In this document: piece by piece, positions 1-64,000 of the stretch
Layout of the letters: each line of letters begins with the position of its first letter
How positions within the stretch are numbered: the first letter of the stretch is position 1
Source: an uncultured Pelagibacteraceae bacterium
GTDB taxonomy: Bacteria; Pseudomonadota; Alphaproteobacteria; Pelagibacterales; Pelagibacteraceae
DNA length: 64,000 bases
Direction: 5' to 3'
Assembly (NCBI GenBank): GCA_902560855.1
Contig: CACENJ010000001.1
Coordinates: 1-64,000 of the forward strand
The notes under the pieces: generated by a model
What the model was told of the DNA's origin: nothing
The model's input: only the letters and a program-made list of their open reading frames with translations
Databases searched by the model: none
Translations under genes and position numbers: made by a program

Positions 1-1881
1 CTTGGCGATAGACAAAAAGTTAAAGAAGCTTTTGATAAAGCTGATAAAATAATAAAACTAGACATTACTAATAATAGACTTATTCCAAATGCAATGGAAC
101 CGAGAGCGTGTGTAATAGATTATAACACTGCTTCAGAAGAAATTACCTGTTATACAACAAGTCAGAATCCACATTTATCAAGACTAATTATGTCAGCTTT
201 TGGAGGAGTTGCTCCAGAAAATAAATTAAGAGTAGTTGCTCCTGATGTAGGAGGAGGATTTGGTTCAAAAATTAATCTTTATAATGAAGAAATAGTTTGC
301 AGTTGGGCTTCTAAAAAAATTGAAAGACCTATAAAATGGGTTGCTGAAAGAACAGAATCATTTTTGACCGATACTCATGGAAGAGATCATATTACCCATG
401 CTGAACTAGCAGTTACAAATGATGGAAAATTTTTAGGGTTTATAAATGAAACAATTGCAAATTTAGGTGCTTACGCTAGAGTTTTTGGTACCGTTACACC
501 AACCTATCTTTTCGGTCCTTGCGCAACGGGAGTATATGTAATGCCCGCAGCATACTCAAATGTAAAGGCAGTATATACAAACACAGCTCCGGTTGATGCT
601 TACAGAGGAGCGGGAAGACCAGAAGCTACTTATACAATTGAAAGAATAGTGGATAAGGCCGCAATAGAACTTGGTATAGATCCTATTGAAATAAGAATGA
701 AAAATTTCCCTACAGAGTTTCCATTTAAACAAACTTTAGTCCACCAAGTAGATTCAGGAGATTATGTTGCAGGATTAAATAAAGCAAAAGAGATGTCAGA
801 TTATGACGGCTTTGAAGCTAGAAAAAAAGATTCAGAGTCCAGAGGAAAGCTTAGAGGAATAGGGGTTACAACTTATTTTGAAGCGTGCGGTATAGCGCCA
901 TCACCGGTAGTCATGATGTTGGGATGTGGAGTTGGATTATGGGAGTCAGCAGAAGTAAGATTTAATCCTACAGGACAGGTTACCGTTTATACAGGATCTC
1001 ACAGCCATGGACAAAGCCATCAAACGACTTTTGCGCAAATAGCAGCTGATGAGCTAGGTGTACCAATAGATAATATAGATATTGTACATGGCGACACAGA
1101 CAAAGGTACATTTGGAATGGGAACTTATGGATCTAGATCTTTAACAGTCGGCGGTATAGCCATAGTTAATGCATGTAAAAAAATAGTTGCTAAAGGAAAA
1201 AGAATTGCCGCTAAAATGCTCGAAGCTAATGAAGATGAAGTTGAATTTAAAGATGGAGAATATGTAGTTGCAAAATCAAACAAAAAGAAAACTATAGGCG
1301 AAGTGGCATTTGCAAGCTATTTACCAGGAGTAAGAGATGAAGTTAAATCGCCATTACCAGAAGGTGAAGAACCAGGTTTAATAGAGTCATCATTTTTTGA
1401 CCCTGCTAATTTTTCATTTCCAGCGGGTTCACATATTGCAGAAGTAGAAATTGATCCCGATACAGGTAGTGTGAAACTAGATAAATATACTGCAGTTGAT
1501 GATTTTGGAACAATTGTTAATCCAACTATAGTTGAAGGACAAGTTCACGGAGGATTAGCACAAGGAATAGGACAAGCTCTTACGGAAAATGCTGAATATG
1601 ATGAAAGCGGTCAACTAATTACTGCTTCATATATGGACTATACTATGCCAAGAGCTGACAACCTGCCTGACTTTAATTTAGGATTTACCTGTACTAAGGC
1701 TACAACAAATCCATTAGGAGTTAAAGGGTGCGGAGAAGCAGGAGCTATTGCAGCCCCACCAACAGTTATGAATGCTGTAATAAATGCTTTAGGCGGAAGA
1801 GAGATACAAATGCCTGCTACAGCAGAAAAAGTTTGGAAAGCATGCCAAGAAAATAAAAAAACAAATACTAAAGCAGCTTAA
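1..1881 (+). CDS. coxL: Xanthine dehydrogenase-family molybdopterin-binding subunit, form II CoxL-like (5' truncated by window edge)
   Basis: Frame is open from base 1 (LGDRQKVKEAFDKADK...) into the listed ORF; AYRGAGR active-site motif typical of form II CoxL; C-terminal GCGEAGA Glu motif. Confidence 0.9.
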   Translation, partial: LGDRQKVKEAFDKADKIIKLDITNNRLIPNAMEPRACVIDYNTASEEITCYTTSQNPHLSRLIMSAFGGVAPENKLRVVAPDVGGGFGSKINLYNEEIVCSWASKKIERPIKWVAERTESFLTDTHGRDHITHAELAVTNDGKFLGFINETIANLGAYARVFGTVTPTYLFGPCATGVYVMPAAYSNVKAVYTNTAPVDAYRGAGRPEATYTIERIVDKAAIELGIDPIEIRMKNFPTEFPFKQTLVHQVDSGDYVAGLNKAKEMSDYDGFEARKKDSESRGKLRGIGVTTYFEACGIAPSPVVMMLGCGVGLWESAEVRFNPTGQVTVYTGSHSHGQSHQTTFAQIAADELGVPIDNIDIVHGDTDKGTFGMGTYGSRSLTVGGIAIVNACKKIVAKGKRIAAKMLEANEDEVEFKDGEYVVAKSNKKKTIGEVAFASYLPGVRDEVKSPLPEGEEPGLIESSFFDPANFSFPAGSHIAEVEIDPDTGSVKLDKYTAVDDFGTIVNPTIVEGQVHGGLAQGIGQALTENAEYDESGQLITASYMDYTMPRADNLPDFNLGFTCTKATTNPLGVKGCGEAGAIAAPPTVMNAVINALGGREIQMPATAEKVWKACQENKKTNTKAA

Positions 1882-1889
1882 GGAGAAAT

Positions 1890-2675
1890 ATGAAAACATT
1901 TAATTATCATTCTGCAAAAGATGTTAAAGAAGCATCAAAATTAGCTTCTCATAATTCTGCCTTTTTAGCAGGAGGAATGACAACTTTGCCTTCAATGAAA
2001 TTGGGATTAGCTTCTTATAAAGATATTATTGATATTAAGAGAATAAAAAAACTATCAGGTATTAAAGTAACCTCAAAAACAGTTACGATTGGAGCAATAA
2101 CAAAACATGTAGAAGTTGCAAACTCAAAGGAAATTAAAAAAGCAATACCATCCCTAACGGCTTTAGCTGATGGAATAGGAGATCCACAAGTAAGAAACAG
2201 AGGAACCATTGGTGGATCCATTGCAAACAATGATCCTGCTGCTGATTACCCAGCTGCTTGTATTGCTTTAAATGCAATGATTATTACTAACAATAGAAAA
2301 ATTATTGCTGAAAATTTTTTTAGAGGAATGTTTGAAACATGTCTTAAGAAGACAGAAATAATTGAGGCAATCGAATTTGAGATTCCCCAAAAATCAAGCT
2401 ATCAAAAACTACCAAATCCAGCATCACGTTATGCTGTAGTTGGCGTCTATGTAGCTAAACATAAATCAGGAGTAAATGTTTCGATAACCGGAGCAAAATC
2501 CTGCGTGTACAATGATAAAGATCTTGCACAAGCTTTAAAGAATAATTTTTCTTCATCAGCAGTTGATAATGTAAAAATATCATCATCAGGAATGAACTCC
2601 GATATACACGCATCTGCTAATTATAGAGCAAACATGGTTAAAGCTTTTGCAAAAAAAGCCGTTGATGCTTGCTAA
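1890..2675 (+). CDS. coxM: FAD-binding medium subunit of CO dehydrogenase/xanthine dehydrogenase family
   Basis: LAGGMTTLP and RNRGTIGGSIANNDPAADYPAA FAD-binding motifs; directly downstream of CoxL. Confidence 0.9.
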   Translation: MKTFNYHSAKDVKEASKLASHNSAFLAGGMTTLPSMKLGLASYKDIIDIKRIKKLSGIKVTSKTVTIGAITKHVEVANSKEIKKAIPSLTALADGIGDPQVRNRGTIGGSIANNDPAADYPAACIALNAMIITNNRKIIAENFFRGMFETCLKKTEIIEAIEFEIPQKSSYQKLPNPASRYAVVGVYVAKHKSGVNVSITGAKSCVYNDKDLAQALKNNFSSSAVDNVKISSSGMNSDIHASANYRANMVKAFAKKAVDAC

Positions 2676-2706
2676 TTGTTTGCTTAAATAATAACTTTCA
2701 AATCTA

Positions 2707-3036
2707 ATGAAAAATTCATTTGATGAAAAAATTTTAGAAGAAGCTAATGATTGGATAAAAGCTAATCAAAAAGTTGTTTTAGCAACAGTAATTCAAACAT
2801 GGGGATCTTCTCCAAGACAAGTAGGAAGTAGAATGATTGTAAATGAAAAAGGCGATTTTTCAGGATCTGTTTCGGGAGGGTGTGTTGAGTCAGCAGTTGT
2901 AAGAGAGTGTGTAGGAATTATAAAAGAAAAAAAACCATTTAAAAAAATAGAATTTAAAGTTTCAAATGAAAGTGCATGGAAAGTAGGACTTGCTTGTGGT
3001 GGAGAAATAGCAGTTTATTTAGAAGAGATTAATTAA
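2707..3036 (+). CDS. XdhC/CoxI family protein, N-terminal domain only
   Basis: LATVIQTWGSSPRQVGSRMIVNEKGDFSGSVSGGCVES motif of XdhC_CoxI domain. Confidence 0.85.
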   Translation: MKNSFDEKILEEANDWIKANQKVVLATVIQTWGSSPRQVGSRMIVNEKGDFSGSVSGGCVESAVVRECVGIIKEKKPFKKIEFKVSNESAWKVGLACGGEIAVYLEEIN

Positions 3037-3040
3037 GCAA

Positions 3041-3175
3041 ATGATAGTGATGCATAAAAAATATATAGACCAGTTTAAAAAAAATTTTAATGTTTCTAAT
3101 TATGGATTGCTTTGGATAAGCTTTCTTAAAGGCCTAATCTTGGGTTTAATAATTTATCATTTTTTTATTAAATGA
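3041..3175 (+). CDS. 44-aa putative single-TM small protein
   Basis: MIVMHKKYIDQFKKNFNVSNYGLLWISFLKGLILGLIIYHFFIK; stop overlaps ATG of next gene (ATGA); fits tightly between flanking genes; below the ORF-track length cutoff. Confidence 0.5.
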   Translation: MIVMHKKYIDQFKKNFNVSNYGLLWISFLKGLILGLIIYHFFIK

Positions 3176-4149
3176 AAAAACGAGCTTTTTTAAAACTTTT
3201 ATCAATTTTTTTTTCTGGACTGAGCTTAAAATTTTTTGGTTTTCAAAATTTAGCTTATGCTGAATCTCATAAAAAGAAAAAAAAAATGAAAGACTTGTCA
3301 AACATGGTAATAAAATCTAATTGCTCTAAATGTGAAAGCATGGAAGGTTTTATTGACCCGAATTTAATTGATAGAAAAATTTATAAGATGTTACACTTAA
3401 TGGGTAGCGGCAAAAAAGGGAGACAACAAACCCAAGAAGATGTTGATTTACAAAAAGAAAGAGGTGCTATTGAAACTGGAACAAAACCAGTTTTTTATAA
3501 AAATGCTAATTGTGGAAAAATAGACGAAGGTTGGGCAATTGATTATACTCCAAAACGTAATAATCCAGCGATTCACAAAGGTATCGATATTCCCAAGCCT
3601 TTTGGTGAACCAATATTAGCTGTGGCAGATGGAACTGTTATAGGAATATTCGAAAATGCTTGGTCAGCAAAAGGTATTGAAATTATGTTGAGACACACTC
3701 CAGAGCAGACTGGGCTTCCATTTTGGATATATTCTCAATACACTCATTTTGATAGTATGCCGAATTTTGAAATTGGACAAAAAGTTAGCATGGGAGAAGT
3801 TTTAGGTTCAACTGGTAATACTGGAAAAAGAGGAAAAGAATCTGAAAAGAAAAAAAAGAAGAGAAAAAAAGAGAATATAAAAAGACCAGAAAGAAGACCA
3901 GCACTACACTTTGCCATAATCTACAGTGAAGTCCCAGAATGGAGTAGTTGGAAAAGAGGTATAGTAATAAAAGATAGTTATTGGATGGATCCTTTAGCTT
4001 TTTATAGAAACAAAGGGCCTTACATATCACAACAAGTAAAAAAACTTTCAAAAAAAGAAAAAAAAATACTCATAGGATATAGAAAAAAAGATGGAAACTT
4101 TGTTCCGAACGGCACCATAAAGATTTGGCCATACACTAGTAAATCATGA
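3172..4149 (+). CDS. Secreted M23-family peptidase-like protein
   Basis: N-terminal signal-like segment; HKGIDIPKPFGEPILAVADGTVIGI and LHFAIIYS resemble M23 peptidase core; Lys-rich run and CSKC after signal. Confidence 0.7.
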   Translation: MKKRAFLKLLSIFFSGLSLKFFGFQNLAYAESHKKKKKMKDLSNMVIKSNCSKCESMEGFIDPNLIDRKIYKMLHLMGSGKKGRQQTQEDVDLQKERGAIETGTKPVFYKNANCGKIDEGWAIDYTPKRNNPAIHKGIDIPKPFGEPILAVADGTVIGIFENAWSAKGIEIMLRHTPEQTGLPFWIYSQYTHFDSMPNFEIGQKVSMGEVLGSTGNTGKRGKESEKKKKKRKKENIKRPERRPALHFAIIYSEVPEWSSWKRGIVIKDSYWMDPLAFYRNKGPYISQQVKKLSKKEKKILIGYRKKDGNFVPNGTIKIWPYTSKS

Positions 4150-4829
4150 AAAAAAATTTACTAAGTGAGATTATAAAAAAAAAAGAAAATAAAGAAGAGT
4201 TTGCAATTATCACTAATATTGCAAATGGAGAAAGTTGTATTTTTGAAAAAAATAAGACTTTAGATAAAAATTTCGAGAAATATTCTGATCAAATAAATAG
4301 TTATTTTGAAAAAACAAAAAGTGGAATGATTGAAAACACTAATATTTTTGTAGAAACATATATTAGACCTATTAAAGTAATAATTGTAGGTGCTGTTCAT
4401 ATAGCCCAATATTTAGTTGATTATGCAAAGAGTTTAAATTTTGAAATATCTATTATTGATCCAAGAGGTTATTTTGCAAACAAACAAAGATTTCCGGATC
4501 TAAAAATTATCAATAAATGGCCCGATGAAGCTTTTAAAGAAATAGAAACTAACTCAAGCAGTGCTTTAATTGCATTAACTCACGATCCTAAAATAGATGA
4601 TCCAGCTATTCAACATGCTCTAAAAAATAAATTTTATTATATCGGTGCATTAGGAAGTAAAAAAACGCATGAAAACAGATGCAAAAGATTAAGAGAAGCA
4701 GGCTTTACTGATGACCAAATAAATTTTATTCACGGTCCTATTGGTATAAAATTAGGCGGACGATCAGCTCCTGAAATAGCATTATCAATTATTGCACAAT
4801 TAGTTTTAGAAACACATAACAAACAATGA
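4146..4829 (+). CDS. XdhC family protein, C-terminal Rossmann domain
   Basis: RPIKVIIVGAVHIAQYLVDYAKSLNFEISIIDPR; YYIGALGSKKTHENRCKRL; GLKLGGRSAPEIALSI-like motif typical of XdhC. Confidence 0.85.
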   Translation: MKKNLLSEIIKKKENKEEFAIITNIANGESCIFEKNKTLDKNFEKYSDQINSYFEKTKSGMIENTNIFVETYIRPIKVIIVGAVHIAQYLVDYAKSLNFEISIIDPRGYFANKQRFPDLKIINKWPDEAFKEIETNSSSALIALTHDPKIDDPAIQHALKNKFYYIGALGSKKTHENRCKRLREAGFTDDQINFIHGPIGIKLGGRSAPEIALSIIAQLVLETHNKQ

Positions 4830-5407
4830 TCTCAGCTATTTTATTAGCTGCAGGCCAATCCAAAAGAATGAAAGGTAGTAATAAATTATTATTTAAATAT
4901 AAAAACAAAACTCTAATTAATTACGCCTTAAAATCTTTAGTTAAGAGTAAAGTAAATAAAATCATTGTTGTTCTAGGTTATGATAGTAAAAAGGTAAAAA
5001 TAGCGGCACTTAAGAGTAAAAAAATAACTTTTGTTACTAATCCAAAATATTCAAAAGGAATATCAACATCAATTAAGTGTGGACTAAAAAAAATATCTCA
5101 AAAAAATTTAGGGTTTTTGATTGCACATGGAGATATGCCATTAGTTTCAAAAAAAATTTTTAATACTTTATGCGCGGCTTTAAAAAATAAAAATAAAGAA
5201 ATTTTTGTACCAGTCTATAAAAAAAAAGTTGGAAATCCTTTGGCTTTTAAATACTCAATGATCAAATCATTTAGAAAAATTAAAGGGGATAGGGGAGCGA
5301 AAAAACTAATTAGATCGAATAAATCAATGGTAAAGAAAGTTAAGGTAAATTCTAAATCTATTTTAATTGATTTTGATCAACCAAAGGATTTCCCTTCAGC
5401 CACTTAG
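4826..5407 (+). CDS. MobA-like NTP transferase, molybdenum cofactor cytidylyl/guanylyltransferase-like
   Basis: ISAILLAAGQSKRMKGSNKLLFKYKNKTLI nucleotidyltransferase signature; cox/XdhC context. Confidence 0.85.
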   Translation: MISAILLAAGQSKRMKGSNKLLFKYKNKTLINYALKSLVKSKVNKIIVVLGYDSKKVKIAALKSKKITFVTNPKYSKGISTSIKCGLKKISQKNLGFLIAHGDMPLVSKKIFNTLCAALKNKNKEIFVPVYKKKVGNPLAFKYSMIKSFRKIKGDRGAKKLIRSNKSMVKKVKVNSKSILIDFDQPKDFPSAT

Positions 5408-5819
5408 AATCTTCTTCTTCATAATGTTCTTTTTTCCAAATGGGGGTTCTTTTTTTTATTTCTTCAATAATATATCTTGAAAATTCATAGGCTTGCGCTC
5501 TATGTTTACAACCTACTGCTATAATAATGCTAGTATCACCAAGAGCCGCATATCCTTTGATATGTTCAATGAATACTGTGATATTTTCAAATTTAAATTT
5601 TGTTTCTGCTTCTTTATATATCTCTTCGAAACTTTTAATTACTAAAGCATCGTGACTATCATATGTAATTCCAGTAACTTTTTTATTATCATTTTGATCT
5701 CTTACAGTCCCAACAAAATATATTGATGCTCCAAATTTACTCGAAGCGATAAATTTTTTTGCCTTATTAAGATCAATCTTTTCTTTAGAAACATCTATAA
5801 TTTTAGCATGAAGCATCAA
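5358..5819 (-). CDS. moaE: Molybdopterin synthase catalytic subunit MoaE
   Basis: FVGTVRDQND...VTGITYDSHDALV; TPIWKKEHYEE motif; moa operon context. Confidence 0.93.
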   Translation of the reverse strand: MMLHAKIIDVSKEKIDLNKAKKFIASSKFGASIYFVGTVRDQNDNKKVTGITYDSHDALVIKSFEEIYKEAETKFKFENITVFIEHIKGYAALGDTSIIIAVGCKHRAQAYEFSRYIIEEIKKRTPIWKKEHYEEEDSKWLKGNPLVDQNQLK

Positions 5820-6085
5820 CCACCTCCAATCGGTGGAATCATTCCAATTTTTTGATTTTTTGTAATTTTATACTCATCATCAACAATATTATTTTCTTCA
5901 GAACAAAATTTTGATGTTTTAACTAATTTTTTGAAGTTGCTATTGCCTTTAAAATTTTTATCAATGAAACTTAATATTTCATTACGTAAATCATTTATTG
6001 AGCTTTTTTCCTTTAAGTTAAATTCCAAATAATCTTTTTCACTAAATTCACGGCTAGCTCCATAAAGCTCTAATTTAATTTTCAT
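5816..6085 (-). CDS. moaD: Molybdopterin synthase sulfur carrier subunit MoaD
   Basis: Small ubiquitin-like protein ending PPIGGG, next to moaE. Confidence 0.88.
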   Translation of the reverse strand: MKIKLELYGASREFSEKDYLEFNLKEKSSINDLRNEILSFIDKNFKGNSNFKKLVKTSKFCSEENNIVDDEYKITKNQKIGMIPPIGGG

Positions 6086-6103
6086 TAATATTTTTTATTA
6101 AAA

Positions 6104-6649
6104 TTAAAATATATTGTCTAGAAATTTTGGCAGGCCATCAGGATTAGTCCAAACTCCACTTTTTCCACCTTCTTTTATTAATAATTTAACATTATCAATT
6201 TTTAAATGTGGATTTACTATTTTGCTTAAATCATAAATTGTAATAAGCGCTGCGTTAACGCCCATAATTGCTTCCATCTCAACACCTGTTTTGGCTATAG
6301 CTGAAACAACACAATAAACTTCCAAAGAGTGATCTTGATCATTCATGATAATTTTAGTTGCGGTATGGTCAATAGGAAGTGGATGGCACAACGGGATTAG
6401 TTCACTTGTTTTTTTTACTCCTAAAACTGCAGAAACTTCAGCAAGACTAATAGGATCTCCTTTTGGCATTTCATTATTTTTGATCATATTGAATATTTTT
6501 TCACCTACATAAATTTTTCCTGATGCCAAAGCTCTTCTAAAGGTTTCTTTTTTTGCAGAAACATCAACCATGTTAAAAGAGTTTTTCTTGAACAAATCTT
6601 CTGCCCAATCTTTTAATTGATCTTGATTAACTATTTTTAAATTTTTCAT
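6104..6649 (-). CDS. moaC: Cyclic pyranopterin monophosphate synthase MoaC
   Basis: VDVSAKKETFRRALASGKI; KKTSELIPLCHPL; KTGVEMEAIMGVNAALITIYDLSK. Confidence 0.95.
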   Translation of the reverse strand: MKNLKIVNQDQLKDWAEDLFKKNSFNMVDVSAKKETFRRALASGKIYVGEKIFNMIKNNEMPKGDPISLAEVSAVLGVKKTSELIPLCHPLPIDHTATKIIMNDQDHSLEVYCVVSAIAKTGVEMEAIMGVNAALITIYDLSKIVNPHLKIDNVKLLIKEGGKSGVWTNPDGLPKFLDNIF

Positions 6650-7641
6650 TATCCTCCAGTTGTAGATAAATTTTTCATCAAACCTGTTTCTCCTAGTTCT
6701 AAATAGTGAGACTCTTTTTTAAAATTTAGTTGTTTAGAAATTAAATCTTTTAGTTCTTCTAATTGATCACCTCTTTGTAATAGATGTCTTATACTTATTC
6801 CGGTAGTTCCAAATAAACAGAGTCTTAAATCACCTCTAGCTGTAATTCTAAGTCTGTTACAACTTTTGCAAAAATCTTTTGAATAAGGAGCAATTACTCC
6901 AAATTTACCTTTATAAGATGGATTTATATAATTTTTTGATGGTCCCGCGTCTCTCCCAAGAGTTTGAAAGATCCAATCATTTTTGTTTAAATAATCGGTA
7001 AATACTTTTGCTGACACATGATATTTATTAAAATAGTCTAAACCATCTCCTGTTTGCATTAATTCTATATATCTAAAATCAATTTCGTTATTTTTAATAA
7101 AGTTGCCCCACTCATTAAAATCTTTTTCACTATCATTGATATCTTTTAACAAGACAGCATTTATCTTAATATTTTTAAAGTTAAGTTTTTGCAATTTTTC
7201 AATTCCTTTTAGAATTTCAGGTAATCGATCATGACTGGTAATATTTTTAAATGTTTCTCTGTTTAAACTATCAATACTTATATTTATTCCATCTAAGCCA
7301 CTAGCGGCAATTTGATCGGCAATTTTATCTAAACGATATCCATTTGTAGTAATTACTGTTTTTTTAATTCCAGAATTACTTTTAATGATTTTAACAATAT
7401 CAAAAAAATCTTTTCTAACAGTAGGCTCTCCTCCAGTTAATCTTATTTTGCATACTCCAAGTTCAGATAGACCTTTAGCCAACCTCCCAATCTCTTCATA
7501 AGAAAGAAAAGTTCTGTTATCACCTTTATCTTTTTGATAGCCATTGGGTAAGCAGTAACCACATTTAAAATTGCACACATCTGTTATTGACAATCTTATA
7601 TATGGAAAAGTTCTTCCAAAACTATCTCTAAGCATTTTCAT
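6649..7641 (-). CDS. moaA: GTP 3',8-cyclase MoaA (radical SAM)
   Basis: DSFGRTFPYIRLSITDVCNFKCGYCLP radical-SAM CxxxCxxC; RLTGGEPTVRKD; C-terminal GG. Confidence 0.96.
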   Translation of the reverse strand: MKMLRDSFGRTFPYIRLSITDVCNFKCGYCLPNGYQKDKGDNRTFLSYEEIGRLAKGLSELGVCKIRLTGGEPTVRKDFFDIVKIIKSNSGIKKTVITTNGYRLDKIADQIAASGLDGINISIDSLNRETFKNITSHDRLPEILKGIEKLQKLNFKNIKINAVLLKDINDSEKDFNEWGNFIKNNEIDFRYIELMQTGDGLDYFNKYHVSAKVFTDYLNKNDWIFQTLGRDAGPSKNYINPSYKGKFGVIAPYSKDFCKSCNRLRITARGDLRLCLFGTTGISIRHLLQRGDQLEELKDLISKQLNFKKESHYLELGETGLMKNLSTTGG

Positions 7642-7685
7642 TTAATTTTTTATAAAATAAGTTATCATATTAAATACATTTTATC

Positions 7686-8522
7686 ATGAATGAATTTTTA
7701 ACAAATAATGAAATAAGTCAGTTTAAACAAGATGGAGCTATCTTTATTAAAGGAAAATTTGACCTTAGTTGGATAGAAAAATTAAAAAAAGGAATTGAAA
7801 GGGATATTAAAAACCCAAGCCCTAGATTTAAGAGTCATACTTTGAAAAAGGGTGTTCCCGAGTATTTAGAAGATTATTGGACATGGGATTTAGTTCCTGA
7901 ATTTACAGACTTTGTATTTAATTCGCCATACGCAAAAATAGCTTCTGAATTAATGTCAGCAAAAAAAATAAATTTAGTAATGGATAATTGGTTTTTAAGA
8001 GAAGCAGGATCAAAATCTTCGACACCATTTCATCATGATATAAGTTATTTTGATATGGATGGAACTATGTGTGTTCTTTGGTTGCCACTACAACCAACAG
8101 GTAAAAATGAAGGAGTTGTTTGGGTAAAAGGCTCTCATTTATGGGATAAACTTTTTTTAAGGGTACTTTTTAAAGATGGACATAAAGTCGAGGGCAATGA
8201 ATGTGTTATTAATGGAAAAAAATATGAACTTCCACCTGATATATTGGGAAATAAAGATAAATATGAATTTTTAAAATGGGATTGTGAAATAGGAGATGCC
8301 GTTATATTTGACATGAGAACTCTTCATGGAACACTAAGTTCTTCAATACCAAAAAAAACATTAAGTCGTTATACATTAAGAGTAGCAAAAGAAGATGCAA
8401 AGATTAGTTATGTTGGTGATTGGACAAGTTATAACTATCGTCAAGCAATGAAAGAAGGAGGCTACAAAGAAGGCGATAGCCTTGGCGGTAAAATGTTTCC
8501 AATTTTATATGAAAGCATTTAA
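7686..8522 (+). CDS. Phytanoyl-CoA dioxygenase (PhyH) family protein
   Basis: FHHDISYFDMDGTMCVLWLPLQPT and GDAVIFDMRTLHGTLSSS: HxD...H 2-OG/Fe(II) oxygenase motif. Confidence 0.85.
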   Translation: MNEFLTNNEISQFKQDGAIFIKGKFDLSWIEKLKKGIERDIKNPSPRFKSHTLKKGVPEYLEDYWTWDLVPEFTDFVFNSPYAKIASELMSAKKINLVMDNWFLREAGSKSSTPFHHDISYFDMDGTMCVLWLPLQPTGKNEGVVWVKGSHLWDKLFLRVLFKDGHKVEGNECVINGKKYELPPDILGNKDKYEFLKWDCEIGDAVIFDMRTLHGTLSSSIPKKTLSRYTLRVAKEDAKISYVGDWTSYNYRQAMKEGGYKEGDSLGGKMFPILYESI

Positions 8523-8547
8523 CCTCTGGCCATAAAGACCAGAAGTT
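8521..8547. terminator. Stem-loop between convergent phyH-like and GYD genes
   Basis: AACCTCTGG ... CCAGAAGTT, 9-bp stem (one G-U) immediately after the phyH-like stop. Confidence 0.5.
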
Positions 8548-8561
8548 AAATATATAATTAT

Positions 8562-8885
8562 TTATTTTCCTGGACCTTTGTAAGCACCAGCAATTTTAGC
8601 TGCACTATCTGCAACATCATTGATACTAATTGCTTCACAAATTGTAATATTGCAAAGAGCACCGCTAGCTTCCGTTGCCATTTTTATTCCAGCTGCTTGT
8701 TCAAAAGTTCCTTCAGCAATTACACAAAAATCATAAGTTCCTCTTAAACCAGTATATGAAATCATCTTGGCTCCTACTGCATCTGCTGCAACTTGAGCTG
8801 CTTTTGATCTATCTGATTTTGGATCTTTAACAAAACCTTGGAATCCTTGAGTAGTATAATTTCCCATCATATAAAATTTAGCCAT
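8562..8885 (-). CDS. GYD domain-like small protein
   Basis: MAKFYMMGNYTTQGFQGFVKDPKSDRSKAAQVAADAVGAKMISYTGLRGTYDFCVI pattern. Confidence 0.75.
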   Translation of the reverse strand: MAKFYMMGNYTTQGFQGFVKDPKSDRSKAAQVAADAVGAKMISYTGLRGTYDFCVIAEGTFEQAAGIKMATEASGALCNITICEAISINDVADSAAKIAGAYKGPGK

Positions 8886-8942
8886 ACAATCTCCTTTCTA
8901 TATTTTTGATTATAACAATAGACTTTAATTATTAAATAATTG

Positions 8943-9833
8943 TTAATAAACTATTTTTCTACCCAGAATTGCAGCACCCCTTACTCCACTTGCATCACCG
9001 TGCATAGGCTTAAGAAAAACAGTATTAATTTCTTTTTCATTCAAAAATTTTGCTGTTTGTTTTTTAATTTCATCAAAAAAAAATATTTCATTAGAAACAC
9101 CTCCACCAAAAACTATGGCATCAGGATCAATTGTGCCAATTATGGTTGTTAAACTTCTTGCCAGTCTATTAGTAAAATTGTCAATAAATTTTTTATATTT
9201 TTGATCTTTATCATTAATTTTTGAAAAAATTTCTTTTGTTGATAATTTCTCATTAAATTTTTCTTTAAATATTTTCTCAAGCCCTTTTCCAGATACATAA
9301 TCTTCTATTGTTTTTTTAATATTTAGCTCGTCGTCTATTAGACCGTTGAATGGTAGAGCATTATGACCCCACTCTCCTGAAAGAAGATTAGCTCCTCTTA
9401 CAATTTTTTTGTTAAATATTAAACCTCCGCCACAACCTGAACCTAAAATAATTCCAAAAACGATTTTATAATTTTTAGCAGAACCATCAAAAGCCTCAGA
9501 TAGTGCAAAGCAATTAGCATCGTTTTCACACAGAACATTTCTATTTAATAATTTTGAAATTTCTTTATCAAAAGGTTTATTCATGAGCCATTGAGAATTA
9601 TTGGTATTTTTCAAAAGACCAGTTTCACTTGAAATTGATCCGGGATGGCAAATACCAACATCAAATTTTTTATTAAATTTTTTTTCTAAAATTTCTACTA
9701 TTGATTTTATAGATTTTAAAGTTTCTTCATAGTTTTGAGGAGATTTCTCTCTAGCTCTATGAATTTCTTTTCCATTTTCATCAAGTATAACAGATTCAAT
9801 TTTTGTTGCTCCAAGATCAATACCAATTTGCAT
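8943..9833 (-). CDS. ROK family sugar kinase
   Basis: IGIDLGATKIESVILDENG; CENDANCFALSEA; GIILGSGCGGGLIFNKKIVRGANLLSGEWGHN. Confidence 0.9.
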   Translation of the reverse strand: MQIGIDLGATKIESVILDENGKEIHRAREKSPQNYEETLKSIKSIVEILEKKFNKKFDVGICHPGSISSETGLLKNTNNSQWLMNKPFDKEISKLLNRNVLCENDANCFALSEAFDGSAKNYKIVFGIILGSGCGGGLIFNKKIVRGANLLSGEWGHNALPFNGLIDDELNIKKTIEDYVSGKGLEKIFKEKFNEKLSTKEIFSKINDKDQKYKKFIDNFTNRLARSLTTIIGTIDPDAIVFGGGVSNEIFFFDEIKKQTAKFLNEKEINTVFLKPMHGDASGVRGAAILGRKIVY

Positions 9834-9839
9834 TTTTCA

Positions 9840-10631
9840 CTAACTTGAGATTCTTTCCATTTCTTTAAGTTCTACTTCTAGTTTGTTTAACTCTTCTCCT
9901 CCAGCCATCATACTTAAAAGTTTCTCTCTAGATAAATCTTTTTTTGCGTAAGTTCCTAAACTTTTACCTCTATTTAGTACTGTAAAACTATTTCCAACAG
10001 GATAAGCATGGTGAACGTTATGTGTAATCAAAATAACACCTAATCCTTCAGAAGCAGCTTTAACAATATATTTTAACACAACCGAAGCTTGGTGCACTCC
10101 CAAAGCTGAAGTTGGCTCATCAAGAATTAACACTTTTGCACCAAAGTAAATAGCCCTAGAAATAGCTAGACACTGTCTTTCACCACCCGACATTGTTCCA
10201 ACTGCTTGAGATGGATCTCTTATATCTATTCCTATTTGACCCATTCTATCAGCTGCAATTTTATTTGCTTTTTCAACATCAAAAGTTTTAAAAGGTCCAA
10301 AACCTCTTTTTGGTTCCCTTCCCATAAAAAAATTTCTAGTCACACTCATTAGGGATACCAGGGCCAAATCTTGATATACTGTTGCAATCCCCATATCCAA
10401 AGCATCTCTAGGTGAATCAAATTCAGTTTTTTTTCCTTCAACGATTATTTCTCCCTCATCTGGTTTATGAACGCCCGATAAAGTTTTTATTAAAGTTGAT
10501 TTACCAGCTCCATTATCGCCTAGCAGACACATAATTTCTCCTTTTTTGACTTTCATTGTTACATCTTTTAACGCAATAACAGATCCAAAAAATTTGCTTA
10601 TATTGTTAAATTCTACTAGCACATCATTCAT
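9840..10631 (-). CDS. Sugar ABC transporter ATP-binding protein
   Basis: Walker [38 protein letters not shown]. Confidence 0.93.
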
Positions 10632-10633
10632 TG

Positions 10634-11752
10634 TTATTTATTCTCCGTTACTCTTCTTCTAATAAAATTATTAAATATTACTGCAATAAGCATCATCACT
10701 CCTAAAAATACTTTAAACCAATCAGTATCTACTTCTGTGTAATATATTCCCATTGACACTGTTCCAAAAATTAGTGCACCAAAAGCAGCACCTATTGCCG
10801 AACCATATCCTCCAGTAAGCAAACATCCTCCAACTACTGCAGCAACAATTGCCTCTAGTTCTTTTAAATTTCCTCTCATAGTATCGGCAGAGCCCGCATC
10901 TAATACTTGAACACATGCATAAATTGTTGCACAGACAGCAGTCCCTATAAATAAACTAGTTTTCACTCTATTTACAGGTACACCGACGTTTCTGGCTCCA
11001 TTTTTATCTCCACCGGCTCCAAATATCCAATTTCCATAACTTGTTTTCATTAATATCCAAGTAGCCAAAATAGTTAGACCTATCCACCATAGTACCGAAG
11101 CAGGAATTCCTGTTGCAAGAGGAGTTCCATCAGTTCTTAATTCAATTAGTCCTAATGAACCCATCCATATAAACAATCCTTTAAAAGCATCAGCAGAAAA
11201 AATCCACGCAATTGGATCATTTTCGATCAATACTCTTAAGCCCGGTACTTGAGTTCTTCCAGTTATTAATCTTGTTAAAGCTAAAGTAGCTCCTCTTAAA
11301 ATAAATAACATTGCTAGAGTGACTATAAATGAAGGAAGTCCGGTTCTTACTACTAGTATACCATTTAAATATCCAATAAGAACTGCCATCGAGAATGCAA
11401 AAATAATTGCCATCCAAAGTGGCCAGCCCCAATAAATTGCTGGTATTGCTATACAAATGCCTGCAAAACCAATCATAGATCCGACTGATAAATCAAACTC
11501 ACCACCAATCATCAACATTGCAGCTCCAATTGCAATTATTCCAAGATTAGCAGATACTTCTAAAAAATTTATAGTGCCATAGGCACTAAACATTCCCGTG
11601 TCTCCTGCAATAATACCAAAAAATATAAAAACTAATATTGAGCCACCTAAGGCGCCTAGTTCTGGTCTATTTAATAAAACTTTTAATTTAGATACTTTTC
11701 TAAGTCTCTCATCCATTACTTTTCCTTCAATACTTTGTTCTTTAAGAGACAT
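10634..11752 (-). CDS. Sugar ABC transporter permease (RbsC family); start probably at internal Met (MSLKEQ) rather than 11785
   Basis: [17 protein letters not shown] and [18 protein letters not shown] permease motifs; the 11785 start lies inside the hairpin. Confidence 0.88.
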
Positions 11753-11772
11753 AATTTTTAAAATTTTGATAG

Positions 11773-11807
11773 AAAAAAGGCTCACACTTTGATTGTGAGC
11801 CTTTTTT
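11773..11807 (-). terminator. Strong stem-loop between SBP and permease genes
   Basis: AAAAAAGGCTCACA-(7)-TGTGAGCCTTTTTT, perfect 14-bp stem with U-tract. Confidence 0.88.
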
Positions 11808-11817
11808 AAGATTTATT

Positions 11818-12741
11818 TTATCTGTAACCTTGAGCTGCCCACTTAATTACCGCACTTGCATTGTCAGGAGTTACAAATCCAGGTCCAGTCATTACAACAC
11901 CAGCCGGCATCACACCCCATTTCATATACTGCGAAAAAATAACTATTGGCAGGTAACCTTGAAGATATTGTTGTTGGTCAATTAAAAACTCTACTTTTCC
12001 TGCAGCAGCAGCTTTCAACATTCCAGGAGACATGTCAAATGTTCCAAGTCTAACACTTCCAACTTTTCCAGCAGATTCTAAAGCTTTTAGTGCTGCTTCA
12101 CCAGATAAACCAGCGCCTAATGTTAGAATAGTGTCATATCCACCACCTAATTTTGCAGCAACTGCTTTTTGAATTTCAGTTGGGTCATTAGAAGTACCCA
12201 AAATATCTACTGAACCACCAAAACCTTTTTTAAAACCAGCACATCTTCTGTCTAATGCTACGTTTCCAACTTCATGGTTAACACATAATGCTTTTTTACC
12301 GCCAGCAGCTTTCATTTTCATTCCGCCACCAACACCAGCTTCAAACTCTGTTTGTCCAACGTGTGCACTGATTCCCAAAGATTGGTAATCATCAGATCCT
12401 GAGTTCATTGATACAACTGGAATACCAGCAGCGATAGCAGCTTTAACAGATTTACCTAAAGCAGCTGCGTCTGGTAATGTAATAACAATACCTTTCGGTT
12501 TTTGTGATACAGCATTATCAATTAGTTTAGCCATCTCAACCATATCAAAAGTTCCTGGTGCCGTATATTTGCAAGAGATACCTTGATCTTTGCAAGCAGC
12601 ATCAACACCATTTTTTGCTACTGACCAAAATGGATCATTAGCTTGTCCATGAGATACAACAATCACGTCTACTGCAAAAGCAGAAACTGAAAGCATAACC
12701 CAAGAAACAAAAGCTAATATAATTCTACTTAATGTTTTCAT
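11818..12741 (-). CDS. Sugar ABC transporter substrate-binding protein (periplasmic binding protein, RbsB-like)
   Basis: Signal peptide; VDVIVVSHGQANDPFWSVAKNGVDAACKDQGISCKYTAP; first gene of the ABC operon. Confidence 0.9.
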   Translation of the reverse strand: MKTLSRIILAFVSWVMLSVSAFAVDVIVVSHGQANDPFWSVAKNGVDAACKDQGISCKYTAPGTFDMVEMAKLIDNAVSQKPKGIVITLPDAAALGKSVKAAIAAGIPVVSMNSGSDDYQSLGISAHVGQTEFEAGVGGGMKMKAAGGKKALCVNHEVGNVALDRRCAGFKKGFGGSVDILGTSNDPTEIQKAVAAKLGGGYDTILTLGAGLSGEAALKALESAGKVGSVRLGTFDMSPGMLKAAAAGKVEFLIDQQQYLQGYLPIVIFSQYMKWGVMPAGVVMTGPGFVTPDNASAVIKWAAQGYR

Positions 12742-12755
12742 TTATTCCCTCTATT

Positions 12756-12796
12756 GTTAAATTTAACGTTACAATTTTAAGCAGAATTTTAAGCAG
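12756..12796. promoter_or_regulatory. Putative operator: palindrome GTTAAATTTAAC plus tandem 12-bp direct repeat AATTTTAAGCAG
   Basis: Perfect 12-bp palindrome at 12756-12767 and two adjacent copies of AATTTTAAGCAG at 12773-12796, just upstream of the SBP start. Confidence 0.35.
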
Positions 12797-12831
12797 TTGT
12801 AAAGTTGGCTTAGTATCTTTCAACCCAGAGT

Positions 12832-13836
12832 TTAATTAAAATTAATTATAACCTTTTTTTTTGTTTTTAAAGATCTGTAAGCAGCATTAGCAACAATTAA
12901 AGCTCTTCTTCCATCTTCAAAACTTGCCAAGGGTTTTGATTTGTTTTTAATCATTCTAAAAAGATCGTTTAGTTGAAGTTCATAGGCCTCTCTATATCTA
13001 TCTATAAAAAAATTTAACAAAGGTTTTCTTTGAGATGTATTACTTTTTGTATGAATCTCTGTTTCATTTTTATTTTTATTTCCAGATATTAACATTCCCT
13101 TTGAGCCAAATAATTCAACTCTTTGATCATATCCAAAACTACAATGTCTAGAATTAGTTATAACACATTGGACACCACTTTTAGATTTTATTATGCAAGA
13201 GGCTAATTCAAAATCTTTTATCTTATCAAATCTTTTATCGGACATATTACTTGTTGAAGCAAAAATAGATTTAATCTCGTCATTTCCTAAATAAAATCTT
13301 AATAAATCAAAATCATGTATCATCATATCTTTAAATATACCTCCTGATTTTTTAAGATATTTAAATGAAGGAGGAGCGGGGTCGCGACTTGTAATTATAA
13401 TTTTTTCTAATTTTCCAATTTTATTTTTTTTTAATTCTTTTTTTAAGGAATTATGACCTGGATCATACCTCCTATTAAATCCTAATTGAATTTTTGGATT
13501 TAACTTAGATATTTTTTTTTTACATTGATTTATTTTTTTTATACTTAAATCTAAAGGTTTTTCACAAAATACAGCCTTTTTATATTTCACTGATTCAATG
13601 ATAAATTTAATATGTGTTGAAGTAATAGATGAAATAAAGATTGCATGAATTTTTTTATCATTAAAAGCAATAGAAGGTTGGCTAATCGGATTTGATTTAA
13701 GCTTATTGGCAATTTTCTTTGCTAAATTTTTGTCTATATCGTAAATGTATTTTAAATTAAAATTTCGGTGTTTAGCCAGATTTTCTGCATGCATTTTACC
13801 AATTCTACCTAAACCAAATATAGCAATATTGATCAT
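12832..13836 (-). CDS. iolG: Inositol 2-dehydrogenase (Gfo/Idh/MocA family)
   Basis: NIAIFGLGRIGKMHAENLAKH; CEKPLDLS; GFNRRYDPGHNSLK; GGIFKDMMIHDFDLLRF, IolG-like. Confidence 0.82.
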   Translation of the reverse strand: MINIAIFGLGRIGKMHAENLAKHRNFNLKYIYDIDKNLAKKIANKLKSNPISQPSIAFNDKKIHAIFISSITSTHIKFIIESVKYKKAVFCEKPLDLSIKKINQCKKKISKLNPKIQLGFNRRYDPGHNSLKKELKKNKIGKLEKIIITSRDPAPPSFKYLKKSGGIFKDMMIHDFDLLRFYLGNDEIKSIFASTSNMSDKRFDKIKDFELASCIIKSKSGVQCVITNSRHCSFGYDQRVELFGSKGMLISGNKNKNETEIHTKSNTSQRKPLLNFFIDRYREAYELQLNDLFRMIKNKSKPLASFEDGRRALIVANAAYRSLKTKKKVIINFN

Positions 13837-13890
13837 TATTTTTTATTTGAATAAATTATATTTTAAAATATCTTAGCAAAAATTATTTTA

Positions 13891-14790
13891 ATGTCAGTAA
13901 AATTAGGAATAGCACCGATCGCATGGAGCAATGATGATATGCCAGAGTTAGGTGGAGAAACACCACTTGAGCAATGTTTATCTGAGGCCAACCAAGCTGG
14001 TTTTTCTGGAATAGAGTCTGGAGGAAAATTTCCAAAGCAGTCAGAGATATTAATTCCTTTACTGGAAAAATATAATTTAAAATTATGCTCAGGTTGGTAT
14101 GGAGCAAATTTAAGAAAAAATTCAGTTAAAGAGGAAATAGATTTAATAAAAGATCAGCTAAAACTTTTTAAAGATTGCAATTCTCCATGTATGGTTTTTG
14201 CAGAAGTTTCAGACTCAATTGCTGGAAACCAATCAAGAAAACTATCTACGCGCCCCCAAATGAACAAAGATGAATGGATTGATTTTTGTAAAAAAATTTC
14301 TGAAATGGGAAAATACTTAGAAGATCAAGGAATGCCTTTAGCCTATCACCATCATATGGGTACCGTTATAGAAACTCAAAAAGATACTGAAAGATTATTA
14401 GAAAATACAAGCAGTGAAGTTAAATTAACTTTAGATACGGGACATATGCTTTTTGCAAAAGGAAATTCCATTAAAGCTATTGATGATTTTAAAGAAAGAT
14501 TGATCCATGTCCATTGTAAAGATATGAGAAAAAATATTTTAGAAAAATCTTTAAATGAAGATTTAAGTTTTAGAGAAGCATTTTTAGAAGGAGCTTTTAC
14601 TGTTCCTGGTGACGGATGTATAGATTATAAACCAATATTTAATTTATTAAAAAAAAATAATTATTCGGGTTGGCTGGTTGTTGAGGCCGAACAAGATCCA
14701 AACAAAGCTAATCCTTTTGAATATGCAAAAATAGGATACAAATATCTTTCTAAAACTTGCAGCGAACTGAATATAAAAATTTCAGTTTAA
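13891..14790 (+). CDS. iolE: Myo-inosose-2 dehydratase IolE
   Basis: LGIAPIAWSNDDMPELGGETPLEQCLSEANQAGFSGIESGGKFP; LAYHHHMGTVIET; GDGCIDY; divergent from iolG. Confidence 0.92.
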   Translation: MSVKLGIAPIAWSNDDMPELGGETPLEQCLSEANQAGFSGIESGGKFPKQSEILIPLLEKYNLKLCSGWYGANLRKNSVKEEIDLIKDQLKLFKDCNSPCMVFAEVSDSIAGNQSRKLSTRPQMNKDEWIDFCKKISEMGKYLEDQGMPLAYHHHMGTVIETQKDTERLLENTSSEVKLTLDTGHMLFAKGNSIKAIDDFKERLIHVHCKDMRKNILEKSLNEDLSFREAFLEGAFTVPGDGCIDYKPIFNLLKKNNYSGWLVVEAEQDPNKANPFEYAKIGYKYLSKTCSELNIKISV

Positions 14791-14791
14791 A

Positions 14792-15298
14792 TTATCGATA
14801 CAAAGAAGTTAATTCGTTATTTCCAGCAGCAACACATGGTGATTTAAAACAAGTTCCAACTAGCCATTCTGATCCAACCTCAGATTCAAAATTTTTAGAC
14901 ATTAAAAAAATTACTCCCATTTCAACAGTTTGACCTGCTTTGCCCTCAGCTTTTAATCTTGGATCTGGGTCAGTTTTTACCGAAACTCCTTCAGAATATG
15001 GATTAACTATATTTAAATTTTTATTAATATATTTCAAAATATTATTTGCTATCCACTCACCATTGCATGGGTCACCCCATATTGTTAACCTTCCTTCATC
15101 TCCACTATCACATTTATTTATTTCAGAATTTACTAAATCAACAATTAATTTATGATTTTCTGTAACTTGGTTTGCTTTTGCTTCAACTGCTGGACGAGTA
15201 GCTGCTGTCCAAATCAACATACTAACAACATAGATAGCTGATAGCATAACTAATAATTCAAGTAAGCCAAAATTTTTTAGTTTAGATGATAAGTTCAT
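14792..15298 (-). CDS. Type IV prepilin-like / pseudopilin-like hypothetical protein
   Basis: N-terminal FGLLELLVMLSAIYVVSMLIW hydrophobic helix with Glu in pilin-like position; secreted-type C-terminal region with Cys pairs. Confidence 0.5.
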   Translation of the reverse strand: MNLSSKLKNFGLLELLVMLSAIYVVSMLIWTAATRPAVEAKANQVTENHKLIVDLVNSEINKCDSGDEGRLTIWGDPCNGEWIANNILKYINKNLNIVNPYSEGVSVKTDPDPRLKAEGKAGQTVEMGVIFLMSKNFESEVGSEWLVGTCFKSPCVAAGNNELTSLYR

Positions 15299-16263
15299 TA
15301 TAGTTTTATAGTCTTAAATTTTTCCAATTTTTTTTCAAAAAAATCAATTATATTTTGCACTGTTTCTTTGCCCATCCTTCTTATACATTCTTCAGTAAAT
15401 GTTGCAGTATGTGGACTTAAGAATGCTTTGTCGTTTTTTAATAGCGGGTTATTTTTGTCTGGCGGTTCTGTATTAAAAACATCTATTCCTGCACCAAAAA
15501 TATATCCTTCATCTAGAGCTTTATTTAAATCAACTTCGTTTATAATTCCACCTCTAGCAGCATTTATAATGATGCAGTTTTTTTTCATTGTTTTTAAAAG
15601 ATCCAAATTAATTAAATTTTTTGTTTTTTCATTTAGTGGCATATGAAGAGAAATTATATCCATACCTTTTATTGATTTAGATAAATCTTCAACTTTTTGA
15701 CCTCCAAATGCTTTAATTTTTTCTTCAGATATATAAGGATCATATACAAATACATTCATTTCAAAGCCTAAACATCTTTTAATTAAACACTGTCCAATTC
15801 TTCCAAATCCTGCAATTAAAATGTTTTTATTCCAAAGTTCTATTGTTTTAGGTAGCTTATTTCTTTCTCCAAAGTTTCCTGATTTTACAGCTTCATCGTA
15901 CATATTTTTTCTTTTCGAAATATTTAAAATCATAAACATTACATGTTCCGCTACAGCTACAGCATTTGCAGTTGCTGTAATCGCAATAGTTATATTATTT
16001 TTTTTTGAAGACTCTAAATCTATGTTGTCATATCCAACACCATGTCTTGAAATAATTTTTAATTTTTTACCTAAATTTATTACTTCTGCAGGCAGCCTAG
16101 CTGTTCTAATAGATAACCCATCACAATCTACAATTTTTGATTTAAGATTTTCAATTTTTGTATCTTCTACAATTTCATATTCATAATTTGGATTACTATC
16201 TAATAACTCTATTCCGGCTTTGTGGATAGGTTGAACAATCAAGATTTTTTTTTTATCAATCAC
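15298..16263 (-). CDS. D-isomer specific 2-hydroxyacid dehydrogenase (SerA-like)
   Basis: SRHGVGYDNIDL; GFGRIGQCLIKRCLGFEMNVFVYDPY; NAARGGIINEVDL; LSPHTATFTEE. Confidence 0.9.
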   Translation of the reverse strand: MIDKKKILIVQPIHKAGIELLDSNPNYEYEIVEDTKIENLKSKIVDCDGLSIRTARLPAEVINLGKKLKIISRHGVGYDNIDLESSKKNNITIAITATANAVAVAEHVMFMILNISKRKNMYDEAVKSGNFGERNKLPKTIELWNKNILIAGFGRIGQCLIKRCLGFEMNVFVYDPYISEEKIKAFGGQKVEDLSKSIKGMDIISLHMPLNEKTKNLINLDLLKTMKKNCIIINAARGGIINEVDLNKALDEGYIFGAGIDVFNTEPPDKNNPLLKNDKAFLSPHTATFTEECIRRMGKETVQNIIDFFEKKLEKFKTIKL

Positions 16264-16267
16264 TAAA

Positions 16268-17062
16268 TTAATATGCTTTAGATTCTTCTTTTGATTTTAC
16301 TGATTTTATTTTCGAAACAGCATTTTTTGCGCCCGCACTCATAAATCTCTGGTCGGAACCAAATGTTACTAATTGAAATCCAATATCGATCATTTTTTTA
16401 GCATACTCTGGTGTAGCATTATGTATTCCAGCAACTAAATTATTTTTTTTAGCATGTTTTAATATATTTAGTTGTTGTTCATAAGTTGGACTTCCTTCTG
16501 GTTTGTCAAATCCAGGGTCAGGCTTATTAATTGCCAAAGTTAAATCTGCAGGACCAATATAAACACCATCTAGACCTGGAGTTGTCATTATTTCATCTAA
16601 TTTCTCTAAAGCCTCTTTAGTTTCTATCATTGCTAGTTTTAAAATTTCATCATTTGCATGTTTACCATAATCACTTCCTCCATAAATAAGACCTCTTATT
16701 GGTCCAAAGCTCCTATAGCCTTTAGGTGGATACATGCATGCTTGAACAAAACGTTCTGCTTCTTTTCTATTGCTTACCATAGGACATATTATACCGTAAC
16801 AACCAGCATCTAAAATTTTCATTATTTGACCAGGTTCATTCCAATTGACTCTTGCCATTGGAACAACATCAGTAGTTGATATTGCTTGCAGCATTTGTAA
16901 AGCATTTGGGTAATCTACAACACCATGTTGCATATCTATAGTTAAAGAGTCCCATCCTTGGTGAGCCATCACTTCTGCAGAAAAAGAACTCGGAATTTGA
17001 AGCCAGCCATTAACAACAGCTTTTCCTTCCTTAAAAATTTGTTTAAGTTTATTTTTTCTCAA
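16268..17062 (-). CDS. HpcH/HpaI aldolase family protein (2-dehydro-3-deoxyglucarate aldolase-like)
   Basis: GWDSLTIDMQHGVVDYPNA; GCYGIICPMVSNRKEAE; PGLDGVYIGPADLTLA. Confidence 0.88.
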   Translation of the reverse strand: MRKNKLKQIFKEGKAVVNGWLQIPSSFSAEVMAHQGWDSLTIDMQHGVVDYPNALQMLQAISTTDVVPMARVNWNEPGQIMKILDAGCYGIICPMVSNRKEAERFVQACMYPPKGYRSFGPIRGLIYGGSDYGKHANDEILKLAMIETKEALEKLDEIMTTPGLDGVYIGPADLTLAINKPDPGFDKPEGSPTYEQQLNILKHAKKNNLVAGIHNATPEYAKKMIDIGFQLVTFGSDQRFMSAGAKNAVSKIKSVKSKEESKAY

Positions 17063-17067
17063 TTTAT

Positions 17068-18510
17068 TTAACCTTTGATTCCAAGATGAGTGTATTTAAC
17101 ATTAAGATAATCTTTAATGGCCATTGAACCACCTTCTCTACCATAACCTGTTTGTTTAATACCACCAAATGGAGCTTCTGCTACTGCTACAACAGCAGTA
17201 TTTACTGCAACTGTACCTGTTTCCATTAATTCTGAAGCCTTATGTGCTTTTTCCATAGAATTAGTATAAATGTAACTGCAAAGACCAAGATCATTATCAT
17301 TTGCTCTTTCAATAACTTCTTCAAAAGATTTAAAAGTTAGAATTGGAATTAATGGTCCAAATGGTTCTCTTTTAATTATTGTAAAGTTATCTTTTACATT
17401 ATCAAAAACAGTCGGTTCATAAAAATAACCTTTATTAAAACCGGAAGGTCTCTTTCCTCCCAAAAGAATTTTTGCACCTTCTTTTTTTGTTATGTCAACC
17501 AGTTCTTCAACTTCAGACAATCTTTTTGCTGTAGTTAGAGGGCCAAGTACAACATCTTTATCCATTCCATTGCCCATCTTAAGTTTTTTAGTTTTATTTA
17601 TAAATGAATTAACGAACTCATCTTTTTTACTTTCTTGAATATAAAATCTATTTGGAGAAATACATACTTGGCCATTATTTCTAAATTTCGAAGTAATAGC
17701 CATATCGGTTACTTTGTTGATGTCAGCATCATCAAAAACTATAAAAGGAGAATGACCACTAAGCTCCATTGTTACTCTTTGTACTTTATCGGCAGCTTGT
17801 TTTAATATCATTTTCCCAACTCTCGTAGATCCAGTAATAGATATTTTTTTAATAGTATCAGATTTAATTAATTGTTCAGCTATAGAAGGAGGATCTCCAG
17901 ATAACAAATTTACAACACCTGGAGGTACGCCAGCTTCTTTAAAAATATTAAATAATTCCATTACTGATCCTGGAGTTATAACATCTGGTTTGCAAATAAC
18001 AGAACATCCCGCAGCTAAGGCTGTGGAAATTTTTCTAGCCGCCAATAGAATAGGAAAATTCCAGGGAACTAATGCAGCTACAACACCAACTGGCTGATAA
18101 TAAACATGAACACGAGTATCAGGAAATCTGCTTTGGACCGTTTGTCCATAAATTCTTTTTGTTTCTTCTGAATTCCATTCAAAAATATCTGCAGCACCTG
18201 TGGATTCACCAATTCCTTCCGCTAAAGGTTTACCGACTTCAAGAGTTAACCATTTTGCTAAAATCTCTTTTTTTTGTCTTATCAAATCTGCTATTTTTCT
18301 GATAATATAAGATCTTTCCCAAGGAGATGTATTTTTCCAAATTTCTAAACCCTTTTCAGCAGATTTAAGAGCTTTTTCAACATCTACCTCAGATGCTTTT
18401 GAGGCATTGCCCAAAACCTCTTCTGTTGCTGGGTTTAAAACCTCATAAGTTTCTTTTTTCTCAGCTTCCTGCCACCTACCATCAATAAATTGTCCAAATT
18501 TGCTATACAT
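17068..18510 (-). CDS. NAD(P)-dependent aldehyde dehydrogenase (succinate-semialdehyde dehydrogenase-like)
   Basis: PWNFPILLAARKISTALAAGCSVICKPD; VTMELSGHSPFIVFDDADI; NNGQVCISPNRFYIQ. Confidence 0.92.
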   Translation of the reverse strand: MYSKFGQFIDGRWQEAEKKETYEVLNPATEEVLGNASKASEVDVEKALKSAEKGLEIWKNTSPWERSYIIRKIADLIRQKKEILAKWLTLEVGKPLAEGIGESTGAADIFEWNSEETKRIYGQTVQSRFPDTRVHVYYQPVGVVAALVPWNFPILLAARKISTALAAGCSVICKPDVITPGSVMELFNIFKEAGVPPGVVNLLSGDPPSIAEQLIKSDTIKKISITGSTRVGKMILKQAADKVQRVTMELSGHSPFIVFDDADINKVTDMAITSKFRNNGQVCISPNRFYIQESKKDEFVNSFINKTKKLKMGNGMDKDVVLGPLTTAKRLSEVEELVDITKKEGAKILLGGKRPSGFNKGYFYEPTVFDNVKDNFTIIKREPFGPLIPILTFKSFEEVIERANDNDLGLCSYIYTNSMEKAHKASELMETGTVAVNTAVVAVAEAPFGGIKQTGYGREGGSMAIKDYLNVKYTHLGIKG

Positions 18511-18562
18511 AAAATATTGGTTTACTAAACGTGATTTTTTAAACTAAAATATATATACAAAA

Positions 18563-20407
18563 ATGAAAAAAATAAAGCTTACTTGTGCTCATGCGATAGT
18601 TAAACACTTAATCGCTCAAAAAATTTTAATAGATGGCAAGAAGGAACCGCTTTTTGCTGGTGCATTTGGAATTTTTGGTCATGGCAATGTTGCCTGTTTA
18701 GGCCAAGCTCTAGAAGAAAATAAAGATAAATTGACAACTTATAGGGGTCATCACGAGCAAAATATGGCTCTCACAGGAATTGCATATGCTAGAGCAAAAA
18801 GAAGAAAACAAATTTTCATAGCTACTAGCTCTGTTGGTCCTGGTTCAACTAATATGATTACCGCAGCTGCAGTTGCAATGAGTAATAGATTGCCAATTTT
18901 ATTTTTACCCGGAGATACATATGCAAATAGAATGCCAGATCCTGTTTTGCAACAAGTTGAACATTCTAATTATCCTGGAGTTACACAAAACGATGCATTT
19001 AAATCAGTAACGAAATATTTTGATAGGTTAACAAGGCCGGAGCAAATTTTACAAACACTTCCTCAGGCAATTCAAGTTATGTTAGATCCTGCAGATTGTG
19101 GCCCAGCTTGCATATCTATGTCACAAGATGTTCAGGGAGAAACATTTGATTATCCCGAAGAATTTTTTAATGAAAGAGTTCATAATATTAGAAGACCAAG
19201 ACCAGATGATTTTCAAATAAAACAGGCAGTAGAAAAAATTAAAAAATCTAAAAGTCCAATAATTATTTCTGGAGGGGGTGTTTTTTATTCAGATGCTATG
19301 GAAGAGGTATCTAGTTTTGCAGTAAAACATAACATACCAGTTACACAAACTGTAATGGGTTACTCTACAATGAAAAGAGATCATTCACATTTTTTAGGAC
19401 CTATAGGTGGTCTAGGAGGTAAAGCGGCAAATAATTTAGCAAAACAAACTGATCTTGCAATAGCAGTAGGAACAAAATTAGGAGATTTTACCACAGGATC
19501 ATGGGCAAATTTTGAAAATCCAAATTTTTCTCTAGTTTCAATAAATGTTTCTAGATTTGATGCGAGCAAACATTTAGCACAGTCAGTTATTGGTGATGCA
19601 AAAGTTTCATTAAATGAACTTTCTCAGGCATTAGGAAGTTGGAAAGCTCCAGATAATTGGCATAAAAAATCTAGAGATGAATTAAAGTTATGGAATGAAT
19701 ATGTTGATAAAGAAAGTGGACCCACTAACCAGAAACTTCCAAGTTATGCTCATGCAGTAGGGGCAATCTATAGAAATTCCGATCCAACGGATATAGCGGT
19801 AACTGCCGCGGGAGGATTGGTTGGTGAAGTAGTACAAGTGTGGAGACCAAGAGATTTAAATACGCATGAAACAGAATGGGGATTTAGTTGTATGGGTTAT
19901 GAAATTTCAGGCGCACTTGGTATTAAAATGGCCAACCCTAGCAAAGAAGTAATAGCTTTTATTGGTGATGGTTCTTACCTGCTTTATAATTCTGATATTT
20001 ATTCATCTGTAATTACAAACAACAAACTTATTATAATAGTTTGTGATAATGGAGGACACGCAGTTATAAATAGACTTCAATTATTTAAAGGTGGAAAAGA
20101 ATTTAATTGTTTATTTGAAAGCTCAAAAGCTCCTAATCTTGTAGGTATTAATTTTGCAATGCACGCTGAAAGTATGGGAGCAGAATCAGAAGAAGTAGCT
20201 ACAATTTCTGAATTAGAAGAAGCATTTAAAAGAGCAAAAAAATCTAAAAATACATATGTAATTTCAATAAAAACTCATAGCTATCAATGGCTAGAAGGAT
20301 CTGCTTATTGGGAAAGTCCAACACTTGAAATACCAACAACAAAAGAAAATAAGGAGGCCCTTAAGCTTCATAAAGAAGGCAAATCTAAACAAAGACAAGG
20401 TGTGTAA
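18563..20407 (+). CDS. iolD: 3D-(3,5/4)-trihydroxycyclohexane-1,2-dione acylhydrolase (ThDP enzyme)
   Basis: GAFGIFGHGNVACLGQALEE; TYRGHHEQNMALTGIAYARAKRRKQIFIATSSVGPGSTNM; 614 aa, inositol context. Confidence 0.93.
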   Translation: MKKIKLTCAHAIVKHLIAQKILIDGKKEPLFAGAFGIFGHGNVACLGQALEENKDKLTTYRGHHEQNMALTGIAYARAKRRKQIFIATSSVGPGSTNMITAAAVAMSNRLPILFLPGDTYANRMPDPVLQQVEHSNYPGVTQNDAFKSVTKYFDRLTRPEQILQTLPQAIQVMLDPADCGPACISMSQDVQGETFDYPEEFFNERVHNIRRPRPDDFQIKQAVEKIKKSKSPIIISGGGVFYSDAMEEVSSFAVKHNIPVTQTVMGYSTMKRDHSHFLGPIGGLGGKAANNLAKQTDLAIAVGTKLGDFTTGSWANFENPNFSLVSINVSRFDASKHLAQSVIGDAKVSLNELSQALGSWKAPDNWHKKSRDELKLWNEYVDKESGPTNQKLPSYAHAVGAIYRNSDPTDIAVTAAGGLVGEVVQVWRPRDLNTHETEWGFSCMGYEISGALGIKMANPSKEVIAFIGDGSYLLYNSDIYSSVITNNKLIIIVCDNGGHAVINRLQLFKGGKEFNCLFESSKAPNLVGINFAMHAESMGAESEEVATISELEEAFKRAKKSKNTYVISIKTHSYQWLEGSAYWESPTLEIPTTKENKEALKLHKEGKSKQRQGV

Positions 20408-20415
20408 TCCTTATC

Positions 20416-21573
20416 ATGAATAAGTTATTTAAAGTTGGATTGATAGGTTGTGGGCATATAGCCGAAACTTATTTTAGAGCTCACAAGTATTTTAACAACT
20501 TTAAAATTATTAAATGTGCAGACATAAAAAGAAAAGCAGCAGAAAAATGTGCTAAAACTTATAATATTAAAGCATTATCTGTCGGAGAAATTTTAAAAGA
20601 TAAAGAAATAGAAATAATTCTTAATTTAACTGTACCCAAAGCACACTACAAAGTAGCAAAAAGTGCATTAGAACATAATAAACATGTTTATTCTGAAAAA
20701 CCTATGGCAATCAATATAAATGATGGAAAATTACTTTTAAAAATTGCAAAGAATAGAAAATTATATATTGGCAATGCCCCTGACACCTTTTTAGGAGGAG
20801 GAAATCAAATGTCAAAAAATTTATTAGAAAAAAAATCAATAGGAAAAATAAATCTTGGCAATGCAATCTTTGCATTTCCTGGTGTTCAATCATATCATCC
20901 TGATCCAGAACCTTGGTTTGCAAAAAAAGAAGGAGGCCCAGTTATAGATATGGGTCCTTATTACATAACAGCATTAGTTAATTTACTTGGCCCAGCCAAA
21001 GAAGTAAGAGCAAACTTAATGAAGGGAGTGAATTATAGAAAAATTGGAATAGGTCCAAAAAAAGGAAAAAAAATAAAAGTTCATTGCCCCACAACATATC
21101 TTTCAACAATTGTTTTTGAAAATGGAACAATAATAAGGTTAACTTTATCATTTGATGTTGTGGCCCATCAAAGAAATCACATAGAGTTATATGGCACAAA
21201 AGGATCTATTATAGTACCAGATCCGAATATGTTTGGTGGATCAGTTTTTATTTGTACAAAATTAGGAAATCCTTGGAAAGAATTTAAAACACAAAAAATG
21301 CCATTAGGTAAAATCAACATAAGATCAAAAAGCTTAAGAGCAAACGAGTCTTCAACTAATGCTAACTATAGAGGTGCAGGTTTAGCCGAAATGGCTTATT
21401 GCATTGAAAATAAAAAAAAACATCGTTGTAGTGGCGAGCTTTCGTTGCATGTACTTGATATTATTCAATCAACTATGAAAGCTGCTAAATCAAATAAAGT
21501 TCAAAAGATTTTAACGACATGCAACAAACCAAAAAGTTTTACACTTAAAGAAATAAAAAAAATATTAAATTAA
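20416..21573 (+). CDS. Gfo/Idh/MocA family oxidoreductase
   Basis: VGLIGCGHIAETYFRAHKYF; HVYSEKPMAININDGKLL; GGPVIDMGPYYITALVNLLGP. Confidence 0.88.
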   Translation: MNKLFKVGLIGCGHIAETYFRAHKYFNNFKIIKCADIKRKAAEKCAKTYNIKALSVGEILKDKEIEIILNLTVPKAHYKVAKSALEHNKHVYSEKPMAININDGKLLLKIAKNRKLYIGNAPDTFLGGGNQMSKNLLEKKSIGKINLGNAIFAFPGVQSYHPDPEPWFAKKEGGPVIDMGPYYITALVNLLGPAKEVRANLMKGVNYRKIGIGPKKGKKIKVHCPTTYLSTIVFENGTIIRLTLSFDVVAHQRNHIELYGTKGSIIVPDPNMFGGSVFICTKLGNPWKEFKTQKMPLGKINIRSKSLRANESSTNANYRGAGLAEMAYCIENKKKHRCSGELSLHVLDIIQSTMKAAKSNKVQKILTTCNKPKSFTLKEIKKILN

Positions 21574-21575
21574 TT

Positions 21576-22418
21576 ATGAAACTTTGTAGAATAGGAAATA
21601 AAGGTATAGAAAAACCAGCAATTATAGATAATGAAAATAATTTTAGAGATTTATCTTCTTTAGTAGATGATTTTAAAGCGGAGACTTTAAGTTTTACGAC
21701 TATTGAAAAAATTAAAAATTTAGAAATTTCAAAACTTCCAATTATTAATAAAAATCAAAGAATAGGTGCTTGCATTAAAAATCCAGGTAAATTTGTAGCC
21801 ATAGGATTGAATTATTCTGATCATGCAAAAGAAACGGGATTAAAAATACCTACAGAGCCAATAGTTTTCATGAAAGCAACTAGCTCTATTTGTGGACCAA
21901 ATGACAATATAGAAATGCCAAAAAACTCCACTAAACTAGATTGGGAAATAGAATTGGCTATTGTTGTTGGAAAAGAGGCGAAAAATATTTCAGAAAAAGA
22001 AGCTGCAGATCATATTTTAGGTTATTGCATTGTAAATGACATTAGCGAAAGAGAATGGCAAATTGAAAAACTAGGACAATGGGTTAAAGGAAAATCTGGA
22101 GATACATTTGGTCCTACAGGACCATATTTGGTAACCAAAGATGAAATTCCTGATATTAATAATTTGAATTTAAAATTAGAGGTAAATGGAAAAAAAATGC
22201 AGTCAGGCAATACAAAAAACATGATATTTAATGTAAATTATTTAATTTCATATTTAAGTAAATTTATGTCTTTGCAACAAGGTGATTTGATTACAACAGG
22301 AACACCACCAGGGGTAGGAATGGGAATGAAGCCCCAAGTATTTTTAAAATCCGGAGATGATATTAAATTGACCATTGATTGTTTGGGTGAACAGAGTTCA
22401 AAAGTAATATCTAAATAA
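21576..22418 (+). CDS. Fumarylacetoacetate hydrolase family protein
   Basis: VAIGLNYSDHAKETGLKIPTEPIVFMKATSSICGPND; DWEIELAIVVGKEAKNI; GDLITTGTPPGVGMG. Confidence 0.92.
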   Translation: MKLCRIGNKGIEKPAIIDNENNFRDLSSLVDDFKAETLSFTTIEKIKNLEISKLPIINKNQRIGACIKNPGKFVAIGLNYSDHAKETGLKIPTEPIVFMKATSSICGPNDNIEMPKNSTKLDWEIELAIVVGKEAKNISEKEAADHILGYCIVNDISEREWQIEKLGQWVKGKSGDTFGPTGPYLVTKDEIPDINNLNLKLEVNGKKMQSGNTKNMIFNVNYLISYLSKFMSLQQGDLITTGTPPGVGMGMKPQVFLKSGDDIKLTIDCLGEQSSKVISK

Positions 22419-22426
22419 AATAAATT

Positions 22427-23134
22427 ATGACAGAATTATTTATAGCCTTTTTAGCTGGACTAATAAGCTTTTTATCTCCGTGCGTTTTGCCATTAATACC
22501 AGGTTATATTTCCTTTATATCAGGACAGTCATTAAATGAATTAATAGAAAGTAAAAAAGTTAACTTAATTCCACTTTTTCTTTTTTCTTTAGGATTTTCT
22601 TTAGTATTTATATCATTTGGTGCTGCTGCTTCTGCACTTGGCAAAATATTAATTCAAAATACAAATTATTTAAGAATTGTTGCTGGATCCATAATTATAA
22701 TATTTTCATTACAATTATTAGGAATAATTAATATTAAATTTTTAAATTATGAAAAAAAATATTATACAAAAAAATCAACTAAGCCTTTGTTTGTTTTTAT
22801 TGTAGGAATGGCCTTCGGATTCGGCTGGACACCATGTATTGGTCCTATTTTAGGATCTATACTTGCTTTAGCATCAACTGAAGAAAATATTTCAAGAGGA
22901 ATTACAATGTTAACTTTTTATTCTTTAGGATTGGCTATACCATTTATCTTGTCTGGTTTTTTAATACAAAAATTTTTACTTTTTTCAAAAAACTTCAAAA
23001 AAAATATTAATTTAGTTTTAAAATTAGGAGGAATAATATTGTTAATAACTGGAGTGTTAATTTTAACAAACCAATTACAAATTCTAGGATATTATATTCT
23101 AAATATTTTTCCTTTTATGCAAAGCTTTGGTTAA
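22427..23134 (+). CDS. ccdA: Cytochrome c biogenesis / thiol-disulfide transmembrane protein CcdA
   Basis: FLAGLISFLSPCVLPLIPGYISFISG; AFGFGWTPCIGPILGSIL. Confidence 0.92.
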   Translation: MTELFIAFLAGLISFLSPCVLPLIPGYISFISGQSLNELIESKKVNLIPLFLFSLGFSLVFISFGAAASALGKILIQNTNYLRIVAGSIIIIFSLQLLGIINIKFLNYEKKYYTKKSTKPLFVFIVGMAFGFGWTPCIGPILGSILALASTEENISRGITMLTFYSLGLAIPFILSGFLIQKFLLFSKNFKKNINLVLKLGGIILLITGVLILTNQLQILGYYILNIFPFMQSFG

Positions 23135-24256
23135 TATAGTTGATAAAAGTCCGTCTTTGTCAGCATAACAGCCTTGTAGCCATCTACTTCCTGTTCCCTT
23201 GTAAGAAGTTCTTGCATGAAGCACTCTAGTGTTATCAACTATAAAACAATCTCCAGGGTTCAACTTAAAACTAACAGCTAACTTAGGATCATCAATTATG
23301 CTAGAAAACCTTCTATAAGCTTTATAGTAGTCGGCCATATGACGATAAGGAACATCAACTATAGGTGCTATAGAACGATTATTAAAATGAACTGCTATTA
23401 ATTCACCATCAGGCGATAATGAAATCATAGGAAAACGAGATTTTAAGTGAACATCTTTTTTTCCTTTGAATTCAAAACGTGAGCAATATTTTGAAAGTAA
23501 ATTAAAATATTTTTTGTTCCTTTTTTTTAATTGCATTGCAGCCTTAAAACCATCTACAACTTTAGATTCACCACCTTTGGCAGAACTTTTTAGACAATGT
23601 AGTATTTGTATTGTTGGTATCGGATTTCTATAGGGATTATCTGTATGTGCTTTTAAAGCGAGGTTTGTATATGCAAGATTAGCTGCATTTGTTTTTGATT
23701 TAACATTAAACCATTTTCCATAGTTTGTTTCACGAACATAACCAAAGAGTTTTGCTATTTTTATAACAGTTCCAGATTTTTTTTCACATTTTGTCATTTT
23801 TGCAAATCCATAATAATGAAGAGATTTAAGCCAGTTAATAAAGGATTTTTTATTAGATTTTGCACTTTGGTAACTAATTGTTGGAATTCTCTTTAAAGAA
23901 TTTTTTGTCCATATTTTTAAATTAGGATGAAGCCAAACTTTTGATTTATTCTGTTTTTTATCATAAGCGTGATATTCAAGCCAACGAGTTGAGTATTGAA
24001 CTTTTTTTTCATTAGGTAAAAAATTTAGAGTTAAATTTTGTCCTTTTTTATCAAGAAAGGCAGATTTAATATAAGTATTAACAGGTATATCTGAGACAGA
24101 AATTAAACGTTGTCCGTTGTTTTTATCTCTTGTTTTATAATCTAACGCATTATCCCGTAACCAAGTGGAATGGTATCTAATAGATGCGCCATATTTTCGA
24201 GACAAAAGAATTGCTTTTCCAGAATTTATAATTTTGACCGATTTAAATAAACTCAT
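23099..24256 (-). CDS. Gamma-butyrobetaine dioxygenase-like 2-OG/Fe(II) oxygenase (TauD/BBOX family)
   Basis: N-terminal YHSTWLRDNALD GBBH-like motif; LKAHTDNPYRNPIPTIQILHCL and DCFIVDNTRVLHARTSY HxD..H. Confidence 0.85.
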   Translation of the reverse strand: MSLFKSVKIINSGKAILLSRKYGASIRYHSTWLRDNALDYKTRDKNNGQRLISVSDIPVNTYIKSAFLDKKGQNLTLNFLPNEKKVQYSTRWLEYHAYDKKQNKSKVWLHPNLKIWTKNSLKRIPTISYQSAKSNKKSFINWLKSLHYYGFAKMTKCEKKSGTVIKIAKLFGYVRETNYGKWFNVKSKTNAANLAYTNLALKAHTDNPYRNPIPTIQILHCLKSSAKGGESKVVDGFKAAMQLKKRNKKYFNLLSKYCSRFEFKGKKDVHLKSRFPMISLSPDGELIAVHFNNRSIAPIVDVPYRHMADYYKAYRRFSSIIDDPKLAVSFKLNPGDCFIVDNTRVLHARTSYKGTGSRWLQGCYADKDGLLSTILTKALHKRKNI

Positions 24257-24278
24257 CTTATTTGATAGTAAGCAATTT

Positions 24279-25133
24279 CTAATTTTTATTTTTAAATACT
24301 ATCATAATTACTCCAAGAAGAATAATAGCTCCTCCAAAAAATAATTGTCTGGTTGGTTCTTCTCCAAGAATAAAAATAGCAGCTAATAATCCAGTAAGAG
24401 GTATACCCATAGTAACTATAGGTAAGACTTTGTATATAGGGTTGTTTTTTAAAACATAATAAAAACAACCATATGTTATTGGCTGCATAATAAATCCTAA
24501 ATAAATTGCAATTATCCAACTTTCAAAGTTTGCTTCCTTAAAAAAATTAATTGTATTGCCATCAAAAATAGCAGAAAGACATATTAGTATTGGACCAGAA
24601 AATAATGCTAACCAAGCAACTAGCGCTAATGGGTTTATTTTTTTACTTAGTGGCTTTACTAAAACTTGTCCCAAAGCCCAAATACCTGATCCTATAATTA
24701 CTAAAGCTGCACCAAAAAATTTACCATCCAAATTAGGAGATCCAGTTAAAATATAAACTCCTATGAATGCAACGCTTATTCCTACTAAACTTCTTATAGT
24801 TGGTTTTTCTTTAAGCATAAAATATGCAAATATAACTCCAAAAGGAACTTCCATTTGAACAAGCAATACAGCAGCTGAAGCATCTATAAAATTTAGCCCA
24901 GTATATGTAACGCTGTATTGCAATGTGTTAGCTATAAGAGAAGCAATAAATATTTTTTTAAGAAATCCTTTTGGTATCGGAAACCACCAGATTAAAATTG
25001 ATGCAGCAAAAGTAAATCTTAAACCCATCAAAAGAAAAGGAGGGAAATATTCCATTGCTGGTTTGGCAATTACAAAACCAAATCCTAAAAAGATTGGAAC
25101 AAGTGAAGCTAAAAGTGTATCTTTAAAATTCAA
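24279..25133 (-). CDS. EamA/DMT family transporter
   Basis: Multiple TM helices; internal repeat; MGLRFTFAAS and LVQMEVPFGVIFAYFMLKEKPT. Confidence 0.85.
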   Translation of the reverse strand: MNFKDTLLASLVPIFLGFGFVIAKPAMEYFPPFLLMGLRFTFAASILIWWFPIPKGFLKKIFIASLIANTLQYSVTYTGLNFIDASAAVLLVQMEVPFGVIFAYFMLKEKPTIRSLVGISVAFIGVYILTGSPNLDGKFFGAALVIIGSGIWALGQVLVKPLSKKINPLALVAWLALFSGPILICLSAIFDGNTINFFKEANFESWIIAIYLGFIMQPITYGCFYYVLKNNPIYKVLPIVTMGIPLTGLLAAIFILGEEPTRQLFFGGAIILLGVIMIVFKNKN

Positions 25134-25172
25134 AAATTACTCTCATTTTTTAATTTTGAGAGCATTATTATA

Positions 25173-26363
25173 TTATTTTATTGGAATTTGTTTTTTTGGA
25201 TCGTAGAACGGCATAGGAACTACTACTGAATCTAAATTAGCATACGGGGATTTAATTGTAAATTTAGTTCCTTCTTTAGCATACTCAATAGGTATAAATG
25301 CATAACCAATATTTTTTTCAAGTCTTGGTGAATAACATTTTGAAGTTACATAACCAATTTCATTTTTATCATCAAATACTGGCCAATGATCAGGAACAAA
25401 ATATCCAGGTGAATATTCTGGTGGAACTACCTTGCTAATTGGATCTCCAAGGATTTCTATACCAACTAATTTTCTTTTTATTCCTTGTTCTTTAATTTCT
25501 TTAAGAGCTTCTTTACCACAAAAGTCTGCTTCCATATCAAGATCTATGAGTCTATCCATTCCGATCTCATAAGGATTATCAGTTACTCTCATGTCTTGAA
25601 AATAAGAAAAAATTCCTGCTTCAACTCTTCTTATCTGAGACGGACCTGTTGGTGCAATTTTATGCTTTTCACCAGCTGCCATGATCATTTCATAAAGCTC
25701 TGAACCTTTTTTTCCATCTCTTAGATAAATTTCATAACCTATTTCTCCACTCCATCCAGTCCTAGAAACAACAACTGGAATGCCTTTAATTTCTGTTTGT
25801 TTACACCAATAATATTTTAAGTCATTAATCCATGAACCAAATAATTCTGTCATTAATGCTCTTGATTTTGGACCTTGTACTTGCAAGGGAGATACATCTG
25901 GTTCTCTCAACTCTATATCATATTTATCTTTTCCCGCTACTCCCATCGCCCAGAGCAAAAGATCACTATCAGATATTGAAAACCACCAGTGGTCTTCAGC
26001 TAGTCTTAGCAATATTGGATCGCTAAGTATTCCACCATCATAATTTGTATTTAAAACATATTTACATTGATCTACTGCACAGTTTGATAAATTTCTAGGA
26101 GTTAACATTTGAGCGAACTTAGAAGCATCTGGTCCTTTAATTTCAACTTGTCTTTCTACAGAAACATCCCATAAAGTAACATCGTTAATTAAGCTCCAAA
26201 AATCTTCCTCAGGCGTATTATAATAACAAGGGAAGTACATATGATTGTATGTAGTGTATTCCTTACAACCCCACTTTAATGTCGACTCAAAAAAAGGTGA
26301 TTTTCTTACTCTAGTACCAAATCCCAAATGAGGTTTTGGAGGTGAGTTTGTTCTTGTTGCCAT
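25173..26363 (-). CDS. Aminomethyltransferase family protein, DmdA/GcvT-like
   Basis: EEDFWSLINDVTLWDVSVERQVEIKGPDASKFAQMLTPRNL...WFSISDSDLLLWAMGVA...PLQVQGPKS..SRTGWSGEIGYEIYL; close to DmdA pattern but not assigned as true DmdA. Confidence 0.82.
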   Translation of the reverse strand: MATRTNSPPKPHLGFGTRVRKSPFFESTLKWGCKEYTTYNHMYFPCYYNTPEEDFWSLINDVTLWDVSVERQVEIKGPDASKFAQMLTPRNLSNCAVDQCKYVLNTNYDGGILSDPILLRLAEDHWWFSISDSDLLLWAMGVAGKDKYDIELREPDVSPLQVQGPKSRALMTELFGSWINDLKYYWCKQTEIKGIPVVVSRTGWSGEIGYEIYLRDGKKGSELYEMIMAAGEKHKIAPTGPSQIRRVEAGIFSYFQDMRVTDNPYEIGMDRLIDLDMEADFCGKEALKEIKEQGIKRKLVGIEILGDPISKVVPPEYSPGYFVPDHWPVFDDKNEIGYVTSKCYSPRLEKNIGYAFIPIEYAKEGTKFTIKSPYANLDSVVVPMPFYDPKKQIPIK

Positions 26364-26420
26364 AAATTTATTTTATTCCCGACAATTATTTTTTTTTTTA
26401 TTATCTGTCAACAAGATTAG

Positions 26421-28850
26421 TTATGATTTTAATTTTTTATTTTCAGGGTCGTAGGCTGGCAGAGATAACACCTTTGCCTTTCTTTTTTGGCCTTGGATTT
26501 TTATTAAGAATTCATTACCTTCTCTTGCAAGCTCAGAATTAACATATGCAAAAGCAAGGCTTTTCTTTGATCTAAATCCAAATGCACCGGAAGTTACAAC
26601 GCCTACAATTTTATTATTATGGTAAATGGGTTCATTGCCACGAGTGTCAGCATCACTTGCATCGACCTCAAGGTATACTATTTTTATGTCAACTCCTGAT
26701 TGCAACTTATCCCCAATAGCATCAGAACCTATAAATTTATTTTTTTTATTTAAATTAAAAAAACGACTCATACCAGCTTCAACTAGACTAATTTCACCAG
26801 TTAGCTCAGTTCCCCAGCCTCGATAAGCTTTTTCCATCCTCAGTGAATTTACTGCATACGTACCAAAATTTTGTATTTTTTCATTTTTACCTACATCACA
26901 AATAGTTTCATATAATTTTTCCATTTGAACCATTGGGTGATGCAATTCCCATCCTAGTTCTCCCATGTAATTTATTCTAAGAGCTCTTACTGGTATTTTG
27001 TTTATTTCTATTTCTTTTCCTTTTAACCAAGGAAAGTTATTATTGTCTAAATTTTCTGAAGTAATTTTTGATAAAATGTTTCTTGATTTTGGTCCAACTA
27101 AAACTAGAACACCAAAATCTTGAGTAACATTTTTAATTTTAACTTTTTCATCTTTATTTAAATTGTGATTAAACCAGTCAAGATCTCTTATTTCTGAAGC
27201 TGTTGAGGACAATACATAAAAATTTTCTTTAGATAATCTGGTTATTGTTAATTCACTTTGAATTCTTCCTATGTTATTTAATGTATGACCAAGAATTATA
27301 CTTCCATCTTTTTTAGGAATAGTATTGGCGCACAAACGATTTAAGTATTCTTCACTACCACTCCCATTAATTTCATATTTTGAAAACGTGCTTAAATCTA
27401 AAATTCCAACATTATTTTGAACATTTTCACATTCTTTTTGTACATATGAGAAAGCATTCGATCTTTTAAAACTATACTCCTCTTTCATTCCAGGTTTTCC
27501 AAACCATATAGGTTTTTCCCAACCATAAGAGTCTAAATATACAGCCCCTTGCTCTTTTAACTTATTGTATATAGGCGTTGTTTTCATTGGCCTACCAACT
27601 TCTATGCTTTCGTTTGGCATTGGAGTAACATACATTCTTGTGTACTGATCAATGGATTTTTCAACAGCATACTTTTTGTTTACCCAACTCATGTATCTTC
27701 TAGGTTCAAATTCAAGCATATTTATTTCCGAGTCACCATGCACTATCCATTGAGCAAGGTATTTTCCAATCCCTCCACCTTGAGCAATTCCTACACTTGC
27801 TGCGCAAGCCATCCAGAAATTTTTTAGCCCTGGTGCAGGACCAGCAAAGAAATTATCATCAGGTGTATGAGTAATAGGTCCACAGATAATTTTTTTAATT
27901 CCAACATCTTTAAATTGAGGAATTCTATTCATTCCTATTTCAAGATGTTTTTCAATTCTATCAAGCTCAGGTTCTAATAGCTCCATATCAAACTTCCAAT
28001 CCATTCCATTTAAAGCCCAAGCTTTAGCATCTTTTTCATATGGACCAATTAATAAACCTTTCCCTTCTTGTCTTAAATAAGCTGAAGCTTCAGGATCTCT
28101 CGTTACAGGTAATTCTTTTTTCAGTTTTTCAATTTCAGGATGGGATTCGGTAACTAGATAATGATGTATCATATTTATACTAGGCACTTGTTTCAAGCCA
28201 ACCATTTCCCCAACTTCAGGGCAAAAACTTCCTGCAGCATTAACAACATGCTCACAAACTATATCTCCATTTTCTGTAAACACTTTCCACTCACCAGACG
28301 GAAGATGTTTTATATTTGTTACTCTATTTTTTCTGTAAATTTTTGCTCCACCGTTTCTAGCTCCTTTAGCCATAGCATTAGTGGTGCTCGTAGGATCAGT
28401 GTGACCATCTTCAGGAGTGTGAAAGGCTGCAAGCAAACCATCTAATCTAATAAAAGGATGGACTTTTCTTATTTCATTTGGAGAAATTATTTCTGCGGGA
28501 GAACCAACATTATCCATTATTCCTTTAACATAATGAAACCAATCAATATCTTCTTTTTTATATGCTAGTCTTAAACTACCGCACTCATGAAAACCTGTTG
28601 CTTGTCCTGTTTCTTTTTCTAGTTGCTTGTAGAGATTAGTAGAATGCAGATGAACTTTAGCTAAATTAAAACTTCCAACCATGTGTGGACATTGACCCGC
28701 AGCATGCCAAGTAGATCCAGAAGTAAGCTCACCTTTCTCAATTAAAACTATGTCTTTCCAACCTTCTTTAGTTAAGTGGTATAGCAAGCTTACGCCTAAA
28801 ATACCTCCTCCAACTATTACTAGTTTTGCGTGGGACTGAATTTTTTCCAT
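26421..28850 (-). CDS. FAD-dependent oxidoreductase-GcvT fusion (dimethylglycine/sarcosine dehydrogenase-like)
   Basis: KLVIVGGGILGVSLLYHLTKEGWKDIVLIEKGELTSGSTWHAAG; C-terminal GcvT-like domain. Confidence 0.9.
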   Translation of the reverse strand: MEKIQSHAKLVIVGGGILGVSLLYHLTKEGWKDIVLIEKGELTSGSTWHAAGQCPHMVGSFNLAKVHLHSTNLYKQLEKETGQATGFHECGSLRLAYKKEDIDWFHYVKGIMDNVGSPAEIISPNEIRKVHPFIRLDGLLAAFHTPEDGHTDPTSTTNAMAKGARNGGAKIYRKNRVTNIKHLPSGEWKVFTENGDIVCEHVVNAAGSFCPEVGEMVGLKQVPSINMIHHYLVTESHPEIEKLKKELPVTRDPEASAYLRQEGKGLLIGPYEKDAKAWALNGMDWKFDMELLEPELDRIEKHLEIGMNRIPQFKDVGIKKIICGPITHTPDDNFFAGPAPGLKNFWMACAASVGIAQGGGIGKYLAQWIVHGDSEINMLEFEPRRYMSWVNKKYAVEKSIDQYTRMYVTPMPNESIEVGRPMKTTPIYNKLKEQGAVYLDSYGWEKPIWFGKPGMKEEYSFKRSNAFSYVQKECENVQNNVGILDLSTFSKYEINGSGSEEYLNRLCANTIPKKDGSIILGHTLNNIGRIQSELTITRLSKENFYVLSSTASEIRDLDWFNHNLNKDEKVKIKNVTQDFGVLVLVGPKSRNILSKITSENLDNNNFPWLKGKEIEINKIPVRALRINYMGELGWELHHPMVQMEKLYETICDVGKNEKIQNFGTYAVNSLRMEKAYRGWGTELTGEISLVEAGMSRFFNLNKKNKFIGSDAIGDKLQSGVDIKIVYLEVDASDADTRGNEPIYHNNKIVGVVTSGAFGFRSKKSLAFAYVNSELAREGNEFLIKIQGQKRKAKVLSLPAYDPENKKLKS

Positions 28851-28937
28851 GAATATTACTGTTTCAATATTAATTATTTTATCGAAAGAATTATTTAATT
28901 TTATGCTTTAATCAAGCTAAATTAAATAGTAAGAGGA

Positions 28938-29747
28938 TTGATCATGAGAGGAGAAAAATTCAAAAATTATAGAATTTATTATAATTTCCTTAACAAACTT
29001 GCAAAAGAACTTACAAGATATTACTACAAAAAATTAGACAGACCTTTTAAAGTAATAAACAAATCTAAAAAAAAAGGCTACGACCCAGTAACATTGGCTG
29101 ATAGAGATTTTGAAAAATTTATTAGATCTAAAATTAAAAAAAGATTTCCCGATCATCAAGTAATTGGTGAAGAGTTCGGTCACAAAAAAACAAAAAGTGA
29201 TTATACTTGGGTATTAGACCCAATTGACGGAACAAGATCTTTTATCATTGGAAATCCTACATGGAGTAATTTAATATCTTTAAATTATAAAGGAAAACCA
29301 TTTATAGGATTGGCAAACTTTCCCAAACTTAATAAATATTATTTAAATTCTTCAAAGAAGTTGGCGTATGTTTTTGAAGAAGGAAAAAAGAGAAAACTAA
29401 AAGTAAACAATAAAATTTCTTACAAAGGTATGAAAGTTGCTGGAGCTTTTCACGGTTGGCTTTCATTAAACAATCAGAAAAAAATTCCAAAAATATTGAA
29501 ATTAATGCAGTATCCCTGCTTTGACGCTTTAACTTACTGTCAACTATGCGAAGGTAGAATTGATGTAGTTTTACAATGCTTAAACCAAATTTGGGATATC
29601 CATCCTATTATACCAATAGTTAAAGCATCGGGAGGCACTATAACAACTTGGAAAAATGAAGATGCAATAAAAGCGGGTAATATTTTGGTTTCAGCCAACA
29701 AAACAATTCACAATAAAATTTTAAAGTTGTTAAAGCCTGTTAGATAA
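28938..29747 (+). CDS. Inositol monophosphatase family protein (HisN-like)
   Basis: YDPVTLADRDFEKFIR; VIGEEFG; WVLDPIDGTRSFIIGNPTWSNLI; DVVLQCLNQIWDIHPIIPIVKASGG. Confidence 0.88.
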   Translation: MIMRGEKFKNYRIYYNFLNKLAKELTRYYYKKLDRPFKVINKSKKKGYDPVTLADRDFEKFIRSKIKKRFPDHQVIGEEFGHKKTKSDYTWVLDPIDGTRSFIIGNPTWSNLISLNYKGKPFIGLANFPKLNKYYLNSSKKLAYVFEEGKKRKLKVNNKISYKGMKVAGAFHGWLSLNNQKKIPKILKLMQYPCFDALTYCQLCEGRIDVVLQCLNQIWDIHPIIPIVKASGGTITTWKNEDAIKAGNILVSANKTIHNKILKLLKPVR

Positions 29748-29842
29748 TATCTTTGACCAAATGCAGGGCCAATCATATGATAAAAAAAAGCTTGTTAAAG
29801 GGTTTATTTGAGTTCTATAATCATTTTTTACAGGAGGGGTAA

Positions 29843-31402
29843 ATGAAAACAAAAAATTTATTTAAAATTTTTTTAACTTTACTATTTGTTTTTGCAACTT
29901 CAATTTCTTGGGCTAAGACCGTTAAGTGGTCAATGCAAGGAGATAGTTTAACACTTGATCCGCATGCTCAAAATGAAGGACCAACAACGATGGTATCAAG
30001 ACAAGTGTATGAGGCACTTGTTACAAGAGGCTTAGATATGTCCATAGGACCTCAGCTCGCACACAAATGGAAAGCTGTAGATCCGACAACATGGTATTTT
30101 TATTTAAGAGAAGATGTCAAATTTTCTAATGGACAAGATATGACTTCTGAAGATGTTGTCTTTAGCTTGTTAAGAGCTCAACAACCAACTTCGGATTTTA
30201 AAGAATACATTAGTACAATTATTTCAGTTAAAGCAATTGATAAATATACTATTCAAATTAAAACAAGAGAGCCAAATCCAATTCTCTTGAACCAATTGTC
30301 AAATATATTTGTTATGTCTAAACAATGGGCAACTGATAATTTTGTTATTGCTCCGCAAAACTGGGATGCAGGACAAGAAACATTTTCAGCGACTAATGCA
30401 ATGGGAACTGGTCCATTTAAAATTACTTTAAGAGAACCTAATACAAAAACTGTTTTCAAAAAGAATAATAAATGGTGGGGCAATGTAGAGCACAATATAA
30501 CTGAAATTCAGTTACTTCCAATTAAGAATGCAGCAACTAGAGTTGCGGCTTTATTATCTGGAGAAATAGATATAGTTACTGATGCTCCAGTTCAAGACTT
30601 AGATCGTATTAAAAGTTCAGCTGGACACAAAGTAGAAAGCACTCCACAGATGCGTACAATTTTCCTTGGAATGGATCAAGCTGCAGACCAACTTAGAACA
30701 GGTAATACTGGTGATAATCCTTTTAAGAAAAAAGAGGTTAGACAAGCTCTTTATCAAGCAATCGATATAGAAGCTATTAAGAAAAAAGTTATGAGAGGTT
30801 TAAGTGAGCCGGCAGGAATTATAACTTTTCCAGGTGTAACAGGTTATACTAAGGCACTTGATAAAAGATTACCTTACGATGTAGGGGCTGCTAAAAAACT
30901 ATTAGCTGATGCAGGTTATCCAGATGGCTTTGAAGTAGAACTAAGATGTCCTAATGACAGATATGTAAACGATGAAGCTATTTGTACAGCTGTTGTAGGA
31001 ATGTTAGGAAAAATTGGAGTTAATGTAAGTTTATTTGCTCAAACTAAAAGCAAACACTTTAAAGAACTTAAAGACAACCAAGGCGACTTTTATATGCTAG
31101 GTTGGGGTGTACCTACTTTAGATAGTCACTATGTGTTCCATTACTTATATGAAACTGATGCAAGCTGGAACAAAGTTAACTTTAGCGATTCAGAAGTTGA
31201 TGCTGCAATCAGAGTTATGGAAGGTGAAGTTGATCTAGATAAAAGAAATGCCGCAATAGCAAATGCTTGGAAAATTGTAAGAGATAATATTGCTTATCTA
31301 CCTTTACACCACCAAGTAATTTCTTGGGCGTCTAAAACAAATGTTAATGTTCCTATAAGACCGAATAACGAGCCGTTATTCCGTTTTTCTAGTGTAGATT
31401 AA
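29843..31402 (+). CDS. Peptide-type ABC transporter substrate-binding protein (family 5)
   Basis: Signal peptide; SLTLDPHAQNEGPTTMVSRQVYEALV; ALYQAIDIEAIKKKVMRG. Confidence 0.92.
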   Translation: MKTKNLFKIFLTLLFVFATSISWAKTVKWSMQGDSLTLDPHAQNEGPTTMVSRQVYEALVTRGLDMSIGPQLAHKWKAVDPTTWYFYLREDVKFSNGQDMTSEDVVFSLLRAQQPTSDFKEYISTIISVKAIDKYTIQIKTREPNPILLNQLSNIFVMSKQWATDNFVIAPQNWDAGQETFSATNAMGTGPFKITLREPNTKTVFKKNNKWWGNVEHNITEIQLLPIKNAATRVAALLSGEIDIVTDAPVQDLDRIKSSAGHKVESTPQMRTIFLGMDQAADQLRTGNTGDNPFKKKEVRQALYQAIDIEAIKKKVMRGLSEPAGIITFPGVTGYTKALDKRLPYDVGAAKKLLADAGYPDGFEVELRCPNDRYVNDEAICTAVVGMLGKIGVNVSLFAQTKSKHFKELKDNQGDFYMLGWGVPTLDSHYVFHYLYETDASWNKVNFSDSEVDAAIRVMEGEVDLDKRNAAIANAWKIVRDNIAYLPLHHQVISWASKTNVNVPIRPNNEPLFRFSSVD

Positions 31403-31410
31403 ATTAATTT

Positions 31411-31444
31411 TTACAAGCCCTTTTTTAAATAAAAGGGCTTGTAA
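31411..31444 (+). terminator. Strong stem-loop between SBP and permease genes
   Basis: TTACAAGCCCTTTT-(6)-AAAAGGGCTTGTAA, perfect 14-bp stem 9 nt after the SBP stop. Confidence 0.8.
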
Positions 31445-31460
31445 TACAAAGTTTTCAAAA

Positions 31461-32444
31461 TTGATTAAGTATACCTTAAAGAGATTGTTTCAATCAGTCC
31501 TAGTGATGCTGGTTGTTGCCTTTGTTTCTTTTTCATTATTTAATTTTGTTGGTGATCCAATCAACAATATGGTTGGAGAAGAAACTTCTGATGAGGAAAG
31601 ATCCGAATTAAGAGAAACATTGGGGTTAAACGATCCTATACACGTTCAATTTTCAAGATTTGTAGTTAATGCTTCAAAAGGAGAGTTTGGAATATCGTAT
31701 CAATTGAGAAGACCAGTTTCTGACCTAATTTCTGAACGTCTTCCAGCAACTATTGAATTAGTTTTAGTTTCTGCACTAATAGCGTTGGTATCTGGAACTT
31801 TACTAGGGGTTTATACAGGTATTAATCGAAAAGGTTTTTTCAGTGATATAATATTAGCTATTTCATTATTAGGAGTATCACTTCCCACATTTGTTATTGG
31901 TATATTATTTATATATCTCTTTGCAGTTATATTAGGAATCTTACCTTCTTTCGGAAGAGGGGAAGTTGTTGATCTAGGTTTTTGGTCTACAGGTTTTTTA
32001 ACCACATCTGGTTTAAAAGCTATAATACTTCCATCTGTAACTCTTAGTCTTTTTCAAATGACTTATATTATTAGACTTGTTCGAGCAGAAATGATGGAAA
32101 TACTCCAAACAGATTATATTAAGTTTGCAAGGGCGAGAGGTATTAGTGAAAACAGTATTCATTACAAACATGCACTAAAAAATGGGTTGATACCTGTAAT
32201 TACAATTGCGGGTATAAATATTGGTACATTAATAGCTTTTTCTATAATTACAGAAACGGTTTTTCAATGGCCAGGCATGGGATTTTTATTTATCCAAGCA
32301 GTTCAGTTTGTAGACATACCAATTATGTCTGCATACTTAGTTTTTATAGCTTTCGTTTTCGTAATGATAAATTTCATCGTTGATATTTTATACTATTTTA
32401 TTGATCCAAGAATTAGAGTTAAAGCGGAGGTAGTAAGTGGATAA
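31461..32444 (+). CDS. ABC transporter permease (DppB-like), TTG start
   Basis: MIKYTLKRLFQSVLVMLVVAFVSFSLFNFVGDP; YIKFARARGISENSIHYKHALKNGLIPVITI. Confidence 0.92.
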   Translation: MIKYTLKRLFQSVLVMLVVAFVSFSLFNFVGDPINNMVGEETSDEERSELRETLGLNDPIHVQFSRFVVNASKGEFGISYQLRRPVSDLISERLPATIELVLVSALIALVSGTLLGVYTGINRKGFFSDIILAISLLGVSLPTFVIGILFIYLFAVILGILPSFGRGEVVDLGFWSTGFLTTSGLKAIILPSVTLSLFQMTYIIRLVRAEMMEILQTDYIKFARARGISENSIHYKHALKNGLIPVITIAGINIGTLIAFSIITETVFQWPGMGFLFIQAVQFVDIPIMSAYLVFIAFVFVMINFIVDILYYFIDPRIRVKAEVVSG

Positions 32445-33363
32445 TCAAAAATTAACTTTACTAAATAGAATCAAAGATAGTGATATTTATTTTAGCTTTA
32501 TAAAATCTCCTACAGCTATTGTGTCAACTTTTATATTAATTATAATTTTCTTTTGTTCTTTTTTTGTTGAATTTGTAACGCCTTACAATCCATTTGATCC
32601 ATCATCACTATCTTTAATGGATGCATTTACACCACCCTCATGGACAGAGGATGGTCTTGCTAAATTTATTTTAGGAACTGATGGCCAAGGTAGAGATATG
32701 CTGGCAACAATTCTTTATGGATCGCGGATTTCTTTAATTGTGGGTTTTTCAGCAGTTATATTTGCTTTAGTATTAGGAGTGACATTAGGATTGACAGCAG
32801 GATACTTCGGGGGAAAATACGAAATGATTGTTATGAGGTTCACTGATGTACAATTAACTGTACCAAGTATTTTAATGGCTCTTTTAGTTGATGGAATTGC
32901 ACGAGGAATAATTTCAAGAGAGATGCATGACGAAATGGCAATTTATGTATTAATTTTTGCAATAGGTATTTCAGAGTGGCCTCAGTTTGCAAGGGTATCA
33001 AGAGCTGCCACTTTGGTTGAAAAAAATAAAGACTATGTTTCTGCTTCAGCAATAATTGGTGTTTCAAATATTCTTATTATGTTTAAGCATATATTGCCAA
33101 ATATAATGAGACCAGTTCTAGTAATTGGAACTATAGGACTAGCACTTGCAATAATAGCCGAAGCTACACTAAGTTTCTTAGGAGTAGGTGTCCCACCAAC
33201 AACACCTTCTTTAGGAACATTGATTAGACTTGGTAATGATTTTTTATTTTCTGGAGAATGGTGGATCACTTTCTTTCCTGCAATTTTTTTAGTTATTTTA
33301 GCATTTTCAATTAATCTTTTAGGAGATTGGATGAGAGATACTCTTAATCCAAAATTAAATTAA
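32437..33363 (+). CDS. ABC transporter permease (DppC-like)
   Basis: LGTDGQGRDMLATILYGSRISLIVGFSAV; EATLSFLGVGVPPTTPSLGTLI. Confidence 0.93.
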   Translation: MDNQKLTLLNRIKDSDIYFSFIKSPTAIVSTFILIIIFFCSFFVEFVTPYNPFDPSSLSLMDAFTPPSWTEDGLAKFILGTDGQGRDMLATILYGSRISLIVGFSAVIFALVLGVTLGLTAGYFGGKYEMIVMRFTDVQLTVPSILMALLVDGIARGIISREMHDEMAIYVLIFAIGISEWPQFARVSRAATLVEKNKDYVSASAIIGVSNILIMFKHILPNIMRPVLVIGTIGLALAIIAEATLSFLGVGVPPTTPSLGTLIRLGNDFLFSGEWWITFFPAIFLVILAFSINLLGDWMRDTLNPKLN

Positions 33364-35045
33364 TGAGTTTTTTAAAAATAAATAATTTAAGCGTTGATTA
33401 TAAAATGAGAAGAGAAACGGTCCATGCTGCTAAAAATGTTAATATAGAAGTTAGCAAAGGAGAAATTTTAGGATTAGTCGGTGAGTCCGGATCAGGAAAA
33501 AGTACAGTTGGTAATGCAATCATAAATCTTATTGATGAACCAGGAAAAGTTTCAAATGGTTCAATATTTTTAGGCGATATAAATGTTCATGAAGATCCAG
33601 AAAATATTGTTAAATATAGAGGCAAAAAAATTGGTTTAATTTTTCAAGATCCTCAAACTTCTTTAAACCCAATATTCACAATAGGCGAACAACTTATCGA
33701 AACAATACAAACTCATTTAAATTTAACTACTACTGAAGCAAAAAATAAAGCTATCAATTTGTTAAAAGAAGTTGGAATTAAAGATGCAGAAACTAGATTT
33801 AATAATTATCCACACCAATTTTCTGGTGGAATGAGACAGAGAGTTGTTATTTCTCTTGCACTTTGTTGTGAACCCGAACTTCTTATTGCAGACGAACCTA
33901 CAACAGCATTAGATGTATCAATTCAATCTCAAATACTAGATTTAATTAAAAGATTAACTAAAGAAAGAAATCTTGCGGTCATTTTAATTACGCATGACAT
34001 GGGAGTTATTTCAGAAACTACTGACAGAGTAGCAGTAATGAAAAATGGAGATTTAGTTGAAATTGGACCTACAAAAGAAATTCTAACAAAACCTAAAGAA
34101 ATTTATACAAAGAGTCTTGTAAGTTCTGTTCCACCTACAAATAAAAAAATAGAAAGATTTATAATTGTTGAAAAAGAAAACAAAAAACAAAGTGAAACAA
34201 ATATTAAAATATTAAATAGATGGACAAAAAAAGAAATTGTTAACCAAGATTTAGTTCAAGTTAAGAATTTAAGTAAAACATTTGATGATAGTTTTTTTAC
34301 AGAAAGTTCAAAAAACTCTGTAATGGCCGTAGATGATGTGACATTTGATATTAAAGAAGGCCAATCATTTGGTCTAGTAGGGGAGAGTGGTAGTGGAAAA
34401 TCAACTATTGCCAAAATGATTGTTAATTTATTTAGGCCAAGTGCTGGAGACATATATTTTGACAATGTTTGTATAACAAAAATTAAAAGTAACAAAGAAA
34501 TGATGAAATTCAGAAAGCAAATTCAAATGATATTCCAAGACCCATACTCTTCATTAAATGGAAGATTAAAAGTTAAAGATATAGTTGCTGAACCTATAAA
34601 GCTTCACAATCCATCAATAAGTTCAAAAGATGTAGATAGTTATATTTATGATTTATTAGAGTCGGTTGAATTAACTCAACAATCAGCTGAACGTTATCCC
34701 CATGAATTTTCTGGAGGTCAAAGACAAAGAATATCAATTGCAAGAGCATTAGCAACTCAGCCGAGGCTTCTTGTGTGTGATGAACCAACTTCTGCTTTAG
34801 ATGTGAGCATTCAAGCACAAATATTAAATTTATTAAAAGATTTACAGGAGCAGTTAAACCTGACAATCTTATTCATTAGTCATGATTTACCAGTGGTAAG
34901 ACAAATGTGTGATCGAATAGCGGTATTAAAAAATGGTAAACTTTGTGAGGTCTCAATGACAGAAGAATTATTTAAAAATCCTTCACATGAATACACAAAA
35001 GAATTGTTAACATTAATGCCAAAAATTGAGTCAATTTATAACTAA
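33363..35045 (+). CDS. Tandem DppD-DppF-like ABC ATP-binding protein
   Basis: Two Walker A motifs (GESGSGKST twice) and two SGG signatures in one 560-aa ORF. Confidence 0.93.
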   Translation: MSFLKINNLSVDYKMRRETVHAAKNVNIEVSKGEILGLVGESGSGKSTVGNAIINLIDEPGKVSNGSIFLGDINVHEDPENIVKYRGKKIGLIFQDPQTSLNPIFTIGEQLIETIQTHLNLTTTEAKNKAINLLKEVGIKDAETRFNNYPHQFSGGMRQRVVISLALCCEPELLIADEPTTALDVSIQSQILDLIKRLTKERNLAVILITHDMGVISETTDRVAVMKNGDLVEIGPTKEILTKPKEIYTKSLVSSVPPTNKKIERFIIVEKENKKQSETNIKILNRWTKKEIVNQDLVQVKNLSKTFDDSFFTESSKNSVMAVDDVTFDIKEGQSFGLVGESGSGKSTIAKMIVNLFRPSAGDIYFDNVCITKIKSNKEMMKFRKQIQMIFQDPYSSLNGRLKVKDIVAEPIKLHNPSISSKDVDSYIYDLLESVELTQQSAERYPHEFSGGQRQRISIARALATQPRLLVCDEPTSALDVSIQAQILNLLKDLQEQLNLTILFISHDLPVVRQMCDRIAVLKNGKLCEVSMTEELFKNPSHEYTKELLTLMPKIESIYN

Positions 35046-35055
35046 AGGAGGAAAA

Positions 35056-35448
35056 ATGCCAATGTTTAAACCAATCTCAGAAAACGAAGCAAAAGGAAAA
35101 GTTAAAGAAATATTTGAGGAAATAAAAACAGCGAGACAAATTACAGAAGTTCCAAACTTTTGGAAAAGTCTTGCAAATAATCCTGAAACATTAGAGAGAA
35201 CTTGGACTTCATTAAAACAAGTAATGAAAAAAGGTGCACTTGATCCAGTTGTTAAAGAATTAATCTATATAGCAGTTTCAGTAACAAATGGTTGTGAGTA
35301 CTGCATAAAATCTCATAGCTTAGCTGCTAAAAAAAAAGGTGCCACCGATGAGATGCTTAAAGAAATGATAGCAGTAACAGGAATGGCCAATGAAACAAAT
35401 AGATTAGTTGAAGGCTATCAAGTTGAAGTTGATGATTTTATGAAATAA
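35056..35448 (+). CDS. Carboxymuconolactone decarboxylase/AhpD family protein
   Basis: YIAVSVTNGCEYCIKSHSLAAKKKGAT (CxxC...H); start at 35056 preceded by AGGAGG. Confidence 0.88.
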   Translation: MPMFKPISENEAKGKVKEIFEEIKTARQITEVPNFWKSLANNPETLERTWTSLKQVMKKGALDPVVKELIYIAVSVTNGCEYCIKSHSLAAKKKGATDEMLKEMIAVTGMANETNRLVEGYQVEVDDFMK

Positions 35449-35784
35449 TTAGTTTGCTTTACCTAATAAATTAACAATTAAAACTCCAGCTATAATTAAA
35501 GCAAGACCTATAGTTGTATAAAAATCTGGTATTTGATTAAATTTATACATTCCAACTATTGTAGTAGCTATAATACACAACCCAGCAAATGAGGCATAAG
35601 TAATTCCGACAGGAATTGTTTTCATCACAAGTGACAAAGTATACATACATCCAACAATAGTTATTGCTGTTAGAACACTTGGTATTAACAGTGTAAAACC
35701 TTGAGCTCCTTTAGCGAATCCATTTGCAGCAGTACCCAAAACTACTGCAACTATCAGAATTATATAAGCTGTAATATTTCCCAT
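35449..35784 (-). CDS. Small four-TM SMR/EmrE-like transporter
   Basis: 111 aa, about four hydrophobic helices, SMR-like length and layout. Confidence 0.65.
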   Translation of the reverse strand: MGNITAYIILIVAVVLGTAANGFAKGAQGFTLLIPSVLTAITIVGCMYTLSLVMKTIPVGITYASFAGLCIIATTIVGMYKFNQIPDFYTTIGLALIIAGVLIVNLLGKAN

Positions 35785-36171
35785 TTAATTGACCACACAT
35801 CTAGCTGTAATTTTATTTCCATCAAGATCACGGATATAACCATAATAATTTCCATCAGATCTTGGTCCTGGGTCTCCTTCGTTAATAGCTCCATTTTTTA
35901 ATGCTGTAGCATGAAATTTATCGACCGCATCTTTTGTTTCAGCTGATAAAGCAACCATCGTACCATTACCTACATTAGCAGCTTCTTTATTAAACGGTTT
36001 TGTAATATAAAACTTAACTCCAAGGTCATCACTTGAATGACCGTAGGCGATATATCTTTCAGTAATTGAAACTCTTTTCATTCCAAGATGAATCAAGATA
36101 GCATCATAAAACTTACTTGATTTCTCAAGGTCATTAGTTCCAACCATAACAAAACCAATTACTTTATTCAT
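35785..36171 (-). CDS. VOC (glyoxalase/bleomycin resistance) family protein
   Basis: GFVMVGTNDLEKSSKFYDAIL; YYGYIRDLDGNKITARC. Confidence 0.88.
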   Translation of the reverse strand: MNKVIGFVMVGTNDLEKSSKFYDAILIHLGMKRVSITERYIAYGHSSDDLGVKFYITKPFNKEAANVGNGTMVALSAETKDAVDKFHATALKNGAINEGDPGPRSDGNYYGYIRDLDGNKITARCVVN

Positions 36172-36491
36172 TATTTAGGTAACTTTGTTGCGCCAGTTTC
36201 CATATAAACAATTTTTCCATCTTTATATTTGTAATAAGTCATAACAGCTTCTTTATTACCATCGTTATAACTTACAAAAGCATGTTCAAATCCAACTCCA
36301 TCATTTTCAAAAAGAACTCTAACTTTTTCTTTTTTGACATCTTTCATGCCTAACCATTTTAAAATATCTTGTTTGCCTAATTTATTTCCAGATGAATGCA
36401 TTAAAAACTGATAATCATCATGTATCATTTGTTCACCTGCAGATACATCTCCATCGTTTACTATTTTTGTCATTTTTTCAATTATTGACAT
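36171..36491 (-). CDS. SnoaL-like small protein (paralog A)
   Basis: Fold-family pattern; clear similarity to 36506..36832. Confidence 0.6.
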   Translation of the reverse strand: MSIIEKMTKIVNDGDVSAGEQMIHDDYQFLMHSSGNKLGKQDILKWLGMKDVKKEKVRVLFENDGVGFEHAFVSYNDGNKEAVMTYYKYKDGKIVYMETGATKLPK

Positions 36492-36505
36492 ATTTTATCC
36501 TTTCT

Positions 36506-36832
36506 TTATTTTTTTGTTATATTAGTAGCGCCCGTTTCAGATCGAATTATTTTACCATCTTTTATAGTGTAGACCACAAGAACAGCTTGTCTTGAACCAT
36601 CTTTAAAAGAAACAAAATAATGAGCAACTCCTATTTCATCATTTTCATAAATAATACGAGCATTTTCTGATTTTGGAGCATCAGGACTAATTAGCCATTT
36701 GCTTAATTCATCTCTGGGAATTTCTTCTCCAGTCGAGTGTTTTACCCAAACGTAATCTTCGCTAACTACTTCATTATATGCTTTTAAATCTTGATTATCT
36801 TGAGCATCGATAAGTTTTTGTATTACTGACAT
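36506..36832 (-). CDS. SnoaL-like small protein (paralog B)
   Basis: Shares HxSG..., VSF/YxDG, DGKI...ETGAT with neighbour. Confidence 0.6.
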   Translation of the reverse strand: MSVIQKLIDAQDNQDLKAYNEVVSEDYVWVKHSTGEEIPRDELSKWLISPDAPKSENARIIYENDEIGVAHYFVSFKDGSRQAVLVVYTIKDGKIIRSETGATNITKK

Positions 36833-36833
36833 A

Positions 36834-37121
36834 TTATCCTCCTTTTATTATTAAACAATTTCCTTCAGCATTATCTTCTCTAATTCTTTTTACTGGAGCA
36901 TATTCTTCAGAATGATACCAGTCCATGGCAACCTCATATGAGGGAAATTTTATTACAACTGTTCTTGGATGGGCCCACTCTCCCCAAACAACCTCAGATT
37001 CTCCACCTCTAACGATATATTCTCCATTATATTTTCTAACTATCGGAGTAACTTGATTAAGATATCCTTTGTATTCCTCAGGATTTTTTACATTTATCTG
37101 AAAAATTGCGTAGGCAGCCAT
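36834..37121 (-). CDS. DUF1330-like protein (paralog A)
   Basis: VKNPEEYKGYL...VIKFPSYEVAMDWYHSEEYAPVKRIR. Confidence 0.85.
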   Translation of the reverse strand: MAAYAIFQINVKNPEEYKGYLNQVTPIVRKYNGEYIVRGGESEVVWGEWAHPRTVVIKFPSYEVAMDWYHSEEYAPVKRIREDNAEGNCLIIKGG

Positions 37122-37144
37122 TTTATTTTTTAAAAATCTTACTA

Positions 37145-37627
37145 TTAATATTTTTCTAATACTACAGAATTTTCAATTTGTTTTGAAGGTATGCTCCAAT
37201 ATTTTTTTAATAATATTGAAGATTCTTCATCAGTATGAACTGTAAAACCAAATTTTTCATAAAATTTTATTGCCCATATAGCACTTTTCCAGGTACCCAC
37301 TAGTAAACGAGAATTTTTATTTTTTTCCAATAAAAACTTAAGCAATTCACTGCCTTTACCCTTGCCTTGATGTTTAGTTAAAGTGTAAGCATGTCTTATA
37401 AGAACAACTTCTTTTATTTCTTGAAAACCTATGACGCCAATTAATTCATTATTATCATGATAACCAAACATGCGTACACCATTTTTAAATTCATCTTCAA
37501 GTTCATGTTTGGGCATATAGGGTTCGTGCCAACAATCATCAGGGATGATGTCTTTGTATTTATAGGCAGCATCATTTATTACATTAAGAATTTTAGAAAA
37601 ATCATTAGTTGTATATTCGCTTATCAT
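37145..37627 (-). CDS. GNAT family N-acetyltransferase
   Basis: VVLIRHAYTLTKHQGKGKGSELLKFLLEK; WAIKFYEKFGF. Confidence 0.88.
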   Translation of the reverse strand: MISEYTTNDFSKILNVINDAAYKYKDIIPDDCWHEPYMPKHELEDEFKNGVRMFGYHDNNELIGVIGFQEIKEVVLIRHAYTLTKHQGKGKGSELLKFLLEKNKNSRLLVGTWKSAIWAIKFYEKFGFTVHTDEESSILLKKYWSIPSKQIENSVVLEKY

Positions 37628-37645
37628 ATATTTTTAATAAGTCGT

Positions 37646-37933
37646 TCATGCACCTTTTATTATTATTGCATCAGCAACTGAATTATCTAAACGTATTTTT
37701 TTTACAGGTTTGTATTCTTCAGAATTATACCATTCCAAAGCTTTTTCATAAGAAGGAAATTTAATTACAACATTTCTTGAATATTTCCATTTACCTTCTA
37801 TTTCAGTATATTCTCCAGCTCTTACTAAAAATTCACCACCAAATTTTTTAACAATATCCGTTACTTTTGCTAAATATTCTTTATAAGCTTCAGGATTTTT
37901 TACTTCTATAGTCGCTATTAAGTATCCAGCCAT
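37646..37933 (-). CDS. DUF1330-like protein (paralog B)
   Basis: VKNPEAYKEYL...VIKFPSYEKALEWYNSEEYKPVKKIR. Confidence 0.85.
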   Translation of the reverse strand: MAGYLIATIEVKNPEAYKEYLAKVTDIVKKFGGEFLVRAGEYTEIEGKWKYSRNVVIKFPSYEKALEWYNSEEYKPVKKIRLDNSVADAIIIKGA

Positions 37934-37945
37934 TTTTATTAATCT

Positions 37946-38242
37946 TTATAGATTAACTTTGCTCAATTCATACATTTCAACAATTTCGATACATTCATCG
38001 AAAATAGGTTTTGCTATAGGATTATTGCCCGAAGCGAACTTCTTCATTTCTTCTTCATTATGAACTGAGACTTTAAACATAACATAACTTTTATTTGGTG
38101 CTATTCCTGGAACTGTTTTTTCAACATGAGCAATAGTTTTTCTTACTGCCATTCCTTCATCTGATTGCATAAATCCCATGAACTTTTCAAATTTTCCTTC
38201 ACCAGATTTAAGTTTTGCTATTGCAAGCATTTCTTTTTCCAT
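37946..38242 (-). CDS. Small conserved-type hypothetical protein
   Basis: 98-aa ORF in tight minus-strand array. Confidence 0.5.
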   Translation of the reverse strand: MEKEMLAIAKLKSGEGKFEKFMGFMQSDEGMAVRKTIAHVEKTVPGIAPNKSYVMFKVSVHNEEEMKKFASGNNPIAKPIFDECIEIVEMYELSKVNL

Positions 38243-38307
38243 ATTTTCTCCTTTTTTTTATTAATAAATTGTACACAAAATAAATAATTATTGTTATGAT
38301 TTTATTA

Positions 38308-38325
38308 CATTGCCGAAAAGCAATG
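38308..38325 (-). terminator. Short stem-loop after hydroxyisobutyrate dehydrogenase-like gene
   Basis: CATTGC-(6)-GCAATG adjacent to the stop codon. Confidence 0.35.
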
Positions 38326-38326
38326 A

Positions 38327-39244
38327 TTAGTTATCTATTTCGTAGTCCCAAGCGTCTCCTCCTACAACTTTTGATATAGCTGAAAAATCTTTGTTATCAT
38401 TGCCTTCTTTGCAAAATTTATCATAAATATTATTTGCAGTAGAACCAAGTGGAGTATTAGCCTTAACTTCTTTAGCACATTCAATTGCAAGTTTTAAATC
38501 TTTGCTCATCATTCCTGCTGAAAATCCGGGACGATATTTATTATTTGATGGAACTCCCTCCTTAAGACCAGGCAGAGGAGGATAAACTGATATTGGCCAG
38601 CTATTTCCAGATGCATTTTTCATTATTTCATGAACTTTTTTAATATCAATGTTTAATCTTTTTGCTAACATTAATGCTTCTGATGCACCTATCATAGAAA
38701 TACCCAGAGCCATATTATTGCAAATTTTTGCACCATTTCCACAACCTAGCTCACCTGCGTGAAAAATATTTTTTCCCATAATTTCTAGAAGAGGTTTAGC
38801 GAGATTAAAAGCATCTTTGCTACCACCTACCAAAAAAGTTAAGGTTCCATTTTTTGCTCCCATTACGCCTCCGCTTACAGGAGCATCTACCATTTTAATT
38901 CCTAATTCTTTAGCTTTAGTTCCAATTTCTATGGAAGTCTTAATATCAATTGTTGAACAATCAATTAAAAGACAATCTTTAGAGATTTTATTTATAATTC
39001 CATCGTTTCCTAAATAAACTTCTTTAGAGTGTTTGCCGGCTGGTAACATAGTAATTACAGTTGAAACTGAATCTTTTATAAGGTCATTAATACTATTAGT
39101 AATATCAAATTTTTTTTCTTTAGCTTTTTCAAGCATCTCTTTTGAGACATCATAAACTTGAACTTTTTTTCCAGCTTTTATTAAATTTTCAACCATAGGA
39201 TTTCCCATGTTTCCAACACCAATAAAAGCTATAGATCCAGTCAT
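38327..39244 (-). CDS. 3-hydroxyisobutyrate dehydrogenase family protein
   Basis: IAFIGVGNMGNPMVENLIKAGKKVQVYD; DAPVSGGVMGAKNGTLTFLVGG; KICNNMALGISM. Confidence 0.9.
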   Translation of the reverse strand: MTGSIAFIGVGNMGNPMVENLIKAGKKVQVYDVSKEMLEKAKEKKFDITNSINDLIKDSVSTVITMLPAGKHSKEVYLGNDGIINKISKDCLLIDCSTIDIKTSIEIGTKAKELGIKMVDAPVSGGVMGAKNGTLTFLVGGSKDAFNLAKPLLEIMGKNIFHAGELGCGNGAKICNNMALGISMIGASEALMLAKRLNIDIKKVHEIMKNASGNSWPISVYPPLPGLKEGVPSNNKYRPGFSAGMMSKDLKLAIECAKEVKANTPLGSTANNIYDKFCKEGNDNKDFSAISKVVGGDAWDYEIDN

Positions 39245-39289
39245 AATTATTTATCCACCATAAAAAAAAAATAAATATATACCAACTTA

Positions 39290-40291
39290 CTAGAGCCAGT
39301 TTGGATATGGCAAGCCTTTTTCTTTAAGGAATTCCTTATTAAATAATTTACTATTATATTTATCAGATTTATCGCAAAGAATAGTTACAATTGTTTTACC
39401 TGGTCCAAGCTCTTTCCCCATTCTAATTGCACCAGCAATATTAACTCCACAACTTGTTCCTAGACTCAAACCTTCATTTTCAATTAAACTATAAAGAACA
39501 GGCAAGGATTCTTGGTCATCAATTGAGTAAGCACTATCTATTTTAGCTTCTGCAAAGTTTGCTGTAATTCTACTTGAGCCTATTCCTTCGGTTATAGACC
39601 CTCCTTCACTTTTTAACTTACCATTTTGAATATAGTTATAAAGTGCAGAGCCAGCAGGATCAGATAAATAAATTTTAATATTTTTATTTTTTTCTTTTAA
39701 AAATCTGCTTACACCACTTATTGTTCCTCCTGTTCCAGAAGAACAAATAAAACCATCAATTTTACCACTAGTTTGATCCCAAATTTCAGGGCCTGTTGTT
39801 TCATAATGGCCTTTTGAATTTGCTGTGTTATCAAACTGATTAGCCCAAACTACTCCATGATTATTTGTTTTTTTTAACTCTTCAGCTAATCTTCCTGCAA
39901 TTTTTACATAATTACCATCATCTTTGTATGGTTTGGGTGGAACTAATCTTAAATCAGCACCTATGTTTTTTAATGCATCTTTTTTTTCTTGGGTTTGATT
40001 TTCATTCATAACAATAACAGTTTTGTAACCTTTTAAATTTCCAATTAAACATAGCCCAATTCCTGTATTGCCAGCAGTTCCTTCAACTACAATTCCGCCT
40101 TTAGAAATTAATTTTTTTTCTTCAGCATCTTTTATTAAAGCTAGAGCAGCACGATCTTTAACTGATCCACCAGGATTTAAGTATTCGGCTTTTCCATAAA
40201 TGTTGCAACCAGTTATTTTTGAAGCAGCATTAAGTTTTATTAAAGGTGTATTGCCAATACCTTCAATAAAGTTATCTTGTGAATTTTTCAT
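39290..40291 (-). CDS. cysK: Cysteine synthase family PLP enzyme
   Basis: GNTPLIKLN; YLNPGGSVKDRAAL; VEGTAGNTGIGLC; SSGTGGTISGVSRFL. Confidence 0.88.
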   Translation of the reverse strand: MKNSQDNFIEGIGNTPLIKLNAASKITGCNIYGKAEYLNPGGSVKDRAALALIKDAEEKKLISKGGIVVEGTAGNTGIGLCLIGNLKGYKTVIVMNENQTQEKKDALKNIGADLRLVPPKPYKDDGNYVKIAGRLAEELKKTNNHGVVWANQFDNTANSKGHYETTGPEIWDQTSGKIDGFICSSGTGGTISGVSRFLKEKNKNIKIYLSDPAGSALYNYIQNGKLKSEGGSITEGIGSSRITANFAEAKIDSAYSIDDQESLPVLYSLIENEGLSLGTSCGVNIAGAIRMGKELGPGKTIVTILCDKSDKYNSKLFNKEFLKEKGLPYPNWL

Positions 40292-40295
40292 TTAT

Positions 40296-40865
40296 TTATT
40301 CATCACTACTTGGAGTAATACCATAAGGTTTGAATTCTTCTGTAGTCGTTCCAACATTTTTAGCTGGTATTCCGACCATTACTGCATTTTCAGGAACATT
40401 TTTAGTTACAACTGCATTAGCTCCAATCTTGGCATTTTTGCCAACTATAATTGGTCCTAAGACTTGCGCACCAGACCCAACCACAACATTATCTTTTAAT
40501 GTTGGATGTCTTTTGACATTTCTTTGATTATCCGAGTCAATACTGGGAGATATACCTCCTAATGTAACCATGTGATAGATGGTAACATTATCACCAATTT
40601 CTGATGTTTCTCCAACAACAACACCCATACCATGATCAATAAATAAATTTTTTCCAATCTTTGCTTTTGGATGAATTTCTATTCCCGTTAAAAACCTTGA
40701 AAGTTGCGATATCATTCTTGCAACTAGATGGAACTTTGCAACAGAAAAAAAATGGGCAATCTGATGAAAAAAAACTGCTTTTACTCCTGGATAAGTTAAT
40801 ACTACGCTTAGTTTAGATTTTGCAGCAGGATCCCTGTTAATTATCGATTCTAAAAAACTGTTCAT
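40296..40865 (-). CDS. cysE: Serine O-acetyltransferase
   Basis: [44 protein letters not shown] hexapeptide repeats. Confidence 0.93.
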
Positions 40866-40897
40866 AATTATTTAAATGATTTTATTTAAATTATTGA

Positions 40898-41017
40898 TTA
40901 GCTGTTGCAGCAACAACTAGTTGACTCTGGAACACAAGAACACTCTATATTTCCATCGCAAGAGCATTTATCATTTATGCAATTTGCACAATTACATTTT
41001 GAGTTATTACAAGTCAT
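40898..41017 (-). CDS. 39-aa Cys-rich, metallothionein-like small protein (not in supplied ORF track)
   Basis: Reverse-strand translation MTCNNSKCNCANCINDKCSCDGNIECSCVPESTSCCCNS*, 11 Cys with CxC/CxxC/CCC motifs; between persulfide dioxygenase-like gene and cysE, same strand. Confidence 0.7.
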   Translation of the reverse strand: MTCNNSKCNCANCINDKCSCDGNIECSCVPESTSCCCNS

Positions 41018-41068
41018 ATGTTTAATATAATAGTTGTTATTAAAAAAACAAGATCAATTTAGTCGCAA

Positions 41069-41761
41069 TTATATTTGATCCAAAGTCAAACCTTTTACAT
41101 TAGCTGGTACAGCAATATCCATCATTTTAGGATTTGCTAATTTTAAGTTACTCATAATTTCTGCATATTCTTCCTTTGAGTTAACTTGTAGTCTTGGATT
41201 GTTATTTCTTTCAATTTCAATTGTAGAGTATTTTTTTCCATTATAATCATGTGCAGGATATACAAAAGTTTTTTCTGGTAATTTAAGCAACTTGTTGAAT
41301 AAAGAGTCATATGCATCATAAGAACTTCCATTTTGAAAATCTGTTCTACCAGTTCCATTAATTAAAAGAGTATCACCAGTAAAAACTCTATCGTTCATTA
41401 AATAGCAGTAAGAACAATCAGTGTGACCAGGTGTATAAATTGCTTTAAGTTCAATATTTTCTACATTTATCTTTTCATTGTCTTTTATTTTTAAATCAAT
41501 TACTTCTGACTTGGATTTTTCTCCCATAACTCTAATACAGTTCGTTCTTTTATTTAATTCATTCAACCCGGTGATATGATCAGCATGTATGTGAGTATCA
41601 ATTACTTTAACTAGTTTTAATTCTAAATTTTCTAAAATTTTTACATATTCATTTGTATGATCGATAACCGGATCAATTATCAAAGCTTCTCTGCCTTTTC
41701 CGCTAGATATAATGTAAGTATAGGTTGAGGATTTTATATCAAATAGTTGTTCAAATATCAT
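41069..41761 (-). CDS. MBL-fold persulfide dioxygenase-like (ETHE1 family)
   Basis: IFEQLFDIKSSTYTYIISS; DTHIHADHITG; YTPGHTDCSYCYLMNDRVFTGDTLLINGTGRTDFQNGSS. Confidence 0.88.
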   Translation of the reverse strand: MIFEQLFDIKSSTYTYIISSGKGREALIIDPVIDHTNEYVKILENLELKLVKVIDTHIHADHITGLNELNKRTNCIRVMGEKSKSEVIDLKIKDNEKINVENIELKAIYTPGHTDCSYCYLMNDRVFTGDTLLINGTGRTDFQNGSSYDAYDSLFNKLLKLPEKTFVYPAHDYNGKKYSTIEIERNNNPRLQVNSKEEYAEIMSNLKLANPKMMDIAVPANVKGLTLDQI

Positions 41762-41846
41762 AGATAATTTTGGACACTATAAAAAATTGCATAGCAAATC
41801 AATCTTGATTATACTATTTCAAAAAACAATAAGAGAGAGGAAAAAA

Positions 41847-42509
41847 ATGACTTTAAAAATTAATAGCTTAGCTCCAGATTTTACAGCTGAAACTTCTGAA
41901 GGGAAATTATCTTTTCATGAATGGCTTGGAGATAGTTGGGGTGTTTTATTTTCGCACCCAAAAGACTTTACTCCAGTTTGTACAACTGAACTTGGAGCAT
42001 TGGCTAAAATGAAACCTGAGTTTGAAAAAAGAAACGTTAAAGTTATGGGATTAAGCGTTGACCCAGTTTCTGACCATGTTAAGTGGCTTGATGATATTAA
42101 AGATGTTTGTGGATTAAAACCAAACTACCCAATAGTTGCAGATGAAAAATTAGAGGTAGCAAAACTTTACAATATGTTAGAAGGCGATGCAGGCACTACA
42201 TCAATGGGACGTACAGCGGTTGATAATGAAACTGTAAGAACTGTTTATGTAATTAGGCCAGATAAGAGAATTGGTTTATTTTTAACTTATCCAATGACTA
42301 CAGGTCGTAATTTTCACGAGATATTAAGAACAATAGACTCAATGCAACGAACAGCAAAACACAAAATTGCTACACCTGCAGATTGGAAACCTGGAGAGAA
42401 AGTAATAATTGTTCCTAAAGTTACGAACGAAGAAGCAAAAAAAATATATCCAGACGGATGGGAAACTATTAAACCTTATTTACGTAAGGTTCCAGACCCA
42501 GTTAAATAA
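41847..42509 (+). CDS. Peroxiredoxin (1-Cys/Prx6-type)
   Basis: HPKDFTPVCTTELGALAKM; start at MTLKINSLAPDF preceded by a purine-rich RBS, not 41787. Confidence 0.93.
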   Translation: MTLKINSLAPDFTAETSEGKLSFHEWLGDSWGVLFSHPKDFTPVCTTELGALAKMKPEFEKRNVKVMGLSVDPVSDHVKWLDDIKDVCGLKPNYPIVADEKLEVAKLYNMLEGDAGTTSMGRTAVDNETVRTVYVIRPDKRIGLFLTYPMTTGRNFHEILRTIDSMQRTAKHKIATPADWKPGEKVIIVPKVTNEEAKKIYPDGWETIKPYLRKVPDPVK

Positions 42510-42511
42510 AT

Positions 42512-43165
42512 TTGGATCAAAAGAAATTAGACCAACAGTCTCAGCATTGGGAAGTAAACTTCTTAAGTAAGCCTGAGATGTTTGGTCTTGATCCAAGCAT
42601 AGCTGCTATAAAAGCACTTAAATCATTTAAAGAGCAAAATTTTAAAAATATTGTTGAACTTGGTGCAGGTCTTGGAAGGGATACGATATTTTTTGCAAAA
42701 AATTTAATTCATGTTAACGCTTTAGATTACAGCAAAGCATCCATAGAAAGCATTAAAATTAAATCAAAAAAATTAATGCTTGAAGAATTTATAAAACCAA
42801 AACTTTTTGATGTAAGGAAAAAATTGCCTTTTGAAAATAATTCTATAGATGCATGTTTTTCTCACATGCTTTATTGTATGGCGCTGTCAAACCTTGATCT
42901 TGAAAACTTAAATAATGAAATTTGCAGGATATTAAAGCCTCAAGGAATTAACATTTATACTGTTCGTCATACTGAAGATGGTGATTATAAAAATGGAATT
43001 CACAGAGGCGAAAATCTTTATGAGAATGATGGATTTATAGTACATTTTTTTTCTAAAGATAAAGTAAATCAATTATCAAAAGGCTTTAAAGTTTTAGATA
43101 TTGAAAAATTTGAGGAAGGAAAATTTCCAAGAAAACTTTTTATAGTTAAAAATATAAAGCTTTAG
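42512..43165 (+). CDS. SAM-dependent class I methyltransferase
   Basis: NIVELGAGLGRDTIFFAKN; DACFSHMLYCMAL; TTG start. Confidence 0.85.
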   Translation: MDQKKLDQQSQHWEVNFLSKPEMFGLDPSIAAIKALKSFKEQNFKNIVELGAGLGRDTIFFAKNLIHVNALDYSKASIESIKIKSKKLMLEEFIKPKLFDVRKKLPFENNSIDACFSHMLYCMALSNLDLENLNNEICRILKPQGINIYTVRHTEDGDYKNGIHRGENLYENDGFIVHFFSKDKVNQLSKGFKVLDIEKFEEGKFPRKLFIVKNIKL

Positions 43166-44073
43166 TCTAAAGCTACTACTGCTGCAGCTATAGAAGCAAG
43201 CCTTGCTTGCGCTTCATCTGATCTACTTGTTATTACAACAGGAACTTTTCCACCAATAACTACACCTGCTGCACAAGCTCCCATAAAGTAAATCATCATT
43301 TTTACTAAACCATTTCCAGTTTCCACACTTGGAACAAGCAATATATCTGCCTTTCCTGCAACTGTGTTTTTTATACCTTTAATTGCTGCAGATTTTTTTG
43401 AGATACTATTATCAAAAGCAAGAGGGCCAAAAACATCTGCATTTATGTTTTCTTCCTTAGCAAGCCTTGTTATTTCATTTGCGTCTATTGAACTTGGCAC
43501 ACTTTCTAATACTTCTTCCGTAGCAGATAACACTGATACTTTAGGTCTTTCAATTCCAATTCTATTTGCGAAATCAACCGCATTTTTAACTATGTGCATT
43601 TTTGTTTTTACGTTTGGCAATACATTTAGAGCACCATCAGTAATAATAAGAGGAGAACTTGTTTTGTCAGTTGTCATATGCCAAATATGGCTTAATCTTT
43701 TTTTCCCAAGCAAATTATATTCTCTTTTTAAAACTTCTTTCATTAATACATCTGTATGAATATGACCTTTAATTATAATCTTAATTTTTTCATCAGCAGC
43801 CAATTTAGCAGATATTGAGGCTGTATTGTTTTCAACTGGTTCATTGATGATTTCATATTTAGAAATATCCCATTTTAACTGATCAGAGCATTTTTGGATT
43901 TCATCTTTATTTCCAATGAATATTGGATAAATTAAATTTTCTTTTACAGCTTCCATTGCAGAATACATTGGCAAAGGTTTGCCCGCATTTACTATAGCAG
44001 CTGGTACATTTTTTTTCTTCTTAGCAACTTTTATCAAGTTATCTGGACAGACTATTTCTTTATTTGACAGCAT
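43162..44073 (-). CDS. Phosphate acetyl/butyryltransferase family protein
   Basis: IIIKGHIHTDVLMKEVL; LIITDGALNVLPN; GKADILLVPSVETGN...VPVVITSRSDEAQARLASIAAA. Confidence 0.88.
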   Translation of the reverse strand: MLSNKEIVCPDNLIKVAKKKKNVPAAIVNAGKPLPMYSAMEAVKENLIYPIFIGNKDEIQKCSDQLKWDISKYEIINEPVENNTASISAKLAADEKIKIIIKGHIHTDVLMKEVLKREYNLLGKKRLSHIWHMTTDKTSSPLIITDGALNVLPNVKTKMHIVKNAVDFANRIGIERPKVSVLSATEEVLESVPSSIDANEITRLAKEENINADVFGPLAFDNSISKKSAAIKGIKNTVAGKADILLVPSVETGNGLVKMMIYFMGACAAGVVIGGKVPVVITSRSDEAQARLASIAAAVVALD

Positions 44074-45073
44074 TTAATTTTTTAATGTCTTCTAATATAT
44101 TTTTTTGAATAACAATACCTTTTTTAAGATTTTTTTTATATCTTGAGTTTATTCCTTGTCCTGGGTAAAGAATTTCTTGTACTCCTTTAATTTTTGGAAG
44201 TTTTTTTATTGTTCTAATGTTTTGTCTAATTCTTCTTATATAATTTTTTCCTACGAATAGATTTGGTTTTAAAACTAAGAATAAATGTCCTACATTTTGC
44301 GGTCCGCTAAAATCATCAAATGGGTCTTTAACTTTTCCTCCGTGGTTTGCTCCTGTTAATACTCCACTCATTATATCTACCATCCATGCTAATCCTGAAC
44401 CTCTAAAACCTGCTATAGGTAACTGAACTCCTTTTAAAGCACGCTTAGCATCTGTTGTTGGTTTGCCAAATTTATCTAAAGCTACACCTAAAGGAATTTT
44501 ATGTCCTAATTTTGCAGCAACTCTTATTTTACCTCTATTAATAACAGAAACAGATGTGTCTAAGATAAAAGGAATTTTATTTCCTGTAGGTGTTCCAAAG
44601 CAGATAGGGTTAGTTCCAAAAAGTTTTTTTTTAGATCCATAAGGAGCGATTGCAGGAGGAGCATTTGTAAAACAGAAAACTATCAAGTTTTTATTAACTG
44701 CTTGTTCAGCATAAAAACTAGATAAACCATAATGACCACTATTTTTAATTGCAACCAAGCTTATACCAGTTTTTTTGGCATTTTTTATAGCAAGCTTTAT
44801 CCCAATATCTGCTGCAACAAAACCTATTCCATCATTTCCATCGATATGAGCTATAGAACTAGAAATTTTTTTTATTTTAATTTTTGGTTTGGGGTTAATT
44901 ATTTTTTTTTTTAATCTTTCACAATACATTTTTAGTCTAGCTAGACCGTGAGATGGTGCACCAACTAATTCTGCTTTTATTAAATATTCTGAGCTAATTT
45001 CTGCGTGTTTGTCACTTAGCTTAAATTTTTTAAAAATTTTTTTTACTATTTTTTTAATTTTAAAATGTTTCAC
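44060..45073 (-). CDS. Ldh/MDH2 (YlbC-type) family oxidoreductase
   Basis: GAPSHGLARLKMY; VAIKNSGHYGLSSFYAEQA; GTNPICFGTPTG; GFRGSGLAWMVDIMSGVLTGA. Confidence 0.92.
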   Translation of the reverse strand: MKHFKIKKIVKKIFKKFKLSDKHAEISSEYLIKAELVGAPSHGLARLKMYCERLKKKIINPKPKIKIKKISSSIAHIDGNDGIGFVAADIGIKLAIKNAKKTGISLVAIKNSGHYGLSSFYAEQAVNKNLIVFCFTNAPPAIAPYGSKKKLFGTNPICFGTPTGNKIPFILDTSVSVINRGKIRVAAKLGHKIPLGVALDKFGKPTTDAKRALKGVQLPIAGFRGSGLAWMVDIMSGVLTGANHGGKVKDPFDDFSGPQNVGHLFLVLKPNLFVGKNYIRRIRQNIRTIKKLPKIKGVQEILYPGQGINSRYKKNLKKGIVIQKNILEDIKKLNAVK

Positions 45074-45235
45074 GTTATGCTGATAGATTTAAATTAATAT
45101 TTTATAAACATATTTTTATTAATACAACTAGAAGTTTAATTGTATAATATTTAGTTAGTTTTTCCTAATAAATACATATTTTTGATGTTTGACTAGTTAC
45201 CATTTTAAATAATAGAATAATCTTTAGAGGGGTAA

Positions 45236-45913
45236 ATGAGTATAAGAAACTTTGCAAAATTTTTTACAGTTTTATTAGCTGTGTTTTTGCTGACAACCAC
45301 ATTTTCTGACGCAGCAAAAAAGAAAAAGAAAAAAGAAAAAGACTGCATTTATTGCCAAAAGTATGAAAAAATGAAAGATTGGCCTGAGAGCGAAAGGCCA
45401 GCAGCATTTATTTGGGAGGATATAAAATATCCTGAAGGAATGTTTCTACCTACATCTGACACTCCAAAGAAAAAGCAAGGTGAAGCAGGAGGAAAAGTTT
45501 ATGCAAGATTTGTTAAAGGAAAAGGGTCTTTAAACAAATATCAGCATTTAATGATAAGAGATATGGCTTACTTTGAAGCATTATTTAACGAAATGCTAAA
45601 AGATAAAAGAGCAAAAGTTGAAACATTAGAAGGACTAAAAAAGGGTAGAGAAGCAATGAGAATGAGCCTTCAAATATCTCCTAAAGCAAAAACTTCCGAA
45701 GCAGTATTAAAGTTTTGGGCAACTGGAAAGATGTTAAAAGCTGCATGGAAACAGAACAAAAAGAAAAAGAAAAAGAAATCAAAAATAGACCCCGAAATTG
45801 CAGAACGAGCGGCAGTACTTGCAAATATGAAAAAACAAATTGCTTTAGCAAAAGTTAATGCACAAAGAGCAGCTACAATTGAGGCTCAAAAACAAATAGA
45901 ACAAACTCAATAA
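45236..45913 (+). CDS. Secreted Lys-rich hypothetical protein with CxxC
   Basis: Signal-like N-terminus; DAAKKKKKKEKDCIYCQKY; coupled to next gene (TAATG overlap). Confidence 0.75.
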   Translation: MSIRNFAKFFTVLLAVFLLTTTFSDAAKKKKKKEKDCIYCQKYEKMKDWPESERPAAFIWEDIKYPEGMFLPTSDTPKKKQGEAGGKVYARFVKGKGSLNKYQHLMIRDMAYFEALFNEMLKDKRAKVETLEGLKKGREAMRMSLQISPKAKTSEAVLKFWATGKMLKAAWKQNKKKKKKKSKIDPEIAERAAVLANMKKQIALAKVNAQRAATIEAQKQIEQTQ

Positions 45914-48408
45914 TGATAAAAAAAATTTTAATTAAAACTGCATTTATACTCTTTTTGATATCAAACACATTTGCTAATGCAAATGATGTTGCTGGATTAG
46001 CAGGTGTTTCCGAAGCAGCAGGAAATTCGGCTCAAGCTGCAGCTGACCAATTAGCAAGTGATGCGGGTAAAGTTACCGAAAATTTAGAAGCCGCTACTGA
46101 AGCTTTAGGAGAAGCAAAATCTGATATTGGTAAAGCATTAGACACATCAATTGCTCAAGCAGAAACAGCTATGGCATTTGCACAAGAAAGTTTAGCTAAA
46201 GGAGATATAACATCAGCAGTTCAGGCCATGACATTGGTTGAAGGTGTTACAGATATGGCATTAGGTGCGGTGCCCGACCCAACTGCATTGGATATGTCAG
46301 ATATGGATTTTGGAAAAGATTTTTCACCGGAAGAAATGGCAGCTCTATCAAGTATAGCAGGAACAATGGGAGCTGGAAAAGTTGTTGCTATGCAAAAACT
46401 TGCTGGATCAATGAATGCAGTAGAAGGAGCAGGTTTTGATGCAAAAGGAATGATGGGAGCATTAGATGCTAATGGCATTGGAATTGGATCAGCTATGGAA
46501 GGCTTAGCAGATGCAGGTATGGTTGATTTGGGAGCTGTTATGGGAACAGAGACATTCGATATGGGAGCCTTTGATGCAGGTAGCTTTGCATCTATGAATG
46601 TTGCAGAAATGGGGATGAACCCAGCAATGATGGCAGGAGCTTTAGAAGCTTTACCAGTTGGAGCAGCTACAGCTGCATTAGAAACTTTAACTTCAGATCC
46701 AGGTGCAATGGGTGAGATGGCTGGAGCAATGACCGGTGCAATAGGTGCAACTATGATGGCAAAAGGTATGGGCGCAGAAATGATGGATGCTATGGGAGCC
46801 TCAATGGGAATGGAAGGTATGTCAGGAATGGCTGAAGGTATGCAAGGATTAGAAGGTATGGAAGCACTTGGAGAAGCAATGGGTGGAATGGCAACTATGG
46901 CTGCAAGTTTAAGTGAAGCATTTGGAGATCCTTCAACAGGAATTACTGCATCAATGTCAGGAACGGTTGGAATGATTAGTGGAGCTATTTCAGGAAAAGC
47001 TCCTAAAGAAAAAACTGCTATAGCAATGGGGATGGAATCAAAAGATTCAGCAGCAGCTTTAATGGCTGATGAAGGACCAGAAGCAATCGAAATGCCAGAA
47101 AATGTTAGTGAATCAGGAATGATGATGGGAGCCATGGTTATGGCAAAACCTTCATTAGCAGGCGGGTTACCAGGCGCTATGGCACCACCAGAAGGTATGA
47201 CAGCTATGGGAATGGAAGCAGCAGGAGCAATAGGTGCTGATGCTGGAGTTGGAATGGCTGGTATGGCCGATGTTATGGGAGGTGCAATGGATGCAGACCA
47301 AATGGGAGAACATATGGCAGCAATGACTGGTATGGATGCTGGAGCAATGGATCAATTAGGAATGGCAGAAATGGCAGCTCAAACAGGTTTAACACCAGGA
47401 ATGGTAGCTAGCATGGGAGCTGCAGGAATGGCAGGAATGGATGTAACATCTGTTATGTCTACTGAAATGGCAGGACTAGGAAGTGAAGCAATTCAAGGTA
47501 TGGCTGCTATGGCAGCTGAAGGAGCAATGCCAGCTTCTATGATGGGCGATATGATGGAAACAGGTTTAGTTAACCAAGGCACAATGGCGGCAATGGGAGC
47601 AACAGGTATGGAAGGTTTAAGTGAAGCCATGGGTATGGAAGGTGGCGACATGGGTTTAGCAGCAATGAGTGGTGGAATGGTTGGAATGGGAAAAATGGAT
47701 ATGGATGCAGAAATGAATCCTGAAATGGCTGAAGCCATGGGGGTATCAGGAGGACCTGAAGGAGCTAAACTAGGAGATATTATGGGAGCTGGAGGACCTG
47801 AAGGCGGAATGGAAGGCATGGAGGGTATGGAAGGAATGGAAGCAGGAATGGAATCCGGAATGAATTTAGGACAAGTGTCAGCAGCAATGGGCACAGGTTT
47901 AGACCCAGGTGCAGCAATGGGCTCAGTTGCAAAAGCAGCAGGTGCAGCTTCTGAAGCAGGATCAGGATTAGCAGGCGCAGCAATGGGATCAGCAATGTCT
48001 GCTCAAGGTGCAGCAGCTTCTGCAATGGGATCAGGTGCAATGGGCGCAGCAATGGGAGCTGGTGGCATGGGTGATGGTGCTATGGGCAAAGCTATGGGCG
48101 GCGCAATGCAAGAAGGTATGGGCGGCGCAATGGGCGGCGCTATGGCAGGTGCTATGGCAGGTCAAGCAGGCGGCATGGGCGGCATGGGCGGCATGATGGG
48201 CGAAGGCGGCATGATGGGCGAAGGCGGCATGGGCGGTATGATGGGCGGTCAAGGTGGTTTTGGTGGGCTTGGTGGCGAAGGCGGCATGTTCGGCGAAGGC
48301 GGTATGATGGGCGAAGGTGGACCAGGATTTGGCGGCGAAGGTGGCCCTGGAGGACCAGGAGGACCAGAAGGACCAGGTGGACCTGACCCAGGTGGAAATC
48401 CTCCGTAA
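45913..48408 (+). CDS. Secreted 831-aa Met/Ala/Gly-rich acidic repeat protein
   Basis: Signal-like MIKKILIKTAFILFLISNTFANA; hundreds of residues of AMG/GMxGMxE-type repeats; collagen-like GGPGGPGGPEGPGGPDPGG end; no Cys/Arg/Trp/Tyr seen. Confidence 0.8.
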   Translation: MIKKILIKTAFILFLISNTFANANDVAGLAGVSEAAGNSAQAAADQLASDAGKVTENLEAATEALGEAKSDIGKALDTSIAQAETAMAFAQESLAKGDITSAVQAMTLVEGVTDMALGAVPDPTALDMSDMDFGKDFSPEEMAALSSIAGTMGAGKVVAMQKLAGSMNAVEGAGFDAKGMMGALDANGIGIGSAMEGLADAGMVDLGAVMGTETFDMGAFDAGSFASMNVAEMGMNPAMMAGALEALPVGAATAALETLTSDPGAMGEMAGAMTGAIGATMMAKGMGAEMMDAMGASMGMEGMSGMAEGMQGLEGMEALGEAMGGMATMAASLSEAFGDPSTGITASMSGTVGMISGAISGKAPKEKTAIAMGMESKDSAAALMADEGPEAIEMPENVSESGMMMGAMVMAKPSLAGGLPGAMAPPEGMTAMGMEAAGAIGADAGVGMAGMADVMGGAMDADQMGEHMAAMTGMDAGAMDQLGMAEMAAQTGLTPGMVASMGAAGMAGMDVTSVMSTEMAGLGSEAIQGMAAMAAEGAMPASMMGDMMETGLVNQGTMAAMGATGMEGLSEAMGMEGGDMGLAAMSGGMVGMGKMDMDAEMNPEMAEAMGVSGGPEGAKLGDIMGAGGPEGGMEGMEGMEGMEAGMESGMNLGQVSAAMGTGLDPGAAMGSVAKAAGAASEAGSGLAGAAMGSAMSAQGAAASAMGSGAMGAAMGAGGMGDGAMGKAMGGAMQEGMGGAMGGAMAGAMAGQAGGMGGMGGMMGEGGMMGEGGMGGMMGGQGGFGGLGGEGGMFGEGGMMGEGGPGFGGEGGPGGPGGPEGPGGPDPGGNPP
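48020..48400 (+). repeat. GGC-rich short tandem repeats within the 3' end of the Met/Gly-rich gene
   Basis: Repeated units such as GGCGGCATGATGGGCGAA and GGCGGCATGGGC, in strong GC contrast to surrounding DNA. Confidence 0.8.
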
Positions 48409-48428
48409 GATTATTTATCTAAAATAAA

Positions 48429-49424
48429 TTAACTATTCCAAAAAGGACATTCGCTTTTAGCGAATAAGTATTTTTTTATATTATCGTTTAACTTTAGTGT
48501 AGTTATAGACATTCCTGCCATCTCCATGGAAGTTGCATATCTTCCAACATAAGATTTAAGATTATTTATTTTTGAATTAGTTAAATTTTCATTAACTCTT
48601 TTAGATATTATATATAACTCTTCTAACGGAGTAGCTCCTAAACTATTAATCATTACAGTAATATTATCATTAGCAGTTAATTTTGAGTCATTAATTATCC
48701 TTTTATAAAGATCATCAACTAAGTCGTTTGCAGGCTTTAGTTTTTCTCTTTTTATTCCTGGTTCACCATGAATACCCATGCCAATTTCTATTTCATCATC
48801 ACTTATTTCAAAAGTAGGTTTTCCAGCTTCGGGTAAAATACAAGGAGATAAAGCAACACCAAGAGTTCTGATATTATTATTTACTTCTGAAGCTAAATTA
48901 AAAACATCATCTAAAGATGCACCAGTTTCAGCAATTGCACCAGCGGTTTTAAATACAAAAATCATTCCTGCAATTCCTCTTCTTTTAGATTTTTCTTTTT
49001 CACTAGCACTTGCAATATCATCAGCAACTATTACTTTTTTTGTTTTAATTCCCTCAGCTTCAGCCATTTCACAAGCCATTTCAAAATTCATTACATCGCC
49101 ACCATAATTTCCAATAATACATAAAACACCATTGCCATTATCAGCGTTTTTTATAGCTGATATCATTTGTTCCACGGAAGGTGATGCAAATACAGAACCT
49201 ATAGCGCATGCATCTAAAAATCCTTTTCCTAAATAACCAGTAAAAACTGGTAAATGTCCTGACCCTCCACCAGTAACTATACCAACTTTATTTGTAGCTT
49301 TTGTAGTCCTTGTAATTACTCTTTTATTATCTTTTGCGAAAGCATAGATTTCAGGGTGAGATTTAACTAATCCGTCTATAGATTCTTCAACAAAGTCACT
49401 TGCTTTATTAATTATCTTTTTCAT
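48429..49424 (-). CDS. dhaK: Dihydroxyacetone kinase subunit DhaK
   Basis: GIVTGGGSGHLPVFTGYLGKGFLDACAIGSVFASPS; IGNYGGDVMNFEMACEMAE; GMGIHGEPG. Confidence 0.93.
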   Translation of the reverse strand: MKKIINKASDFVEESIDGLVKSHPEIYAFAKDNKRVITRTTKATNKVGIVTGGGSGHLPVFTGYLGKGFLDACAIGSVFASPSVEQMISAIKNADNGNGVLCIIGNYGGDVMNFEMACEMAEAEGIKTKKVIVADDIASASEKEKSKRRGIAGMIFVFKTAGAIAETGASLDDVFNLASEVNNNIRTLGVALSPCILPEAGKPTFEISDDEIEIGMGIHGEPGIKREKLKPANDLVDDLYKRIINDSKLTANDNITVMINSLGATPLEELYIISKRVNENLTNSKINNLKSYVGRYATSMEMAGMSITTLKLNDNIKKYLFAKSECPFWNS

Positions 49425-49461
49425 GTAATTTTATTATGAATATACTAAAATATATTTTTCT

Positions 49462-50601
49462 ATGATTACACCATTTAAAATAAATATTTCCAACAAAATA
49501 ATTGAGGATATTAACAAAAAGGTTAAAAATTATCCTTGGCACGAAATGCCTGATGATGGTGGATGGGCATATGGAACTAACCTTGACTATATGAAAGAAA
49601 TTTCAAAGTATTGGATAGAAAAATATGATTGGAAAAAAACAGAAAAAAAAATAAATAAGTTTAAAAATTTTACAGCAAATATAGATGGTATTGATATTCA
49701 TTTTATTTATGAAAAGGGAAGCGGGTCTAATCCAAAGACATTATTATTAAGTCATGGATGGCCAGGGTCTATAGTCGAATTTTTACTCATAATTGATCAA
49801 CTTGCTCATCCAGAAAAATATGGTGGAAAAGAAGAAGATGCTTTTAATGTCGTAGCGCCATCTTTACCTGGATTTGGCTTTTCAGGAAAACCTCCCAAAC
49901 CAATTGGCCCAAGAAAAATGGCATCAATATTTAATTCATTAATGACAAACAAACTTGGATATAAAAAATACTTTGCCCAAGGTGGTGACTTTGGCGGAAC
50001 AATTGCTACTTGGTTAGCCTTTGACTTTCCAGAATATTGCTACGCAATTCATATTAATATTTTAATTGTAAGACATCCTGATGGCCCTCAAACTAAAGAA
50101 GAAAAAAATTGGGAAGAAAAATTTGAAAGAAATCAAATTTTAGAAAATGGATATAGAACGCAACAAGCAACAAAACCACAAACATTAAGCTACGCAATGA
50201 TGGATAGTCCTATTGGAGTAGCGGCCTGGATAATTGAAAAGATGCGAGGGTGGTCTGATATAAATAATAATGATATTGAAAGCGTTTATTCCAAAGATAC
50301 TTTGTTATCAAATATTATGGTTTATCTCGTTACAAAAACTTTTAACACAGCATCTTGGATTTATTATGGAAGAAGAGAAGAAGGAGGAAGGTTTCTTCCT
50401 AAAAAAGGTTTACCTATTAAAGTTCCAACTGCCGTTGCTTTATTTCCAAAGGAATATTTAGAATGGGCTCCAAGATCTTATGTTGAAAGAATTTACAACA
50501 TTAAACGTTGGACAGAAATGGAAAAAGGTGGACACTTTGCAGCTTTAGAACAGCCAGAGTTATTAATTAAAGATATAAGAGATTTTGCTAGGTCTTTATG
50601 A
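49462..50601 (+). CDS. Epoxide hydrolase family alpha/beta hydrolase
   Basis: N-terminal EHN-like region; LLLSHGWPGSIVEFL; FAQGGDFGGTIATWLA; GGHFAALEQPELL. Confidence 0.9.
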   Translation: MITPFKINISNKIIEDINKKVKNYPWHEMPDDGGWAYGTNLDYMKEISKYWIEKYDWKKTEKKINKFKNFTANIDGIDIHFIYEKGSGSNPKTLLLSHGWPGSIVEFLLIIDQLAHPEKYGGKEEDAFNVVAPSLPGFGFSGKPPKPIGPRKMASIFNSLMTNKLGYKKYFAQGGDFGGTIATWLAFDFPEYCYAIHINILIVRHPDGPQTKEEKNWEEKFERNQILENGYRTQQATKPQTLSYAMMDSPIGVAAWIIEKMRGWSDINNNDIESVYSKDTLLSNIMVYLVTKTFNTASWIYYGRREEGGRFLPKKGLPIKVPTAVALFPKEYLEWAPRSYVERIYNIKRWTEMEKGGHFAALEQPELLIKDIRDFARSL

Positions 50602-51587
50602 GTCTATTAGAATTTATAAAAAAATCACCAAAAGTTGAATTGCATTTACATATAGAAGGCACTCTGGAACCTGAATTAATGTTTGCTTTAGCTAAAAGAA
50701 ACAATATTCAAATTCCATTTAAAAATATTAAAGATATTAAAAAAGCATATAATTTTAGTAATTTAAATTCTTTTTTAAAAATTTATTATGAAGCAGCTAA
50801 GGTATTAGTAAAAGAAAAAGATTTTTTTGATCTTACTTGGGCATACGCATTAAAATGTAAAGAGGAAAACATAGTTCATACGGAAATATTTTTTGATCCT
50901 CAAACCCATACAGATAGAGGGATTGATTTTGATATTGTGATAAATGGAATTTATAAAGCGCTTAAAAAAGCTGAAAAAGAATTAAATTTGAGCTTTAAAA
51001 TTATTATGTGTTTTTTAAGACACTTAGATGAAGAAGCGGGTTTTAAAATTTTGGATAAAGCGATTAATCATAAAGATAAGATTTTTGGCGTTGGTTTAGA
51101 TTCTTCTGAATTAGGAAATCCCCCAAATAAATTTCAAAAATTGTTTAAAAAAGCTTCAGAAAACAACTTTATAACGGTTGCTCATGCAGGCGAGGAAGGA
51201 CCACCAGAATATATGTGGGAAGCTATAAATCTACTTAATGTAAAAAGAATTGATCATGGAGTTCAATGTCTTAAAGATGAAAAGTTGGTTAAAAAGTTAT
51301 CAAAAAGCCAAATTCCACTAACAGTATGTCCACTTTCAAATATAAAATTAAAGGTATTTAATAAACTAAAAGATCATAATTTAAAAAAAATGTTAGATAA
51401 GAAATTAATGGTAATGGTTAATTCTGACGACCCAGCTTATTTTGGTGGGTATTTAAGTAAAAACTTAATTGAAACACAAAAAGCATTAAATCTTTCAAGA
51501 AATGAAGTAAAAAAACTACTTGTTAACGCATTTAAATCTTCATTTTTAGAAGAGAAAAAAAAAGAAGAATGGATTAAAAAAATTTGA
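50598..51587 (+). CDS. Adenosine/adenine deaminase family protein
   Basis: KVELHLHIEGTLEPELMFALAKRN; VAHAGEEGPPEYMWEAI; RIDHGVQCL; VNSDDPAYFGGYL. Confidence 0.92.
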   Translation: MSLLEFIKKSPKVELHLHIEGTLEPELMFALAKRNNIQIPFKNIKDIKKAYNFSNLNSFLKIYYEAAKVLVKEKDFFDLTWAYALKCKEENIVHTEIFFDPQTHTDRGIDFDIVINGIYKALKKAEKELNLSFKIIMCFLRHLDEEAGFKILDKAINHKDKIFGVGLDSSELGNPPNKFQKLFKKASENNFITVAHAGEEGPPEYMWEAINLLNVKRIDHGVQCLKDEKLVKKLSKSQIPLTVCPLSNIKLKVFNKLKDHNLKKMLDKKLMVMVNSDDPAYFGGYLSKNLIETQKALNLSRNEVKKLLVNAFKSSFLEEKKKEEWIKKI

Positions 51588-51599
51588 TAATAAACTAAA

Positions 51600-51737
51600 A
51601 TGCAAAAAATAATTTTTTTTATTATTTCGTTGTTGATTTTTGGATTAATAATATATATTGGAATATCTGCACTAATAAGAGGTAAAAAATCAAAAAAAAC
51701 GAATAAAAAAGAAAATAATATAAATCAAAATGAATAA
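51600..51737 (+). CDS. 45-aa putative single-TM protein
   Basis: MQKIIFFIISLLIFGLIIYIGISALIRGKKSKKTNKKENNINQNE; TM followed by positively charged tail. Confidence 0.5.
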   Translation: MQKIIFFIISLLIFGLIIYIGISALIRGKKSKKTNKKENNINQNE

Positions 51738-51900
51738 AAGTACTTTGATAATAACAATTTACGCAATTGGAATAATTATTGGAGCGCTATTCCTCGATAT
51801 TTGGGGAGCAGAAACTTCTTTATTAAAAGCGATGATAGGAGTTGGTTGGACTGCATTATTTTTAATATGTCTATTTTATGTTGAAAAAAAAGATAATTAA
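51730..51900 (+). CDS. 56-aa putative two-TM protein
   Basis: MNKSTLIITIYAIGIIIGALFLDIWGAETSLLKAMIGVGWTALFLICLFYVEKKDN; overlaps previous ORF by 8 nt. Confidence 0.55.
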   Translation: MNKSTLIITIYAIGIIIGALFLDIWGAETSLLKAMIGVGWTALFLICLFYVEKKDN

Positions 51901-52000
51901 ACAGGAAAGCGTACCAAAAAGCTTTGCTAGAAAGTATATATATTATTACTATTGCTTCTTTTGGATCGTATTAATTATATTTTTAATTTTTAGAAAATAA
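51878..52000 (+). CDS. 40-aa putative single-TM protein
   Basis: MLKKKIIKQESVPKSFARKYIYYYYCFFWIVLIIFLIFRK; overlaps previous ORF by 23 nt. Confidence 0.35.
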   Translation: MLKKKIIKQESVPKSFARKYIYYYYCFFWIVLIIFLIFRK

Positions 52001-52003
52001 AAA

Positions 52004-52591
52004 TTAAAAAGCTTCACTTAATTTATTTAAAACAAGCATACCTGGGTCATCTAGATCTTTTGTTTTATCTTCAAACATTCTTGCTCTTCCGATTAGTATT
52101 TTTTTTCCTTTAAAATCTTCCAAAGCTTGTTTCGTTGCTTTCTTAAATATTTCAGAATAATTTTTATTCTCTTTAAGTTTTTTTATTATTAAATTTAGAC
52201 TATCCGCGATAGTTTTATCACCCAGTTTGCATTTACCTCTTTCAATAATTGTTTTTAATGAAATTTCAAAAATATCAATAATATCTTCATGATTACATTC
52301 TGTTTTTCCTTTTAAATTTTTTGAAATATTCATAAATGAAAAAGCAATTAATGTTCCAAAGCTAGAGCCAGACTTTTTAACAAATGCCTGTGAACAAAGT
52401 ATAAAATTAGCACCCATATCTTCTTTAAAATTACCTTTATTATTATTTACTTCTTCTAATCCATTTAGAATTGTAACACCAAGATCGCCGTCACCTATTT
52501 TGCCATCGGCAGCATTAAATTCATCATGGGATTTTTTAGCCTGAGAAAGTAATTTTTCAAAAATACTTTCTAAAATTTTCTTATTTAACAT
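52004..52591 (-). CDS. dhaL: Dihydroxyacetone kinase subunit DhaL
   Basis: FNAADGKIGDGDLGVTILNG; GSSFGTLIAFSFMN; IGRARMF; start likely at MLNKKI. Confidence 0.88.
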   Translation of the reverse strand: MLNKKILESIFEKLLSQAKKSHDEFNAADGKIGDGDLGVTILNGLEEVNNNKGNFKEDMGANFILCSQAFVKKSGSSFGTLIAFSFMNISKNLKGKTECNHEDIIDIFEISLKTIIERGKCKLGDKTIADSLNLIIKKLKENKNYSEIFKKATKQALEDFKGKKILIGRARMFEDKTKDLDDPGMLVLNKLSEAF

Positions 52592-54504
52592 TAACCTTTT
52601 CCACGCCAAGGAATGGTTTTATCTATTATTTTTCTAAGAGTAACATCAAATAAAAGGCCAAGCATACCCATAACAAATATGGTTATCCAAATGACCTCGT
52701 ATTGAAAGTATTTTTTAGCAACGTTTTCAACAAAACCAATACCAGTAGTTCCTGCCAAAAACTCAGCCGCTACTAATGTTCCCCAACACATACCAATAGC
52801 TACTCTAACACCTGTTAATATTTCTGGTAATGAATTTGGAAATATAACATATCTTAGTATTTGCCATCTAGATGCACCTAAGGAGTGCGAAGCATGAATT
52901 TTAGACAGTTGAGTTCCAGATGCCCCAGCTCTTGCTGAAATAATCATAATTGAAAAAGATACCATAAATAATAAGAAAACTTTTCCAACATTGTCAATTC
53001 CAAGAACAGAGATTACTAATGGAGCCCAAGCAAGTGGAGGTACGGGTCTGTATAATTCAATTAATGGATCAAAAAATCCTTTAGCAAATCTATTTAAGCC
53101 CATGAACAAACCAAGAGGGACACCAAATATTATTCCAAGAACCAATCCTAAGAATACTCTTAAAAATGAATCCCATATATGACCCATAGGAACAGGTATT
53201 TTGAATAATTTAAATTCACCTGTTGCTATATTTAAAACTTTACTTTTTAAATTTGGTTTAACAGATCCATCCTCACCATGAACTGGATACTCTCCAGGAA
53301 TAACATCTGCAATCCAATCTGGAACAATAAAACCAACAATTCTACTTACGTCCATCATTTCAAACCAAATCAGTGGAATATTTTTAAAACCAACGCTTGG
53401 TTTTAATAGAAGAGCAAATTTATTTAAAGTATCAGAAGGTTTCGGCAACCATCTACCGGAACCTTGTTCAGAACAACTAGGACCACTTGACACTATCGTT
53501 CCAGCAGGGAATAAAAAAATATCAACATATCTTAAGCTTCCTTGCTCTTTTTTTTGAACACGATCAAATTCTATAAGAGATTCTTGCATCGCATCCAAAG
53601 TTTTTGGTGGAAAGATACTTGCGTATTCAATTCTTCTAGCAACTTTAAGAACATCTTTTGCAAAAGTTGATGCAATTTCATGAGTATCGTCTAAATCTGA
53701 TCTATATTTTTTTATTTCATCTTTGATTTCTTTCATTACTTTCTTGTAAGCAGTGTTATGATTTCTTAATTTAAAGAATTCATCACTGATTATTTTTAAT
53801 TCTTTTGCAGCAGCATCAAATTTTAATCCTTTTTTGGTTTCAGGAATAATAGGAATTTCTATTGTTTGTTCTACTGCAGTTCCCGATGATCCCCAACCAC
53901 CTTGTTTTTTTAAAGCTTCAATTCTTTTATTCTCTTCTTCAAGACTTTTTATTGGAGGATAACTTACTTTTTGGAAATCTTCTGTAAGCCAAATAATTTT
54001 ATTAGTTAATTCATCAATCTTATTTTTAGTTTCATTTTCTAGAAGTTTTTCATTAGTTAATAATGGAATTGTTTTTTTTGTTTTTTTAATCAAACCTAAA
54101 AGTTTACTTTTATCCTGGTCTCTTATGTCTTTAGAATTTTGTATCTCAAGAGCTAATTTATCAATATTTTTATTTTCACTCTTGATAATAAAAGTACTTT
54201 TGAATTGCCTTTGTTCTATAGGAAATAAATATTTTAATGAAAGCAATGAATCGTTTACTTTAGCAACTTGACAAAGTTCATTAGCTGATTTTGGGTAAAA
54301 ACCTTTTGCAATATCCCACGAATAATAAAGCCATGTTAACAATATAAAACTACTACCAACTATTACCCAATGAGTTCCACCCTTGGCTCTTTCAGGATTT
54401 CCAAAAACAGCATCAACTTTTTCAGTTTTTATTATTTTTCTTCCATGCAAAATGCAGCCTACAACAGCAAAAAAAATTAAAAATGTGATAATTTTAGTGA
54501 ACAT
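52591..54504 (-). CDS. Taurine/sulfonate-type ABC permease with ~350-aa N-terminal extension
   Basis: C-terminal SFLRVFLGLVLGIIFGVPLGLFMGL...EFLAGTTGIGFVENVAKKYFQYEVIW (TauC/SsuC-like); N-terminal two TM plus long coiled, Lys/Glu-rich region. Confidence 0.9.
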   Translation of the reverse strand: MFTKIITFLIFFAVVGCILHGRKIIKTEKVDAVFGNPERAKGGTHWVIVGSSFILLTWLYYSWDIAKGFYPKSANELCQVAKVNDSLLSLKYLFPIEQRQFKSTFIIKSENKNIDKLALEIQNSKDIRDQDKSKLLGLIKKTKKTIPLLTNEKLLENETKNKIDELTNKIIWLTEDFQKVSYPPIKSLEEENKRIEALKKQGGWGSSGTAVEQTIEIPIIPETKKGLKFDAAAKELKIISDEFFKLRNHNTAYKKVMKEIKDEIKKYRSDLDDTHEIASTFAKDVLKVARRIEYASIFPPKTLDAMQESLIEFDRVQKKEQGSLRYVDIFLFPAGTIVSSGPSCSEQGSGRWLPKPSDTLNKFALLLKPSVGFKNIPLIWFEMMDVSRIVGFIVPDWIADVIPGEYPVHGEDGSVKPNLKSKVLNIATGEFKLFKIPVPMGHIWDSFLRVFLGLVLGIIFGVPLGLFMGLNRFAKGFFDPLIELYRPVPPLAWAPLVISVLGIDNVGKVFLLFMVSFSIMIISARAGASGTQLSKIHASHSLGASRWQILRYVIFPNSLPEILTGVRVAIGMCWGTLVAAEFLAGTTGIGFVENVAKKYFQYEVIWITIFVMGMLGLLFDVTLRKIIDKTIPWRGKG

Positions 54505-54505
54505 A

Positions 54506-55303
54506 TTAAATATCTTTACCCATTATTTCTTCTTCCATGTTCCATATCATGGCTAAAATCTCTTCTCTTTTACTAGCAAATTCTTGTTTTTTTTTTATCT
54601 CTCTTAAATCACCATCTATTCCCAATGATGCAAATGGAAGTTTATATTCTTTATGTATACGGCCAGGTCTTGGTGCCATCACGTATAACTTTTCACCAAG
54701 CAGCAGAGCTTCTTCAACAGAGTGAGTAATAAGAATTATAGTTTTACCAGTTTCTTTCCAAATTTTTAAAACTAAAGACTGCATTTTTTCTCTTGTTAAT
54801 GCATCTAGTGCGCCCAAAGGTTCATCCATTAAAATTAAATCTGGATCATTAATCAGACATCTTGCCAGAGCAACTCTTTGCTGCATGCCTCCAGATAATT
54901 GATAGGTTGGAGTATTTCCAAATCCTTGTAAACCAACTATATCCAGCCACTCCTCAACTTTCTTTGCCGTTTTAACTGGATCTTCTTTTTTCATTCTTAA
55001 ACCAAAGTTTACATTTTCAGAAACAGTTAGCCATTCAAACAAAGCACCTTGTTGAAAGACCATTCCTCTTTCAACTCCAGGACCATTGATTTCGTTTCCA
55101 CCTAAAACAATCGAACCAGAGGTAGGCCTAAGAAATCCAGCCGCAATGTTTAATAAAGTTGTTTTTCCGCAACCAGAAGGACCAAGTACAGTTAAAAGTT
55201 CACCTTTTTTAAGTGTGAAATTTAAATCTTTTAATGCATGAACAGTTTCTCCTTTTGGAGTTTTAAAAATCATGTTTAGATTTTGAGAAACTAAATCACT
55301 CAT
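54506..55303 (-). CDS. tauB: Taurine/nitrate/sulfonate ABC ATP-binding protein
   Basis: GPSGCGKTTLLNIAAGFLRPTSG; YQLSGGMQQRVALARCLI; LILMDEPLGALDALTREKMQ. Confidence 0.92.
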   Translation of the reverse strand: MSDLVSQNLNMIFKTPKGETVHALKDLNFTLKKGELLTVLGPSGCGKTTLLNIAAGFLRPTSGSIVLGGNEINGPGVERGMVFQQGALFEWLTVSENVNFGLRMKKEDPVKTAKKVEEWLDIVGLQGFGNTPTYQLSGGMQQRVALARCLINDPDLILMDEPLGALDALTREKMQSLVLKIWKETGKTIILITHSVEEALLLGEKLYVMAPRPGRIHKEYKLPFASLGIDGDLREIKKKQEFASKREEILAMIWNMEEEIMGKDI

Positions 55304-55334
55304 AAAAATAATATAATAGAATTTTTTCCAAAAA

Positions 55335-55367
55335 AATAGGCACCAATTTATTAGATTGGCGCCTATT
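55335..55367 (-). terminator. Stem-loop between SBP and ATPase genes
   Basis: AATAGGCACCAAT-(7)-ATTGGCGCCTATT, 13-bp stem with one G-U on minus-strand RNA. Confidence 0.75.
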
Positions 55368-55389
55368 TAATTTTATCTTAACCTTTAAA

Positions 55390-56331
55390 TTATAAAGGTA
55401 AAAAACTAGTATCTACTGCTCCATCAGGAGTATCCATTCCTTTTAAGAATCCAGCAAGATTACCGCTTTCCATAGATTTTTTAGTTTCTGCAGGTGTTAG
55501 AAATTTAAATCCACCAATAGTGTCTTTCATATCTCCAAGCGCCATTTCAGCATCTTTAGCTATAACATTCAGGTCACTTTTACCTGCTGCATATCTAGCA
55601 TTAGCTTCATGAGTTACTTCTATGAAAGTTCTCAGCATTCCTGGGTTTTCTTTCATAAATTTATCTGTAACAGAAGTAATATCTATACCTAAGATACCTG
55701 CGTCACGAGCTTCTTGAACAGTTAAAAGTCTTGATCCAACTGCTACTGCAGCTTTAATAGAGTTACCTCCAAATAAACATGCCATAACAACATCACCACT
55801 AACTAGTGCAGCAGCCCCTTCTTCAGGATCCATTTGAATAACATCCATTTTATTTCTATCAGCTCCTACAACTTTCATACTTTCATCGAAAACATACTCA
55901 GCCATAGTTCCAAGTGGAACTGCAACTTTTTTGCCTTCTAATTCAGAAGCGTTAGCTTTCGTAATTCCAGATGCATTAGATGTAACACAAGTAGTTCCAC
56001 CCATTCCATATTCCATAGCTATATCTACAAGCTTTAAAGGTGCTTTCGATTTAACTGCGTTTATAAATGGTACTAAACCTTGTGAGTAAGAAATATCAAT
56101 ATCTCCCGCTAACATAGCATCAGTCATTGCTCCACCATTTGCAAAGTTAGTCCATTTAACTGGAACACCTAGAGCTTTATCAAAAAGCTTCTTAACTTTA
56201 TCTTCTTGGTTTGGAGTTGGCCATTCTAAGAAGAATGCTACTCTTACTTCGTTAGCAGCTGAGTTAGCCACAGATATACTGTAAGAAAAAGCAACAATAC
56301 TTGCTAGAATAAAACTAATTATTTTTTTCAT
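55390..56331 (-). CDS. tauA: Taurine-type ABC substrate-binding protein
   Basis: Signal peptide; VRVAFFLEWPTPNQEDKV; WTNFANGGAMTDAMLAGDIDISYSQGLVPFINAV. Confidence 0.88.
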   Translation of the reverse strand: MKKIISFILASIVAFSYSISVANSAANEVRVAFFLEWPTPNQEDKVKKLFDKALGVPVKWTNFANGGAMTDAMLAGDIDISYSQGLVPFINAVKSKAPLKLVDIAMEYGMGGTTCVTSNASGITKANASELEGKKVAVPLGTMAEYVFDESMKVVGADRNKMDVIQMDPEEGAAALVSGDVVMACLFGGNSIKAAVAVGSRLLTVQEARDAGILGIDITSVTDKFMKENPGMLRTFIEVTHEANARYAAGKSDLNVIAKDAEMALGDMKDTIGGFKFLTPAETKKSMESGNLAGFLKGMDTPDGAVDTSFLPL

Positions 56332-56524
56332 TTATTCCCCTTTTATTAATTAATAAAATTGGTATTTAATTTGAATTTTTAGCAGATGTAAATGGTGGAT
56401 TTATTTATTTTTGGATTCAACTTTAGATTGAACAATTGAAATTACCTAGCTTTACTTAAATAATCTTGTAGTTAAATATTTTTTTTTAGTCTAATAATCA
56501 TGTTTTAGTTTAAATTAAATAATT

Positions 56525-57871
56525 ATGAGTTCAGAAAATAGACCTACGGTACCAAATTCTCTTAATGAACATTGGATGCCTTTTACATCCAATAAGGATT
56601 TCAAAGCAAATCCAAGATTGATTACAGAAGCAAAAGGAGTTTATTTAAAAACTCACCATGGAAAAACCCAAATAGATGGAAGTTCAGGCTTATTTTGCAA
56701 TCCTTTGGGACATGGAAGAAAAGAAATTACTGAAGCAGTCACAAAACAATTGGAAACTTTAGATTATGCTCAACCATTTCAACAAGGTTTTGGCGGCTCA
56801 TTTGAATTAGCTACAAAAATATCAAAACATACTCCAGGAGATTTAAATAAAATTTTTTATACAATTTGTGGATCTACTGCTGTTGAAACCGCAATTAAAA
56901 TTGCAATTGCTTACCATAGAGCAAAAGGCGACAGTAAAAGATTTAGATTTGTTGGAAGAGAAAGAGCTTACCATGGAATGAACATAGGAGCTACTTCAGT
57001 TGGAGGAATGATAAATAATGTTAAAACATTTGCTAGTGTTTTAATGCCGGGTGTTCTTCATATGAGACATACTCATTTACCAGAACATAAATTTGTAAGC
57101 GGCCAGCCAGAAACAGGAGCTGAACTTGCTAATGATTTAGAAAGAATTTGCGAAAATTTTGGCGGAGAAAATATAGCAGCTTGTATAGTTGAACCTGTAG
57201 CTGGATCAACAGGCTGTTTAGTGCCACCAAAAGGATATTTGCAAAAACTTAGAGAAATTTGTGACAAACATGGAATACTATTAATTTTTGACGAGGTAAT
57301 ATGTGGATGGGGAAGAATGGGATCAGTATTTGCTTCGCAAGAATTTGGTGTAGTTCCAGATATGATGACATTGGCAAAAGCTACCACCAATGGTGTAGTA
57401 CCAATGGGAGTAGTTGCTTGTAAAGATGAAATGTACGAAGCAGTTATGGATGCATCACCAATGGGAGCTGTTGAATTATTTCATGGTTATACTTATTCAG
57501 GGATTCCAGTTTCTGTAGCTGCGGCTTTAGCAGTGCAAGATATTTTTGAAAAAGAAGATATATTTAATAGAGTTAAAGATTTAGTACCATATTTTCAGAA
57601 AAGTATATTTTCACTCAAAGATCTTGAATCCGTCGCCAATATTAGAGGGCAAGGTCTTATGGCTGGAATTGATATGAAATTAAATACTAAGCCAGGAAAA
57701 GCTGGTTTCGAAGCTTTTAAATCTTGTTATGAAGCTGGAGTTAATTTTAAAGCAACAGGTGACTGTTTAATTATTGCACCACAATTTATTTGTGAAAAAA
57801 AACATATTGATGAAATTGTTGATAAATTAAGAACTGGTATTTCTAATTATCAAAAAAATCAAAAGAACTAA
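56525..57871 (+). CDS. Class III aminotransferase (taurine/omega-amino acid:pyruvate aminotransferase-like)
   Basis: NEHWMPFTSNKDFKANPRLI; LLIFDEVICGWGRMGSVFASQEFGVVPDMMTLAKATTNG; near tauABC and ald. Confidence 0.88.
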   Translation: MSSENRPTVPNSLNEHWMPFTSNKDFKANPRLITEAKGVYLKTHHGKTQIDGSSGLFCNPLGHGRKEITEAVTKQLETLDYAQPFQQGFGGSFELATKISKHTPGDLNKIFYTICGSTAVETAIKIAIAYHRAKGDSKRFRFVGRERAYHGMNIGATSVGGMINNVKTFASVLMPGVLHMRHTHLPEHKFVSGQPETGAELANDLERICENFGGENIAACIVEPVAGSTGCLVPPKGYLQKLREICDKHGILLIFDEVICGWGRMGSVFASQEFGVVPDMMTLAKATTNGVVPMGVVACKDEMYEAVMDASPMGAVELFHGYTYSGIPVSVAAALAVQDIFEKEDIFNRVKDLVPYFQKSIFSLKDLESVANIRGQGLMAGIDMKLNTKPGKAGFEAFKSCYEAGVNFKATGDCLIIAPQFICEKKHIDEIVDKLRTGISNYQKNQKN

Positions 57872-57894
57872 AAAATATCTGGTTCAAAAAATGT

Positions 57895-59007
57895 ATGAAA
57901 ATTGGTGTTCCTAAAGAAATTAAACCACAGGAAAATCGAATTGGATTAACTCCTGACAGCGTAAAAATTTTGATTTCAAATGGACACAAAGTGTTCGTTG
58001 AGAATAATGGTGGATTTGAAGCTGGTTTTTATAACGATCAATATAAAAGTGCTGGTGCTGAAATTGTTAGTAAAGCAGAAGATATTTTTAACGACTCAGA
58101 TATTATCGTTAAAGTTAAAGAACCTTTAACCAGTGAAATAAAAATGATTAAAGAAAATCAAATTGTTTTTACCTATTTGCATTTAGCTGCTGCAAAAGAA
58201 TTAACTGAAGGATTAATCAAATCAAAATCAATTTGTATAGCTTACGAAACTGTAACTGATGACAACGGAAGATTACCTTTATTAGCGCCAATGAGTGCTG
58301 TAGCAGGCAGAATGTCTATCCAAGCTGGAGCACATTCTTTAGAAAAAAATCAAAAAGGTAGGGGTTTATTATTAGGAGGTGCTCCCGGAGTAGAACCAGC
58401 AAATGTAGTTATCCTCGGTGGTGGAGTTGTGGGAGAAAATGCAGCTTTAATAGCAACTGGCATGAAAGCAAAAGTTAATATTGTTGATAAATCTGAAAAA
58501 AGATTAGAAGAACTCAAAAATATTTTTGGAAATAAAATTATACCTCAGCTAGTAGAAAAAATAGATTTGGAAAAACTTGTTTCCGAATGTGATTTATTAA
58601 TAGGTGGTGTTTTAATCCCTGGAGCTGAGGCACCAAAAATAATAACAAAAAAAATGATAAAAAATATGAAAAGGGGCTCTGTTATTGTAGATGTTGCAAT
58701 TGATCAAGGAGGATGCGTTGAGACAAGTAAACCGACTACACATGCAAACCCAACCTATATTGTTGATGATGTTGTTCATTATTGTGTTGCTAATATGCCG
58801 GGTGGTGTTCCAAGAACTTCTACATTAGCACTTAATAAAGCTACATTACCTTTTTTAAATAAACTAGCAAATGATGGTTTTGAAAAAGCTTTAAAAAGTG
58901 ATAAAAATTTTTTAGCAGGTTTGAATGTTTGTAAAGGAAATGTAACTTATAAAGCAGTAGCAGATGTTTTTGGACATAAATATGTATCACCAAACGAATT
59001 ATTTTAA
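57895..59007 (+). CDS. ald: Alanine dehydrogenase
   Basis: MKIGVPKEIKPQENRIGLTPDSVKIL; GAPGVEPANVVILGGGVVGENAALIATGMKAKV; DVAIDQGGCVETSKPTTH. Confidence 0.96.
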   Translation: MKIGVPKEIKPQENRIGLTPDSVKILISNGHKVFVENNGGFEAGFYNDQYKSAGAEIVSKAEDIFNDSDIIVKVKEPLTSEIKMIKENQIVFTYLHLAAAKELTEGLIKSKSICIAYETVTDDNGRLPLLAPMSAVAGRMSIQAGAHSLEKNQKGRGLLLGGAPGVEPANVVILGGGVVGENAALIATGMKAKVNIVDKSEKRLEELKNIFGNKIIPQLVEKIDLEKLVSECDLLIGGVLIPGAEAPKIITKKMIKNMKRGSVIVDVAIDQGGCVETSKPTTHANPTYIVDDVVHYCVANMPGGVPRTSTLALNKATLPFLNKLANDGFEKALKSDKNFLAGLNVCKGNVTYKAVADVFGHKYVSPNELF

Positions 59008-59009
59008 AA

Positions 59010-59450
59010 ATGTATAGACCTTTGCCAAAACAACTCACAATAAAAAATTCACCAATAGAAGGATTAGGACTTTTTGCGACTGAAGATATAAAAAAAAATT
59101 CTTTTTTAGGAGTAACTCACATTAGAGATGAGCAATTTGAAAACAAATACATAAGAACCCCACTAGGAGGTTTTTATAATCATTCAAACGAACCAAATGT
59201 TATGAGAATGGTTTCTGATACTCTACCCAGATTGGAATTCGGCGACCCTGTTAATCCTTCACCTGCCTTAGAGAAAATAAAGGACGGTAAGTCAAATAGA
59301 GAAAATTTGTTTTATAACCTACAAGAAAAACCTGATGCCAAATATATGTTTTTAATAACAACAAAAGATATTAAGGCAGGACAAGAGATAACAGCAAATT
59401 ACAATCTTTATACTTATCCAAAAACCGGAGTCGGTTTACAAATGATTTAA
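59010..59450 (+). CDS. SET domain-containing protein
   Basis: IKNSPIEGLGLFATEDIKKNSFLGVTHI; GGFYNHSNEPNV; DIKAGQEITANYNLY. Confidence 0.88.
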   Translation: MYRPLPKQLTIKNSPIEGLGLFATEDIKKNSFLGVTHIRDEQFENKYIRTPLGGFYNHSNEPNVMRMVSDTLPRLEFGDPVNPSPALEKIKDGKSNRENLFYNLQEKPDAKYMFLITTKDIKAGQEITANYNLYTYPKTGVGLQMI

Positions 59451-59468
59451 GTAATATACTTTTGTTTT

Positions 59469-61910
59469 ATGAAAGAAATTCCCAAAAGCACAAAAGTAGT
59501 TGTTATTGGCGGAGGTGTAGCTGGTTGTTCAGTAGCTTATCATTTAGCAAAATTTGGTTGGAAAGACACCATATTACTTGAAAGAGACCAGTTAACTTCG
59601 GGTACAACCTGGCATGCTGCTGGTTTAGTAAGTCAATTAGGTCCTTCTGCAGCAATTACAAAAATAAGAAAATATACAACTGATCTATACAAAGAGTTAG
59701 AAACAAAAACAGGTTTTTCAGCAGGATTAAAATTAAACGGAGCATTGTCTATAGCTACTACAAAAGGACGTTGGCAAGAATTACAAAGACAAGCCACCAC
59801 AGCACAGTTATTTGATGTAAATGTAGAAGTTTTAAACACAAATCAGGTAAAAGATAAATACCCAATAATAAATGAAAAAGATGTTTTAGGTGGTATTTTT
59901 ATGAAAGGGGACGGCCAGGCAGATCCTATAGGGGTAACAAATTTATTGGCAAAAGCTGCGAAAGTAGAAGGTGTTAAAATATTTGAAAAAAGTCCAGTTC
60001 AGAAAATTTTGGTAAAAAATGGAAGAATAGCGGGAGTAAAAGTTAACGAAAAAACAATCGAATGTGAGTATATAGTTTTGGCAACCGGGATGTGGTCAAG
60101 ACAAATAGGAGAAGAGCTTGGAGTAAGCATACCTTTGTATCCTGCTGAACATTTTTATATTATTACAGAACCAATTAAAGATTTACCTAAAGATTTAGCT
60201 GTACTAAGAGATTTTGATGATAGATTATATTTAAAAGAAGATGCAGGAAAATTATTAGTTGGAATTTTTGAGGGAAAATCAATACCTGCTTTTTCTAAAA
60301 CACATAAAGTCCCTAATGATTTTTCATTCGGCGAATTCCCAGAAAATTTAGATCATTTCGAGCCATATTTGGAAGCATCATTTAAAAGAGTTCCTCTTTT
60401 AGAAAAAGCAGGTATTAGAAAGTTTCTAGCAGGACCAGAATCTTTCACTCCTGATACGAATACTTTATTAGGAGAAGTTCCAGAAATTAAAAACTTTTTT
60501 GTTTGCTGTGGTTTTAATAGCATTGGAATTGGCAGTGGAGGAGGCGCTGGAAAAGTAACTGCTGAATGGATGATGAATGGCCACATCAATGAAGATTTAT
60601 TTATATATGATATAAAGAGATTTCAAAAATTTCATTCCGAATTAAATTTTATTACTGAGAGAATTACTGAAACGCTAGGAGATTTATATGGAATGCACTG
60701 GCCATATAAACAACACAAAACATCGAGAAACCAAAAATTATTTCCTTACCATGATGAACTAAAAAAAGCTGGAGCCTGCTTTGGGGTTTCCTCAGGCTTT
60801 GAGAGACCAATGTGGTTTTCCAAAAATAATGAAAAACCTGAATTTAAATATAGTTACAATTATCAGAATTGGTATCCATCTGTAGAATTTGAAACAAAAA
60901 ATGCTAGAAAAAATGTCGGGCTTTTTGATCTTACTGCTTTTTCAAAATATGATCTAAAAGGTAAAAAAGTACATAATGAATTACAAAAAATATGTACAGC
61001 AAATATAAAAGAAGAGGTAGGCAAAACAACTTATACTCAAATGTTAAATATAGATGGTGGTATAGAGACCGACCTAACTGTTGTTTGTCTTGAAAAAAAT
61101 TATTTTAGAATAATTACTTCTGCTGCAAATAGAGAACATGATAAATTTCACATTTTAAAACATATATCTGAAGAAGTGGAATTCAAAGATGTTACTGACG
61201 AAATATCTTGTCTTGGAGTATTTGGTCCAAAAAGTAGAAATTTAATGGCAAAATTATCAAAAGATGATCTTTCTAATGAAAATTTAAAATTTGGCACTAG
61301 TAAAAAAATTAAAATAAATAACAAAGAAATTTGGATACAAAGATTATCTTATGTAGGCGAATTAGGATTTGAACTTTATATTAAAATGAATGAGGCAAGG
61401 GAAGTTTATAATTTAATAGTCAAAACTGGAAAAGAATTTAATCTTTCTCATTGCGGCATGCTTGCAATGGATACTATGAGAATGGAAACAGGGTACCTAC
61501 ACTGGGGACATGATATATCTCCTGAAGAAAATCAATATCAAGCAGGCCTACAATTCGCTATAAGCTACAAAAAAAATATTGACTTTATTGGCAAAGAATC
61601 TTTGTTAAAAATAAAAAATAAAAAGGATAATAAGAAATTTGTAATGCTAACTTTAAAAGATAGCAAACCTGGAGAACCGTTATTACTTCACGATGAACCA
61701 ATTTATAATAATAAAAATATTATTGGCAGAACCACTTCGGGCAATTTTTCTTTTAATTACAATAAAAACATTGCATTTGGCTATGTAAATTCCGAACTTT
61801 CAAAAGAAGATCTTGCAAAAGAAAATTTATTTATAGAAGTGGAAAAGAAAAAATATCCAGCATCAGTAATCTTAAAACCATTAAATAGTAAAAATATTCG
61901 TATTTTATAG
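59469..61910 (+). CDS. FAD-dependent oxidoreductase-GcvT fusion (dimethylglycine/sarcosine dehydrogenase-like), second paralog
   Basis: [46 protein letters not shown]-terminal GcvT-like domain. Confidence 0.9.
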
Positions 61911-62002
61911 ATATAAATATTGCCTAATCCAACTACCCAAAATGGACAACTAAAAAATTGTTTAAATGTTCATTTGTGGTTTAATAGTTATAGGAAATAT
62001 TT

Positions 62003-62209
62003 ATGAGTGGAGAACAATTAACTGCAAAAAACATTAGCAAGGCATCAGAACTTCAATCTTTTACAAAATCCAGAAAAAAAAAGGTAAACATTAACGATCT
62101 TCTTTACAAAGTGAGAGAAGAAAAGAATAAAGAGAAAAAAGAAAACTACATGTTTCTTGGTATAGTAGTTTGTGTACTAGCTGTTACAGGAATTATTGCA
62201 TCACTTTAA
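62003..62209 (+). CDS. 68-aa hypothetical protein with C-terminal TM helix
   Basis: Charged N-terminus, YMFLGIVVCVLAVTGIIASL tail anchor. Confidence 0.6.
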   Translation: MSGEQLTAKNISKASELQSFTKSRKKKVNINDLLYKVREEKNKEKKENYMFLGIVVCVLAVTGIIASL

Positions 62210-62295
62210 AATAATCTCATAGATTGTAATAACATTTTTATTAAGTTTAATTCTCTTAATAGCTTTTCTTCATATATTTTGTTAAATATTCTTAG

Positions 62296-62739
62296 ATGTC
62301 TCAAGTAATTAAATTGGGTATTGCTAAAAACAACAACCAAAAAATAAATGAAGTTGATAAAATAGAACTTTTATCAGGCAAAGGTATTATTGGAGATAGG
62401 CATTTTCAGGAAAACAATGATAGCAGATGTAATTTAACATTGATTGAAAGTGAAAATATTGACTATTACAATGATAAGTTCAAAACCAATTATTCCTACA
62501 TAGATTTTAGAAGAAATATCGTAACCAAAGGAATTGAGCTGAATCAATTAGTAGGAAAAAAACTATTAATAGGAGAGATAGAGTTAGAAGGAAAAGATTT
62601 ATGCAGACCATGCAAACATTTAGAGGAAATGCTTAAAGGCCAAGATATAGTAAAAGAATTTCTTAGACGTGGAGGTTTAAGATGTGAAATCTTAAAATCA
62701 GGAATGTTAAGCGTTGGTGATAAAATTAAAATTGTTTAA
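62296..62739 (+). CDS. MOSC domain-containing protein
   Basis: LLSGKGIIGDRHFQ; RRNIVTKGIELNQLVGKKLLIGEIELEGKDLCRPCKHLEEM. Confidence 0.88.
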   Translation: MSQVIKLGIAKNNNQKINEVDKIELLSGKGIIGDRHFQENNDSRCNLTLIESENIDYYNDKFKTNYSYIDFRRNIVTKGIELNQLVGKKLLIGEIELEGKDLCRPCKHLEEMLKGQDIVKEFLRRGGLRCEILKSGMLSVGDKIKIV

Positions 62740-63257
62740 TCTAAAAAATTGTTTATCCAGTCAATGAATTTTTTATCTGAAAAATCAACAGCACCTATAA
62801 TTCTAGCAATTTCTTTTTGATCCTTATTTAGTATTATTGTTGTCGGTAAACCTCTTAATCTAAATAAATTAACTAGGTTGGTTTCAATATCAAAATAAAT
62901 TGATAAATTTTTTATTTCTAAATTTTTAAAAAAAACTTGTGTTTTTGATTTGCTATTTTTTTCAATATTAATAGGAAAAATTTTTATTCCATTTAAACTT
63001 TGTAATTTATCTAAATAAGGCATTTCTTCTTTACAAGGCAGGCACCAAGTTGCCCAAAAATTTAATAAATAAATTTGACTTTTTTGGTCTTTTAAATTTA
63101 CGATATTATCTGCGTAGTCTTTAAATAAGATGCTTTTATATTCTATTGGATCTTTGTTTATTATTATGTTTTTAAATGGAGGTTCTATAATTGCATTTAC
63201 AGCATTAGTGATTAAGAGAAAAAAAATAATTAATAAGATTTTAATAATTTTGTTCAT
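62736..63257 (-). CDS. TlpA-like thioredoxin family protein
   Basis: YLLNFWATWCLPCKEEMPYLDKLQ; GLPTTIILNKD. Confidence 0.92.
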   Translation of the reverse strand: MNKIIKILLIIFFLLITNAVNAIIEPPFKNIIINKDPIEYKSILFKDYADNIVNLKDQKSQIYLLNFWATWCLPCKEEMPYLDKLQSLNGIKIFPINIEKNSKSKTQVFFKNLEIKNLSIYFDIETNLVNLFRLRGLPTTIILNKDQKEIARIIGAVDFSDKKFIDWINNFLD

Positions 63258-63327
63258 TTTACTTAAATATACTTAATTCTTGATTGCTTTAAAAATAAAA
63301 ACTAATATAAAACAACTGTATTTAAGT

Positions 63328-63404
63328 GGCGGGGTAGCTCAGTTGGTTAGAGCGCGGGACTCATAAGCCCGAGGTCAGTGGTTCGATCCCACTTCCCGCT
63401 ACCA
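63328..63404 (+). tRNA. tRNA-Met (CAT anticodon)
   Basis: GGCGGGGTAGCTCAGTTGGTTAGAGCGCGGGACTCATAAGCCCGAGGTCAGTGGTTCGATCCCACTTCCCGCTACCA: cloverleaf, anticodon CAT, encoded CCA. Confidence 0.95.
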
Positions 63405-64000
63405 TTAGTCTACAAATGTATCGTTATACTGATTTGAAACCCTTACAAAAGTTGTGCACTTACTTAATTGTTTTAGTGAAGGAGCTCCTACATAAGTGCA
63501 GCTACTTCTAACTCCTCCAAGTATATTTAAAACAGTATCTCTTATTTTTCCTCTATATTTAATTCGAACAGTTCTTCCTTCACTGCTTCTGTAATCAGAT
63601 AATCCACCATAATGTTTTTTATTAGCTAGATCAGAACTTGAACCATAAAATTCTATATATTTTTTTCCATTAGATTTAATTAATTTACCTTTCCCTTCGT
63701 CATGTCCAGCAAACATTCCACCCAGCATTACAAAGTCTGCACCACCACCAAAACCTTTAGCAACATCACCTGGGCAAGTGCATCCCCCATCAGCAATTAT
63801 ATGAGCACCCAAGCCATGAGCAGCATCAGCACATTCAATAACAGCACTTAACTGAGGATATCCTACACCTGTTTGAATCCTCGTTGTACAGACACTTCCT
63901 GGTCCAATTCCAACCTTGACTATATCAGCGCCAGATAAAATTAATTCTTGAGTCATGTCAGCCGTAACAACATTTCCAGCAATAATTGTTTTTGTTGGAT
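63405..64000 (-). CDS. guaC: GMP reductase/IMP dehydrogenase family, GuaC-like (N-terminus beyond window)
   Basis: [79 protein letters not shown]; frame stays open to the window edge ([14 protein letters not shown]). Confidence 0.9.

Follow-up and report, generated by a model that had tools for sequence, protein, structure and literature searches.

A conserved 39-residue, eleven-cysteine peptide encoded ahead of cysE in part of the SAR11 group resembles metallothioneins in composition

The window analysed here, a stretch of 64,000 nt of DNA from an uncultured member of the Pelagibacteraceae (SAR11), carries on its minus strand a very small, cysteine-dense open reading frame (ORF) in the space ahead of cysE. 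The locus raises the question of whether this ORF is a gene at all and, if it is, whether what matters is a protein that binds metals or thiols, or the translation of cysteine codons in front of a cysteine-biosynthesis gene. The features concerned are as follows.

40898..41017, minus strand: gene for a 39-aa, 11-Cys metallothionein-like small protein (translation, orthologues, codon-level selection)
40296..40865, minus strand: cysE, serine O-acetyltransferase (TIGR01172 above its cut-off)
39290..40291, minus strand: cysK-like cysteine synthase (NF007989 above its cut-off; Pfam PALP)
41069..41761, minus strand: ETHE1-like persulfide dioxygenase family protein, the upstream neighbour (PDB matches; below all NCBIfam cut-offs)

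The translation of 40898..41017 (-) is MTCNNSKCNCANCINDKCSCDGNIECSCVPESTSCCCNS*, with 39 residues and 11 cysteines, in agreement with an earlier, sequence-only reading of this DNA. That reading had also placed the ORF between an ETHE1-like gene and cysE/cysK, on one strand and with short gaps, and the coordinates bear this out: the ORF lies 51 nt past the stop of the ETHE1-like gene (41069) and 32 nt ahead of cysE, and all 4 genes are on the minus strand. The label 'ETHE1-like' was likewise upheld, since the protein matched PDB entry 4ysb (3.5e-64) and the human persulfide dioxygenase ETHE1 (4chl, 1.2e-49) better than hydroxyacylglutathione hydrolase, or glyoxalase II (2e-16). Past ETHE1 comes a divergent peroxiredoxin gene, and the genes around the peptide have to do with sulfur assimilation and with thiol or oxidative damage. 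Beside the peptide gene we recognised neither a metal-resistance gene nor a metal regulator. Two further observations from this DNA are recorded here. Between the peptide stop and cysE, at 40866-40897 (-) and equivalent positions, there are AT-only inverted repeats, ATTTAAAT..ATTTAAAT and TTTTTAG..CTAAAAA, that recur in several lineages, and positions 45913-48408 (+) of the window hold an 831-aa ORF that is extremely rich in Gly, Met and Ala, repetitive, and has a signal-peptide-like N-terminus.

A short ORF of this kind could be a chance product of an AT-rich spacer, and its small size and lack of an entry in the family libraries are in keeping with such an origin. By a binomial estimate using the base composition of the window, however, at least 11 Cys codons in 38 would arise with a chance of ~1e-8 per ORF. 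The presence of orthologues at the same site in many genomes carries more weight than this figure: a first pass through 60 relatives yielded same-site orthologues, the region upstream of cysE was collected from ~130 genomes of the window's genus, and the ORF is kept in more than 80 genomes with synonymous drift. This codon-level conservation refutes the chance origin, to which we give practically no credence, and the Cys-rich ORF is a real, conserved gene.

Residue statistics for 78 distinct full-length peptides showed that family members are usually 36-39 aa long and have 11 conserved cysteines, at times with one or two extra, for a Cys content of 26-33%. The 11 core Cys columns are 97-100% conserved and 72 of the 78 peptides keep all eleven; conservation of the Cys codons in relatives, which the sequence-only reading had named as a check, was thus confirmed. 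The dN/dS comparison that it had also proposed came out in the same direction. In pairwise codon counts, Cys dN ranged from 0 to ~0.03, with the amino acid retained even though interchange of TGT and TGC is saturated between lineages, and omega for the non-Cys codons was ~0.2-0.4, indicating purifying selection; residues N5, N12, K7, D16 and P30 are conserved despite synonymous changes. Length variants retain or add CxC modules, with preservation of the array. For example, a 5-residue insertion at L007 brings an additional CxC, and the class that is three residues shorter gains a Cys at column 15. Such fixed Cys spacing would be needed by a metal-binding array and would not be needed by a sensor that counts codons.

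Relatives of the peptide were found by profile search in 80/399 genomes of the window's genus, always as a single copy per genome, and in 9 of the 57 genus genomes that are at least 90% complete. Within a sample of the order, one further genus, a sister genus, has the peptide (5/121 genomes there), and 385 genomes sampled across the class gave no convincing match. One match from outside the order (G608/L182) proved to be an 18-residue fragment inside a longer frame and was judged to be due to chance. A search with one DNA pattern found no phage or viral carriage, and our literature searches turned up no account of a peptide like this one from SAR11. In loci that have ETHE1 next to cysE, the two genes are 187-248 nt apart with the peptide and 20-48 nt apart without it, and in many genomes in which ETHE1 was not found upstream of cysE, such a peptide was absent there too. 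The prospect that the ORF would be interrupted in relatives was not realised: all loci with the long gap carry an intact ORF, with the exception of 2 alleles (L020 and L096, gaps of 145-147 nt) that encode forms of 19 and 21 aa, shortened in frame; the central cysteines are lost there, while the promoter, the start and the CCC close to the stop remain. Apparent internal stops in some other relatives were merely C-termini 1-2 residues shorter, and short strings such as MQCNCKPEGVCCCCN or MSCCCNN were cut short by a search pattern and are not biological short peptides. In a sample of 109 loci that was rich in carriers, presence of the peptide required 5 changes on the cysE tree, as compared with 19.5 when labels are shuffled, and thus follows clades.

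The composition of the peptide is that of a metallothionein in the broad sense: it is small and Cys-rich, has CxC, CxxC and CC motifs, lacks aromatic residues in 65 of the 78 sequences, and conserves its cysteines at the protein level. Animal and fungal metallothioneins similarly have ~30% Cys, CxC and CCC motifs and few aromatics, and the mammalian alpha domain, which holds four divalent ions, has 11 Cys, the number seen here. The SAR11 peptide differs from these proteins in being bacterial and tied to a cysteine operon, and as there is no detectable homology, the likeness is in composition only. The bacterial metallothioneins SmtA and BmtA (cyanobacteria, Pseudomonas) are also small and Cys-rich with CxC-type motifs; the SAR11 peptide is shorter and matches no profile. 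At an E-value of up to 10, no Pfam family was returned for any of 19 members and no NCBIfam family for the window's peptide, with the reservation in both cases that HMMER filters may drop Cys-rich matches, and the PDB held no match to the peptide. Furthermore, bacterial metallothioneins commonly have His ligands beside Cys, whereas His is absent from 54 of the 78 peptides, including the window's own, and smtA adjoins a gene for an SmtB-type regulator whereas the peptide gene adjoins cysE. Since there is no family profile match, His is mostly absent and metal binding is a prediction, the peptide is not filed within the SmtA/BmtA family. The proposal of the sequence-only reading that this is a metallothionein therefore stands with respect to composition (26-33% Cys; CxC, CxxC and CCC) and to selection on every Cys and its spacing; metal binding, or the sulfane-sulfur buffering that it gave as the alternative, is a predicted function. 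Most likely, the peptide family is new, in that it matches no Pfam or NCBIfam model, and lineage-restricted.

We aligned 91 distinct upstream sequences on the ATG of the peptide gene and observed two conserved elements, separated by a spacer of 16.

41046..41051, minus strand: predicted -35 box TTGTTT (-34..-29 from the ATG; TTG at -34..-32 in 88-97% of the 91 sequences)
41024..41029, minus strand: predicted -10 box TATATT (-12..-7 from the ATG; TATAT at -12..-8 in 93-96% of the 91 sequences)

Positions -6..-3 are little conserved. A sigma-70 scan of the site did not report this promoter (-35 TTGTTT, spacer 16). For comparison, 6 of 59 large ORFs in the window have a TATA-like box at nearly the same distance, and none of these has an accompanying TTG. 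Canonical sigma-70 geometry puts +1 on the A of the ATG, and the peptide mRNA therefore looks to be leaderless, with its predicted transcript start on the initiation codon. From its location between the promoter and cysE, we infer that the cysE-cysK unit begins with the peptide gene. In the peptide-less genomes L045, L056, L067 and L014, which have ETHE1 next to cysE, a TATATA box occurs 7-10 nt ahead of the ATG of cysE, and cysE itself may therefore have a short leader or none.

The sister-genus loci were informative about which neighbour the peptide accompanies. At L178, L263 and L264 the order is peptide-cysE-msrB (the msrB product matches TIGR00357), with no ETHE1 or cysK match alongside in 1.5-kb flanks. 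The tie to cysteine biosynthesis that had been suggested from the window is accordingly upheld as far as linkage to cysE is concerned, and a tie to ETHE1 is rejected, because the peptide has its own conserved promoter and occurs before cysE with no ETHE1 match in those flanks. At L265 and L266 (1501-1998 in each), cysE is missing from the locus and an intact 11-Cys peptide is followed by msrB; a clear TTG/TATAAT promoter is kept at L265 and is less clear at L266. The remainder of these 2 genomes, which are 70-75% complete, yielded no full cysE.

Might the ORF instead be a cis-acting leader peptide, at whose Cys codons, the terminal CCC foremost, ribosomes slow when cysteinyl-tRNA is scarce, thereby altering cysE-cysK expression? 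There is a precedent in mycobacteria, where leaderless polycysteine ORFs act as cysteine-responsive attenuators (Canestrari et al. 2020, as related in passages of PMC9094748 and PMC9031893). The SAR11 ORF resembles these in its predicted leaderless start, its contiguous Cys codons (77 of the 78 peptides have the CCC near the stop) and its place upstream of a sulfur/cysteine gene: a promoter precedes it, the cysE ATG follows after 25-38 nt, and it is nearly always beside cysE. Both shortened alleles keep the start and the CCC, as a leader would. In one length class, moreover, the CCC and stop are spanned by a possible hairpin.

40900..40918, minus strand: candidate RNA hairpin in which the CCC codons pair with the final sense codons and the stop (changes on both sides at three pairs, in the 39-aa class only)

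For this hairpin, 244 of 264 cells were paired as against 230.7 in codon shuffles, and 0 of 2000 shuffles reached 244; the rows are related to each other, so that these counts do not translate into a probability. The hairpin is poor in the 36- and 37-aa classes, RNA folding overall is weak (z -0.5 to -0.8), a terminator scan found none, Rfam has no family at the site, and we see no convincing attenuator structure. The SAR11 ORF also differs from the mycobacterial ones in having eleven spaced, conserved cysteines together with non-Cys residues that are conserved far from the CCC. An attenuator would be expected to occur nowhere but beside the cysteine gene under its control, and a leader solely for cysE is weakened by L265 and L266, where the peptide has outlived cysE as a dedicated leader should not. 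We regard a pure leader function as improbable, with perhaps more to be said for it than for the 2 readings that follow.

In one of these, the peptide would have a metal-free thiol role in partnership with ETHE1, CysK or MsrB, as a cysteine store, a redox buffer or a sulfane-sulfur carrier. The genes nearby, for a persulfide dioxygenase, cysteine synthesis and a peroxiredoxin and, in the sister genus, for MsrB, are of the sort that such a role would predict, but a mere store would not require fixed Cys spacing, and ETHE1 is not always beside the peptide; we consider this role rather unlikely. To a dual function, in which a metallothionein-like protein is encoded by a leaderless, Cys-codon-rich mRNA start that senses cysteine and sets expression of the downstream cysteine-synthesis genes, we give a similarly small chance. 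That the peptide is a metal- or thiol-binding protein in its own right is very probable from the pattern of selection, and our preferred reading, which we hold to be probably correct, is of a new family of metallothionein-like proteins whose production is coupled to the supply of cysteine. Persistence of the 11-Cys peptide without cysE at L265 and L266 counts in favour of the metallothionein-like reading; the L020 and L096 alleles without central cysteines, the near-constant adjacency to cysE, the hairpin over the CCC and stop in one length class, the failure to match a known metallothionein profile and the want of a recognised metal gene alongside count against it.

According to this metallothionein-like reading, the promoter of the peptide gene would drive the cysteine-biosynthesis transcript, which would begin, without a leader, at the ATG of that gene. 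A protein of ~30% cysteine would in this way share a transcript with serine acetyltransferase and cysteine synthase and be produced alongside them. The most likely partners of its thiolates would be soft d10 metals (Zn(II), Cu(I) or Cd(II)), held in a cluster, and the peptide may act as an intracellular metal/thiol buffer.

SAR11 are described as being without assimilatory sulfate reduction (PMC5069961), and a survey of Ca. Pelagibacter ubique lists most detoxification systems as rare or absent (PMC4161860). In the latter organism, which may or may not carry the peptide, cysE and cysK were reported not to be up-regulated under sulfur limitation (PMC5069961). SAR11 bacteria count among Earth's most abundant cells. 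If the preferred reading is true, a subset of them, about a fifth of the sampled genomes of this genus, would possess a metal/thiol buffer coupled to cysteine synthesis, and the patchy presence of the peptide within one genus means that an ecological role can be tested along gradients of metals and sulfur.

Follow-up and report, generated by a model that had tools for sequence, protein, structure and literature searches.

Few cell types on Earth are as abundant as SAR11 bacteria, whose surface biology is poorly known. The window analysed here, a stretch of 64,000 nucleotides from an uncultured Pelagibacteraceae bacterium (contig CACENJ010000001.1; genome assembly of 1.05 Mb, 75% complete), contains two overlapping genes, hereafter p1 and p2, which raise the question of why such a cell would make a long, putatively exported protein dominated by Met, Ala and Gly, and why this protein is encoded directly behind a strongly basic partner. 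The features of the locus are the following.

45226..45232 (+): Shine-Dalgarno-like, purine-rich AGAGGGG ahead of p1 (sequence reading)
45236..45913 (+): p1, basic, putatively exported protein of 225 aa (ORF list; homologues in 34 of 398 genomes of the order)
45236..45313 (+): putative p1 signal peptide MSIRNFAKFFTVLLAVFLLTTTFSDA (by inspection)
45344..45355 (+): CxxC motif of p1 (C37, C40), restricted to subfamilies I and II (alignment)
45485..45745 (+): p1 helical core common to all subfamilies, M110, F113/E114, R138, M141 region (alignment)
45758..45784 (+): p1 Lys tract, placed by alignment at strand 261-264 of the fused homologue's model
45910..45915 (+): stop/start overlap TAATG, p1 and p2 sharing 1 nt (sequence reading)
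45913..48408 (+): p2, acidic, putatively exported, Met/Ala/Gly-rich protein of 831 aa (ORF list; homologue alignment)
45913..45981 (+): putative p2 signal peptide MIKKILIKTAFILFLISNTFANA (by inspection)
45982..46512 (+): p2 N-terminal helical domain, kept throughout the subfamilies; in 11 loci part of a fusion with p1 (alignment)
46513..48192 (+): Met/Ala/Gly-rich tail of p2; its homologue in subfamily II is a tail of ordinary composition (hhalign)
48193..48405 (+): Gly/Pro-rich C-terminal end of p2, length-variable and the least conserved part (dN/dS 0.275, the highest)
48449..48465 (+): terminator-like hairpin 3' of p2 (scan at chance level)

The coordinates, lengths and TAATG overlap given for the two genes in the initial annotation proved exact on re-reading, and its description of a basic and an acidic protein with signal-like N-termini was borne out: p1 has a pI of 10.0 and a mature net charge of +25, and p2 a pI of 4.05 and a mature net charge of -81. 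By inspection, putative Sec cleavage sites lie between TTTFSDA and AKKK in p1 and between SNTFANA and NDVAG in p2, and the signal-like N-termini are retained in the homologues. As had been claimed, Met, Ala and Gly dominate p2 (126, 160 and 184 residues, respectively), which has a single His and no Cys, Arg, Trp or Tyr at all; its 18 close homologues contain 0-2 Arg and 0-1 Tyr and uniformly lack Cys and Trp. The label of repeat protein applies to only part of the chain, because short tandem arrays (units of 9-36 nt) are found mainly in its last ~100 codons and most of the remainder is non-repetitive. The GC content of the p2 gene is raised by amino-acid choice, since third positions are AT-rich (GC3 without Met, 0.136), on which ground a recent foreign origin, as a high GC content might suggest, was rejected. 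The genes around the pair are of ordinary metabolism (PTA_PTB, Ldh_2, Dak1 and an epoxide hydrolase-like protein); no linked barrel gene was recognised among neighbours of the pair, no outer-membrane export partner was found, and promoter and terminator scans around the pair gave results at chance level only.

Profile searches of 398 sampled genomes of the order (SAR11) found p1 in 33 genomes, 34 after iteration, and the p2 N-domain in 33, and no match was obtained in ~294 other genomes of the class. The pair is a patchy accessory unit present at several different chromosomal sites and, being confined to 8.5% of the sampled order genomes, cannot be called a general adaptation of SAR11. With duplicates set aside, p2 comes immediately after p1, on the same strand, in 34 loci (the window among them), the spacing in split homologues being -41 to +5 nt with one exception of 204 nt, and in 11 further loci the two are joined in a single ORF. 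Only a fragment at a contig end and an additional p1 copy in locus L105 depart from this pairing; behind the weakest p1 match, in genome G428, an overlapping ORF for a putatively secreted 349-aa protein comes next. In every split locus p1 is positively (+12 to +53) and p2 negatively (-22 to -113) charged, a comparison outside which we left the 343-aa entry L123, a spurious profile match without p1. Hence, both the coupling and the opposite charge that had been noticed in the window are conserved. The outcomes that had been named as speaking against such a unit were not encountered: homologues exist and are adjacent (34 loci), N-termini inspected for export signals look signal-like, and in relatives the p2 ORF is full-length, with 68-74% identity. 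Pfam, NCBIfam and PHROGs contain no domain matching p1 or p2 of the window, in agreement with the earlier remark that no named family was known. The pair is real, conserved and unnamed. A tblastn search of 50,697 phage records gave no match, by which a phage origin was rejected, and a search in plasmids gave none either. The N-terminus of one fused homologue (L024) resembles SHOCT (PF09851; E 8.7e-5), which is only a short segment; the best score, 22.6 bits and in L024 only, is below the Pfam gathering score of 27 bits, and Pfam finds no SHOCT in p1 of the window.

What might the two proteins build together? An AF2 model of a natural p1-p2 fusion, based on an alignment of 48 relatives, reaches an overall pLDDT of 78, with values above 90 for most of residues 120-450, a region that covers the p1 core (45485..45745 in the window) and the p2 N-domain. 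Two four-residue strands, one in the p1 half (261-264) and one in the p2 half (386-389), are the only isolated strands of equal length in the model and each other's best candidate partners, in an apparent pairing across the two halves. By alignment, the first of these corresponds to the p1 Lys tract and the second to the best-conserved motif of p2 (P121...D127 M128), in which D127 is invariant and P121 and M128 are near-invariant. The interface between p1 and the p2 N-domain is a prediction from the AF2 model; modelling of p2 alone was uninformative (pLDDT 36). A Foldseek search with the fusion model (E <= 1e-3) returned 0 matches in PDB and 0 in BFVD, and as modelled the fusion matches no solved or viral fold. 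The fusions, together with the predicted joint module, make the envelope or exported complex envisaged in the initial annotation likely. The p1 protein and the first ~180 residues of mature p2 would form a compact helical anchor or adaptor module, and the two genes would encode one exported structural unit.

Past the shared N-domain, p2 proteins have several kinds of tail. Subfamily I (767-852 aa), to which p2 of the window belongs, has the Met/Ala/Gly-rich tail and subfamily II (736-764 aa) a tail of ordinary composition; other proteins have a long coiled coil (1424-1648 aa), another kind of tail (1138-1139 aa) or, in L109, short decapeptide-type repeats (L109:6870-8699, GFSDAEIRDxVYAAGEIDTPTLTGTW..., Pfam Decapeptide E 3.7e-22). 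For a 1482-aa homologue, a tape-measure identity was rejected, its weak coiled-coil matches being taken as generic coiled coil. The fused form ends in a YxSFADAVAAYNAQHGTNYT-type domain; the conserved C-terminus YxSFADAVAAYNAQHGTNYTVEEAREALGQ is present in L024, L099, L101, L104, L107, L114, L116, L118, L120 and L121, and when looked for in eight genomes it was found in three, where it is confined to fusions. The anatomy of the unit is therefore that of a constant base with an exchangeable stalk, and the rest of p2 would be a replaceable stalk or tail on the p1/p2 module, held in or on the envelope. A conserved base bearing a variable coiled-coil or low-complexity stalk is also found in trimeric autotransporters; unlike in these, the base of p1/p2 is a two-protein helical module as predicted by AF2, neither a YadA-type anchor nor Hep_Hag repeats were found by Pfam, and Pfam, NCBIfam and PHROG searches with p1 and p2 of the window found no YadA anchor, TPS domain or beta-barrel partner.

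The sequence of the Met-rich tail is under strong constraint. The dN/dS is 0.15-0.18 in most p2 segments, reaching its maximum only in the Gly/Pro-rich end, and 0.10 in p1, so that, as judged from sequence comparison, the Met-rich chain is under purifying selection, and the observation goes far beyond chance. Of the 126 Met positions in p2 of the window, 61 are invariant in 16 homologues, and the variable Met columns of the 18 close homologues change mostly to Ile (68), Leu (45) or Val (21). The tails of subfamilies I and II are homologous (hhalign probability 100%, 37% identity over 609 columns), subfamily II being a full-length homologue with about 3% Met. At 107 Met columns of subfamily I, subfamily II has Ile (30), Leu (28), Met (16) or Val (13), which is 71 for Ile, Leu and Val together, and Ser, Asn, Glu, Lys or Thr stand in subfamily II at many Ala/Gly columns of subfamily I. 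Since Met makes up 9.1% of the shared N-domain in subfamily I, against 3.4% in subfamily II and 2.5% in the remaining proteins, the enrichment in Met is derived in subfamily I.

The composition of p2 is equally extreme in terms of chemical elements. In a set of 605 ORFs from the fetched loci, we counted the side-chain atoms per residue: p2 of the window has 1.90 C, 0.065 N and 0.152 S, the medians being 3.15, 0.347 and 0.034, respectively. Its N content is the lowest of the set, where other members of subfamily I also occupy the bottom ranks; its C content is at the 0.17th and its S content at the 99.8th percentile, the latter exceeded only by fellow members. The view that an exoprotein of this length is costly thus holds for sulfur, in which p2 is the dearest, and fails for nitrogen, in which it is the cheapest ORF examined per residue, and very nearly for carbon. 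In the shared N-domain, the side-chain N content is graded (0.114 in subfamily I, 0.204 in II and 0.261 in the others). In its low side-chain N and C relative to the proteome, p2 resembles cost-minimised extracellular proteins, a concept reportedly described by Smith & Chapman in 2010 (cited in PMC3506625), with a flagellin- or curli-like composition. These are exported, as p2 putatively is, poor in Cys, Trp, Tyr and Arg, and rich in Gly and Ala; p2 differs by its 15% of Met, a costly residue, by having no sequence relation to them, and by being extreme even among the ORFs of its own clade.

We tentatively favour, at somewhat short of an even balance of belief, the explanation that p2 is an abundant exported helical structural protein that is tethered by p1 and has been rebuilt to spare nitrogen and carbon. 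Here, we infer export, the structural role, abundance, and nutrient economy as the cause. The tail of subfamily I would be an ordinary helical tail with remodelled side chains, in which Arg, His, Trp, Asn, Lys and Gln were reduced or removed, Ser, Asn, Thr and Lys were replaced by Ala and Gly, and Ile, Leu and Val by Met. Such remodelling would spare N and C in an exported protein made in large amounts, at a price in sulfur that SAR11 may pay with sulfur from DMSP. SAR11 bacteria lack assimilatory sulfate reduction and use organosulfur such as DMSP (PMC5069961), and reduced sulfur has been speculated to be "rarely limiting" for them (PMC5069961). It should be noted that Val saves carbon without spending sulfur, and the choice of Met therefore needs an additional argument, namely, that Met may be preferred as a helix-compatible aliphatic substitute. 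This is because Met packs like Leu and favours the helix. Codon usage gave no usable bias regarding abundance, as highly expressed genes are not separated in the genome of the window. To a broader idea we give slightly less weight: one SAR11 lineage may have stripped an entire exported helical protein of side chains that contain nitrogen or much carbon and put Met in place of Ile, Leu and Val, trading N and C for S at the scale of a whole protein, on a previously unknown two-protein envelope module.

Several other explanations have to be weighed against this one. The initial annotation had put forward p2 as a polymer whose Met thioethers act as a sacrificial antioxidant or bind Cu(I), and on this reading the thioethers would be regenerated by periplasmic Met-sulfoxide reductases. 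The Met content, derived in subfamily I, and the putative export of the protein fit this idea, and links between Met-rich periplasmic proteins and stress by reactive chlorine or copper are known from other bacteria; CusF and MrpX, of this kind, are likewise exported and Met-rich. However, p2 is far larger than these, with almost no His; its Met positions are conserved, nearly half of them being invariant in the homologues compared, Met is replaced almost only by Ile, Leu or Val at the positions where it varies, and the sister protein dispenses with all but 3% of it. A full-length sister subfamily with so little Met, and aliphatic residues at the Met positions, argue against a purely chemical role of Met, so that Met does not appear to be kept in p2 for thioether chemistry as it is in redox or Cu-binding periplasmic proteins; the depletion of Arg, His, Trp, Lys, Asn and Gln is also left unexplained, and p2 has one His and no Cys. 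We consider this explanation unlikely as the main driver, although thioether chemistry may be an added benefit. The related proposal that p2 is a periplasmic reservoir of Met or reduced sulfur in a cell that does not reduce sulfate draws on the top-ranking S content of p2 and on the dependence of SAR11 on organosulfur (PMC5069961); it is very improbable in view of the position-specific conservation and the full-length homology to a low-Met protein, and an Rfam search at the pair of the window gave no match, to a SAM riboswitch or otherwise.

Two further explanations concern the cell surface. The protein could be a sticky coat resisting proteases or grazers, as it offers few sites for trypsin and chymotrypsin because Lys is scarce, Arg absent and Phe the sole aromatic residue. 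Trypsin would produce 18 peptides, the longest of 217 aa, the tails differ greatly among subfamilies, and pressure from the niche or from predators is suggested by the patchiness of the genomic sites. Given that Met, Ala and Leu sites are still open to other proteases and that the replacement of Ile, Leu and Val by Met is left unexplained, we regard this as no likelier than the thioether polymer. A ligand-capturing or polysaccharide-related surface complex, which would work with a putatively secreted, glycosidase-like protein of ~340 aa that is often encoded next to the pair, seems slightly less probable again. Of 14 subfamily-I genomes tested, 13 have the gene for this protein, which adjoins the pair in 11; it also occurs in 3 of 18 genomes that have other pairs and in 0 of 20 without a pair. 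These counts are confounded by the relatedness of the genomes. The product of the gene is weakly similar to glucosidase and xylanase chains, with a PDB E-value of only 0.01. In the genome of the window, it lies elsewhere, inside an ABC-transporter cluster (G000:C3:47483-48478) and unlinked to the pair, and it is absent in G311; an obligate partnership was rejected on these grounds. One example of the gene is L021:11035-12069, and in G103 it is split into two reading frames.

A separate observation concerns the start of p1, which in the window is a normal ATG. In nine relatives (L028 (=L019), L020, L090 and L093-L098), the p1 frame begins directly behind a TAG and has no ATG, GTG or TTG ahead of the conserved signal peptide core, so that making the exported protein would require a programmed +1 frameshift or else an unusual start codon, which makes these loci candidates for such an event. 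An almost invariant element, ATGAAAGGTTTAGCCAGG, provides an ATG in another frame, always one base off, which would place the translation start about six codons ahead of the frame change, with the TAG inside the element. When eight of these genomes were scanned in full with two mismatches allowed, each contained this site once, and G357 had an additional site with two mismatches. In none of the nine is the p1 frame interrupted by a stop, unlike the other two frames, and codons 35-75 of p1 are under strong constraint (pN/pS 0.146). A reading of the conserved 5' element as a riboswitch was rejected, as there is no Rfam match there. Elsewhere in one of these loci, in SAR11 genome G187, an Rfam match to the 5' ureB sRNA (L028:15705-15978, minus strand, E 5.9e-24) lies antisense to the urease alpha gene and is possibly only conserved coding sequence.

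In p2 of the window, only seven tryptic peptides have a length of 7-30 aa and five of these lie in the N-domain; thus, metaproteomic surveys that use trypsin would see little of the tail, a possible part of the reason why a protein of this kind escapes notice. If the explanation that we favour is true, the pair will provide a searchable exported protein unit for SAR11, and subfamilies I and II a natural matched pair, the same protein with ordinary and with remodelled composition, in which elemental selection can be tested on a single protein. The export of side chains low in nitrogen and rich in sulfur would then supply seawater with sulfur-rich, nitrogen-poor organic matter.
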